Positions 1 through 64,000 of a stretch of DNA of 64,000 nucleotides are shown in pieces (positions within the stretch are counted from its first letter, which is position 1; each line of letters starts with the position of its first letter). Source of the stretch: Colius striatus (taxonomy: Eukaryota > Chordata > Aves > Coliiformes > Coliidae). A program made the position numbers and the translations under genes. The stretch covers positions 90,020,889-90,084,888 of the forward strand of contig NC_084759.1 in the NCBI RefSeq assembly GCF_028858725.1, read 5' to 3'. The notes under the pieces are model-generated. The model was not told the DNA's origin, did no database searches, and saw only the letters and a list, made by a program, of their open reading frames with translations.

Positions 1-199
1 TATAAATTACTTCTTACCATGAAAAAGATATTATCACAGAAAAAAATTAAAAAGGAATTGAGGCAAAGGGGAGTGATTCAGCTTTGTTATAGGAGAATAA
101 ACTGAATCACACGCTTTAGATAACTTAAGGTACTTCAGCTGTTGGATTTTGCAGGGCTTGGGGATGCAGGAAAGAACAAAAGGCAAAAGCCTAACTTTT

Positions 200-376
200 C
201 ACAGAATCGCAGATCACAGGATGGTAGGGGTTGGAAGGGACCTTTAGAGATCATCTAGTCCAACTCACCTGCTAAAGCAGGTTCACCTAGATCAAGTTCA
301 CACAGGAACGTGTCCAGATGAGTTTTGAAAACCTCCAGAGAAGGTAACTCCACACTCTCCCTGGGCAGCCTGTGGC
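200..376 (-). mobile_element. CR1 LINE 3'-end fragment
   Basis: Starts with the octamer-like tail and GGTAGGGGTTGGAAGGGACC on the plus strand, then the GGGCAGCCTGTG block; this is the reverse complement of a CR1 3' end. Confidence 0.9.
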
Positions 377-760
377 AAAAATGAAAAAATATCTCCTGTT
401 GTCAATTTCTTTTAAGGAAAATCATCAGCCACAGCTCTGTCTTTTAGTTACTTTCAGCAATTAGTTGTTTTTCTGGAGGCACTTAGAAAAGTTAAGTGAC
501 CTGCTGAGAGCAAAGACACAGTATGCAGCAATAGTTCTCACACTTTGCTGTTGGCAAAACCAGATCAGCAGATATTTATTGTTTTTATATAAAACATGAA
601 CAGTTTCAATTCATTTCACTTCTGATTCATTTGTTTGTATATTTGCTGGATTGATTGTTTTTCCTAATTATTTTTAAAAGTCTAATTTTACTGTCACTCT
701 GGGTTTCTAATGAGTCTCCCTCTGGGTTAATCAAAATTCATTTGAATTTTTTTTGGGGGG

Positions 761-845
761 TAGGTTGACCTACTTCTGCAGGGGGGTTGGATTAGATGAT
801 GTCTAAAGGTCCCTTCCAACCCCTACCATTCTATGATTCTATGAA
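761..845 (+). mobile_element. CR1 LINE 3'-end fragment
   Basis: Short copy ending in GGTCCCTTCCAACCCC then ATTCTATGATTCTATGA. Confidence 0.9.
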
Positions 846-1085
846 ATAAAGGAAAGTGCTTAGGATTGGAAGAGGTCACAAGAGTCCAGGAGACTTGCTA
901 TAATCCTACATTTCTTACAAAGTGTTACTGAGGACTGCCTGATGTTCACTTTACACGTTAACACCAAACAGTCCTAGGAAGAGGGGGAGGAAGCACCTCT
1001 ACTAGCAATAAGTTAACTGCAGCAACATACTGAAAGCTGATAGCACAGCAATAGGAACAGCCTAAGAATTGGCATAGAAAACAAT

Positions 1086-1180
1086 ATAGAATCACAGAAT
1101 GGTAGGGATTGGAAGGGACCTCTAGAGATCATGTAGTCCAATCCCTCTGCTAAAGCAGGTCCCCCTAGATCAGGTTACAA
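1086..1180 (-). mobile_element. CR1 LINE 3'-end fragment
   Basis: Reverse complement of the CR1 end; TAGAATCACAGAATGGTAGG is followed by the TTGGAAGGGACC block. Confidence 0.9.
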
Positions 1181-1476
1181 TATGACCAGCTTGGTTTCCC
1201 TGGAGAAGTTCTTGGACCTAAACACTTACAGGAAAAAAATCTCAGCTAAGTCAGAGATTCAAAATCCTTTTTAACTTGTGTACTATCTCTCTCACAGGTT
1301 GGTTACTGGTACCATCTGTGCCAAGACTGATTTGTGCCCTGTGTCCACACTGGGGCTTATATACCAGTAATGGTATAGAGTGTTGCCACCATTACCATTC
1401 TTTATAGACTCTTAATCACAATGCCTACCCCTGGCCCTGAGTAGGTAGAATGACAATGTGTTTGATATTCTTTTCA

Positions 1477-1500
1477 TTGTTGTTGTTGTTGTTGTTGTTG
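1477..1500 (+). repeat. (TTG)8 microsatellite
   Basis: Eight perfect TTG units; on the minus strand (CAA)8. Not coding. Confidence 0.95.
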
Positions 1501-4500
1501 CTCTATCAGGATTTGTAACAAATATTCTTGGTCATCCAGAAAAGGACCTTGTATTTCATTGCTGCTGAGTGTCTGTGCCTTTTTAAATGAAGGAGAAAAA
1601 TTGGTTTGTCATGGTACATTGAGCCTGTTTTTTTTCTGAATGGTACAGGAGAGTTTTGAAAATGAGTCAAAATCCACATGATTTTACAAACCATCCTCCA
1701 TCAATGCATTCATGTAAAATACATCATACATGTTCAAATACACTTCCTGTCAAGACACCAGTTCCATGCCAACTTTCTCTTGTTTAATTTTTCAGGATAC
1801 AGTCAGATTTCTTCTAGTAGCCCTGCTGATACACCGTGTCTCGCTATGCTTCCCATCTTTTTCCACCTCCTGGTCACACTGGGGGTTTGGCACCCATAAG
1901 TGGAGAAGCCAATTGTTCTTTTGGGAAATTCCCCTCGCTATAGGACCTCATGGGGCAGAACAGCACTGTAGGGTTGCCGTGACAATTGCTCCAGAGCCAC
2001 GTGAAAGAAACATCAATGGCTGAAAACAGATCTAAGCACTAAGTGTTTGTGTCCCGCATCTTGGTGCTCCACAAAGGCAAAGGCAGCAAAACTCAGAGGT
2101 GGCAAGCCTGCTCTTTTGGTGTTTTCTTGGAGTCCAGTTTTAGTGCTGCTGGTATGGACATTTTATTTTGGATTCTGTGGGTTTGCCCTAATGACAAGAA
2201 AAAAGACTCACCAAACTACAAGGTCAAGTTATAATTGACCCTAGTGAGGGTCTTTTGCCCAAGATCTCATCTGATGTCCTTCAAGAGAACTGAATGGAGG
2301 AGATGGGATAATTACTGTGTCAGATAAAAACTAGAAGTGGGAAGATGCTTGCCTTTTGTGAAACATAAGGATGGAAACCTTATGTGAATCTTGATCCTGT
2401 GGAACTTCAGCTTCTATTTTTACACTTAAGTGTCATGGGCTATCAGTAATGACATCTTTTTTCCACAAGAAATGTAGCATTACTTCAGCAGAAGGGTGAA
2501 GCTGACTGCGAAAGATTATGGAAGTTCCCAAAACATCAACACAGAGGAAGGAAGTGATGTATTATTACAAAATCCACTTCTAAATAGGCCAAAAGTTTTA
2601 GAAGGCTGGGTTCAGTATCTCCTCTTTTTGTCACGAAACACAGCAAGGTCAACGTGATCATCGTGCAAAAGCTGGATTCTGAAGCTACAACTGTGCGATA
2701 AGAAACTGTTTCTGTGACAATGCTATTTCTTTAAAGGAGAAAAAAAGAATCAAAAACTGGTCACAATTATTTTAATTGATACCTATGGAAATGAAAGGGA
2801 TTTAGTTGTGGAAATGTTCAATTCAGGTAACATAGATGCTCTGCGTAAAAGTACAATTGAAAGGATCCTGTATACCAACAATATGAGGAAAGTGCAGAAG
2901 TTTTGCCTGAGGCCAGAGCTGCTGCAGCTGCCCTCTCACAGAAGGGAGAAGCATTGGGAGAACTGGTGAGCAGCAGTGGTGTTGACTGCAGCACGCTCCT
3001 CCAGCCTCAGCCCTCCTCCAGCTGAGGGAAGTGACTCACCAGGACACACACCAAGTCATTTTTATTTGGAATGCTCCCACCCTCTTTCCAACAGAAAGGC
3101 AGGACTATTTTTGCAAGGAAATGGGAAAAAATAAATAAAAAAGAATTTCCAAGTGGTATCCATTGAGGTAAAGGAGGGAGTTACCTTTGGTTTTCTAAAC
3201 AAGGAGCCCTTTCCTCATGGTGGGGAAGAGAAGCAAAATCCCATGCACAGCCTGTGCTGCTGCTGCTGCAGTGAAGCTCAGTTAGTACTTGGGCTACCCA
3301 GTGAACAGAGTAGCTTAGCGTCACAGCTGAGGGTCCTGCTTCACTGAAAGACATGAATAGAAGAATTGTACATACTGTCATTGCTGCTTTTTTGTGTCCC
3401 ACTTTCCACATTTGTCTCAGATTTCATGTTTGTTTGGTTTACATGTATTAAAAATAAAAACTTTTTTAAAAAATCCCCTCACCCCTGGTGAGAGCAATTG
3501 CGTGCCCTCTCTAAGAGTTCTCTGTATTCCAGATGTTCCTACATTTAGCCAGGCTCCCAGTGCAATCACAAAATCCAAAAGGTGGAATTTGGCCTGCCAG
3601 TCTCAAAAGTGTGAACTGCTCGCCCTCTAAGACTCCAAGACTGTATGACTTCTAAAAATCTATCAGCCACTTAAGCAGCCCTTCACTTTTCAAAAGTCGT
3701 TGAGGCTCACGGACATGAGCACTTCCACTCCCGAGTGCGAGCTGGGTGACTGTACAGCTGCAGAAATGTCTTGGGCAAGCAATTATCTGAATTACTCTAT
3801 GCAGGCATGCAGGACTTGAACAGCGGGCACTGTGCTGGCTGGTGCCTACGAGGAATGCCCAGTTCTCTCAGTTGTCTCTCGCACCCTCAGCAGTGATTCT
3901 CCCTGCCACTGCAAACTGGCATATATCACAGTAAACACATGAGCAGACGATGGAAGGAGTAATGAAGGGTGAGGAGGAGAAGACTGGATGACCTCTAAAT
4001 GTTGCTTACAACTCTACTTTTAGATGACTCAGATTTGCAGCAGCACTTGGAATGATAAAATGTCCATTTTTATCACATTTTCCCAGAGCTGTAGCTAATG
4101 TCATTCCAAGTGGTAATATACAACCACCATTCCCATTTACTGTGAGACTGTAGCAGAAGGTTTGAACAACCAGGAGACCTTGATTTGTCTTTCCTTACCT
4201 GGGTGATGACAGGGCAAACATATGTCTTAAAGTTCACTCAATATGCAGAACATGAGCAGCACATACTTCTTGTGTTTTTCCAGAGTTTCCTTGCAAACGA
4301 GAGGGATAGCTTTGAAAACAAAGGAGCACAATAACCACTCACACATTTCAGATATGTAACACTTCTCTCGGTTATAGAATCTTGGTGGCCCACAACTACG
4401 TATTTCATATGGCAAGAGCATAGGCTGATAATCTGCTGCACTAAATAAACCTTCAGGACATCTTTGTACGTTCTTCTTGCAAAAGGATGGCTGTAAAAGT

Positions 4501-5355
4501 GAGTTCATTTTTTCACATTTGACGGTATAATCAGTAAGAGGCAAAAAGGAGTTTGTTTACTCATCTATGTTTGCAATGAGGCCAATTTAACTGGTTAATG
4601 CTTTCTGCTGAGCTCCTTTCAGTTCCATACGATGTGAGTGAAACAACCTGTATAGATCATCAGCAAGAAATTAATGGTACACATTTGATGCAGGATTTTC
4701 ACCATTATTTCAGGTAAGCGGTCATTCACTCAGCATGATATTTGGCAGTTGAACGAAGGGTACTGTAAAATACTGAAAATAAGCATGGAAGGTGATAACT
4801 TTTAAATGTGCAGAAAAAATCATGTTGCTATGGGTGATGAGATTCTCATTGCAACTTCTATTTCAACTTCTGGGACTGTCCAAGTTTAGTCTCTTTTCTT
4901 CCCCTCTTTATCTCTTTCCACAGAGATTCTGCCCACCACTAAAATCACCTTGGAAAAGATAACCAAACATCAGTTCCTTAATTCTCCTGAGGGCTAAGGC
5001 TGACCCATACAACCAGCACACTTCCCTTCAGTCACTGAAAGCCACAGGAAGGAGAAAGAAAAACAGCTCAAACAAAAGACTCAAGCCCTGGAATCCAGGC
5101 AACTCTTAATTATTTGCAGTTGGAGGATTATCAAAGCACTCACTCTGAAAAAAAATACAAACATGTATGTGTACACACACATATGGGAGGATACTGCTAG
5201 CTTGCAAACACACAGACCCTTTAAGAAAGTGTGTTTCCTCCCGGGAGTATTTCTAGTCCTAATAAAAAGTTCCTTTGTGCAAATCTTGGGTTTAGGTCAC
5301 CTCAGCTATAATAGCTTTATTATTTTTTAAAAAAATGAAACAAAACAAAGAGAAA

Positions 5356-5408
5356 ACTCTAAAGGTCCCTTCCAACCCCTACCATTCTATGATTCTATGA
5401 TTCCATGA
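5356..5408 (+). mobile_element. Very short CR1 3' tail
   Basis: Only the last 50 nt of CR1 (TCTAAAGGTCCCTTCCAACC and two to three ATTCTATG units). Confidence 0.8.
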
Positions 5409-6691
5409 AAACCAATCCCTCAGAAAACCACCACCGCCACCACTACCACTGTGGACTTTTATGACTTTATACTACATTTTCCCTCATCTTTCAGTAATAA
5501 TTCTATCACAGGGAGGCTTTAGAGCTTAATGTAAGTATCTGTGATATTACACTTACAGGGGGATAAGTCACAAGTCACTGTGTTGAAGAAATGAGTCTTA
5601 ACAAGGCACCGACACAAATGTATTCATTGTGATGGAATTGGACTTCCTATTTCTTTTTTGTTAATCAAGTGGGAAGTAGTGTTTGTTTGCTTCCCTCTGT
5701 GCATCCAAAATGTCAACACAAGCATGTCATGCAGAAAACAACAGCTGGAACGTTTTCCTGGGTAAGCGAACATCTGTACAAAACAGTGTTCACAAAGGGC
5801 CCCCTACTGACATCTAAATTCACCCAAAATGTATCTCTGTTTTAGCTACAAACTGAAGGATAACAACGAAAAGTGCACCTCCATCCCTAACTCTCATTTC
5901 TGCTTTTAGAATAAAATAGCAGCACTGTCAAATTTGGGAGCACGGCAGCAACCCGCAGAGAAAACGTTTCACAAAATGAGTTTTGAGTGTAAGCACCGAC
6001 GAGGGCAAAATGAGGCAGGCACAAACAACCCCGAGGGGTAGCAACTCCGTCTCTCCCCTGCACCCCGCAAGTTAACCCTAGAAAGTGTCCCTAGAAAAAC
6101 AACTCGAGCAGAAATGCCTTTTTTTTACCGCTCTCTTTCGGCAGGACCAAGTTGTTTAACGCCTTCTGGAGCCGAAGAACGGCAGGATGGTTAAGCCGGG
6201 TCTCGCACGCCTCCTTGTGGAAGCCTGAAGAAGGCACATGCATTCAACTACTCACTTCTGATAGCGTTCAACAAAACATATTCATCATAAACTTCCACCC
6301 ACTTGGCTGAAACCAGCAAACCACTCCGCAGCTCCATACAGCCCTATGGAAGGAAAGGAAAAACCCAGCTTGGCACACAAACGGCTCTATTATAATCTCT
6401 AAACGCACATGGAATTTCCCTCCAAAATTTACCCTGGCTGAAAGCCAGGGTGCCAACCTTACATCTTCCACCAAAGGTAAAAGATCACTAATAAAAAAAT
6501 ACTTTAAAATGTGATTAGCAGAAGTTTGTACTCGGTGCATTACTGTGAAATTAGAGAGGAGAGAAGAGAAAAGGAAAGCTAACTCTCCTGCATGATTCTT
6601 TGTCCCTTAAAAAAGGGTAACTCTGTATGATGGAAAAAAAGAAAGGTAAAAAGATGCCAAAAAATGTGATTATTTGTAAAACTAACATGTT

Positions 6692-7228
6692 TTCTGCCCT
6701 AGTTAGACCACATATGGATTACTGTGTTTGGTTCTGGATGGTTCAAGAAAGACAGGGAACTTCTGGAGAGAAGTCCAGTCAAGGGCTAGCAAGATGATCA
6801 GGGGACTGGAGCATCTTCCTTATGAAGAAAGGCTGAGAGGCCTTATGAGAAAGGCTGTTTAGCCTGGAGAAAATAAGACTGAGGGGCAACTATATTAATG
6901 TTTATAAATACCTAAAGAGTAAGTGTTGAGAGCACAGAGTGAGCCTTTTTTCTGTAATGCCCAGTGACAGGACAAGGGGTAACAGGCACAAGCTGGAACA
7001 CAGGAAATTCCACTTGAACACAAAGAGAAACTTCTTTGCTGTGAGGGTGAGGGAGCCCTGGCACAGGCTGCCCAGGGAGAGTGTGGAGTCTCCTTCTCCA
7101 GAGGCTTTCAAAACACACCTGGACACGTTCCTGTGTGTCCTGATCAAGGTGAACCTGCTTTAGGAGGGGATTGGACTGGATGATCTCTAGAGGTCCCTTC
7201 TAACCCTGACTACTCTGAGACTCGGAGA
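6692..7228 (+). mobile_element. CR1 LINE 3' fragment, about 0.54 kb
   Basis: Carries the end of ORF2 (the CTAGTTAGACCACATATGGA region), the GACAAGGGGTAACAGGCACA block and the GCACAGGCTGCCCAGGGAGA block. Short frames on both strands here (6902-7163) are CR1-derived. Confidence 0.9.
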
Positions 7229-9035
7229 TATTGGAATTCTGTCTTTCATTTCCCCAGTGCACATCTGTCTGTCCCATCCCCACTAAACACCCAAGCTCCC
7301 AGCACTGACAACACAATATGAGTAGCTCACTTTTTGTAACTACCTTGAAAAACATTTCAGGCAGTGAGGAGCTGCTTTCTCAGTTACTCTCATGACACCT
7401 CTCAGCCCTAGCCCTCAATCACTGATGTGTAATGTCAGAGTATTGCTCCTATGTACCAGATGAGATGTCACGTCAAATTAGGTGAGCATTTCACTTTGCA
7501 TACTTGATTCTAAGCACAGGCTACCGGGATAAATCCAACCTGGAAGCTACCAGGTCAGGGATCCACATGACCAGCACTGCATCTGCTCAGAAAGGTACAA
7601 AGTGGATGATTACTAGACTTCATTATGTGGGTATCTGGATTCAAGAAAGAATGTCAGAGGACTGTAAAAAAAAAGGCAACATCTGGATGATCTACCAAGC
7701 AACTTGCAACTGCTGATCACTGCATGATAATAGCAGTTTCTTCATAAAACCATCTTTTTCCTCGGGACAACCTGAATCTATGATTCAGAATTTAAGAAAG
7801 CTTTCTGCCACCACAGCTGCAATTACTAGGAACTGTAGATATTAGAAACCCTAAATAAATACACATAACCTGCTGTGGTGAGGGGAACTAATGGAAGAGT
7901 TAACTCAGTCCCTGATGGGAAGAGCTGAGCTCAACTTAGAATCACTCTTACAAGAGAGGAAGGTACCATTATACAGGCAGCAGCTGTTCTCTTCTGCTCT
8001 AGGGGTTTCAATACCATCCCTGTTTAGTGATACTTTCTTCTGTTTCTGTTTTTTAGAACTCCTGCAGATGTAGGAAAGACACATTTAAACATGTCTTTAC
8101 ATTTTATATGAGTAACGACCTCCCATACTCTGCTAAACCTCTGTGTATAAAATGGGCATTAAGAACATCCACCTAACATTCAAGCAAAGCTCATGCAGGA
8201 AAGGATTTATTTGCTCTGAATTACACAGTGACAGTGTTTTAAACTCGCTTTCTTACCAACTTGACGCTGAAAATATCCTAGAGAATTTGATGAACAACGA
8301 GAAAAGTTTCAGAACGTGTCCAAAATCCCCTTTCTGAACCACTCCTGCTACCACGATGACTGGGTTTCTGTGCACGGTCTCTTTGTGTCCAGGCTGGAGA
8401 GTGTAATCTGCGTAAGAGATCTCTTTGCAATCCTCTAAGGAAACAGTGCCACCTTTGAAGTACTAATTTGAATTTTCCAAATACTAACGTGACTTTGAGT
8501 GACAAAAACAATAAATCATATACTAAGAGGCTCCAGAAGCAAAAATATTTATTCTGTGAATGCCAAGCAAGACGAGCATGCCCACCATTCATATTAAAGC
8601 TTCATTCCTTCCCTTTGCTTCCCCCGATAAAAAATTAACTCTACATCTCTAGCAAGTCCTTTGCCACAGAAAGTATTTACCACACTCCAACCCAATCTGA
8701 GGCTTGTACTTTTCTCCTAGGAAACACAGAACTCTCTTCAGAAAAACGAGTGTTCTCATCAGCATGTCTGTCATGTAAATAGAACTCCAATACAAGGTAA
8801 AGGGCATCGCTTGTTTGTTTTCATCTGAGAAATAATGACTCCTGTTGAATACTAAGGTGACAAGTAACTTGGATGTGGGGGAAGGAGACTGCTGAACTCC
8901 ATATAGGAAAGAAAGTCTCAGATGTGAAGAGAAAGGTGACCAGAAAACCTGCTAGAACTTATCAACCACTGTTAAGTTAGTCATCAACAGTCGTCAAACA
9001 AAAGCCAAGAGACAAGGATGAGATAAAGGCAGAAA

Positions 9036-9041
9036 TTTATT
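9036..9041 (-). terminator. GATD3: Possible GATD3 polyadenylation signal (AATAAA)
   Basis: This AATAAA on the minus strand lies about 850 nt downstream of the GATD3 stop and is a plausible 3' UTR end. Another AATAAA (9890-9895) overlaps the stop codon itself; it would give an almost absent 3' UTR and is less likely. The sequence alone cannot decide. Confidence 0.35.
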
Positions 9042-9890
9042 TACACAGCATTGCTCCAGACATTCAACAATATTTCTTTGGGGAAAGCCTTATATCCCTT
9101 AAGCAGGGAAAGTAAGGATCGTTTGAGATTGGTTTTACCATTCACTTACTTTACCGTGGATATAATCCCCCAAAATTGTGCGTCATACCAGCGGATATTT
9201 TCTCCTTCTCCTTTTTTAACTATAATGGGCCAATGGATGAATTTTTCAAAGTGCTACTGTTGTGACAGTTAAAACATATCCTGCTGCTGATTGATATTCA
9301 GAATGGCTCCTTTGTGAAAACAGGATTCTTTGAAATGGAAAATCAAAGCATTAATCATTCGATTAATACCAAGCTAAATTAAGATGTGGAAGACGTCTAT
9401 TCCCTTGGCAGTTGATCCTGGCTTTTAGTTCTCAGATACAGGCGTGAGCACATAAACCCTGAAGCACACACTAACTCCTCTCTACTCCCACATTCTTTGT
9501 CCACTAGATATCCTGCCACTGCATCTGCTAAACCCCTGCAACACAACAGCCCTCAGCTTCTGAAAGGGACTTTAGTCTCATTTTCCCCCACAGAAATGAT
9601 TTTGACACTGGTCCATCAGGAGGGCTGGTTTCATAGCACATCTGCACAGTTCTCTCCAGCTGAAAAAGCTCAAAAGAATGCTCTGTGTTTCAGGCCAGGC
9701 TGCTTGTACTCTGTAAGCCCTTCTGCAGGCTCCTCTCTCAGGAAGGGCATGGAAAACCCTGCAGTTAGGAATCAATCAGCTTCGTATCAGCATTCACTGG
9801 AGTGTGAACAGGACAAGCAGGTGAAAACGATTCCATTGGTCCATATTATATTAGATACTACACCCTACACTTAAACATGGTTGATTTTTT

Positions 9891-12800
9891 TTATTTGCCA
9901 GTTAATTTTAGCACATTCTTTACCATGGCCCCAATGCCATCAAAGATATGATGTAGTTCTGTCTCACACATAAATGCCGGTGTAGTCACCACCTTGTTTT
10001 TTGCATCCACGTGAGCTTCGTAAAAAGGAGTTAAGGAAACCACAGCCTACATCTCACTTGCACATGCTCTCTGCAAAAACAACTGTCATTGACAGAGCCT
10101 TACAACTCCATTACCCTATAAAAAAGCACCTCCAAATATATTACACCTTCCAGCTGTAAAGACAGCTGAGATCTATAATCCAAAATACTTGAAGCTATTT
10201 TTGCCAGAAAGACAAACGCTGCAAAGGGAATCTGTGGGGACACTCAAGAAACACAAGAAAACCTATGAAATTTACTGACTGGAATAAAATATCTCTGAAT
10301 TACAGTGTTAGCCTTCAGGAAAAGAAAAAAAAAACCATCTCAAGGAGAACTGACCAGTTTTAACTCTTGACAAGGGGTAATGGGATGAAGCTGGAACACA
10401 AAAAGGCCCATTTAAACCTAAGAAAAAAACTATTTAACTGTGAGGGTGAGGGAGCCCTGGCACAGGCTGCCCAGGGAGGGTGCGGAGTCTCCTTCCTTGG
10501 AGGTCTTCAAGAACCACCTGGACACATTCCTGGGCAACCTGATCTAGGTGGACCTGTTTCTGCAGGGGGATTGGACCAGATGATCTCTAGAGGTCCCTTC
10601 CAACCTCTACCATTCTATGATTCTATGGCAGTTTTATGTGCAAATTCACTCAGCATTTACTGCATTACTGGGTGTCCAAAGGAGTTCTACGGCAATAACT
10701 GAGAAGTTCTCACTACACAGCTGTGTACAGATGACAACGTTTCTAATCACGCACTGCAGTATGTTCTGTGCTATCTGCTGTAGATTGCATCCTCCCACTA
10801 AACTGTAAGTGGAAAAGCATAGATCCTGCATTATTTGGTACTGCAACAACACATTATTAAACTGTCTCTCAACAAGAAAATTCACAGGAAAGGATATGGT
10901 TACTTCTTTCACACAATGCTTTCCTCCCAGTTCTTTAATGGCTCCTGCAGTTCCAGCGTAAGGCCACTTGCCACCTTCCTCTTCTTCATGGCCCACAGTT
11001 ACTTCAGCACCAGAGAGAACCTTTGCAGCCAACACTGGTGAGATGCAGCAAAGTCTGTAACAAAAAGAAACGTAAGAGCAATTCTGCAATGGCACTCTTT
11101 CAAAACTCAATCATAACTGAAAAGATTAAAATGGACACAGTCTTGCAAGTGTAAAAGACACCACAAGACAACTTTCACTCAGTATTTTCTTAGCCTTTTC
11201 TATGCCAAACACATGCATTTTGAAAAACAGAATCATAGAATGGTAAGGGTTGGAAGGGACCTTTAGAGATCATTTAGTCCAACCCCTAAATACGTTTCAA
11301 AAAATAAGCTACAACTGATACAGAACAGAACAGGCTTTTTCAAATTCCAACAATGACAGCAGCACAATTCCACAAAACATACTTTGTCCCCATGCTCACG
11401 CTATCAAATAAATGCCTCTGCAACTAACATACATACCCAATAGGTTTCCCTGCTTTGTGGAAGTCCTTCAAGACACGTTCAACTTCTCTGTTCACTTTGC
11501 AATCCTTCCCATCAACAGCAAAGGTAGATCTGCCACAACAAGAAACTTTATACATACTCAGTATAAACTTACCAAGAAAGATGCCTATCTGCCCTGAGAC
11601 TGGCTCTCAAGAGTCATCACAAACTCAACAGCTTCTAAAAGGTGGTTGGAAATGCCAGTAGTTGACCACCAATGCTTTAAACCAAAATGACTCATTTCTA
11701 AGGCTCTAGTACATCAGGAAGTTCCTTATGTGGCATAAACATCTAGAAATAAGAATTATCAAATCAGCTTTCTAAGATTACTAGGAAGTGGAACAACAAT
11801 GTTCTCAAAGAAGAAAAATATGTAACAAGAGGGTAATAATGTGCAGATTTCTCAAAGCCAACAAAATGGCAGGTCACTAAGTAAATAATCAGCACAAACT
11901 AACACTTTTTATCCCCCATCTTTTTGAGCTGGCTTTACCATTACTACTACTCACTTTGAGCTAGTTTTATCCTTACTAATGCAAGAGGGGACTTTTTAGT
12001 AGGCAGACATGAAGAAAAAGAATAATAATGCTAAGAGCACCTGAATCTATTGAAGTTTTACCTTTGCTTCCCCCCATTAGGCACAAAAGGAATCTCCCAC
12101 AAGGGTTCATTGTGCATTATCTTAACTCCAGAATTCTCACCAACATTGTTTGGAAAATTTAAGATGTGACAATGCCAAGAAGAATTATGACTGGAAATAA
12201 CTGTGAACAGCACAACTTAACTCCAACACCTACAAAGTTTTTCCTACTAAGTAGTGGTTATGTATATAGCAAACAAGGCCATTTATTGCTTCCTGATTTG
12301 ATTGTGTGCATCACAGTTGATGATGAATAGCTAATCAAGATTATTTCCTTGAGGAGTCTAACGCTTACTTGGTACTTACAGGTTTTTAGCAGCTCCAAAT
12401 CCACCAGGGAATATCACAGCATCATGGTCTGCTGTAGTAAGCTTAGCCAGACTTGCAATTTTACCACGAGCAATCCTTGCAGATTCTACTAAAACGTTCC
12501 TTGAAGAAACAGAAATAAAATAGTAAGATGAATTAAGCATTTGTGCACAGAAGAGCATAAAGAAAGTTCTTGCAGAGGAAGAGGATGAGGAAGAAGGGAG
12601 GAAGCAAGAAGAACAGTGGTGCTCAGTAACTGAAGCTATCAGTGCTTCTGAAACACTGTTACTGGGAAAACAGGTATTTAAGAGACTATATTCAAGTCTG
12701 GAAAACTCATTTAACATTTTCTCTCCAATCAAAACACCATCTAACAAAGCCAGCAGGGAAAGCGCTGAAAGTGCAGTTACAGGCTCCTGTGTCTGAAGGA

Positions 12801-15800
12801 TGCTTAAGAGACTGAGGCTCAGCAGTCACGGAAAACACATTAAGCACAGACTTTACCTTGACTCAGCTTCAGCTGGTTGCCCTTTAGTGTGGTCAATGAC
12901 ATGCATCTGAGGAACATCCGGAGCGTACATCTGAACCTCAGCTCCCCCACGACTAAGGTGGACCAGTATGCTACAAAAAACAGAGACAAAATGTGATGAA
13001 AACCTTAGAAAAGAGATACTATCTGGCCCCCAAGTCTTGCTACAGACATTCCACTGCCTGGTTTTGAAAGGAAAACCACACATCCTACCAAAGCATACAG
13101 AGCATATAGCAGCAAGATCCTTGTACATAATACCAAAGCACAAAGCATAAGAGAAAGTCAGTCTGAAGGCAGGGTCAGGTAAACACTAGAGACACGTTTC
13201 TTTGTTCAGTGCTCTTATGCAGGTAACCAATAGCAATAAAAACTTCCCATTGCAAGGTCCCAGGTGTTAACAGAAGAGTCCCATGATTAACACACCTCTG
13301 TGTACATTTAATCCAGGTCTAGGTGAAACACCTCTTAGCAATTAACCTAAGAGTTAATAATTCAGCTTCAGCATTAACATTTTTTAGCACTAGTTTTAGC
13401 CCCAGGAACAGAAGCTCAAAGTGACTACAAAATGAAGTCTTTACTTAACTTTCCTGAGATCGACTCTAGAACTCTGAATTTTTGTTTCTGAAACCTCAAA
13501 TCTCAGTCTTTCTCAAACTCACTGCTCTGCCACTGCGTGTGTTGTGATGCATTTTTGTAGAGCCACCGAGTACTACAAGAATGCAGCCTGAGCTCCCCAA
13601 TTATGCCGAGAGAAAATTGTGAAGCTGCATCTTTCAGGGCAATCCTGATGGCCAAGAGAGAGCAAAACTAAATTCTACAGGCTGCTGTCATGTAAAGGTG
13701 ACCTTTTGGGAGCCTATAGTTTCATAAAGTAACTTACGCTGAGGCCTCGTGGATTTCTGTGCCATCATAGACACCACAACCAGATAGGACCTGCAGTAAG
13801 GAAATCAAAAGAGTATTTCAAGTGAAACAAAACTTCCTAAGGATCTTTAACAAGCCTGGTAAGGTTTAATAAAATCCCCCGAAATAAACAACATAAAACC
13901 GATAAACCTTCCTCCACCCCCCTCAGCAACAAGGTCTTTACTAAGCCAGTCAACACTGGCTTAGTATTAGCAACTGCTGTCACCATTTGACATACTGCAG
14001 AAATGGCATTTCCTATTTATAGCTACCCATCACAAATAGGTCTCAGGAAGAACTTATATTTATTTATTAGCTTGTGTATTTACTCCTCAGAGTTAATATC
14101 CTGATATGATATCCTTAGGTATGTTTTTTACTGTGTACACAATGGGTTATTGCAAGCATCATATGTCTATTTACGAAGGGTCTGTATTCCGTGTGAAATA
14201 CCTTCTCATCCAAATGCACATCACACAGAAGTGGGACAAAAGTGCACTTCGAGGCTGCACTTGGGAGAAACTACTTTACCTGCTGCTGCATTCTGTCCGA
14301 GGATGCACATCAGAGATCTATACCTAAATCACTTCTAATCCAAAGACACTACATTAGCCAGACTTTTCCTTATTACCAGGGCAATACACTTCCAGTTTGT
14401 TTATGCACAGTGAAGAATTAAAAGCATAAAGCAATCAATTGTCCATGTGTGGGTGGAGAGGGTCTTTCACAAAGTAGAAGCATGCTACTGGGTTTTTAAA
14501 AAACCCAGGAGAAACGGTGGTTATAAGAACAAAACAAAACCTCAAAAATCCAAAGGATTACCTAGTTCCTGAAAGCGTATCTGTGAACTCTAGGGGGGCT
14601 TTTTTTTTTGGTTGGTTGTTTTTAACAAAAAAAAAAAAACAGTTAACGAGAATCCATGTATTGACTTTCTTTTCTCATGGTTTTATATGTTTTTAGAAGC
14701 TTGGAAGTTTTTAATCGTAGACACATGAACAGAAACTCTTAACTGAAACTCTTCATTAGACGTGAAGGGGCTTTCAGATCACAACACCAAGTCCTCTGCT
14801 CTCACAGGTATGATTAGAAGGGCTGTGGGCAGTAAGTCGAGAGAGGATCTCCTGCCCCTCTACTCTGCCCTCATGAGACCACATCTGGAATACTGTGTCC
14901 AATTCTGGGCCCTTAAGTTCAAGAAGGACAGGGAGCTGCTGGAGAGAGTTCGATGCAGGGCCACAAAGATGATGGAGTGGAGCATCTCCCTTATGATGAA
15001 AGGCTGAGGGAGCTGGGGCTTCGAGGAGACTGAGGGGTAACTTCATTAATGTTTACAAGTATGTAAAGGGTGGGTGTCAGGAGGATGGAGCCAGACTGTG
15101 CTCAGTGATGTCCAATGACAGGACAAGTGGCAATGGGTATAAACTGGAACATAAGAGGTTCCAAAGAAACACAAAGAAAAACTTCTTCACTGCGAGAGTG
15201 AAGGTGCACTGGAACAGGCTGCCCAGATGGATTGTGGAGTCTCCTCTGAAGAGATTCAAGACCCACCTGGATGAGCTCCTGTGTGGCTTACTCTAGCTGG
15301 TCCTGCTCTTGCAAGGGGGTTGAACTAGATGATCTTTTGAGGTTCCTTCCAATCCTTAAGATTCTGTGATTCTGTAAGATCCATGAATATCCTATCCATG
15401 GTTAATCCCAACTACAATTTCACTGCTCTGATATTTAAGAGCTGCCTTATACTTTCCAACTTTTTATTTAATCTTTCATTTAACTTAGATTGATTACACA
15501 AACATACAAGCAATAGTGCTAGAACTATCTTCTATAAGCAACACTTTTAAAATATTTTTGAAACTCACTGAAACTGAAGTATTAAAACACTATACCCTTC
15601 TCTTATTTCAGTACCTGCTTTATGACAAGCCTGTTTTCTACCATAGCTGGAAAATTATGTCACTAATCTCAACAGTAAAATTTGTTTTCCACTCTCTATT
15701 TGCTAAAATGACAGCATTCCAGGTAAATTACCTTTTAGACATTTGGACTAGCATTCTGCCCAGTCCTGAACCAAAAAGATTTCTTCATGCAGGTGGCGCC

Positions 15801-17055
15801 TTCTTAATTCTTACGCTGTCAAGACAGCAATGTTCAAGCTTCAAAGACTGTCCACCGAGCTCCAGTGTATCCACTTGCGATTCTAGATAACAGCCTAAGC
15901 TTTCCTTTGGCAACCTGTAGCTCCTTCTCTTCGCTTTATATTCTGAACATGCTCTATCTGCTATGCAGAAGGGCATCATCCAGTTTGAATATTTTCCTGT
16001 TCTCGTGGTTTCAGTGGGATAATTTTCTTCCTAGTAGCTGGTAGTGCCATGTTTTGGGTTTAGTGTGAGAATACTATAGATAACACACTGAAATTTTAGT
16101 TGTTGCTGAGCAGTCCTTACAAGCGCTTTTCAGCCTCTCAGCCTGCCTTGCCAGCACGGAGGCCAGCAAGAAGCTGGGAAGGAGTGTGGCCAGAACAGCT
16201 GACTTGAACTAGCTAAAGGGCTATCCCTTACCACAGAACGTCATGCTCAGTATACAAACTGGGGAACGCTGGCCGAGGGCTGCAGCTTGGGAAGCAGCTG
16301 GGCACTGACTGGTGAGCAATCGCACTGTGCACCACTTGTTTAGTACATTCTAATTCCATTATTATTATTATTGTTCTCTCGTCCTTTTTTGTCCTTTCAA
16401 ACTGTTTACCTCAATCCACAAAAGCTACTGCTGTGTTTCTGTCTTTCTCCCCCATGCTGCTGGGGGCGGGGCGAATGCGCAGCGTCGGGGAGCTCGGCCG
16501 CCTGCCTACCTGATTAAACCAGGACGCCTCTATGTGTCCGTGCCTTAGGTCCTTAGAACTCCACTCCGGCCCGGTCACAACTACGCCGATGCCAGTTTTT
16601 ACATGTTTCCCACTGCTGGTCCAGCTTCCTGCAAGTTCTACACAGCTTTATGTCCTCTACTTCTGCTTCTCCCAAGGCTTTAGAGCTGCCGCTGCCACCA
16701 GGCGGGTCTCTGCGAGGCCTGAAGCCACGCCAAACCCTCCCACCCCCACCAGCCCGTACCGCCGTAGCCACCCCGGCTGCACAGGCGCCTTTCCGCCAGC
16801 ACAGTACTGAGGGTGGACGGGCACAGACAGGCAATTTCTCATGACATTTCTCCTCGGAGCTGCTCCTTGTGCTGTCCCGGCCCCCCACTTCCCTCAACCT
16901 TCCAACCTCCGCGGCCTCCTCCCGGCGCGGCCGCCACTCACCACAGCGACGCGGGCGGCACGAAGGCGCCGAGCGGAGCAGTGAAAGGAGGCGAGGTGGC
17001 CCGGCGCTGCCCGTCGGAGCGCGGTGCACAGCGCAGGGCGGCAGGAAGCCAGCAT
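9891..17055 (-). CDS. GATD3: GATD3 (ES1/C21orf33 homologue), mitochondrial DJ-1/PfpI-like protein, 7 coding exons, complete
   Basis: Coding exons in transcript order: 17055-16942, 13790-13738, 12970-12857, 12499-12380, 11529-11437, 11054-10898, 10019-9891. They join to 780 nt (259 residues plus TAA), close to the human protein (about 268). Residues 1-38 (exon 1) are rich in Arg, Ala and Ser with no acidic residue, as expected of a mitochondrial presequence; the ATG is the first in frame inside the CpG island. Recognisable family blocks are [14 protein letters not shown] (exon 2), [17 protein letters not shown] (exon 3), [12 protein letters not shown] (exon 4), and [14 protein letters not shown] followed by [19 protein letters not shown] (exons 5-6). 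The Cys pair near residues 167-168 sits at the nucleophile elbow of the class I glutamine amidotransferase-like fold; I infer Cys168 is the elbow Cys. The bacterial relative is ElbB. The exact reaction in animals is unsettled. All introns are U2-type GT-AG except the last, which is AT-AC U12-type. No frameshift or stop is seen. Confidence 0.96.
10020..10897 (-). other. GATD3: U12-type AT-AC (minor spliceosome) intron of GATD3
   Basis: The last GATD3 intron cannot be joined in frame with a GT-AG pair. After the codons for HCVKEVT the intron starts ATATCCTTT, the exact AT-AC U12 5' splice consensus, and it ends TTTTTAC just before GAAGCTCACGTG (EAHV). The branch-site motif TTCCTTAAC, a perfect U12 branch consensus, lies at 10030-10038, so the branch adenosine is about 11-12 nt from the intron end. 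The phase is 0 on both sides and the join restores the conserved family sequence. A CR1 fragment (10365-10627) is inserted in it. Confidence 0.95.
10365..10627 (+). mobile_element. CR1 LINE 3' fragment inside the GATD3 AT-AC intron
   Basis: Antisense to GATD3. It begins in the GACAAGGGGTAATGGGATGA block and ends ATTCTATGATTCTATGG. It is clear of both U12 splice signals. Confidence 0.92.
11229..11288 (-). mobile_element. Short CR1 3' tail in a GATD3 intron
   Basis: AGAATCATAGAATGGTAAGG then TTGGAAGGGACC, the reverse complement of a CR1 end; lies in the intron between GATD3 coding exons 5 and 6. Confidence 0.85.
14800..15377 (+). mobile_element. CR1 LINE 3' fragment in GATD3 intron 1
   Basis: ORF2 end ([20 protein letters not shown] encoded near 14853-14912) plus 3' UTR, ending ATTCTGTGATTCTGTAAG. 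This tail type (ATTCTGTG rather than ATTCTATG) is shared with the copy at 50325-50694. Confidence 0.92.
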
Positions 17056-17265
17056 GGCCGCGGGCGCTGCGAGCGGGCGAAGAGCGCGGGACGCGGAGCA
17101 GAGCGGGCCGCTGGGCGGGGCGGCCGCGCCGGGCCGGAAGGAGGCCGCGGCGCCCGTGGCGGCGCCCCCTGGAGGCGGGGAGGGGCAGCGCCCGGCCGCG
17201 CTGAGGCCTGGCAGGGCTGGAGTCACCTCGTTAAAGGAGTGATTAAATAAAACAAAAGGAAATAA
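16440..17265 (-). promoter_or_regulatory. GATD3: CpG island and probable GATD3 promoter
   Basis: A sharply GC- and CpG-rich block in an otherwise AT-rich region. It covers the first GATD3 coding exon (ATG at 17055) and its 5' side. A GC box (GGGGGCGGGGCG) lies near 16463-16475 beside a TGCGCAG half-site of NRF1 type. No TATA box is visible upstream of the ATG, so dispersed initiation between about 17060 and 17260 is likely. Long open frames on both strands here (e.g. 16553-17029 and 16813-17250) reflect GC richness, not genes. Confidence 0.8.
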
Positions 17266-19128
17266 ATCCTCGGAAGTCGTTTTTGAGCGTAAGCCTGGGA
17301 GCACCATGTTCCTCTTGTAAGGTGAGGCAGGACAGCTGTCGTGGGTCAAGCCGAGCCTCCAACGAAGCCCCCCACAGAGCCGCTCCCCCTGCCTCTATCT
17401 CCCATGGGACAAATATGACGACTCATGAATTAAGAACAAGTATGATAAATAAATTAAAACCTAATAACAGCAAGAAGATTATTATACTTTTATAATAAAC
17501 ATTAAACAGTGCCAAATTTTATCACTGGTAACTGTCTTCCCTTGAAAAAAAGGTTTTTTCCTTCTCTCCCTCCTTAGGGAAAACAAGTTACATAGAAGAA
17601 ATATTCCTGTTCAAATAAACATATGATTCGATCTAATTATGCAAAGATGCGAGTCTGAAGATATGGTCTCAGCCTGCTTGAAATGGAGGAAGACAGGGAA
17701 AGGGTGCTGCTTCAAAGCCCAACCTCAGCCTACACGGATTAGCCAGGATACACAAATTATGCCAAGAAGCTCAAGGATCAAGCCAAACTTTGGACTTACC
17801 AGACTTAAAATCTGATACTTAGTTTTCATTTTTCTTCCTATGGATATGGAAGGGCACACTGGAAAATTGTATGATCTTTCATGTGCATCATAAAATTTGT
17901 CTTATCTAAAATCTTATTGTAGCTCACACAAAATGACTAACACAAATAGAACACATCCTTATCTCAGAAAGAACTGGTGCTATCCTACCGGCCTCAACCT
18001 GCTCTCAAAGCTCTTCAAAGTTTTTGTGAAGTTTTCATCTTCATAAACATTTTGAACATGAGGAGTAAAGTAACTCTGAATCATGTTTCTAACATGTTCT
18101 GAAAGGCTACATTTTCTCCATATTCTGTTTTTCGTAATAACTGTAAACCCAAGAGACAAACACAAATTTAGGGATTGATTAAGTTGGCCAACTTCATGAA
18201 ACAGTACAACTCCTATTTTACAGAGCACAATGCCCTTGCTTCAACAGTCCCAGCATGATTACAGCCTGTCTGCCACAGGTCATACAGTCTGGGGAAAAAA
18301 TACCATCTATAACAAAGCATGCAAAGACAACATGTATATCAGAACTAGGTAAGCGAATTAAGAAGGAACAACTATGTTATACGTTAGGTAACATAACCAT
18401 GATTAAGCACTTCAGTTTTACAAGGATCCCAAGATAAATTTTTCTTGTTCTGTGATACTTCTTCCCTACCCACCTCTACTTCCCTTCCACCTAAGCTAGA
18501 AAGCCTACTTTCTACTATGGGAGGAGGAGGAGGTAGAGAGGTGAACAATGACAAGCAACTCCAAATCCCATCATCATACCACAGAGCATCTTCCACAAGG
18601 ATTGCTCCAGCCCAGCTACACGCACATTCACACCTCTGAGACCCTAAAAAATTGGTACAACCGTGAAAATGTCAGGAGGCAATGGAGCACCAGCAACTGA
18701 AGATATTTTTAAATATTGACCATTACAAAACCCAAATGACTTTGTTATGTTTTAAGTAGCAGGTGCGTCTTCAGTTTATACACTGAATTCCTACAGGTTG
18801 ACTATATGTGTCTGCTGTGTATTTTGGATGTACTTGTACCTTCATCAGTTTTTAATATTCATACCTCTCCTCTATTCCAAGAGTAGAAAGTGACCAGAAA
18901 ACAAATGCTGAAGCACAGAATACACTGGATAAAAAAAAAACAAACAACCAATCAGTTCTGGCTCACAGTCAGTATATGCAGTATCTTCATTAACAAAGCC
19001 CTTTCAACATGTAGCTTGAAAGCACTGCAAGTCCAGATACAGCTCTTTGTATTTGGGACCTCACTGTTGTTATGAACCAATTCTCACATCAATTCACAAA
19101 AAACCCAAGGAAATCAGAAGTTCCATAT
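17266..19128. other. Spacer between PWP2 and GATD3
   Basis: AT-rich, non-repetitive sequence between the GATD3 CpG island and the probable PWP2 3' end. No CR1 copy and no recognisable exon. A minus-strand frame at 17980-18228 has no family resemblance that I can name. Confidence 0.55.
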
Positions 19129-19134
19129 TTTAAT
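19129..19134 (-). terminator. PWP2: Possible PWP2 polyadenylation signal (ATTAAA)
   Basis: A variant ATTAAA hexamer on the minus strand about 750 nt past the PWP2 stop. I found no canonical AATAAA between it and the stop, so this is the best candidate seen but weakly supported. Confidence 0.25.
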
Positions 19135-19883
19135 ATAATGATTAACAATATTTAAAAAAAACCCCTCCAAACCAACAAAGGGTTTTCATCAGGAAAATAC
19201 ACATTTGCAACATGTTCTCTCACAGTTTGTTACATTATTGACTTGGTAATTTCCAACAAACATTTACCATAGGATCCCGTAATTATAATTAAACCTCTGC
19301 AAAAGTTTTATGGATCAATAAATTTTCTCCCATATTCATTGCTATGGGTATATAATTTAACCTCATTACTGAAACTTCCCCAGGTTTGGAAGTTACAGAA
19401 ATAAGTGTTCCAGTAAGATATACACATTAAACCCAAGTAAAACAACATTTAAAGAGAGAGCAACATGTAAACCTTCCATTGAGAATGATTTTTAAAAAAG
19501 AAAATGTCCAAAATATGACAAGAATGCATACTAAAACAATACTTCATCTATGTACAATGCTTTTTTAATGAACAACGGACTTCTCCCAGGCACACTTCAA
19601 ACTTCACAGAGACAAGAAAACTTTTTTCTTACTTGAAATCAGAAGTAATAATAATTAATTAACCAACAAGTCAATGCTGTCAAGTTGTTACAAGCCAAAG
19701 GGTACACCAAAGACACCATGGATGGTACTCTGTCTGTTCTTCATTTCCCCCACTCGCTCACACGTAACTCCATCCACATTGTTAAGAAGAGCTAAATTAT
19801 GCCACTATGAGGGCCACTCATTCTCAGTGAATACCACTGTATAAGATTACTGTCTTAGGCTTTTGCCTTCTCATGAAGACTAA

Positions 19884-22800
19884 CTAGGAACTAGAACTGC
19901 CTTTATGAGCTTCTTGCATAAGGTAATCACTGTCAGAATCCAAGTCTTCTTCATCTACTGATGTTTCTTCTGCCAGACGTTTCATGCCCCGCTGTTGGGA
20001 AATGGCCAACGCGTATTTAATATTGTAGATATTCCATTCACAGCTGTAAAAATTAGACAGAAACATGTTAGAAACTTGATTCCATTTTCCTCCTAAAATA
20101 AAAATACCCCTAAAAGACCCTCTCAAAAGCTCTAATACCACAGTATCATCCCCCAAATTATTCCGCGCTTTTGTGCAGGGTTTCGATTTAACCTTTAAAA
20201 CACTAACAATACATACAGTTTGGAAACATCTTCAAAATGCCGCTGGATGCTTTTCTGAAGGAACTGAATCACGGGGAGCAGCTTCACTGACCTTGAATGG
20301 AGAGAAACGTGCAATTTGCTGTGTAATTTTCACACACATATGGAGATCTAGAACTTTTCTATATTCTCAACATTTTAATAAGCACACTTCCTAACTTTTC
20401 AACATGAATGTTTTAAGATGATACTAATTAAACAAAAACTATTTGCTTTGACTCTGCCCTGAATTTTTATACTCAAGTAATATGTTGCCAGAAATTATTT
20501 CTTCTAATGTCAAACTGCAGCTTGAAGACCTAATTCTGCTTGCTGTAGTGCTACAGCTCCTTCCAGACACTACAATACTTTCTGAATAAGGAAGAGTTTG
20601 TTTTAAATCATCCTCTTCCACTTTAACAGCAACAAGAGGAGAAAATTTACTCCAGTTGTTTCAGTAACTAAAACATTAATACTCATGTTGAAGCAAGGAA
20701 AGAGTTACACAATGTACTTGGTCTAACTCCCAGTACTCCTCCTTTGATTACCTCTCAGCAAATTTGTAAATTTGCAAATTTTGTTCCCAAAGGTCTATGA
20801 ACTCTAGACTAAAGGTGGGCTGAATGTAATTCACTATGTAGTTTTAAAGAACTATGTAGAAAAGCAGAGTACTGAAAAAGTGAGCGAGTACTATAACCAC
20901 AAGCCAAGTCTATAAAAATACAGTCAGTACCTCCACACTATCTTTCAGTTGTATTTTATATGAATAATGGTTTAAAAGCACTATTGCCAAAATCCTATCA
21001 GGCTTGAAATCTTGATGTGTTTATAGGCTAAGCAAGCCATTCAAAGTTTCTCCTGTAATATTTGAAAAATCTTTTTGCTGTTTGTCCATACAAATTCTAT
21101 TATGCATTCCAATTCTATCACAGACACTAGTTAGAATCATAGAATCATTTATGCTGGAAAAGACCTTTAAGAGCATCAAGTCCAAACCATTACTTTTACC
21201 ATTAGTAAAGAAGTTGTAAAAATTGTTTTAATTGTTGCGTATGCATTATCTAGAATGTTAGGAAATGTTAAGTAAAAACCTTAAACTGACAGGTAAATAC
21301 ATTTTAAAATGTTTGCCAACACTGACTTCTGCAAGATCTCACCTTGTTTTCAGTTTCTGTCCATGCAGCATGAGCAACTTATGAGTCCAAATAAGATAGA
21401 ACTCTAAATGACAAGATGTCTCAAATGCAGAGGCCAGGAACTCCAATACTTTCTCCACGTACAGGTCTGGGAGTGATGAGCAGACAACATCAACTGTGCA
21501 AAAAGGGAGGAAAAAAAAGCCCATGGACTTCAGAGTTGAATTACTATTTGGAATAACAGGAAAGCGTATGGGGAAGAAGAAAGCATTGTCTTGGCAGCTA
21601 CTTCATATTGTATTTCAGGGTTCAGTACCACAGTCTCTCAGAAGGCAAGTCCTTCCAATCATTACTGTATTTAAAAGCAAGAACTTAACCCCTCCTTGTT
21701 CCCAAGTTCTTCTTCCTAATACAATACTCTCCCCAAGAGCTCTCCTTCAGAACTTTTACTTCTACCCTTTCCTTCTCTTTTGGTGTAACTTAACTTGCTT
21801 TTGACTGTACATGAACTTCTGTGTTCAGTGGGACTGGCTAACTGTAATCATCAGAGGCAATAAAGGATACTTGAAAAGACTGCAAAGGCCCCTGCTCACA
21901 GAGGAAGTGTCTGAATGCTGTTACCAACTGCGCAGCCCCACTGGCCTATGAACTGGCCTATGTAACATTCAACCGTGATTTGTTCTGTGAACAATGGATT
22001 ACAATGCCTGAAATTTTCATGTCTCTGCCTCTGCTCCTGAGGTTTTGGTGCCTGCCTGCTTACCTAAGCCTTGCCTGTGTACACAGAGTTTTGGTTAATT
22101 TCAGGAAAGAGAACTAAGTTTTGCTTGACAGAGGCAAACACCATTATGCCAACACAGGTATGTAAAAGATGATTTCCCCCAACATGCATAATTATCAGGC
22201 TTGCTACCTAGGGAATAAAATCATAGAATAAGGTAAGAAAATCCTACAAAGCAGTTGGCTTGCAACATAGGTCTGATTTCAGACTAGAGCATGTTTTGAC
22301 TAGATAAAAGAAATTTGTTAACACAGGAAACACTGGAAGGAAAGAAATACTTTTCACTGGGGTAACAACAGTGAGGTAAGGCTAAGAACTTGTACTTTAA
22401 AGTTAGTACAATGGAAGTGTTAATGGAGTTATGAAGTTAAGTGGAATACACTACTGGCAGTTCATTTTTCAGGTTGTATTTACCATATGCAGCTACGAAT
22501 GTGCACTTTAATTATCAAAATTATGAAAAGGGTGCTAAAGAATGGCTTCAGTACATGTCCTCCAAAGCTAAGTGACATCCTACCTCTTTCTTTTGTTTCT
22601 GAATTTACAACTGTGAAAGCACCTGTCTCTCATTAGAAAGAGATACTTAACTAATAATTTGTTTGGCTTGTGCGAACACATTGACATTTGTTTAGAGGGA
22701 TGAATTTAACAAACCCTATAACTAAAGGAACATAAATAATCAGAATTTCTGACAGTTGCAGAGTTGCTCCAAATTCTGGCATTCCAAAGCAAGACTACTT

Positions 22801-25800
22801 TAGAGTAGCTGGTACAGAGATTTATCCAGTTGAACGTGGAACATTTTCAAGGATGGAGACTGTACTACCTCCTTTGCTAACCTGCTGCAACAAGAGCAAC
22901 TCCCAAGTCTGCTTTTGCCTTCTTTCTAACATCTCATTAGGCTCTTGAAGACAGTAAAAATACACCACCTCTATTCTAAAGGTGGGCAGAACAATCCCAG
23001 CTCTCTTAAGCTTCTCCTCAGCTGTCATGCACTCTGGCCCTCTAATCATTTTCCAATCCCTTCACCAGACAGTTCAGAGTATCAATGTCTTTCTTGTACT
23101 ACCATGCCCCAAACCAGGCACAGCACTCCTGATGTGGTCTCACAAGTGCTCAATATAGAAAAATAATCACCTTCCTTAAACCTCTGACTATATCCTTGAT
23201 AGTACAGCCCAGTATGTGGTTAACTGCCTTCCTCACAGAGGCACACTGCTAACTCGTGTTAAATTTCCTTTGCCCCTCTAACATCAACTGCTTCTGAGAA
23301 CTGACATTCAAAAAAACCCCACTTTACCTGCATATCCAGACCTGATCAAATTGCATGTTCAAAAGTCACTAGATGAACATGCAGTAGAGACTGATAATAT
23401 TAAAACATAAGGTAACACTAAAAAGCCTACATTGTTTATGGAAGACTATCCCTTCCTCTGTAGTCTTCAGCTATAGTAGGAAGTCTTTAAATACCAATGT
23501 TATCCCCACTCCCTCACCACAGGAGCTAAAGTCTGTGCTTTACTCCTCAACTTACCTGACTTACACATCTCTGCTTACAGCTAGCTCAGCCAAATCTCAT
23601 GGAGAAGCCACTCACCTTCATCGCTAGGTACAGTCTCTATAACCTCTTGAATTAATTTCTTTTCATTCAGCTTGAAGGCCATGATGATAGCCATCGTGTA
23701 TTCCTTCTGATTCAGTGTTTTGTGTATATTGCTGGGTGTGACATCAATATCCAAGTCAAAAGGGTCAAAAAGTAGCCCAGAGTCCAGTGAGTAGATAAGA
23801 AGACCCTCTGTGGTGGTGGCAGCCCAGCTTCGTCCTAGAAGAGAAGTAACAGTATTTAAGAACAAAGTAGGTTTTTCTAGGATAGAAACAGAAGCGTAAT
23901 GATAAACAGGTAACTTAACTTTTTACAAGATCAAGTGGTTAAGCCATGCATCACTGATGGACCTGACAGTAAGGACCATGACTCTAAAAAATATCAGCTG
24001 AAAGTGATGTTCACTTAAGTTTCCTAATTATCCACCGCATGAGAAACTAGATCACAAACCCAGCAGCACTATGTAACATCTGGAGAGACCAAGACCATCT
24101 CCAGTGTATCTGTACTTCATTATTACTCCTCCAATGCTCTATTTTTTAATCTCTTTTATCTGGAATAAAAAAAATCCTATGTGAATTCTCAATACTCACC
24201 CGTAGGAGAGAATTGCAGACAAGTCACTCTTATTTCTGGTTTAAAGTGTCGATAACTCATGTCACCTAAAAGAGAAGTTTAGAAGTAATTTAATCTGTTC
24301 ACCAAAAGTCCATGGTCTAGCTATCAACTCTAACTACGCTGTTATCATTAAACTGAAAAATAATGCAGAACACACCAAAACCCAGCAGAGTTAAAGATGA
24401 GGTAAATAAGGGACAGGCCATGTCCAAAAGATCCTACAGATGAAGCGCAGGGACTGAATTTTGCTCTTTGAAAATTAATTCAGGACTGTTGAGTTCCCTA
24501 TCCAGGAGGCCACAATATCTCCTGTTTCCTGTTGCTTCCACTATCCCAAGCAAAAGGATCCATCCATACATCAGCTAAACACTTGTGTAACAGATCCCTG
24601 CAGCTGCAGAACATGCAGGTAGCCCTAACTTTAAAACTGCGCTGAACAATTCAAACCCTTTTTAGCCGGTATTTTCATCAAAGGGTTTGATTCACATAAA
24701 ACTAGTAGAAAGACAAGACAGACAAGCGCCATACCTCTTTTTACTCCAGGAAGAGGAATGGCAACACCATCTTCACCTCCACCTCCTTCATCAATCAGAG
24801 CCAGGCTGCCAAATTCAGTCATTTTTCTCCGATCTAAGTACTCCTAGGAAAACATGTAAGTTCTATTTAATGCACTGAAACACCTCTCAAACATCTGTAT
24901 TAACTGAAAGCTCTCAGAATCACAGAATGGTAGGGTTGGAAGAGACCTTTAGAGATCATCTAGTCCAACCCCTCTGCAGAAGCAGGTTCACCTAGATCAG
25001 GTCACATAGGAACATGTCCAGGCAGGTCCTGAAGACCTCCAAAGAAGGAGATTCCACAACCCCTCTGGGCAGCCTGTGCCACTGCTCCCTCACCCTCACA
25101 GTAAAATAGGTTTTTCTTATATTTAAGTGGAACTTTTTGTGTTCCAGCTTCATCTCATTACCCCTTGTCCTGTTCCTAGCTACTATAGAAAAAAGTAGGA
25201 GTTATTTAGTGATTATTTCCAAAAGCTCGACACAAATTGTGAGAAAACTGACAAAACAGCAGAAGACTTGAAACAGCCTGATTCTGAGGCTCAACACCTC
25301 AGAACAGCAAGACTCAATTTACCCTGTGGTTTCAAGCTATTATAATGATGTTCTACTTAAGGGATACACTGTTTCCCCAGATGCAGCCCTACTCTTCCAC
25401 CCCTTCAGGTTCCATAACTAATGTAAGTAAGAAAGGGCTGGGTAGCCAGACAGCTATGCAAATGATGTTTTATGGACCTCTCTGCCCCTCATTTTTAAGT
25501 ACACATACTCTCCAGGCTTCTTTTCCAAATGGCTCATTTCTAGTGTCCCTTTAAGCCACATCTTGTGCTACAATAGCACAAGAGAGGGCAGCACAGAATG
25601 ATGGCTGCTTCCCAAACCACTGTTGTCAAAGAAGCACACTTGAAATCACAGTCAAATACAGCCTGACATGAACACTGGAACAATCATCATTCTTACAGGT
25701 AAGAGGACGTTAAAAAAAAGTTACTGTTTTTTTTTCCCTTCTGATGCTTTTCATAATTTCCTTCTAAGAAATTTAATTTTCCATTTGGCAATACTCAGAA

Positions 25801-28800
25801 ACCAAGTTTATAAAGGTCACTGATTTTCTTCCATGTCCACAATAAAATCCTTCATTTCCTTGCTAACACAGGCAACTGACACCCTGTGAAAGTTAGCTTA
25901 GTACAAAATACTCATCATTTAAATTTTCAATTTCAGTTAAGTGCCAATTGACTTTACTATGATTAAGTGTTCTGCTCATTCAACACAAACGCTCTGCAAT
26001 CTGGCAAGACTTTAGCTGAGTGGCAGGGCTTAACTTTGTTTTCTAATAGATATTTCCTTACCACTCTCCTACATAAAAAAGTGAGAATCCCACTTAATGA
26101 GATGTTATACTAAAACTACAACTGGGGGGAGGGGACAGGGGGAGGTGCAGGGAGGGTATTAAAAACACCACCAGACTCCTGTGGTCACATACCTCCATTG
26201 CATCTAAAGAAAAGTTGCATGAGATCTCAAATTTTTTCATAAGAATCTGTTCCTTGATATTATATATACAGACAAATTTCGACAATCCACCTGCCAGCAT
26301 ATACTGACCATCGGCTGAGTAACAAAGAGTAGTAAAAGACCTAGTAAAGAAAAAGAGAAAGTAGTTAATTTCACTGCCATATTGAAGCTGAAGGAGCTAA
26401 AATACAGTGTAAAGACACAGAAGGATAATCATTCCATAGAAAAAGTAGAGATCTGCATTCATACAATATGTGCTTAACATACAAAATCATTTACCATGAA
26501 CAAGTACTTGATGCTTTACCATGAATCACAAAACTTGGACCTTCAGCAGCTTTTTCAAGTGCTTCCATACTGCTGCTTCTGAGTCTCAGCTCAGTGACTG
26601 AGCTCTCAACTACACCCTACACAATACCAAGTATGGTCAGAAGAGCTAGAGGAAAAACAAGGTCATGGTATATTTTAAGAAGACAGTTGAGAGTTCATCA
26701 TCAAAGATGTACATTGTTTTCAAAAAGCTTCTTATTTTCATTTTGTTTTGACTGAGAACAATATGGGGGGGCGGAAAGGAGGGGCTAAAGGGAAAGAGAA
26801 GAATGAAACATTTGACTATGTTACACTTTCTGGCAGTATATAAATGCAACTTGCCTTTAAATATTATTTCACATGCATAGTAACATGTAATAAAATCCAC
26901 ATGGTAGTTACATTTTCTTAAGAATGTAACGGTTTCTACACACTAATAGTTACACACGAGTACCTACAGAACAAGATACTCATCTAAAAACCTATCACAT
27001 TCACAAATGAACAACTTGCCATGAGAAGCTTAATATTATGGGGCAACCCAAGTTTGTAACTGACGAAGAAACCCACATGCTCAGAATGATGCTGATCAGC
27101 GGGTGAACACAGTAAAAAACAAAAAGGATTCATCCAGATGTCAAGTCAGGCAGCCTTTCCAAATTCAACATCAGCAGATGCACTCTGAAGTCTTCCAAGC
27201 AAAAACCAAGTGGAATGAAATAATTCAAAAGTAAGCCAGCGTCCCACCCTCTTTTCACTGTAATCTCATTTACTCACTTTCCCTTGGCTGCTTGTTTGGC
27301 AGTTATTTTATCAAGCTCCTTCCTCCCCATCTGAAGATCATGCTTTCCCTCAATTGAGCCAGTTTGCACTGCATTTTCATGATCCCAAAATGTTATCTGT
27401 CCGTTCAAAGCAGCAACTGCAAGCTCCTTGCCGTCAGGACGGAAAGCAACAACAAGAACTGCAAAGAATTTAGTTAACAGTTGAAAACGCAGTCAGATTT
27501 TTTGCTAAGAAAATACCCTCTATTTTTCTAAGATTCTATCCCAACTACCAGAAAAAGCTTAAGAGTAACAAGTATGACTGTACCTTTTCTCTGAGCAACA
27601 TACAAATGTTTAGCTAATTATAAAGCTAGGGACAGTATTAAATAAAAAAGATTTCTTACACTGTTACCTAAGTACTACAGTACCTGTATTATAGAACTAT
27701 CTCAACTTTAAAGAGTCTGTATTTGACATGATCTGTTGTTCAGTCTTGAAATATTTTTGACAGTTTTTTATATTTTATATAAGACAAAAATAAAAGTTAC
27801 CATCTGAGTTAAATGTTAGTGTCTCTTTAGTTCTCCAGCTGTCTAACATATCCCATAACTTGACAGTTTTATCCCAAGAGGCACTAGCTAGAACACATTT
27901 CATTGGGTTAAAGGACAAACAGCTGATGGGCCCTTCATGACCTGATAAGACCTAATAAAAGAAGAAAAGACAACATGGAATTAGGTAAAGAAGCTGAAAT
28001 ACACATAGTTTGCATTCAGTAAAGTCTAAATATAGCAACGCAACCATACTTAACTGGTCTATACAAGTTTAAGGCCACTTTTGGGCAAGTGGCATGATAT
28101 GTACCAGTGATTCTCAATTTTTCATTTTCAGAAGTTTAACAAAAAAAAAAATCACTAGAGTGCTACCACTGCAGAGGCATCTACAACCACTCTTACACAC
28201 ATGTAGTCTCCTTAGAGACCAAGACTTAGGAATATGGTATGTTTCCCCCTCAGACCAACTGTGAAAAAGTAAGTCATTGCTCTGAGAATTTAGTATGTCA
28301 TGCAGCTGAAGACACTTCAGAAAAAATTCTACTAAAAATTGAACAAAAGACAGACAGCTTTTTATGGCATTGAGCTCCTACTCCTCTCAGAAGAAATCAA
28401 AGAAAGAAACTAAACTCAAAACCCTGCAGGTCCACTCAGATATATGCCAAGCTCCTATATAGCTATACCAAATTAAAGGCATGACTGGCTGAGTTCATCT
28501 ACTTATACAAGATGTACAATAATGCTTAAGAATTGAAAATAGCAAATGAGTTTGATTTGCTCATAAGTACTGTGTCTCTCCTTTATTACACCTACTCTGA
28601 ACAGAATGCATTTCCAACAAGCAGTGAGAGAGCGGGGATTTAACTTAATAGTTTTCTCACCCTACACAATAAAAACTTTTTACGCAAGAAATCAGAGTCC
28701 TGCTCTGCTCCAGCAAAACTGCCCACAAAATCTGCACTGATCTTAAGACAGCACCTACAGTTTCTCAATTGCCTGCAAAAATAAAATAACAATAAATAAA

Positions 28801-31800
28801 ATAATAAAAAGAAAATAACACCTCTGAATAACTGCTGGAGGAAGGGCTCTCATGTCTGCATTATTATTGCTCAGCAATACTTGTGTTACTTCATCAGCTA
28901 GAAAGAGCTTCTTGTTTTAAATTTCTAAAGACTACTTCCCACACAAATACAGGATAGCCTCCATGCAATAAATCAAAAACTGCTGAGAGGAACATAGCTC
29001 TTGAATATAAATACAACAAAGCGCTTTACACTATGTTGAAATCCTCCAACTAATACCGAAGTTTATACAGGTCTTGATGATACTAAGTATTCAAGCCCTC
29101 CAACATTGTAGATCCTTACATCTAGCAGCCTCCCACTCTGCATTGACCAGATGAATATTTCAAAGGAATCCTGGGAACCAGCTGACACAATCTCACCACT
29201 GGAGTCCACAGCTAAACAAGAGAACTGACTCGGTCGTGGAGACGTAAAGGTACGGAAATTGCGGTACCTGTTGTAAAGGTGAAAATAAATTATGAGAACC
29301 TTTTTGGTAGACTTAAACATATGTTTTATGAAAGTATTTGAAAAGGGATTTCATTTTACTTGTAAAGTCTTTTCAAGCTATCTATGGAAAAAAGTATTCT
29401 TTGGATAAAATTAGATGCCATGTCATGCCACGCATGACTCCAAGATTAGCAAAGATTTTATGAACTCTGAAGAAATAGCAGTCAAAAATTCTCAAACAAA
29501 AAAGTCTTCTTCTATTACATTGCCTATGTCCATTCTATAAAAAACACAGGCTTGTTTACACATCCAGTTCTGTACACAGTTTATAATAGTTATAGTATAA
29601 CAGCTCAGCCATTACAACTATGGCAAACATCCTGTTACACACGTGCATTCTCCCCATTTGAGTAGTAGAGTCAGACAACAATTTTACTGGATTCTTCCAG
29701 AATTTTCTTCACAGAAACTGTACAGACTGACAGGATCCCTAACTACTATCTAAAATTGAAGAAAAGGCTGAACCAAAAAAAATCAATAAAGCAATATTCA
29801 CATGTGAGCAACTCCAACATGAAACAAGCTATCAGGAATTCACTGTATTTTACATGGTGAAAGCTGATGACTAAACAAAAGCTTCATACAGTTACCTGTG
29901 TAGATCAAAGGCACGTACAGTTCCATCGAGGGAAGCACTCAAAATGACATAACCATTGGAAGTGAAAGTTACAGCAGTTACACCACTGCTATGTTCTGTA
30001 AAAGTGACAAAACAAAAGCTGCTTGAAGTATTCCACACTTTCACCTGTAAGAGACAAGAAGAGCATTCTTAAAATCTCCATTATCAGTTCAGAGATAAAG
30101 TAAGGGTAAGACAGTAGAATAAAGGAAAGTTAGCCCTAAAACTCTGTAGTAGTATAAAGGACTTTCTGTTCCATTAGTAAGGAATTCTGCGCAAGTGAGA
30201 TGAAATCCCTAAAGACACTTAAAACAACACGGAAATCTTAGTGGAGAGAGATGAAAAAAAATAAAACAAAGCTAATTTTCAATGAAAGCTATGGCACTCG
30301 GTGAGCATCTCAGGCTCTCAAGCTTTGGACTGGCCACTAACAAGTGTCAAATTCAAAACCAACTGTGAAACCAACTCACAGAAGTAACAATTGAGATGAT
30401 ATTCCAAACTGTTTTGAACAGAAATGTTACACCTTCAGCTATCTTCAGTTTCAGACAACTGGGGTTCAGCCAATTTCATCAAATCATAGAATGGTGGGGT
30501 TGGAAGGGACCTATAGACATCATCTAGTCCAAATCCTCCACCAAAGCAGGTCCACCTAGATCAGGTCACAAAGGAACACATCCAGGAGGATTTTGAAGAC
30601 CTCCAGAGAAGATGTCTCCACACCCTCTATGGGTAGCCTGTACCAGGGCTCTCATCCTCATAGTAAAATAGATTTTTCTTACATTTAAATGGAACTTCCT
30701 GTGTTCCAGCTTCATCCCATTACCCCTTGTCCTGTCATTAGATACAACAGAAAAAAGGGATGTCCCAACCTCCTGACATCCACCATTTATATACTTGTAA
30801 ATACTAATGAGACATTCCCTCCCCCACCTCCCAGTCTACTCTTATCTAGACTAAACAGATTTCAAATCTTAAGGGCAGAAATCATAAAATGGCAGGTCAT
30901 TTTTCTGACAATCAAGAGTTTTGATAGGAAACAAGATGCTACCTTTGTTCAATTTATGCTCCAAGAGACTGTGGGATTATTCTAAAAAAGGTCTTTTAAA
31001 AAAAAGTACACATAGACCTAGCCTACCATTTCAATACAAGTCAACAACGAGAATTTAATTTTTCTTCTAAAGAGCAAGCTTCTACAACGGTATATTTTAG
31101 AAAAGTCTGTTTAGGAATTACACTTTTATAAATAATTTGCCTTAAATTTTGCATTAAGCCAATTATTAAAAGGAAATGAATTTGTTGACATTCATTAATC
31201 TCAAATTATCATGGGACCTCCGTAAGAACATATAAATGAACATTTAAATGAACAGAGAGAGACCTGGGAGTCCTGATTGATAACAAGCTAAATATGAGCC
31301 AGCAAAGTGCCCATGTGGCCAAGAAGGCCAATGGCATCCTGGGATGCATCAAGAAGAGTGTGGCCACCAGGTCAAGGGAGGTTCTTCTCCCTCTCTACTC
31401 TGCCCTGGTGAGGCCTCATCTGGAGTACTGTGTCCAGTTCTGGGCTCCTCAGCTCAACAGAGACAGAGAACTTCTGAAGAGACTCCAGCACAGGGCCATC
31501 AAGATGATCAGGGAACTGGAACATCTTTCATACAAAGAAAGACTGTGAGAACTGGGGCTGTTTAGTCTGGAGAAGAGGAGATCTTATGAACATTTACAAA
31601 TATCTAAATGGTGGGTGTCGGGAGGTTGGGACATCCCTTTTTAATGTTGTAGCTAGCAACAGGACAAGGGCTAATGGGATGAAGCTGGAACACAAAAAGT
31701 TCCACTTAAATATAAAAGCTATTTCACTGTGAGGGTGAGGGAGCAGTGGCACAGGCTGCCCAGAGGGGTTGTGGAGTCTCCTTCCTTGGAGGTCTTCAAG

Positions 31801-34800
31801 ACCCACCTGGACATGTTCCTATGTGACCTGATCTAGGTGAACCTGCTTCTGCAGAGGGGTTGGACTAGATGATCTCTAAAGGTCCCTTCCAACCCCTACC
31901 ATTCTATGATTTGATGAATGGTGATTGCATCCAAAATAATTTACAAAATTATCTGCTAAAAAGCAAAAGTGATACAATTTGCAGAAGACAGCAATAACAG
32001 CAACTCACATATACACACACACATGTGTACTCCAGAAAGAAAAATTTTAAAAAATTCAGTGAAGCCAAAAAAAAATGATGACTTTATATAAAGAAAAATG
32101 TATCAGTTACAGTAAGAGACTTTTCCACATGAAACAGAAATTCAAGCAGCTTCCTATGTTATCAAGACCAAAGTTCACACTTCAGTGACACTGCAACACT
32201 CACCTTTCCATCTTCCCCTCCGGTCACTATGTACTGTCCATCTGGAGAATATGCTAATGAAACCATGCTATTGAAATGCCCCTGCTGCTTTAGCACATAG
32301 GATTCGCTTTGCCATTCCCAGACCAGGAGCTGACCCAAACCTACGAACACATGAGAAGAAGTAACCAGAATTAGGAACACAATGATGAGACACCGCGAAT
32401 GCCAGTCACAAAACACAAACATACACAAAAAAAAAATTTACAAACCTGAACATCCAAAGGCAATCCAGTCACCCGTACAGTTGATAGAAATAGAAGCTAT
32501 CCTTTGGTCTGAAATACTGAAAAAAGAGAATTACCAAATAAACAAACATGTTTCTTCATGCCTTGTGTGATCAAACTTCAAAACTAAGCTCTGTTCCCTC
32601 TGTTCAAGCTACCTCTTTGATTACTGAATTTCTGTATCACTTGTAACATGAAGAGCAGCACACATGTTCTTTATTGGATTTGAAAACGTCAATCAGACAA
32701 TGCTGCTTCATTCAGGATGAAGACAGAGTGTCTAGATCCCAAAGACACATTTGCTAGTACAGAGTAAAAGCCCTCACATTCAAGAAAAAGTAACTTTTTT
32801 TGTACAGAAAAATGATGAATTCTTTAGATAGTGTCATGCAGCTATGGGGAAGAAATATGGGTTTATTTTTAAATTTACAGACAATTTGAGCAGAACCTTT
32901 TTTTTTCCAGATACTATATTCTATATAGAAACTGACAACATGAAGTCCAAAGCACTGAGGAAATCTATGCCCAATAACCACTTACTCAGAAGTTCCTCAT
33001 TCAGACCTCATTGTCCATAACAAGCTATGTAAAAGAGTTGCACAGTATTTCAAGTCTACAATTCTGCCTTTCCAGAAATTACACTACTACATAATCATGT
33101 TTAAGATACTCTGAGTAATCATCCTTTGCTGCTAACATGGTGTGTTCTCAGTCAAATAAACACCTTCAGTACCCAGAAAAACATACCACAGACACAAAAC
33201 CAAACCAGCACCCAACCATAACCCCACACCTTACCTCAAGGAGTGGATCAGATTGAAATCTGGAAGCTCATGGAGGTGAAAGACTCCAGAGGCAAAGCCA
33301 GTGACTAAAAGGTGAGTTTTCTTGTGATAAGCTGCAGATGTCAGGTTATTAAAATCTCCCTCTTTATTGAAAAAATACCTAGCATGAAAGAAATAAGAAA
33401 AAAGCAAACAATGCAAAACCAGTATACTGTTACAGTTGCATGTCAATGCAAGCCAAATCAAAGTATCCAACAATACAACTAAAAAGCAGTAGTTCCAAGA
33501 ACTGCTCAACACATGTACTTTATATAGCCACTAAGAGTTAATTTTCTTCTTTTCTTTCCCGTTTACAGCTGCTAAAGAGATTTGACTATCAGATGTGACA
33601 TCTGAACACATGCAACAAAAGGGGCTAGAAGTTCACCTTGGAGAAACTGCATCATGTGTTTCCTTTTGGTCATCTAACACCAATAGGCATGATTCATAAA
33701 TCCACTGGTCTTCCTTCTGTATGAGAGTCCTCTTATAAGAGGAAGGAATTGAAGCAATGTTCGTAACATGCTATATGTCTAACAAAGAGAGCTTGTTTCT
33801 CACTTTCTTTTCTCTTACTGGAACTAAATAGATAAGCATCACACAATGGCCAAACAGAACATCTGAACATTATCCAATTGTTGTATACTGTCTAGAAGTC
33901 ACATTCCCTCAGGCTAATTCCAACCTGGGCTGGGGTAGGGTACTTTCTCTATACTTCCTTTCCACTCAAAGAGTGGGAATAGAAGCCTGATGTCAATTGT
34001 TCCCAAGAGGCCTTTACATGCATCTCATCTCTCCCTCACTTCACTGACCAAAGAGACTGCCTATGAACATTATCTTTCTTCAACCAAACCCAAATGCTAT
34101 GACCACCTTAAAACTGGATTCTTCTTTGTAAGCCACATCTCTTTGATGCAGAAAGATAGGGAGATCCTTCAAAAAGGCACCTCCAAGTAGTTTACCAAAA
34201 AAAGCATATGAGGTATCTTAAGCAAACATTACTGTCACTTTTTGAAATGAAACAATCCCTTTGTGCAAAAACCCAAAGCCTCTATACTTAGAAGATACTG
34301 TACTTCAGATCTCCTTACAGTAAAAGGTTCGCTCCCCACACTTGTATGTTTCAAACACTAGAACATACACCATCAGTCAGTATTTCTTATATTATTAAAT
34401 TACACTAATTACTCTACACGTGATGGGTATCACCCCTCATATAGTCAAGGCCAGACAAACAGGTGTTCTATTGAAACTACTTAAAATGAGATCTATAGTA
34501 AACAACTAAATCCAGAACTGACTTTTATAGTGATAGAATGAGTGATAAAAGGGTGAAAAAAGCCCAAGTCTTTGGAAAACCACTTACTTTGCAACACGTG
34601 AATATTTAACCTTTTCTCTAGTCTCTTTTTTACTTGGATTGGCTTTTCCATGAATTTCTTCACCCTTTGGCTCTTCAAGAAGCTCTTCATCATCTTTTGC
34701 TTCATCCTCTTCCCTGGCTGCATCTTTAGGGGGAATGGGTTTCAAACCATCAAGCTCAGTATCACACTGCCATACACAGAGCGCTGCATCCTGGCTAATC

Positions 34801-37800
34801 GTGTACAGCTGGAATGCAAACACACAAGGCAACCATTATCATGCAATACCCATGTTTGCACTCTGCTGTCTTATTATGAACAATGAATTGCAGAAGGGTT
34901 AAGCAGGTCTGCACTCTAACATTAGGATATTATTATAACTTATTATTATAACTTAGTCCTCTAGAATTCAAACTGCTTTGATCTGGAAAATTCACTTCTC
35001 CTGAGAACCAATTATTTACTTATCTCATTAATATTTACAAACATCTAAATGACAGATGTTAGGAGGTCGGGGCATCACTTTTTTTCTGTTGTATTCAGTG
35101 ATAGGACAAGGGGTAATGGAAAAAAGCTGGAACATACAAAGTTACATTTAAACATAAGGAAAAACTATTTCGCTCTATGGATGGATGAGGGAGCCCAGGC
35201 ACAGGCTGCCCAGAGAGGGTGTGGAGTCTCCTTCTCTGGAGGTTTTCAAAATCCACCTGGACATGTTCCTCTGCAACTTGATCGAGGTGGACTTGTTTTT
35301 AGCAGGGAGGTTGGACTAGATATCTCTAGAGGTCCCTTCCAACCCCTACCATTCTGTGACTCTATGATACTTTACCAGATAACTTTTGAGAAGATCGAAG
35401 GCAAAGTGATTATCAGCTGTCTTTACAGTTAATAATTCTTTCCTATATAAAATTATAACTTTTTTGTGGAGCAATTTTAAATAACTTGCTAGCCTTCTAA
35501 AGTCTGCTTCTTCAAACATCCATGGAATTGTAAAGTCCCAAACACAGTAGGAGTCAAGAGACGTATTACATACTGGTTAAATTCTGAGATTATCAAAATA
35601 GCTAGCATCCTTTCCTACAAGTAAGATTCTCCTTGTACTATTTTAATATTATAATTCAAGAATGTTGTGTGATTATACATACATCTAGACTGTTCTCTTC
35701 AAAAAAGCAGGCTACTATTACATCCTTATGCCCTCCAAGTGAGTAGTAGATCAAGTTTGCCCATCGTTCTGCTCCAAACACCCATGTAGACATGTCCTTG
35801 CTCCCTACTGCAAAACATCTATGAAAGAAAAGGTAATTTTTTATATTAGAACACTGGTTTGCAATACTCTTCCCTAAGTGGAGAAGATTTTGAGTGGGGA
35901 AACACCAGTCATCAGTTCCAAAGAAATTTTACAAACAGTGGAGTTGTAAACCAAGGTTGGCAACTTTACTAAAGGCAGATGAGATTAAATACATTTGAAA
36001 GGTCAACCATGCTTATATTCCTAAGACATGTTCCTTTTAAGGATAACTAGGCATTTTCATGTAAGATCCATTGTTGACTGCACATGTACATTTTATACTT
36101 CCAGTCCAGTTCTTATGTTCAAGACAGAACGAGAAACAGAAGAGCCCAAAAAGAATTTTTAAAGCTAGTACAATATTTTAGATGAAAGAAAATAAGACCA
36201 AAACATGCACAGAAATAATAGCAACACGAGCAGGTAAACAGTGCTTTAGTTTAACAACTCACTTGGAATCATCAGTCCAGTCAATACAAGTTGTTTCATC
36301 ATATGGACCGTAGTAAGTTTTGTCCAGGACAAATGCATTAAACTCTCTTTTCCTCCCAGGAGCATGGTACATAAGAGCAACATTGTCTTTTGTAATCACA
36401 AATTTCCTGTCATAATGGGGGCAAAAAAGCATAATTGCATACAAAGCTGTTAAAGCAAACAATTTTTCAGTACAGACTACAATACAACAAAAGAAAACAA
36501 TACTAAGAAGGTTTCTGCATTACTGAAATGGTAAATATCAATTGCTTTTGAATAAAAAACAAAACGTTATTTGCAGATTGATACCGGCCCCCAACTTACG
36601 TATCTTAAGAGAGACAACTTTCAGTAAAAAAAAAAAAATCACTGAAGTTGATTGCCTTAATTCTCACAAAGAAAGGAACAGTTTCAAACATTCAAAAGAG
36701 GATACTGTATTTCAGCCCCTCTTCACCTCCACTTTCAGAAACACCAAGCATCTGCATCCCAGTTATACATATCCTTTAGTCTAGACCTGTTGCCAGTATA
36801 ATTCCCTAACAGAGAACTGGGATTCCAGCTTTCCAGTTAAAACTCCTTCAAGATCACTTTGAGTCATCCCAAGTGAAGAATGTTGCCAACTGTGCACTTT
36901 TTCCTCTTGCCTTTGTGGTTCTAACGTTTATATCATCGCACTTTGGATATGTGATCATGCAATTAAATTATAAGGGATGTGAAAAGTAGCGCTCAATTCA
37001 ACAAACTGCCTCTTTCAGTGGCACTGTTGTTTCAGACAAATTACATGTAAGAACAACTTATACGTAAGAACAGTTAAGACTCACAGCAAATCTTCTGTCT
37101 TTCTAGGAATTCCACCACAGACAATATCTGTGACAGGCAATTTTCCTGCTAGCATCTGTTTCCAAGGCTTTGCTTTTCCCTTTTGCTTCCCTTCTCACTT
37201 TTACAGGTAACCCTGATAAGCTCAAAATCTTCCCTTTTTAATCAATAGGTACCATCCCCAGATTGGTCAGAATACCTTAATGATTACACCTAGTTTACAG
37301 GTTACTTTCTGTTGTTTTGCTCTAAAACATACACATTTTACTTACTTGCCATCAGGGGAAAAGCTGACACTGTGAACTGGCTTGTGAAAATAAAAGCGAT
37401 GTATCACACATTTCCCAATCAAACTGACAAGTAAGGCAGCTCCCTCTGTAAGTGCACAAAAAGAAGGATCATGGAAATACAGAGCTCCCAAAGAAACCAT
37501 AATCCTAGCAGGTTTATTTTCTTTCTTTAAAGCTGTAGGGGAAAAAGCACCTCCTCAGAAACTTTTCAAGGCAGCGTGCTTAACATCAGTAATAAGAAAA
37601 TTACAATCAAAGTCACTATTTAAACTCCATAAATAAGTTCTGTAAAGAAATTCACCATTCCCAGAAATTCTCACATAATTTTTAAAGCAGAGCACATTTG
37701 ATTTATATTAAAGTTGAATACTTAGCAATAAGTTTTCCCCCTCTTACACTGCCTTCACTCATTTCATTTTTTTAATAAAACAAATGCCTCCTTAAGGAAA

Positions 37801-38978
37801 GTTACCTTCATCAATTAGAATGGCAAGAGTTCCATCTGGAGAGAGCCCCACACACACAATATTAAGCCGTGTAGCCAATGGAAGTGTTTCACATTTATTA
37901 CTGTAAAAAGAACATAAAACAGTAAACTAGATCCAAGGATGTAAAAATAATAGGCGTGTTCAGCATCAGTGAAATATAGTTTTATATCTATGGTAAAGCC
38001 ATAGAATGAACTTAGATGTAAAACACTTTATCTGTCGCAGTCGCAGCTATGTAAGAGATGGGTTCCTGATCGGAACCCAGGTATAACAAGCAACAGTAGA
38101 TGACAGTCTAGGCTTTGCCATATACAAGACAAGGTGCAAAACAGAAGCATGCAAGGAAACCATATGACTAAATCAAATGGAAACCACTGATTTCCCTTCA
38201 TTTTTTTCTAAAACACATTTTTATATTGTTCTTATGCTATTCTTCCCTCAGCTAGAAAATCTGCACCATGCAACACCTCAGCAGCTACCCTACTAGATAG
38301 GCTTTTCCCTTTTTACTACTTTCAACATTTTGCTACCTTTTAAGGCTAAACTTGACACTTTTCAGGGTGTTTTTAAAGACACATCATTCGTGAGGACGCC
38401 AGCCTACGCCTGCTGCAGCCTCACACCCGCAGGTCGCTTGCCCGTTCATGCAGGGCGGCGGGTGCCGGCGGTGTGGGGCCCACCGTTTCCCCTCACACGC
38501 TATGGACAACGCGGAGATAGCTGCCCCGGGCCGGGCTCCACAACCTCTTGGGAGGTTTATTTCCCTCCTCTTCCCCCCCAAAAACCCCAAACCGTGCTGG
38601 CAGTGCTAGGCCCATCCCCTGTTCCTCTCGCTGGCCGGCGGACCGGGCGTGGGCTGTGGTACAGCTAGGCCAGTGGGCCTGAGGGATGCCGGGCAAGGAG
38701 AAAGGAGGCAGTGGCCAGGGCTAGCTCACTTCTTCAGGTCGAAGATGGAGATCCTGTTCCCGACGGGGCTGATAAGGGCGCTGCCATCGCGGGTGAAGCT
38801 GAGGTTCCCGCGGCGGTACACGGTGCCCAGCAGGCCGGAGAACTGCGAGGGGCAAAGCGGGGGGGAAAAAAGAAAGAAAGAGAAGGGTGGTTAAGACAGG
38901 GGGAGAGGAAGACAGGCAGAGGCCGCTGTCCGCGGCGGGCGGCAGCCGCCGGGCACTCACCCGGTACGCGAACTTCAT
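19884..38978 (-). CDS. PWP2: PWP2, periodic tryptophan protein 2 (UTP1), U3 processome WD40 protein, 21 coding exons, complete
   Basis: Coding exons in order: 38978-38961, 38842-38730, 37900-37806, 37445-37346, 36406-36263, 35818-35683, 34808-34588, 33378-33235, 32516-32446, 32340-32204, 30044-29896, 29267-29120, 27951-27801, 27458-27278, 26340-26193, 24843-24735, 24265-24200, 23834-23616, 21493-21343, 20291-20217, 20043-19884. Total 2736 nt, 911 residues plus TAG (human about 919). The N-terminal two thirds are WD40 repeats (e.g. [12 protein letters not shown] in exon 13, [16 protein letters not shown] in exon 10, [18 protein letters not shown] in exon 12). An acidic/lysine-rich linker (roughly residues 230-255, exon 7) interrupts the first propeller region. 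The Utp12-type helical domain is in exons 18-19 ([33 protein letters not shown]). The C-terminus is acidic and Ser-rich. By family knowledge it is a UTP-B subunit that binds the nascent 5' ETS with U3 snoRNP in the nucleolus for 18S rRNA processing. The first coding exon holds only six codons (MKFAYR). All introns are GT-AG; reading phases agree throughout. Confidence 0.97.
21132..21190 (-). mobile_element. Short, older CR1 3' tail in a PWP2 intron
   Basis: AGAATCATAGAATCATTTAT then GGAAAAGACCTTTAAGAGCA, a CR1 end of a subfamily with AAGACC instead of AGGGACC. Confidence 0.75.
22805..23275 (-). mobile_element. Old, diverged CR1 fragment in a PWP2 intron
   Basis: The plus strand shows reverse-complement CR1 text such as CACAGCACTCCTGATGTGGT and TCACAAGTGCTCAATATAGA, followed by AATAATCACCTTCC. 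It is much more diverged than the other copies, so it is an older insertion. Confidence 0.75.
24915..25195 (-). mobile_element. CR1 LINE 3' fragment in a PWP2 intron
   Basis: In the intron between PWP2 coding exons 15 and 16, sense to the gene. It runs from the octamer tail to the CCCCTTGTCCTGTTCCTAGC block. Confidence 0.92.
26124..26156 (+). other. G-quadruplex motif in a PWP2 intron
   Basis: Five G-runs of 6, 4, 5, 3 and 3 with loops of 1, 3, 7 and 1 nt. It starts 37 nt inside the intron after coding exon 15 (donor at 26192). The G-rich strand is the template strand, so the pre-mRNA is C-rich here. Confidence 0.75.
30481..30872 (-). mobile_element. CR1 LINE 3' fragment in PWP2 intron 10, sense copy
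   Basis: Shows the TTGGAAGGGACC tail, the GACCTCCAGAGAAGATGTCT block and CCCATTACCCCTTGTCCTGT. It faces the opposite-strand copy at 31252-31914 in the same intron. Confidence 0.9.
31252..31914 (+). mobile_element. CR1 LINE 3' fragment in PWP2 intron 10, antisense copy
   Basis: About 0.66 kb. The ORF2 C-terminal text ([20 protein letters not shown]) runs into the 3' UTR and ends CCATTCTATGATTTGATGA. Confidence 0.92.
35022..35368 (+). mobile_element. CR1 LINE 3' fragment in a PWP2 intron
   Basis: Starts ATTAATATTTACAAACATCT, passes the GACAAGGGGTAATGG block and ends ATTCTGTGACTCTATGA; antisense to PWP2. Confidence 0.9.
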
Positions 38979-38992
38979 GGCGGCAGCGGCCC

Positions 38993-38998
38993 CACGTG
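38993..38998. promoter_or_regulatory. PWP2: Canonical E-box CACGTG just upstream of the PWP2 start codon
   Basis: CACGTG lies 15 nt upstream of the PWP2 ATG inside the CpG island. Such E-boxes bind MYC/MAX or USF, and ribosome-biogenesis genes are typical MYC targets. Binding here is an inference from the motif and its place only. Confidence 0.5.
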
Positions 38999-39059
38999 AG
39001 GAACGCGTGCGGCCGGCGGCGGCCCACGGAGCTCCGGCGCGGCGGCAGCGCAGGGGCAC

Positions 39060-39070
39060 TGCGCCTGCGC
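39060..39070. promoter_or_regulatory. NRF1-like site in the PWP2 CpG island
   Basis: The sequence TGCGCCTGCGC resembles the NRF1 palindrome (TGCGCATGCGC) with one central mismatch. It lies about 80-90 nt upstream of the PWP2 ATG, a usual position for this factor in CpG-island promoters. Confidence 0.35.
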
Positions 39071-39992
39071 CCACGGAGGCGGCGGCCGCGGGTTCCGGCG
39101 GCCGCTCCGCCCCTCCGGGCGGACGAAAGGAGAAACGCGGGCGGCCGGCGCTACTGGCTGTTCCACACACCGTGCCGCCTTCTCCCCTGCAGCGCCCCGC
39201 CCCCGAGCCAGGAGCGCAGGCTTGGGAGGATGAACTGAGAACGGAGCGCTGCGAGTAGCTCGCGGAAGGCGAGAAGAGGCAGCACCGAGGCGGCGCCCCG
39301 GGCGACTCTGGGCCCCTCCCGCCCGAGAACCGCAGGCGGCGCTCGCCTGCTGTAACTACGTACGAGCTCTCCGCTAACTTTATAAAGTTGTTTTGTTATG
39401 ATTTTTTTTTTTGCTGTTGTTAAAGTAGCTTTGAAATAGATGAATAGCTAAACTAGAAGAAACAATCACTCCTTCAAAACAAAAGGAAAACAAAGTAAGC
39501 CCGGGCAGCAGAGAAGTCAATTTCTTCTTAAAACATGTATATTTAGAACTGTAACGCTTACAATTTCATTAAACAATCTTAGTACAATGTGTTTAATCTA
39601 ACAGTATATTACAGAACAATGTGAAAAATGGTTTAATAGCTAACCATGAAAATGGAATTGTTATACCTGCAGTGTAAAAGTCACTAAACTTGTTACTTTT
39701 TCCAGTCCCAAGAATCCCAGCAATCATTTGCACTAAATGATGCTTTGGGTTTTATCCAGAATAAAATGGCATGATTTCCACAGAGAAAGGGCATTCCTTC
39801 ACAGAAAGAATATGCATAACAAGAACAGCTTCAGCTAGCAGGTCTACTTTATACATCTATTTAGACTTTTTTGTTTTAAATAAAAAATAACTTTTTTTTT
39901 AAGGAGACAAAAGAAAAAAAGAGTTTAGACCAGTGTAGGGTGTCTATTCATTTCTCAATTTAACTGTGATCCTTTTTGGAAAGAGTTTGGAG

Positions 39993-39998
39993 TTTATT
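39993..39998 (-). terminator. TRAPPC10: Possible distal TRAPPC10 polyadenylation signal (AATAAA)
   Basis: AATAAA (context CAATAAACTCC) about 1.4 kb after the TRAPPC10 stop and about 0.6 kb before the PWP2 CpG island. If used, the TRAPPC10 transcript ends very near the PWP2 promoter. Confidence 0.4.
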
Positions 39999-40620
39999 GT
40001 GTTTTCCCCTTTATAATTTATCATAACCTGAGTTTAGAAAAAAAAAACCAAAACAAACAACAAAACAACAATGAACTTGTCTAACCAGCAATTCTTCACA
40101 TTAGGTTTACTGCCAAGTATTTGATATGAGACAGTTTCCCTCTGTGGAGTCTATTGACAACGCACCATTATAGACCTGCAAGTAGAAAAGGTCATTCTCA
40201 CATTAAATGCACAAGTTTCAATATCAGAAGCAGGACATCAGAAGGAGTTGTAATTTTTCCAGTCACAGGTGGATTTGCAACATTCACAAAAATTACACTT
40301 TTTTTTTTACATTTTTTTGTATTTACATTTCAGATATAAATAATGAAATTATTTAAGTTACATGTTTTAGCTTTGCTTCACAATTATTCTACATCTGCAA
40401 GCTTTCCTATGTCAAACCAACCTCTTTCTTCCATCACGAATACGAAAGTCTGGCCTCTAATCAGTAATAATTACACTAAGCCTTTATGATGAAAGGTTGA
40501 CTGTTCAAGTATCACGTCATACTGAATATTTTGCCCCAATTTTTAAACTGGGGCAGCAAACCAAGCCACTTAGAAATGGTAATAAAAGAAATTAATCTGG
40601 GAACTCAATGAGCCAAATAA

Positions 40621-40626
40621 TTTATT
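40621..40626 (-). terminator. TRAPPC10: Possible proximal TRAPPC10 polyadenylation signal (AATAAA)
   Basis: AATAAA on the minus strand about 760 nt after the TRAPPC10 stop, in AT-rich non-repetitive sequence. A second candidate is at 39993-39998. Confidence 0.4.
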
Positions 40627-41385
40627 ATTAAATTCTATCAATATCTTTCTTTGGTAAGAACTATGCAAGAGGATGACCCAACCCCCACCCCCAAAAAAAT
40701 CATATAATACGTGACATCACAGTGTCTACTCTGTGAAGGAGAAAGCCTCAAAAAATTAAGGAACTTTGTTCAGTTTAGATTGTTTATAGCAGTAGCTCTT
40801 CCATGCATCTAAGTACTGAAATGATGGAAGTTTAATATAAAATTGCAATGGCAGGAATTAACAATGATCAAACAAACAAACAAAAACAGAGAAGCAACTG
40901 TTACACCAGTGAATGTGCTGTTGTAAGGTGTGTCGTGTTTCTGGCACGTGTGTGGAAAAACCTGGAAACCATTACATAAAAAAAAACTCCCAAGACTTGG
41001 ATAATTATATCATCCAATTCTAAAACGTGTAGGAAGCATGAAAGAAACCTCTCAGCTGCCAGACAAAACAAAGAAGTGGTCCAAATATTCGCGTTTTTTG
41101 TTTTCGTTGCCCTGTGCCATGATGCAGGATGTGACTGAAGGGAGAAAACCCAATTGCTTACACAAAACATACGGAAGTGGCAATATAAACTAGCTGACAC
41201 AAGCTTCACTGTACATTTAAATTGATACAATTGTCTGGTGCTTCCATGGCCAGTACATGTTGAGTGCCATAGGTCTCCTTAGAGTTAGAATGTTACAACA
41301 AAGACTAATCAGGTCATAATCCTTTAAAGTGCTTTCAGATCCAGTTTCTATCGGGTTTTGTTTTCCTTGTTTTCATACTGAGTTG

Positions 41386-44300
41386 TCATGTGATATTGAC
41401 TTCCAGAACATGGTCGTCCTTGCTGGGAATGACAAGTATTTGCATACCAGTGCTGCAGTTGAAGACCTGACCCGATGAAAAGGATTGCAGCCGGGGCATT
41501 GGTAACCCTTTGTGTTCCCCACTAGCTGTGGAATGCAAGCTACCTCTGCTCCTTATGCTGCTGCTGTCAGCTTGATCGTCCACATTCTTGTCCACAGATA
41601 GGTTATCGTTTTCAATCCAGCTATCTGTTTAAAACAAAAACCCACAGTTTCATTCTATGGAGTGATTTGACAACTTCAAAATTATTTCAGAGCTCCGATG
41701 CACGCTCAACTTACCACATGTTAACAGTAACTGATCATCTCTGCTGAAGTAACAGTTTGTGCACATTTTTGGCCAGCAGCAGACGTAATTATATTGGTTT
41801 CTAAGGAAAATTTAAGTAGCACTACCTCACATTTGTCACAGGCTAGAAGGGTGTATACGCTGGCAATTCCTGCAGCTCTGCTGATGAACGGTATATTGCC
41901 TGCACAACTGAATTCTCCCTACAGTGCTGGGACTACTCAGCAGTACAGGTAAATGCTCCAAGTGACTGTGGTAATTTAAACATGTCACCTAATCTGGATT
42001 ATAAAACACATATTTTCAGCAGTTCTTTTGATTTCATACTTAACCCTTTCAAAAACTGGGAAAAAAATATCAAAGCTTATGAAGACTGTGGAATTTACAG
42101 TAGGTGTGGAATTTACAGACAACGAACCAGCAAGATTAGACAGTTACCAAATAGTTCTCAGTTATAAATGCAGTGACAAGTAATAATAAGTGACAACAAC
42201 ATTTAAAGAAAATATGAGGAAATAATGCATTTATCATTCCTCCTCACAGATTAGGGCTACAGCCTGAATTAAAAATTCCCCTTAGAGCAACATTTTCTAA
42301 GTTTCAAACCAGAACTGTGAGTGAAGCCAAGGATCAAAAGACTTTTGAGTTCTCGGGTCAATACACTTGTCTTGCTTTTCTCTTTACATAAGAACACAGG
42401 AGAAGCAGAATCATTTCTGTAATTAGCCATGTAGTCAAGATAGCTTTACCAGCATCAAGTTGCATGGAGTGAGCAGAATGGTGAGGGAGGTATTTAAACA
42501 ATTTGACATCAGGAAAAGGTAGATATCCAGCAAACAACGGCATCACTTCCATGTGGACTTTGTGAGTTGCTTGAGCTGCTACAGGCATAGATATCACTCC
42601 AGAACTTTTTCCACAGACTGCCCAGTTACTGCTGTTGTCAACAACTGCAATAAAGAGTAAACGCTATAAAGGCCTTTACTGAAAAATTAAGAACCCTCGG
42701 TATGGATTTATAACACTTAAAATCGGCATTTTAGCAACATCTAAAAGCCCACCAGCTTCTATGTGTGAAGAGCTGTGTAAGGTAAGAAAACAGCCCTACA
42801 AAAAAGAGACCATAGTTGGGCCTCAAGCAAGTATCCACCCACTTTGAATAGCATTTATATTCCACTTGAAGATAAATTAATGAATAAAAAAATTAAACAG
42901 TCTGAGAGAATGAAAAACTACTTTACTAAGCAGCCACACTCACAACACAAGAATACATGCCATAGAAAATCTGGCAGATGTCATTGTCAAGGAAAACTAC
43001 TGGGGAATTTTGTCAGTATGCTCAAGAAAAATATTCTTACCTTCATACATAAGTTTTGTTGTGCAACATCCATCTGATTCTGTTAATGCTTCATCTCTGT
43101 CAACCTCTGAGAGGTCAACAAGTCGGGTGATTGAGACTTCCAAGGAGCAGAGTGAGCCTGTTTTACAATACTCTGCCCCCAACGGTGGGAAAATTTCAGT
43201 TTTCACATGATACAGTGTCTGTCAGGAAGAAAAGAGTGCTGTTATTGAGATTTATCAGTGTTGTCGTTTTTAAATTGGACAACTGATACAGTAAGAATTT
43301 AACTTCACATTTAACATCCATAAAATCTTTTCAGTGCAAGATTCAGTAAGTAATAATCACTTTCTTATCTTGCTCGGTTTGAGAAAATAATCAAACCAAA
43401 TCTGATTCAATCTATTTCTGATACTAGCAGTGAGCATATAATTTTTTTCTCACCTTCTGTGGTTTCATTTAGCCTTTCAGTGCTCTTAAATGGATATCAA
43501 TCTTCATACCATCTAAACAATTTTTTACTAGTTGCTTGGCTCCCTGCTTTCCAGACACATCACTTGAATTTGGTGTTAATACATGAGAACTACTTCATCA
43601 CTGTTACCACTGTGGTCCCCAGAATAATGGTGCTCACATTATCAGAAAGCTAAATTTTAATTACTACAAAATTAAATTTCTACCAAAAAAACCCGTTGCT
43701 TAACTCAGTTCTCTTTAAGAACTCCAGAAAGATATAGATACAGGTACCAACAAATGCTAATTACACATCAGTAGGTAAATAAACACCTAAAATATTACTC
43801 AATGCTAGTTTGTAATAAGCAGGTAGAAAACATAGCAACACTGAAAACAGACAAAAGGATTTCAACAAATGAGAGTCTTCTCACGTTGCTACTTTTTAGC
43901 AAAGCATCAAGCAGGGTAACACAAGACCAAATTTAGGGATGAGATTAAATAACATTGATAAAATTCCTTTTATAGGAAGTTATATATATCCCACAAGATT
44001 CCTAGCTGATCAAAGGAATAAAAAGTTTGTGCATAAAGGGAAAGAAAAATCACTTAAGATAATGGCCTAGAAAACCCTAAATATTTCATCAGAGGAGCTC
44101 ATCTCAAGCACTACAAAAACCAACTCAAATGCTTTCAATAGCAAAGACTTTTTTTCAATTTGTTTTGGAGAGCGTATTCTTGAGCCAGCGGGGAAAAAGC
44201 AGCTCAGTAATCTAAGGACAATCTCCATGACACAAGTCCAGGAAGATGAAAACACAGAGAACAAAAATGAAACAAGATCAAGGACACTTGTGCAAGTGTT

Positions 44301-47300
44301 ATGGTTCCCCCCTATCCTGGTCCAGGGGAACGTATATGATTCCACCATATCACAGAATCTCAAGAGTTGGAAGGGACCTTTAGAGATCATCTAGTCCAAC
44401 TCCATCATTTCAAGTTTCTGTCCTATTGTTCAACAAACCGGCTTTCCAGTGATTCTAAGCAGGCATCAATCTCATTATCATAACCAGAAGTTTTCTATAA
44501 GGAAACTACTTTCAGTTAACATATTCTATACTTGGAAGAGTACTTACAAAAAAATTTTCCACTTGGAATTCGTAAGTAAACGGCTTCAAGGTAAAAGACT
44601 GTTCTTCAGAGGTAGCTGGACAAAAGCTGACTGAAAACAGGCACTGCAAGGAGAGAGGAAGCTCTTTCGTCCACTTCAATTCCCACACGAAGAATATTGA
44701 TTGCTTACTGTATATGACCTGAAAGAGAACATTTATAGTATTAGCTCCTTCCCTCTCCTGAGAAAGAATTCGAAATGTACATATATATGTTTTTCTGTCT
44801 GGCATGAATATAGTTTACTAAAAATAATTATTATCTGTTTATTGTTAAATCAATCTCTACCTGAATTTTTTCCTAAATCCTAATGACAAGCTGCAGCTGT
44901 TAGATGAGTAAATTAAATGTTAACAGTGATATTAGCAGCCTTTGTTATTCAAGCAGGTATGTAGTGTTTCACATGAAGCAAATGGGCAAGTATGAAAAGT
45001 TACTGAATATTTTTTGCAAAATTTACAATCTAGTCTGGGATATACAGGTCTAAATGCCTTCTAAAGCATCTTTTAAGAATCAGTTACCCAGAAGACTATA
45101 AAGGTGTGACCTGACATTAGCTCTCAGCCTTATTTACTACAGAATCACAGAATCACAGAATGGTAGACGTTGGAAGGGACCTAAAAATCATCCAGTCCAA
45201 CCCCCTGCTAAAGCAGGTTCACCTCCATCAGGTCACAGAGGAACGTGTCCAGGCAGGTTTTGAAAACCTCCAGAGAAGGAGACTTCATACTCTCCCTGAG
45301 CAGCCTGTGCCAGGGCTCCCTCACCCCCACAGTGAAATAGTCTCTCCTTAAGTGAAACTTTCTGTGTTCCAGCTTTTGTCCCTTACCCCTTGTCCTACCA
45401 CTGGACACTACAGAAAAAAGTGCCTCCCCATCCTCCTGACAAGTACCTTTCAAATACTTGTAGTATTTAAAAGGTCCTCCCTCAATCTCCTCTTCTCCAG
45501 CAGCTCCAGTTCCCATAGCCTTTCCTCATAAGATGTTCTAGTACCCTGATCATCTTGGTGACCCCGTGCTGGTCTCTCTCTAGCACTTCCCTGTCCCTCT
45601 TGAGCTGAGGAGCCCAGAACTGGACACAGGACTGCAGATGAGGCCTCATCAGGGCAGAGTAGAAGGGCAGAAGAACCTCCCTTGACCTGCTGGCCACACT
45701 CTTCTTGATGCATCCCAGGATGCCATTGGCCTTCTTGGCCATGAGGGCACATTGCTGGCTCATATTTAGTTTATTATTAATCAGGACTCCCAGGTCTCTC
45801 TCTGCAGAGCTGCTCTGCAGCAGTTCAACCCCCAGCCTGTACTGGTGCATGGGGTTGTTCCTTCACAGATGCAGGACTCGGCACTTGTCCTTGTTGAACC
45901 TCATGAGATTCCCCTCTGCCCAACTCTCAAGCCGGTCAAGATCCCACTGAATGGCAGCACAGCCTTCTGGGGAATCAGACAGTCCTCCCAGTTTGGTGTC
46001 ATCAGCCAACCTGCTGAGGGTACTCTCTGTCCCCTCATCCGGGTCATTGATGAAGATGTTGAACAAGACTGGCCCCAGAATTGATCCCTGAGGAACTCCA
46101 CTGGCCACAGGCCTCCAACTCGACTCTGTGCCATTGATCACCACCCTCTGGGCTCTGTCATTCAGCCAGCTCTTGATCCACCTCACTGTCCACTCATCCA
46201 AGCCACACTGCCTGAGCTTTCTGATGAGGATGTTATGGAGATGGTGTCAAAACCCTTGCTCAAGTCAAGGCAGATGACTGCTCTCCCCTCATCTAGCCAG
46301 CCGGTTATGCCCTTGAAGGCTATCAGGTTGGTCAAGTAGAATTTCACCTTGGTGAATCCATCCTGAGTCCCCCGGATAACATCTTTTCCTTCATGTATTT
46401 AGTAACAACATTCAGGCTGAGTTGTTCCATCACCTTTCCAGGGATGGAGGTGAGGCTGACCACCCTGTAGTTTCCTGGGTCATCCTTCCTGCCCTTTTTG
46501 AATACTGGAGTGACACTGGCCTTTCTCCAGTCCTCAGGCACCTCACTAGTCCTCCAGGATAATTAAAAAATGATAGAGATTGGCTTAGCAATAACATCAG
46601 CAGCTCCTTGAGCACTCATTGGTGCATACCATCAGGTCCCATAGATTTGTGTGTGTCCAGCTTGCCCAAGAGGTCACTAACCTCATCCTCATCCACCAAG
46701 TGAACATCTTCTATTCTCCAGACTATTCTACTGTCCTCCGGGGACTGAGCTTCCCAAGGGCCAGTCTTGGCAGTAAAGTTTGAGGCAAAGAAGGCATTCA
46801 GTAGTTCTGCCTTCTCTGCATCCTCTATCACCAGGGAATCGTCCTTGTTTGTCAGTGGGTTCACAGTCCCCATAATCTTCCTTTTGCTGCTAATGTATTT
46901 GAAAAAGCCCTTCTTGTTTTCCTTTACTTCTTTTGCTAGGTTCAATTCCAAAAGGGCTTTGGCCTTCTTGGTTTTGTCCCTGCATATTCTGGCAATGTTC
47001 CCATAATCTTCCCAGGCAACCAGAGCCTTTTTCCACCTTACATAGATTTCTTTCTTCTCCTTTTAGACCTCTTGCTTCTTTTTCCTGATTTTCTATTTAT
47101 GGGGACACACTGACCTTGGGCTTGGAGGAAGTGGTGCTTGAAGACCAACCAGCTTTCTCAGGCATTACTACCATCTAGAATTCTATCCTATGAGATTCTT
47201 CCAAGTAGGTCTTTGAAGAAGTCAAAGGAAGCTTGTCTGAAGTCCAGGGTCACAATCCTGTTTGGTGTCCTGCTTCTTCCACACAGGATCTTGAACTCTA

Positions 47301-50300
47301 CCATCTCATGGTCACTGCAGCCAAGGTTCCCTCCAACCTTCACATCCTCAACCAGACATTCTTTATTTGTCAGCACAAGATCCACCAGCATGTCTTTCCT
47401 ATTTGGTTCCTTAAGAACTTGTGACAGGAAGTTGTCATCAACATTCTGTAGGAACTGGACTGTGTGTGCTTGGCTGAGTGGCTTGCCAGCAAATATCAAG
47501 GTGGTTGAAGTCCCCCATGAGGACCAGGACTACCATCATGAGGCAGCTCTCAGCTGTTTGTCAAAGGCCTCATCCACTTCCTATTCCTGATCAGGTGGCC
47601 TGTAGTAAATTCCCACAATAGTATCACCTCCACTACCCTGCCCCTTAATTTTTACTCACAAACATTCACTCTGCCCCTCATCCCCACCCAGGCAATGCTC
47701 AATGCACTCTAATTGCTCTCTCACATAGAGAGTAACTACACCTCCTTGCCTCGTTTGCCTTTCTTTCCTAAGTAACACATAGCCATTCATGGTTGTGCTC
47801 CAGTCATGGGAGCTGTCCCACTACATCTCCATAATCTATGTTCAGAGATGTTAATTTTATTAAAAGGAATTTTCATGTAGCTGCCCTGATTACAAGCTCA
47901 TAAACCAACAAGAGAATCTTTACCTGTTGAGATTCAAGGTTCAGAGGTACCAGCTGCAAATCTGTACAGTCAGCATAATTTTTTAGGCTGTTGTCTGAAA
48001 GCTGAAAACAGAGTTCTGACAAATTCTGTACACAGACTTGCACATACTTCCTGAAAAACACAACACAGTTTGTTCAATGAAATTTGAACAGTTACAATGA
48101 AAGAGTACAGGTCCATAACATTATTTTCAAAGTGCATAGCCCAAGGAAAACAGAATGACGGGCATATTTGTCTCTTTCAATCTTTTCTCAATACTTAGGA
48201 GTCTATAGAAACAAGGCTGTAAAACATCCTCTTTCATATTAAATGAAAACAAATGACTATACAGAAATAGGCTAGCTTGGTTTATCTTGTGGCCTTATTT
48301 CCAAAGGAGCTGAAACCACAAATTTATTTTATTATTATGAAAGAATGCTAGAGGAAATGCCCAAACAAAAAAAACTATTATACACATTACTTATGAAACT
48401 CCATATCTTGTAAGAAGAAACAAACAATAAATACTTAATGAGTACATTACCGTTTGCCAGCTGACAATAAGGAATGTTTGGCGTTAAAAGGTATGCAGAA
48501 TGTTAATGCAATAATAGTGGAGTAAATCGACCAAGGACAATCAATGGTTACCTAAAAGAAAAGGGGAACAAAGTTCTTAGTTGTTAATAGTCCTTGGTAT
48601 AATGATTTTGCTTTTGTTCTCATTTCTAAGCAAAACTTTTCTCAGCAAGTATCTCCATCTAATGCATCCAGATGGGGAAGAAGAAGAAAAAAAAAAAGGT
48701 TAAAAAAATCAGCATGTCAAAACCTAATCTGATAAAATACCAGGTTTTTGTCTTCCTGTGAGCAGGGTATGAAATATGAAAGAAGCTTTTCCTGTGCAAA
48801 CTAACATATCCTGTTCTGAACACTAGAAGCATCTAAGGAACAGAAGAAAGAAAAAAGGCCACTAATAATACCAATAGCATCTTAATAATCTGGTAAAAAG
48901 TCAATATAAAATAAATTGGTGGAAGATCTATTTCTGAAATAGCTTTCTAACACTTCAATATATTAAATATAAGCTCATTTTTTTAAAATATGGTTAAAGT
49001 ATATTTGTTTGAACTTGAAACAGCACACTTAACTGAAGAATTATTCTTCAAGAAAATAAAGCCATTCTTTCAACTGAAAAGCATATAAATGTAACAACAT
49101 ACTTTTAAATGCAGAGGAAAAAAAATCTTTTGTTGTGTCACATATTAGCAATGCTAGTCTACAGCTATTCCTTTTTACCTACTCTTCACGTACAGGGATA
49201 CATGGAAGCAAACTTGGTCAATTTTAACAAGAAGTAACACCGTGAAAGGTGGTGGTTTTAAGATCATATTCTTCTCAGCTGAAGAGCTTCTTTCCAAACT
49301 ACTTATTTTGCTCACCCTTCATAATGAAGGGTTACCTCCAACTAAATAAAGTGACAGCTTGAGACTCTACAGTGTTAAATACCTCAACACAGCATGCAGA
49401 TTCTTTGCAAGTGGAAGAAAAATCTTTTTCATGAGACAGAAAGGAGACTTTCAAGACCATCATGCCACCTTTTAGAAAGACACAAGCATCCTTCATCTTA
49501 TATCAACTGCCAGTATTAAAATATTAAAATTCCGATTACTAGCCAGAGGAAAAGCTGGCAATAGAACAAACATAGTGTCTATTTCTGCTTATGTTTTCTT
49601 TAAAATTATAACATTTGCTAAGATTTTTGCACGTACATCTTTATTTTAACAGAAAATTAGTTCATTGAAAGCAGGTTCCCGTCTCCCTCCATCACTACCA
49701 CTCCTATTTCGTGCAGTGTATGCCTCTGAGAACAAATAGCTTTCATAATAAAAATGTTAAACTACATCTTACTTTTTGGTCAACGGTAGCCATGCAGTTT
49801 TCCTGTTTCTGCTTATCTTTATTTTTTCTGTGAACTTCTTTATTTGTAGTATTTTCTTTCTCCACTGTAGATTCTGTTGCTGATGGCAAATACATGACTT
49901 CTAGTTCAAATTCAATCACATGATATGCAGGAGCTATTGGCATACTGATGCTTGTGATCTTTTCAGAAGACTGAATCCTTAACGATGATTCTGAGATCTT
50001 TTCTATAGTTATGTAGAACAGGGAAAAAAGTTGTTTTAAAGCACATTCATCCCTCCCCAGTTTTCATTTTAACCTGAAACTACATAATGAAATTAGTCTA
50101 AAAAGCTGTCAGAAAAATCAGTGATGCCATAAGGATTTCCTGGCAAGACCTCCTACACGTCTCCAAAACCAGCAACAAGAAACCATGTTATGTAACTCCA
50201 TGGTAACCTCTTCAAATGAGCTATAATCTGCACATCTTAAATATCACTGCTGTTCACAACTTCCCAATAGTAACACTCTACCCTTTTAAAACTGCAAAAG

Positions 50301-53300
50301 GTAACCACCACAGGGAGCTGTCGCTCTTCAGCTTGGAGGAGACTGAGGGGTGACCTCATTAATGTTTACAAATATGTAAAGGGTGGGTGCCAGGAGGATG
50401 GAGCCAGGCTGTTCTCAGTGATGTCCAATGATAGGACAAGGGGCAATGGGTACAAGCTGGAACATAAGAGGTTCCAAAGAAACATGAGGAAAAATTTCTT
50501 CAGAGTGAGGGTGAGGGAACACTGGCACAGGCTGCCCAGGTGGATTGTGGAGTCTCCTTCTCTGGGGACATTCAAAACCCACCTGGACAAGTTCCTGTGT
50601 GACCTACTGTAGGTGGTCCTGCTCTGGCAGGGGGGCTGGACTAGATGACCTTTCAAGGTCTCTTTCAACCTTTAAGGTTCTGTGATTCTGTGATTTTTCC
50701 AATGTTCAAGAAAACTAGAGGACAAGTGAACAGCAAGCTTTAAACTACCTAAAGAGCTACTTTAGTCCACCACGTAACACCTATTCAGGTCTTTACAACA
50801 TCCTGCACCTCCTTAGTCTCATAATTTCACTTCAAGCAAACTTACAACTTGAACATCAGTACTCTTTGTCACTGTTCACCATTTATCTTTGAAATATTAT
50901 ACATGGAGTGCTTCTGTATGGTCCATTTTAATTTAATTTCCTAAAATCTGTTAAGATTGTTCTTCCCTTTTATGTCAAAGTTGATTGCATTTGAGCAACC
51001 GAAGAGACTTTAAAAGTACTCATGCTTGGAAAAAAAAGAACTAGTATGTCATCTGTTTAAATGAAATACCAGCCAAAGGAAATGCTCCATTTACATAGAG
51101 CAGTGTCAGTGTTCTTAATACTGCACATACAGGTTTAGTTCAGGATGACTGAACTTTCAGCCATTTAAATATTATTAATTATTACTTCATTGCCTACCTC
51201 TGGTGTTGGAATAGATCATTGCCTTGCTCTCTGGATGGTACAGAATAGGCATGGAATCCGCGTTACTGAGCTGCAAAGCATCCCCGTTCTTCATGCTGTA
51301 GTGACCAGTAGTCACTGTGAATTTCACCCTTTGGGGAATGCCAGCCAAAAGGCTATCTGAAGAAGAAAGCAGAAATTGTTAGCAGATTCCAGTATGCAAC
51401 AGCAGACGGTTACAATGCACTGCTAGGGCTTGTTAGTAATATTCCCAGACAGTTTGTCAAGAATGTTAAGGTAGCTTAAAAGTTTGAGGAGTTGGTGTTA
51501 CGCAACACAGGAAACCTAGTTCAGACTCATTGGTGTGGAGAAACTGGTCATTTCAACTCAAGTGACCAAAGCTACTGTTTCTTGGATGGCTTAGATTATC
51601 TGGCTCCAATACTGTGTAGCTCTGGCAACATAATTGAGGGAAATACAATAATCCCCCCCAAAATTACTCAGTTTTTCGTTAAATTCTCCAGCTTGTATAC
51701 TGCTCTATATTTTTGCATCTATGATGCCAGTTTACATGCTGTATTTACATAATCAGGATAACAAGAATGCCAGTATGCACACAGACTCTAAATTATCTGA
51801 ATCGGAACCTTCAGTTCCATAGGTGTAGCTAATTTGACCAATGCTCAATATGCCTGTCCTTCCTTCGACACACACTGCAACTCCTGTAACTGGAATTATA
51901 GCAAAAAATTCATATTAACTCCTCAACTGTCTCAGTTAATAGTCTAAACACAAAACCACTATTAACTTCCATCTATAAACTTTAATAAGCACTACAATGA
52001 GTAATGCTCAGCTGTCCATTAAACCAATGGATGTATATTCAGTATTAAATTTTACCATATTTATATTATTACCTCCAGTAGAGAAGCCCAGTTCTATACA
52101 TATTTTCTCGTAAATACCAAAGAGACTGCAGTGTCACAGAACTAACCAGTAATTATCTCAGTTAAATACCAATTTAAATATTCACCTCTCAGTGCGGCAG
52201 CTCAAGTCATATCTGATATTTAACTGACACTACATGTTCAAATTCATGTTCAAAAGTGACATTAGAGGTTTCAGAACCAAGCACTGAAATTAAGTGTTGA
52301 AAACTACCCATCACTGACAAAGAATATTTGATAGATAATTTGAAATATGAGGATTTATTTTAGACTCGAAATTAAGAGCCAGGCAAAAAAAAAACACTCT
52401 AAGTAAAATTCAAGCCACAAAATGCTTTATCTAGTCCCACTAGAGTACAACAGAAATCATCAAAACAATTTCAGCATAGCAACAGTACCTACCAGTCATC
52501 GGTTCCACTTTTAGCTGGGGCTCCTGAGAATATACATCATACTGCACAATTGGATAAATATGAAGGAGGACAAACTGTACCTTCCCCAGTGAAGTGCACA
52601 GTTGCCTAAGCGTGTATGTCCCAGGTTCTTTGGCCTTTGAAGAAAACATTTGAAAAGATTTTTCAATTTAGGAAATACTTCTAGAACAAAACCTCTACTA
52701 AAGAACAGCCTATTTTAAGCTCATTTTTATCAGGTACTTTGCATTTGTAAATTTAGACCACAGAACTTATTCTCTGAGTAAGTGACAACGCTTTCAAATG
52801 AGCACCTTTTGCCCCGTTAAAATAGAAGCTCTAGAGTCCTGGCTGATGCAAGAAAAAAAACATCATAAAGTAACAAGTACCAACAATCACAATAATAAAT
52901 GTATTATGAATTGTTATTTTGGGGTGGTTTTTGTCTTGGTTGGTTCCCCCCACCAGTGACATATGTATTAAAATATATTTATTAAGCACTGAAATTATAT
53001 TTAGCAGTGTAGTGCTTATTTGGCTAACATTCATAAAATCCTATGACAGTTATACAAGGCACTGCTTTCAGAGCAAGCTATCAATTTCACACACTCCCCA
53101 CCTCTCACCCTGTGTGAACACCTAAAAAAAAGTAATACATACATATTTAATTTCAAACTCTTCCCTTATCCAGAATTACATTATCCAGGGTGCTTTTCAA
53201 TACCACTATAAAAGGCAAATCTGTAACACTTGCTACTATATTTATTCTAGATTCTATTAGCTACTACAGTAAAGGAATAGTAAATGCTTTCTTTTTCTAA

Positions 53301-56300
53301 GTGCCATTTTACCAAGTTGAATACATAAGGATTGATGTTAGGTATAATTAAATCTAAATAATACGATTAGGAGTTATGGAGAAAAGCTGCAACATCTTCA
53401 CATTGAAACCGCACAGTTATTTACAAAGCAAACCCTGACTGAAATTCAGTATTATGCTTTTTGACATTAAGGTCACTAAAATTTATTCTTTCAATGCTTT
53501 ATAAACAGAAAAGCGTGAGAAAAGTTTTTAATAACACAAGCATACTTTAAATCTTAACATGGCATTTAGAATATTGGTCTGAAGAATTTAGATAATGCTT
53601 TCCAAATGCTTTTAAAGCTTGAAAAAATACACTGAAAGATTGCTATCAGCATAAATAATGTTAATCGTCAGCGTAAGATCTACAGAAAGAATCGAACTCC
53701 CTCTACATCTGAGAAGCACAGTCATTCCTCTTTGTGCAAAAGTAGTGCAATTAAGCATTAAGTAAGAAAATTTGGGAAACAAGTTGGTCAGCAGTTTCTG
53801 TCTTTTGGCCAGCTATGTAACCCAGCAGAAGTGACAGGGTATACTACTACAGTGATAATGGATTTCTAGTAAATATTGTGTAAATATCGTATCTCAAATC
53901 CAGAGAAGCTTTCATCATGTTATCTAGCAGTACACTGTAAAAATTATAACCTATTCAGACTTTCCTTTAAGAATGGGTAAGTCATGCTTTGAACAACAGT
54001 ATAAAGGTAAGTCAGATCCACATTGAACAGTCCTCCCCTGCAAACTCCTTTCAAGCAAGGAAGGTTGGGAAAACGGGAAAGTTCACAGAACCACAAAATG
54101 GTAGGGTTTGGAAGGGACCTCAAGAGATCAATCCCCTGCTAAAGCAGGTCCATCTAGATGAGGTCACACAGGAACACATCCAGATGGGTTTTGAAAACCT
54201 CCAGAGAAGAGGACTTCAGAACCTCCCTTGGCAGCCTGTGCCAGGGCTCCCTCACCCTCACAGTAAAGAAGTTTTTCCTTAAGAGGAAATTTTTGTGTTC
54301 CAGTTTTGTCTACTACCTCTAGTCCTATCACTGGACACTAAAGAAAAAAGGGCTGCCGCACGCTCTTGACATACACCTTTTAAATACCTCTAAGTATTAA
54401 TAAGTTCCGCAAGGTAAAGTTCTAAGTGTAAGGCTGTCCATACTCCAGTAGCCACCAGAAGCATGGAGAAGGCAAATCTAAAGCAGATCTAGATCTACCT
54501 TTTCACCCATAGCTCTTCTGTGGTTTCGGATTGTTTCCTGATCCCACTAGGCCAAAATACTTGCTCAGAACAGCTAACAGTTGCATTCTAGCAAGGCTCC
54601 TTCACCTCAAATCCAGTTCTACATATATCTTAATTTATTTTACAGAAAACTACTTTCACAGCCACAAAAACCTGACATCTCCAAATCCCATTAACTTGTC
54701 CCAATACTTTGAAACAGTGAGAAATGGAAAAAGTTAGGTCAGTAGGTAGTTCAAGTTATACTACTGAACTTAACTTCTTTCTATCTTGAGATACCTGCTA
54801 CCCCCAAAGGTTCCACAATGTGCGTGTTCAGAGTGAAGCTTCACTCTGAACAATAGAAGATAGAAACTAACAAGGAAAAAAAAAAAAGAGAAAGTTAAAA
54901 TCTTGGGAGTGAAGCACTTCAAATATGCCAAGAATGCTAAGGAAACCTGGTCAGTTCTGTCTAGCTATCCACTTATAGTCAAAAAAGCAGATACATAGAT
55001 TCTTCTTTCAAAATTAAGTTTAAAAAAGGGACCAAAGCCAATAAAAACCAACTAGAATATGAAACAACTAGGAGACATATAGCATACATAACTGCTAACA
55101 CTTTCTCTCTTCAGAGTGTCCATATAAACAGTCTGGACAACGCTCAGAAAATGAAGCAGCTATTAAACACCTGTTGCATTCCTCATTTCACTGCCAAATC
55201 TCTTGTTAATCGAAATCCTGCACCGAATGTCAAGGTTTATGTTAATTAAGAACATTAATCAAGATGCACAAGATGCTCAGACGCTGCACTTAGTTTTCTC
55301 ACTGAAGCACTCCCTACTCCGACATTCCTTACTATAGCACCGAACTCTAGTAAATACTTCCCTATTAAGTGTTATGGAAGTCACGAGATAGAAAGTATTT
55401 AAAGAAAACCCAAAGAACAGAACAAGGTAAGCGAAGCCACAATTCTCCTGGAATACTAAACAGATGCTAAAGTCTCACTTTTGAGAATGCTTGGCACTCC
55501 ACTTCCTAGTACTAAGACAGCAGGTAAATGCCTTTTCCTATTTCACTGAAAAAAACCAAACAAACTATAGAGCAGCAAAATCTAAGGGTACAGAATGAGT
55601 GGCAGTTTACAAAAAACAACCCACAACCAACAGGTACTCAAGGCCTGCTGATTTCCAGCTACTATGTATCTAGAAGTAATGCAATGTGAACAGAAGTGAT
55701 AAGCATTACTGTTTTCAAATACTTCAGTAATTACTGAGAATACTTTTCTTGCTGGCAGAAGAATGGAAAGAAAAAAATGATTACTCCAAGTATTAAGTTG
55801 ACTTAAGAGTGTATATGTAACTGGGAAATTGAGAGAGTTTCGTACACAACACTATGTGGAGGACTGTAATCCATTCTCTGAAGGTGGCATTTAGATGGTG
55901 ACACTCTATTTTCACAGGTGTTTGCTCATGCAAGTTTAGTCTTCCTGTAGCAAAGAAGCCATACGTTCTTGTCTTCTCATTCCTTATGTAATTAAGATGA
56001 ATAATGGGGGCAATTTTAATTCTGACATCTTCTAAATTCAAATATTTGAAACTGAGCTTTGTCACACTTCTTGCAGGTACGTTTACTGCATCCACCAAGT
56101 GAAAAAATATTCTATCACCCTTCACAGTGAAGAACAGGCTATCAACCAAATTTAACCACACAGTCACTAAGGGCAAGAAATGCATTATCATCTAACTTTT
56201 TAATCATTTTTCTCAACGAGCTCAAAGCAGGCTTCATGCAAAGTATGATATATTAATTTATAAGTTTAATTTTTGGTAACAATAATCAAGATTTTTAAAA

Positions 56301-59300
56301 TAAGTTTTGGAAGGTTGACTCAAATGATTGCAAATAGGAGAGTCACCTGTATGTTTTAGCACAAAGACAACAGTCTTCTTTCTAATGAAATGTAACTCTC
56401 TAGACTTATATGAAAAAGACACAAAGGGAATGGCATCACTCAAGCTGTCATAGGAAGCGATACAGCTACCACTTGCCAGCACTATGCTTTTCCTCAGCCA
56501 GTGCTTTTAGTTATTCGTCCATAAGCGTTATGTTCTTTCAACTAGAAAAACATACCTGAGTATTGAATGTTATTTTATTGACCCCTGGTTCCAGTATTAA
56601 GTTGTTGCATTTCAACACATGAGCTCCATCTTCTAAAGTCACCCCGGAGGACATATCCAGAGAACTGCTGCTTTCTTGCCTTCGTAGTAGCATGTGCACA
56701 TTTTTGCAGATAATTCCTGCTGTATTCAAAGAGTTATCTGAGGGACTTCGTTCATACATTTCATATAGTTCCAGTGCTGGCAAATTATTTCTTGACACAG
56801 GAAAGCCTGTAACTTCATTTGGAAAGCTGATAACACCATTGGAAGTTTTGTGCTTAGTGAGCCACTCAGCTGTTTTTCTGTAACTATTTTTTTCAATGCT
56901 GAAGTGAACATGGATAGCCATCTGATCCACTTGGACAGGGATAGGCATCTGGCTCAGCAAAGTCAACTCAATAGACAACTTTCCACCCACATGGACAACG
57001 GCATTTGGAGGGTCGAAATGTAGAGTTTTCAACTGTGCAAAGGAATGCATAGGCAATGTAACTTTTTGACCTGGAAAGATAAATACAGGGATTTTATTCT
57101 CCAGTGCTGCTGGAGACCAGCAAATCTTTTCTCTTAAAAATGTAACCCCTACAATTAAACAGATCAACAAGTTTTCACAATTAATCCTTTCATAATAAAT
57201 CAATACATAGTTTAGATTTATCTTGCATAGAAATGAGACATAAAAGATGCTGAGATTTGTTTTCTAAGTTAAATCTACTACCATTCTAGTACTTGTGCTA
57301 CTAAAGAGAACTAAAACAAGAGATTGTGTCTAAGCAGAAGTTTAACATTTCACTACTACATAAAGTGTTCTAGACAGAGTAGCATAAAGTGACAAACTTC
57401 CCAGAGCATATATATTATGAGCAGTACAAGCTTAAGAAACTAATGATCGGACTGGTGCCTTGAGCCATCAGATTTACATACCATACAAGGATTTCTCATT
57501 CTCTTTTCTAGATTCTAAAAACCAACACTGAGGCAGTATCAAAAGTTAAATAAGAAGTACGCATTACTTATAGTACATCCAACAATCAAGAAAAACTTCT
57601 GCATAAAAATGAACCGTCCTCAGATCTACAGAAGTATTTGGTATGAATTTCAATTATGATCAATATCTGAGGACAAGGGATTATTGAAGCACCAGGAAGA
57701 ATAAAGAGGAAGAATAAAGAGAAGAGGTAGGATGGTCAAAACAATAAGCTGCAAGTGGAGGGGAACAGAGCTAACATCAAAAGAAGTATCACCACAGAGC
57801 TGACATCTACATGCCAGCAATGTAGTGACAAAGTTAAGTTAGGAACTGAAAAAAATCCAACACAAGAGACACTACGAGCTATCAAAACAAAGAAACAGGT
57901 AACTGAAGGAAAACAAAGTATTGAGTAGTAGTTTTACAAATGTTCTGGAGATGATGGTGGTCCTGCTCTGGCATGGGGGTTGGACTAGATCATCTTTCAA
58001 GGTCCCTTCTAACTTTTAAGATTCTGTGATTCTACAACAAGGAAAGAACCATGTTGGTTCAGAAGTTACACACAAGGTAACAAAACAATCAGATCAAGCC
58101 TTCCAATCTACTTTAGGGAAAGATCAGATTTAAGCAGCTAAAGTTTTAAGTATTTAAGAACCAGACTTACCTTGATTCTCCACCTGCTGATTGGCAAAAT
58201 CCAGTATTTCTTGGCAAAAGCTTTTGCGTTCATCTTCTGACAAGTGATTATCACCAGCTAAAAGGCTGCTTGTTTGAAGATAACTAATGAAGTTAAGGAA
58301 ACATGAAGTAGAAACCTACAACATTCAGAAATTTGGCTGAAAACAAGACAGTTCAAGTACTGCTTTTCTAATATTTTAATACAAGACCTGTTTTTATCAT
58401 CACCACACTCTTCCATTAGAAAATAAATGTATAAGAGATTTGTAAGAATTCTGCAGAATCTCAGTCTTTTCAGAACTAAATAACTTATTTACCAATTTTC
58501 TTGGCTGAGAATCTGCCAGTTGTTACAGAATCATTTACCATAACTAAGTCAGATGACATTCTTTATACTTTTAAGCATTGGCGATACAAACACTCATTTA
58601 AGTATTTAGCCAAGGCTGCAATATTACTGGCTCAGATTCTTTAAAAGCATTTCTACTGAAGCAGAAATACGTAAGTGTTTAAAAGTGATGTAAGGATTTT
58701 CAAAGGAGGCAGGCACTTAAAATGACCAAGTCTAATTCTATAAAAACACCAAACAAAGACAACACCACAAAAGATACACTGCAAATTTGAATTTTGCTCA
58801 ATTGATTTTCAGCTACAGTAAGATTCCTAGTATTGTCACTTAGAGACTAAAATACAGGTTGCTTAGGCAAATTAAAAACCAAACAAACAAACCCAACAAC
58901 TTTTAAAAAACACCACTCAAATAAAGCTGTCTTTTCTTGCAATTTCCACAAGAACTGTCCTGCAGAAAGTACTTGGGTCAGCTGATCATCCCAGTTTGGA
59001 ACACTTAGGGGAATTCCATTTATAACTATAGTACCAATGAAAGCAGTACTCTTCCTAAAAACATAAAAAGTAACATAAGCTCAACATTTTGCTATAGTGC
59101 ATAATATCCTGTGTACAGCAACAGTTCAGATTAGAACCACGTTATTTAATTTAACTACCAAATTTAGGCAATAATATATAAGACTACAGTGAAAAGTAGA
59201 ATTCAAATTGTTCTTTTTCTAATGCCAAAAAGAATACAACAAAACACCCAAGACCAGTCAGCAGCATCTTCCTCACACATACTCATCTTGAAAATAGCAA

Positions 59301-61475
59301 CAGTACATCAAAAGAAACAAATACAGTTGTCCTGGATAAAATTAGTGTATCCAGAGAGTATCAAAGCAAAGAATTTGAAGCCTGTCAAACACCAGGGCCA
59401 AAACATTCCCTCAAAGTATTACTTAGCATTTATCTGACATTTACAGAGATTATTTCATTCACTTATTGAAGACTGAGCTTAATCCCATTCCTCTTCTGAA
59501 GCAGAGATTAAAGCCAGAAATAAAAAATAAATAATAGCAAAAAACTTTAAGACACCACAGATGACACCAAAGCCACAATATTTTCATCTTCTAAGCCTCT
59601 GTTTTCACTCTTGGAAATAGTAACCATGACAAATACCAGAAGAGTCCTTGCTAGATCAGACACAGAAAAAAAGTGGTAGCACCCTGAAATTAAGCTCCTT
59701 AATACAAGGAGACACTATAATGCCATATTTACCCAATGAAAACACAGTACTACATAACAACATCTACAGTGATGAACTACAAACAGAATAATAAAAAATC
59801 TCTATAGTATCTGCTTAACTAGCGACAAACTTCACATTATTCATGTTACACCACCCTCTAGAGCCTAGATATATTTAAAATGGAGAGTAGAAACCATATG
59901 CAAAAGGTTTTGAGTGAACCAGATGTTTAAAAAATTCCAATGAAAAAATAAATAACCCAACCTTCCCCAAATGAACAGCAACAATGGAAACAATAAATAA
60001 TTCAGCTCTCCGATGTATGGCAGTCTCCTCTGTTAAATACAAGTTAGATATCTATCAGAAAAACAATCAGAAGCATAATTTTCTCTGGTGCTGATTTTTC
60101 TGGCTCCACCTTTTAGAGGATACTTTTCTATTTGCCCAAGGTGTTTCTGACATTCAGCTAACTGTTTTCTCGTATGTGTGACGAGCAATGCCCAGCCCTC
60201 AGCAAGGTACGTTTTCAGTGCTCCTTGAAGATAGACTTCTGCCTTCTGTGGACCTTTCTTCCTCCTTTAAAAATAAAGAAATGAATATAGAATGTTACAA
60301 GAACCTTTGCAGACATGAAAACTATAAACACATTTCCAAAAAGTGGTAATGGGAGAGGAACGTTGCATAGGAATGTAGAACAAGATGCAGTGAACCGTTA
60401 CACTCTCTGTGTCACTGGTAACAGATCAACATTCTGACCTACCTCTGTGGAATTCACCTAAGCAAGCAGAAGTACAATTAGTGTAAACATACCACATCAG
60501 CGAAAGGCTTCCTATACAGATCTACCCTAAGTTAGAGTGAGTGAAGATACCTCCCATAAATGTGATAAAAGCCATCTCAAGCTTCTGACAGTTAACTAAA
60601 GATATGCTTACTCAACAACTTTCAAACAGGAATGGAAATATCAATTTATCACAACACAGCAGTTCCAGGGTAATCTTTAAACCTAACATTATTCCCTCAG
60701 GTGACATTGTTGCAGCTAGAAAATCAGACTGCTTCAGTGAACAAGGTAAAGAAGCATATCCAAGCATGTTTTACAAAAAAAACCCCCACAAAACATTTAA
60801 GACTCCTAAATTCTTCTAAATAAGAAAAATAAAACGGAACAGAAAACTAATGTATAAGGAAAACTGTTAATTTGGAATAAAATTACTGTAAATTTCACAG
60901 AGAAAAACAAACTTTTTGCAAATATAACCTCAATAATGAAACTGATGACTCTCCAAATCACATGTTTTCTGGATTTTTTTTAGGTAGATAGACAGATAGA
61001 TAGATACACATGTAGTTAAGATAACTATAAAGTCTGAAACAAATCAGAAGCCATGTCACAAAGCAGACTGCAGTAAATGCAAAGTTAGTTATGGCCTTTC
61101 TCCGCCCCACTGAACTTTTCTCTCTAGGAGAAGAAAGGATCAAGCTAAAGAGCGTAACATATAAGAGAACTAAGACTTAATATGAGAATCAGACTTTGAC
61201 ATAAAGAGAAGGCCAGTGTTGTTACTCTTTTTTTTTTCTGAAATACAACCTGAAACTCCACGTCTGTTTACATTTTAAAAAATGATAGTTAAAATTCTTT
61301 TTTAAGTGCAGTGTATTTTTTCTCAAGGATTATATTCAAACTTTGCAAAGTTAATGCATAAGACATTTTAAAGATTCATTTACATGTAAAACTCTGCCAA
61401 GTCCTTTCCCACAAGCTTAGCTGAACGAATCCTTCCAATATTTGTGTACATTTCGATGGTGGCATGGGACAGATC
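41386..61475 (-). CDS. TRAPPC10: TRAPPC10 (TMEM1/Trs130 homologue), C-terminal 800 residues, 13 coding exons; 5' part beyond the window
   Basis: Coding exons in order: 61475-61384, 60264-60124, 58283-58171, 57070-56556, 52634-52493, 51356-51198, 50002-49773, 48551-48451, 48050-47924, 44718-44548, 43218-43041, 42644-42450, 41624-41386 (TGA). The 2403 nt encode 800 residues; human TRAPPC10 is about 1259, so about 460 N-terminal residues are missing. The first exon here enters at [20 protein letters not shown] in phase 0. Conserved landmarks are [71 protein letters not shown] and the terminal [16 protein letters not shown]10 is a subunit of the TRAPPII tethering/GEF complex (Rab GTPase activation at Golgi and endosomal membranes). 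This half contains the beta-sandwich C-terminal domains. The intron 58284-60123 is U12-type, the others are GT-AG U2-type. The intron 44719-47923 carries a long CR1 element. No disabling change is seen. Confidence 0.96.
44349..44405 (-). mobile_element. Short CR1 3' tail in a TRAPPC10 intron
   Basis: ATCACAGAATCTCAAGAGTT then GGAAGGGACCTTTAGAGATC; only the last 55 nt of CR1 remain. Confidence 0.85.
45139..47835 (-). mobile_element. Long 5'-truncated CR1 LINE with decayed ORF2 (endonuclease remnant and reverse transcriptase)
   Basis: About 2.7 kb of CR1 in the same orientation as TRAPPC10, inside its intron 44719-47923. In minus-strand order there is the end of the APE-type endonuclease ([12 protein letters not shown] near 47300), a linker, then reverse transcriptase blocks: [26 protein letters not shown]-like, [20 protein letters not shown] and the catalytic LADDTKLGG (near 46000). 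Then comes the CR1 tail, with CAGAATCA-type octamers at 45139. The reading frame shifts at least three times and has stops, so it is dead. Intact CR1 is about 4.5 kb, so the 5' end is missing. Confidence 0.93.
50325..50694 (+). mobile_element. CR1 LINE 3' fragment in a TRAPPC10 intron
   Basis: Antisense to TRAPPC10. It closely matches the copy at 14800-15377 through the GGACAAGGGGCAATGGGTAC block and ends GGTTCTGTGATTCTGTGA, so both belong to one subfamily. Confidence 0.92.
54083..54410 (-). mobile_element. CR1 LINE 3' fragment in a TRAPPC10 intron
   Basis: CACAGAACCACAAAATGGTA is followed by the GGAAGGGACC block, then the GGCAGCCTGTGCCAGGGCTC block and CTCTAGTCCTATCACTGGAC. Confidence 0.9.
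54825..54852. repeat. Perfect 28-bp palindrome
   Basis: TGTTCAGAGTGAAG is followed immediately by its exact reverse complement, centred on an AAGCTT site, in the TRAPPC10 intron 52635-56555. There is no spacer. Confidence 0.95.
55793..56482 (-). other. Two in-register open frames of unknown nature in a TRAPPC10 intron
   Basis: Minus-strand frames at 56482-56258 (74 residues) and 56191-55793 (132 residues) are in the same register, separated by about 65 nt full of stops. They lie in the intron 52635-56555, sense to TRAPPC10. The longer one has an ordinary protein-like composition (e.g. [20 protein letters not shown]) but I recognise no family and it is not CR1. It could be chance, an old exon or a decayed repeat. 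Confidence 0.3.
57953..58034 (+). mobile_element. Short CR1 3' tail in a TRAPPC10 intron
   Basis: TGGTCCTGCTCTGGCATGGG runs to AAGATTCTGTGATTCT. Same ATTCTGTG tail type as the copies at 14800 and 50325. It ends about 140 nt downstream of the 58171 splice donor side. Confidence 0.88.
58284..60123 (-). other. TRAPPC10: U12-type GT-AG (minor spliceosome) intron of TRAPPC10
   Basis: The exon ending HLGQIE+AA is followed by GTATCCTCT, a U12 GT-type 5' splice site. The intron ends TTTCCTTAACTTCATTAG, with the branch motif TTCCTTAAC at 58292-58300, about 9-10 nt from the AG. There is no normal U2 polypyrimidine tract next to the AG. Joining AA to TTATCTTCA restores [11 protein letters not shown], the conserved TRAPPC10 sequence. 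Confidence 0.92.
60984..61006 (+). repeat. Imperfect GATA-type short tandem repeat
   Basis: Runs of AGATAGA-type units (GTAGATAGACAGATAGATAG) in a TRAPPC10 intron; short and interrupted. Confidence 0.7.
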
Positions 61476-64000
61476 CTGTTTAAAAGAAAATAAGCTATTA
61501 TAAGCTTTACATATATTTTTAGTAGCTATAAGATACTTCACAAACTCATAACCAGTAACTAAGTTACTATAACAAAATGACCAGAATGAGTCATGGTTTA
61601 GATTTTCCATTGCCCCCAGTATACATTATAGAGTAGTTTGTAACAGATCATCATCCTTTTTTCTACAGCTGGTCATTATCCCATAACAGTGTTATAAATA
61701 GCAGAAGGAAAAACGTCTAGTAAGAATTAGATAAGGGAACTCAAAACCACCAAAATAACAGACTGGATGCAGCTTCAAGCACTTCTTTACATTTGAATCC
61801 TGGTTTTTTGAAAGCACTTATTTCCCAGTGACTATATGCCACCAGATTAGCACTGCAGGATTGTGTAGTGTATCGTTCCAGCATAACTTAGAACAATATT
61901 AGAGCTCGCCACAAAGACTCACAACCAATACTTCAGAATGGAATCAGCTATATGCAGAATGCAACACATGATTCTTTCACTAAAGCTGCACACAATACCA
62001 TCACGCATAGGAAAGCTTACAGTATGTAAATATAAGATTAAAAGCAAAATGCTAAGTTACAATGAGTATTTTCCCAATATTTAAAGTGACAAAAGGAATT
62101 TTGATTGAAGCTATGCAATCCGAAACTGAAGTTTCTCAGGCATCTTTAAGCTTAATTTTTAATACAGCCACACACACTGTCTACATGTCACCTTCCTCAC
62201 CTTGTCTTAAACTTGTAACAACAGCAATAAATCCTTCTCACAAAATTAGCAGTTACAACACACACTGTCATTGCAGTTTTTTAACTTTAAAACCACTTTT
62301 TTTCTCAAGTATATAATAATCTGTGGCCAGATACATAAAAAACATAGCCTCTTCTCACTGTCAGAAACCTTTCATAGAAGCACATTCTTCTTCACCTAGT
62401 GTATCAAGAACTACTCTGTCCTTCAAAACAAATTGCTTAAGAGCTTCCAAGTGCCTAAATATTTTGCAGAGTATCTGTCAGAAAGCATCTGTTCCTATGT
62501 GGCAGGAAAATGATCTAAAATGAGCTCCTGAAGCCTTTGTTAGGCTTTTTTGGAATGGTTTTTATGCACAGCCTAGAAAAATCACTTCTTTTTTCCAAGA
62601 ACTCATAACAACATCCTACAGTAAACTAAGTGATCACTCTTTAACAGATTAGTATAACCACTGAGGTCTTAAATACCAGCTACACATACAAATGAAAATC
62701 CAATTCTCCCAAAATTAGGATAAAAGTCAACATGCTTGTAAAAGATTTGACAAGTTCTATAAAAGATTCTGAAGTCGTTGCATGAGACTAGCCATTGAAT
62801 GAGAAGAAAGCCTTTTCTGGTAATAAAAGCTCATCACTTCTCGCTTTCAACATGTCTGAAAAGCTGCATTTTACTTTCCAGACTCATTAAAATTTTAAAT
62901 GCAAATAATTAATCTTAGCTGTGTCTGGAAATTTTAACTAATTCAATGTTCTTCTCTACTTTATAACCGTATTAAAACACGGGTATCAATAAATTGTATA
63001 TTTATGTGATGACTGCACAGAATTAAATCTTTCATATGATATCTGATATCTGAATTTCTGTTACATAGAAACGCAGTCAGGAATGCAAACAGGAACACCA
63101 ATTTTTTCATTGGCAAACTCTGCAGATCCCACTTAGCTTCTTCAGTTTAGGAAGATAATGGTGAATTTAGCAGAGACTTTCAAGTGCAAATTGGAACTGA
63201 ATATGTAAGAACAGTAAGTAGTCTTATAAAGAAATGAAATATAAAAATTAAACCTGGAATCTTCAGACAAAATCTTTTGAGAATTCTTCTTTCAATAAAA
63301 CTTATTTGTAATAAAGTAATGACTAGTTTTCAGATTAAAAAAAGACAAAATTTGCTCAGTTTTCCTCCAACTTTTCCCCAGAAAACTTCAATGGCAGTAT
63401 TGCAAATATAACAAACTTCAGGGGCAAATTATTTAAGGGGAAAAAAAACAGGAAAAAAACAAAACAAAACAAACAAACAAAAAGAAAAACCACAAACAAA
63501 AAAATCCCACAAAACAAAACAAAAACAGAAAAAAACCAAAAAAACAAAAAAAAACCCAAAACCAAACCCCCAAAAACTAAATTCACTCTTGTGACAGTCA
63601 GGATTTTTTGGCTTATTTCATCTTTTATTAAGAAAATCAAAAGAGCATTACAATGACTCTTCATTAAAGCAGATGTCAGGAAATAACCATGCATATTAAA
63701 GCATAACGAGAATTCTAATGTTTCTAATGTATGCCAGGTCCAACTCTATTATCTACAGATATCCCACAGTTTATATAACAAATTTGACAGCAGAACTTAA
63801 ATCATGTAAACACCCCTTGCAAGATGCAAGTCAAAACTGTTTAAAAGGAAGTTGAACTCACACATCAATATTCTTCTGGGAAAGATTCAAATAATTTTGA
63901 ATTTGTGATACTGGAATATGATAGCCATGACATTTTTTTAATAACCAAGTATACATACTATGCTTCTATGACTCTATGATACTTACATATAATAACCATA
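61476..64000 (-). other. TRAPPC10: Part of an upstream TRAPPC10 intron
   Basis: Follows the acceptor of the exon starting at 61475. The preceding exon should end with the conserved residues before DLSHAT (EKHYL in human), and no such exon is found up to 64000, so it lies outside. The interval is AT-rich, with an A/C-rich tract near 63430-63583 and no CR1 copy that I can see. Confidence 0.65.
63430..63583 (+). repeat. A/C-rich low-complexity tract
   Basis: About 150 nt made almost only of A and C, with many AAAAC and CAAA units and very few G or T, in an upstream TRAPPC10 intron. On the transcribed minus strand it is a T/G-rich tract. The phenylalanine-rich frame at 63356-63694 is a by-product. 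Confidence 0.9.

Follow-up and report, generated by a model that had tools for sequence, protein, structure and literature searches.

A U12-type AT-AC intron, assigned from sequence, as the last coding intron of GATD3/ES1 in Colius striatus

In the 64,000-nucleotide stretch of Colius striatus DNA analyzed here (the window), intron 6 of the avian GATD3/ES1 gene, its last coding intron, is almost certainly genuine and, with its AT-AC ends, a member of the U12 (minor-spliceosome) class. It covers positions 10020..10897 on the minus strand (878 nt, phase 0), as delimited by sequence and protein alignment. A preliminary description of this DNA had given the same coordinates, phase, and AT and AC termini, all of which we recovered by direct reading and by script. 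The AT-AC join fixes the C-terminal exon of GATD3 here, and a gene model restricted to GT-AG introns would lose or distort this exon.

The gene is complete in the window, with seven exons encoding 259 codons and a stop, and its coding parts run from 17055 to 9891 on the minus strand. In our gene model the coding part of exon 1 starts at the ATG (16942..17055) and is followed by exon 2 (13738..13790), exon 3 (12857..12970), exon 4 (12380..12499), exon 5 (11437..11529), and exon 6 (10898..11054), whose last residues are VKEVT. The coding part of exon 7 (9891..10019), placed by the gene model and protein alignments, runs from EAHVD to LTGK and the stop codon. Introns 1-5 are all GT-AG, leaving intron 6 as the only AT-AC intron of the gene. 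The spliced protein scored 272.9 bits against the NCBIfam family NF008747 (ElbB), for which the curated cut-off is 180 bits, and the whole protein is thus a member of this family. By this match, which spans residues 34-257, the bird protein is alike to the GATD3A/ES1/ElbB proteins. The score against Pfam DJ-1/PfpI is 27.1, marginally over the cut-off of 26.6. Four ElbB/SCRP-27A/Es1-type sequences in PDB also matched, as did 17 bacterial relatives. Alignments to the PDB sequences start at residues 32-34 of the bird protein, and those to bacterial proteins at residues 33-36 in 15 of the 17 cases and at residues 15 and 18 in the remaining two. The N-terminal extension that precedes the matched part would fit a mitochondrial protein. 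The bird protein has nine extra residues when compared with 16 of the 17 bacterial relatives and seven when compared with the other one. The family and PDB matches and the seven-exon model bear out the gene identity, strand, and exon number of the preliminary description.

Exon 7 codes for histidines 220, 240, and 241 of the bird protein. Human GATD3A is described as a mitochondrial deglycase with His251 as a catalytic candidate (PMC8935817), and the position of this human residue probably falls within the part encoded by exon 7. At the end of the gene, an AATAAA motif (9895-9890, minus strand) overlaps the stop codon (CAAATAAAAAAAATC), and the 891 bases 3' of the stop contain one other AATAAA or ATTAAA motif, at 9041. 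Upstream of GATD3 and on the same strand, we observed reading frames corresponding to the C-terminal part of PWP2 (19884-23922, minus strand). Once these pieces were joined by hand, their best match was PDB 7mq8, 'Periodic tryptophan protein 2 homolog' (E 5.4e-61), which we take to be the human protein. Presumably, PWP2 also adjoins GATD3 in human 21q22.3, in the same order as in the bird window.

The borders of intron 6 can be read directly on the minus strand. Exon 6 ends with ...GTG AAA GAA GTA ACC, its last base being 10898, and the intron starts with ATATCCTTTCCTG at 10897 and ends with ...TTTCCTTAACTCCTTTTTAC at 10020, the terminal AC (10020..10021) being found both by eye and by script. 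The longer 3' stretch of the intron reads TGGTTTCCTTAACTCCTTTTTAC and is followed by GAA GCT CAC GTG... on the same strand. Exon 7 opens with GAAGCTCACGTG at 10019, from where the frame continues to a TAA stop whose last base is 9891. The published signals of U12 introns are ATATCCTT at the 5' site and TCCTTAAC located 10-15 bases upstream of the junction (PMC3488318), and intron 6 has both in full. Its 5' splice site, ATATCCTTT (10889..10897, minus strand), contains ATATCCTT, and its branch site, TTCCTTAAC (10030..10038, minus strand), lies 10 nt upstream of exon 7, inside the published range and exactly where the preliminary description had placed it. The base at +5 is a C. With the 5'-site and branch signals both complete and a C at +5, the intron fits the U12 rather than the U2 class, in support of the assignment made previously. 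A CR1-like interspersed repeat (10369..10627) makes up around 30% of the intron. It has at least 15 matches elsewhere in the window; among the 15 matches listed, nine have at least 237 bases, with 72-87% identity. Repeats of the CR1 kind, the family that we assume here, fit a bird genome.

The strongest evidence for the AT-AC join is the alignment of bacterial and PDB relatives across the junction, which is independent of the splice signals. All 17 bacterial relatives, two of which (L011 and L012) are almost identical in this region, align with no gap within eight residues of the bird junction between VKEVT and EAHVD, and the terminal AC falls on the border that this homology defines. The four PDB relatives also align across the junction without a gap. 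Bacterial genes lack spliceosomal introns, and the 17 bacterial loci read through the point where the bird gene is split. We then enumerated all splice pairs with donors in 11000-10791 and acceptors in 10130-9921, resulting in 852 pairs (225 GT-AG, 150 GC-AG, 132 AT-AC, 180 AT-AG, and 165 GT-AC). The C-terminal frame was kept by 152 of them, and a single pair, the AT-AC pair 10897/10020, gave exactly the gap-free protein; as the reference protein was the AT-AC product itself, this count adds precision and not independent proof. Among the 375 GT-AG and GC-AG pairs, 40 kept the C-terminal frame, and four of these lost no residue while inserting 13, 17, 24, or 42. These four joins are all GT-AG and all use the acceptor 10047. 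The earlier claim that no GT-AG pair joins the exons with their conserved residues was thus too strong, but the AT-AC conclusion stands.

In a rival reading, the major spliceosome would use a GT-AG pair, e.g., donor 10885 with acceptor 10047, and add 13 residues between VKEVT and EAHVD. This join is in frame and keeps every conserved residue, as do the three others with 17, 24, and 42 added residues. We nevertheless consider it very unlikely, because such an insertion is absent in all 17 bacterial and all four PDB relatives and because both U12 motifs at the intron borders would be left unexplained. By eye, donor 10885 (CCT/GTGAATTT) has no G at -1 or +5, and acceptor 10047 is preceded by a purine-rich stretch. 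Donor 10798 (TTTA/GTGGGAGG) does have a G at +5, but its use would imply 42 extra residues. Less probable still is that the major spliceosome removes the intron as one of the U2-type AT-AC class. Introns of this type occur in sodium-channel genes, where all have a G at +5 (PMC2831892), whereas the GATD3 intron has a C at this position together with full U12 5' and branch signals.

It is just as improbable that the locus is a pseudogene or an assembly error where the signals arose by accident. The only observation that we found in its favor is the frequency of the motifs, which taken singly are around chance level. In the window, ATATCCTTT occurs twice, including a copy at 36769 (+), for a mean of 0.91 in shuffled sequences (at least two copies in 23 of 100 shuffles). 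The pattern TTCCTTAAC-N8-13-AC occurs once, for a mean of 0.39 (at least one in 33 of 100 shuffles). Either motif alone is therefore unremarkable, and the copy at 36769 remains inside the chance expectation. Other U12-like motifs in the window are GTATCCTTT at 21870 (-) and TTCCTTAAC at 58300 (-); neither these two nor the copy at 36769 could be linked to a border of the exons that we modelled. A scan of the whole window with Rfam at gathering thresholds gave no matches. The probability that both motifs are jointly placed at the borders by chance is about 2e-8, a rough product of the shuffle means computed over 128,000 positions with 31 positions allowed per end. That both motifs sit precisely where reading frame and protein homology set the borders is not due to chance. 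Furthermore, the frame of 259 codons is intact across all seven exons, the splice sites are regular, the family match is strong, and PWP2-like exons adjoin the gene on the same strand, all of which speak against a pseudogene or an assembly error.

From established knowledge on minor introns, splicing of the U12-type intron 6 would proceed with U11 pairing with ATATCCTTT and U12 with TTCCTTAAC, before U6atac takes over from U11. The branch point would be one of two A residues, at 10032 or 10031, as either of the two in the branch consensus is usable (PMC3584512). Exon 6 would then be joined to exon 7 at 10898/10019, a join expected to provide the DJ-1/PfpI-type protein with its final 42 residues. 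Retention of the intron would let the frame run for 83 other residues up to a stop ending at 10646, thereby replacing the normal C-terminus (these last 42 residues). Since there is no exon junction 3' of this stop, the intron-retaining transcript might escape junction-dependent decay.

If GATD3 goes back to a bacterial gene, which would have had no spliceosomal introns, the minor intron post-dates the transfer. A published tree has eukaryotic GATD3A nested in bacterial proteins, and the authors of this tree favor a lateral transfer at an early date, with GATD3A present in Tetrahymena, Reticulomyxa, and Naegleria (PMC8935817). The transfer seems to date back as far as the main eukaryotic groups, so that the intron may match other minor introns in age. 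Bacterial descent alone does not make intron 6 a recent gain. An insertion later than the last common eukaryotic ancestor, directly as a U12-type intron, seems to us unlikely. If true, it would represent a datable minor-intron gain. Gains of this kind have been considered very rare, but 55 candidate events are put forward in one study (PMC6865273).

In a tree of bird GATD3 and the 17 bacterial proteins, a biased sample since they were found by short patterns of the bird protein, the bird sequence is on an open fork, and no donor is supported. Six of the 17 loci (L003, L004, L010, L013, L014, and L016; three of them metagenome-assembled) are homologues from Roseospira, Rhodospira, and Rhodospirillum. 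All six are labelled Rhodospirillaceae, and the NCBI taxonomy lists Roseospira and Rhodospira trueperi among the Alphaproteobacteria. The six loci are at odds with the claim in the literature that alphaproteobacteria have no GATD3A (PMC8935817). In our tree the six form one clade (100/100) with the bird outside, although the fork that parts them has no more than 82/81 support. As this clade does not group with the bird, it does not show a mitochondrial origin of the gene.

Intron 6 has probably been catalogued already in orthologues. The U12 intron list that Burge and colleagues published in 1998 reportedly includes GT335, which we take to be an old human name of GATD3. Our search of article texts returned nothing linking GT335, C21orf33, or GATD3A with the terms U12, AT-AC, or minor intron. 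Likewise, C21orf33 and GATD3 had no occurrences in the searched texts of minor-intron papers; as lists of U12 introns are found in supplementary tables, the absence says little. The emphasis that the preliminary description put on the rarity of AT-AC introns is justified in part: the rarity is real, but it is modest, as they make up around 22-26% of the human and mouse minor introns in the figures taken from two sources (PMC6717393, PMC10639083). CENATAC was reported to promote the splicing of AT-AN minor introns (PMC8280824), and since intron 6 is AT-AC, we predict that it should depend on this protein.

The interest of intron 6 lies in being a clean phase-0 AT-AC case, in the last coding position of a gene of bacterial descent. 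It shares with AT-AC introns of the U12 type the termini, the 5' signal, the branch signal, the distance from branch site to exon, and the C at +5. With sodium-channel AT-AC introns of the U2 type, it has the termini in common, but it differs by the C instead of a G at +5. Minor introns tend to avoid phase 0, which accounts for around 22% of them on average (PMC10639083), whereas intron 6 is in phase 0. U12 introns, above all the conserved ones, cluster in the 5' parts of genes (PMC2426677, PMC3488318), whereas this one is the last coding intron. A phase-0 AT-AC intron close to the 3' end of a gene is thus less common, yet ordinary, and intron 6 of GATD3 adds a further case to a well-known type of intron.
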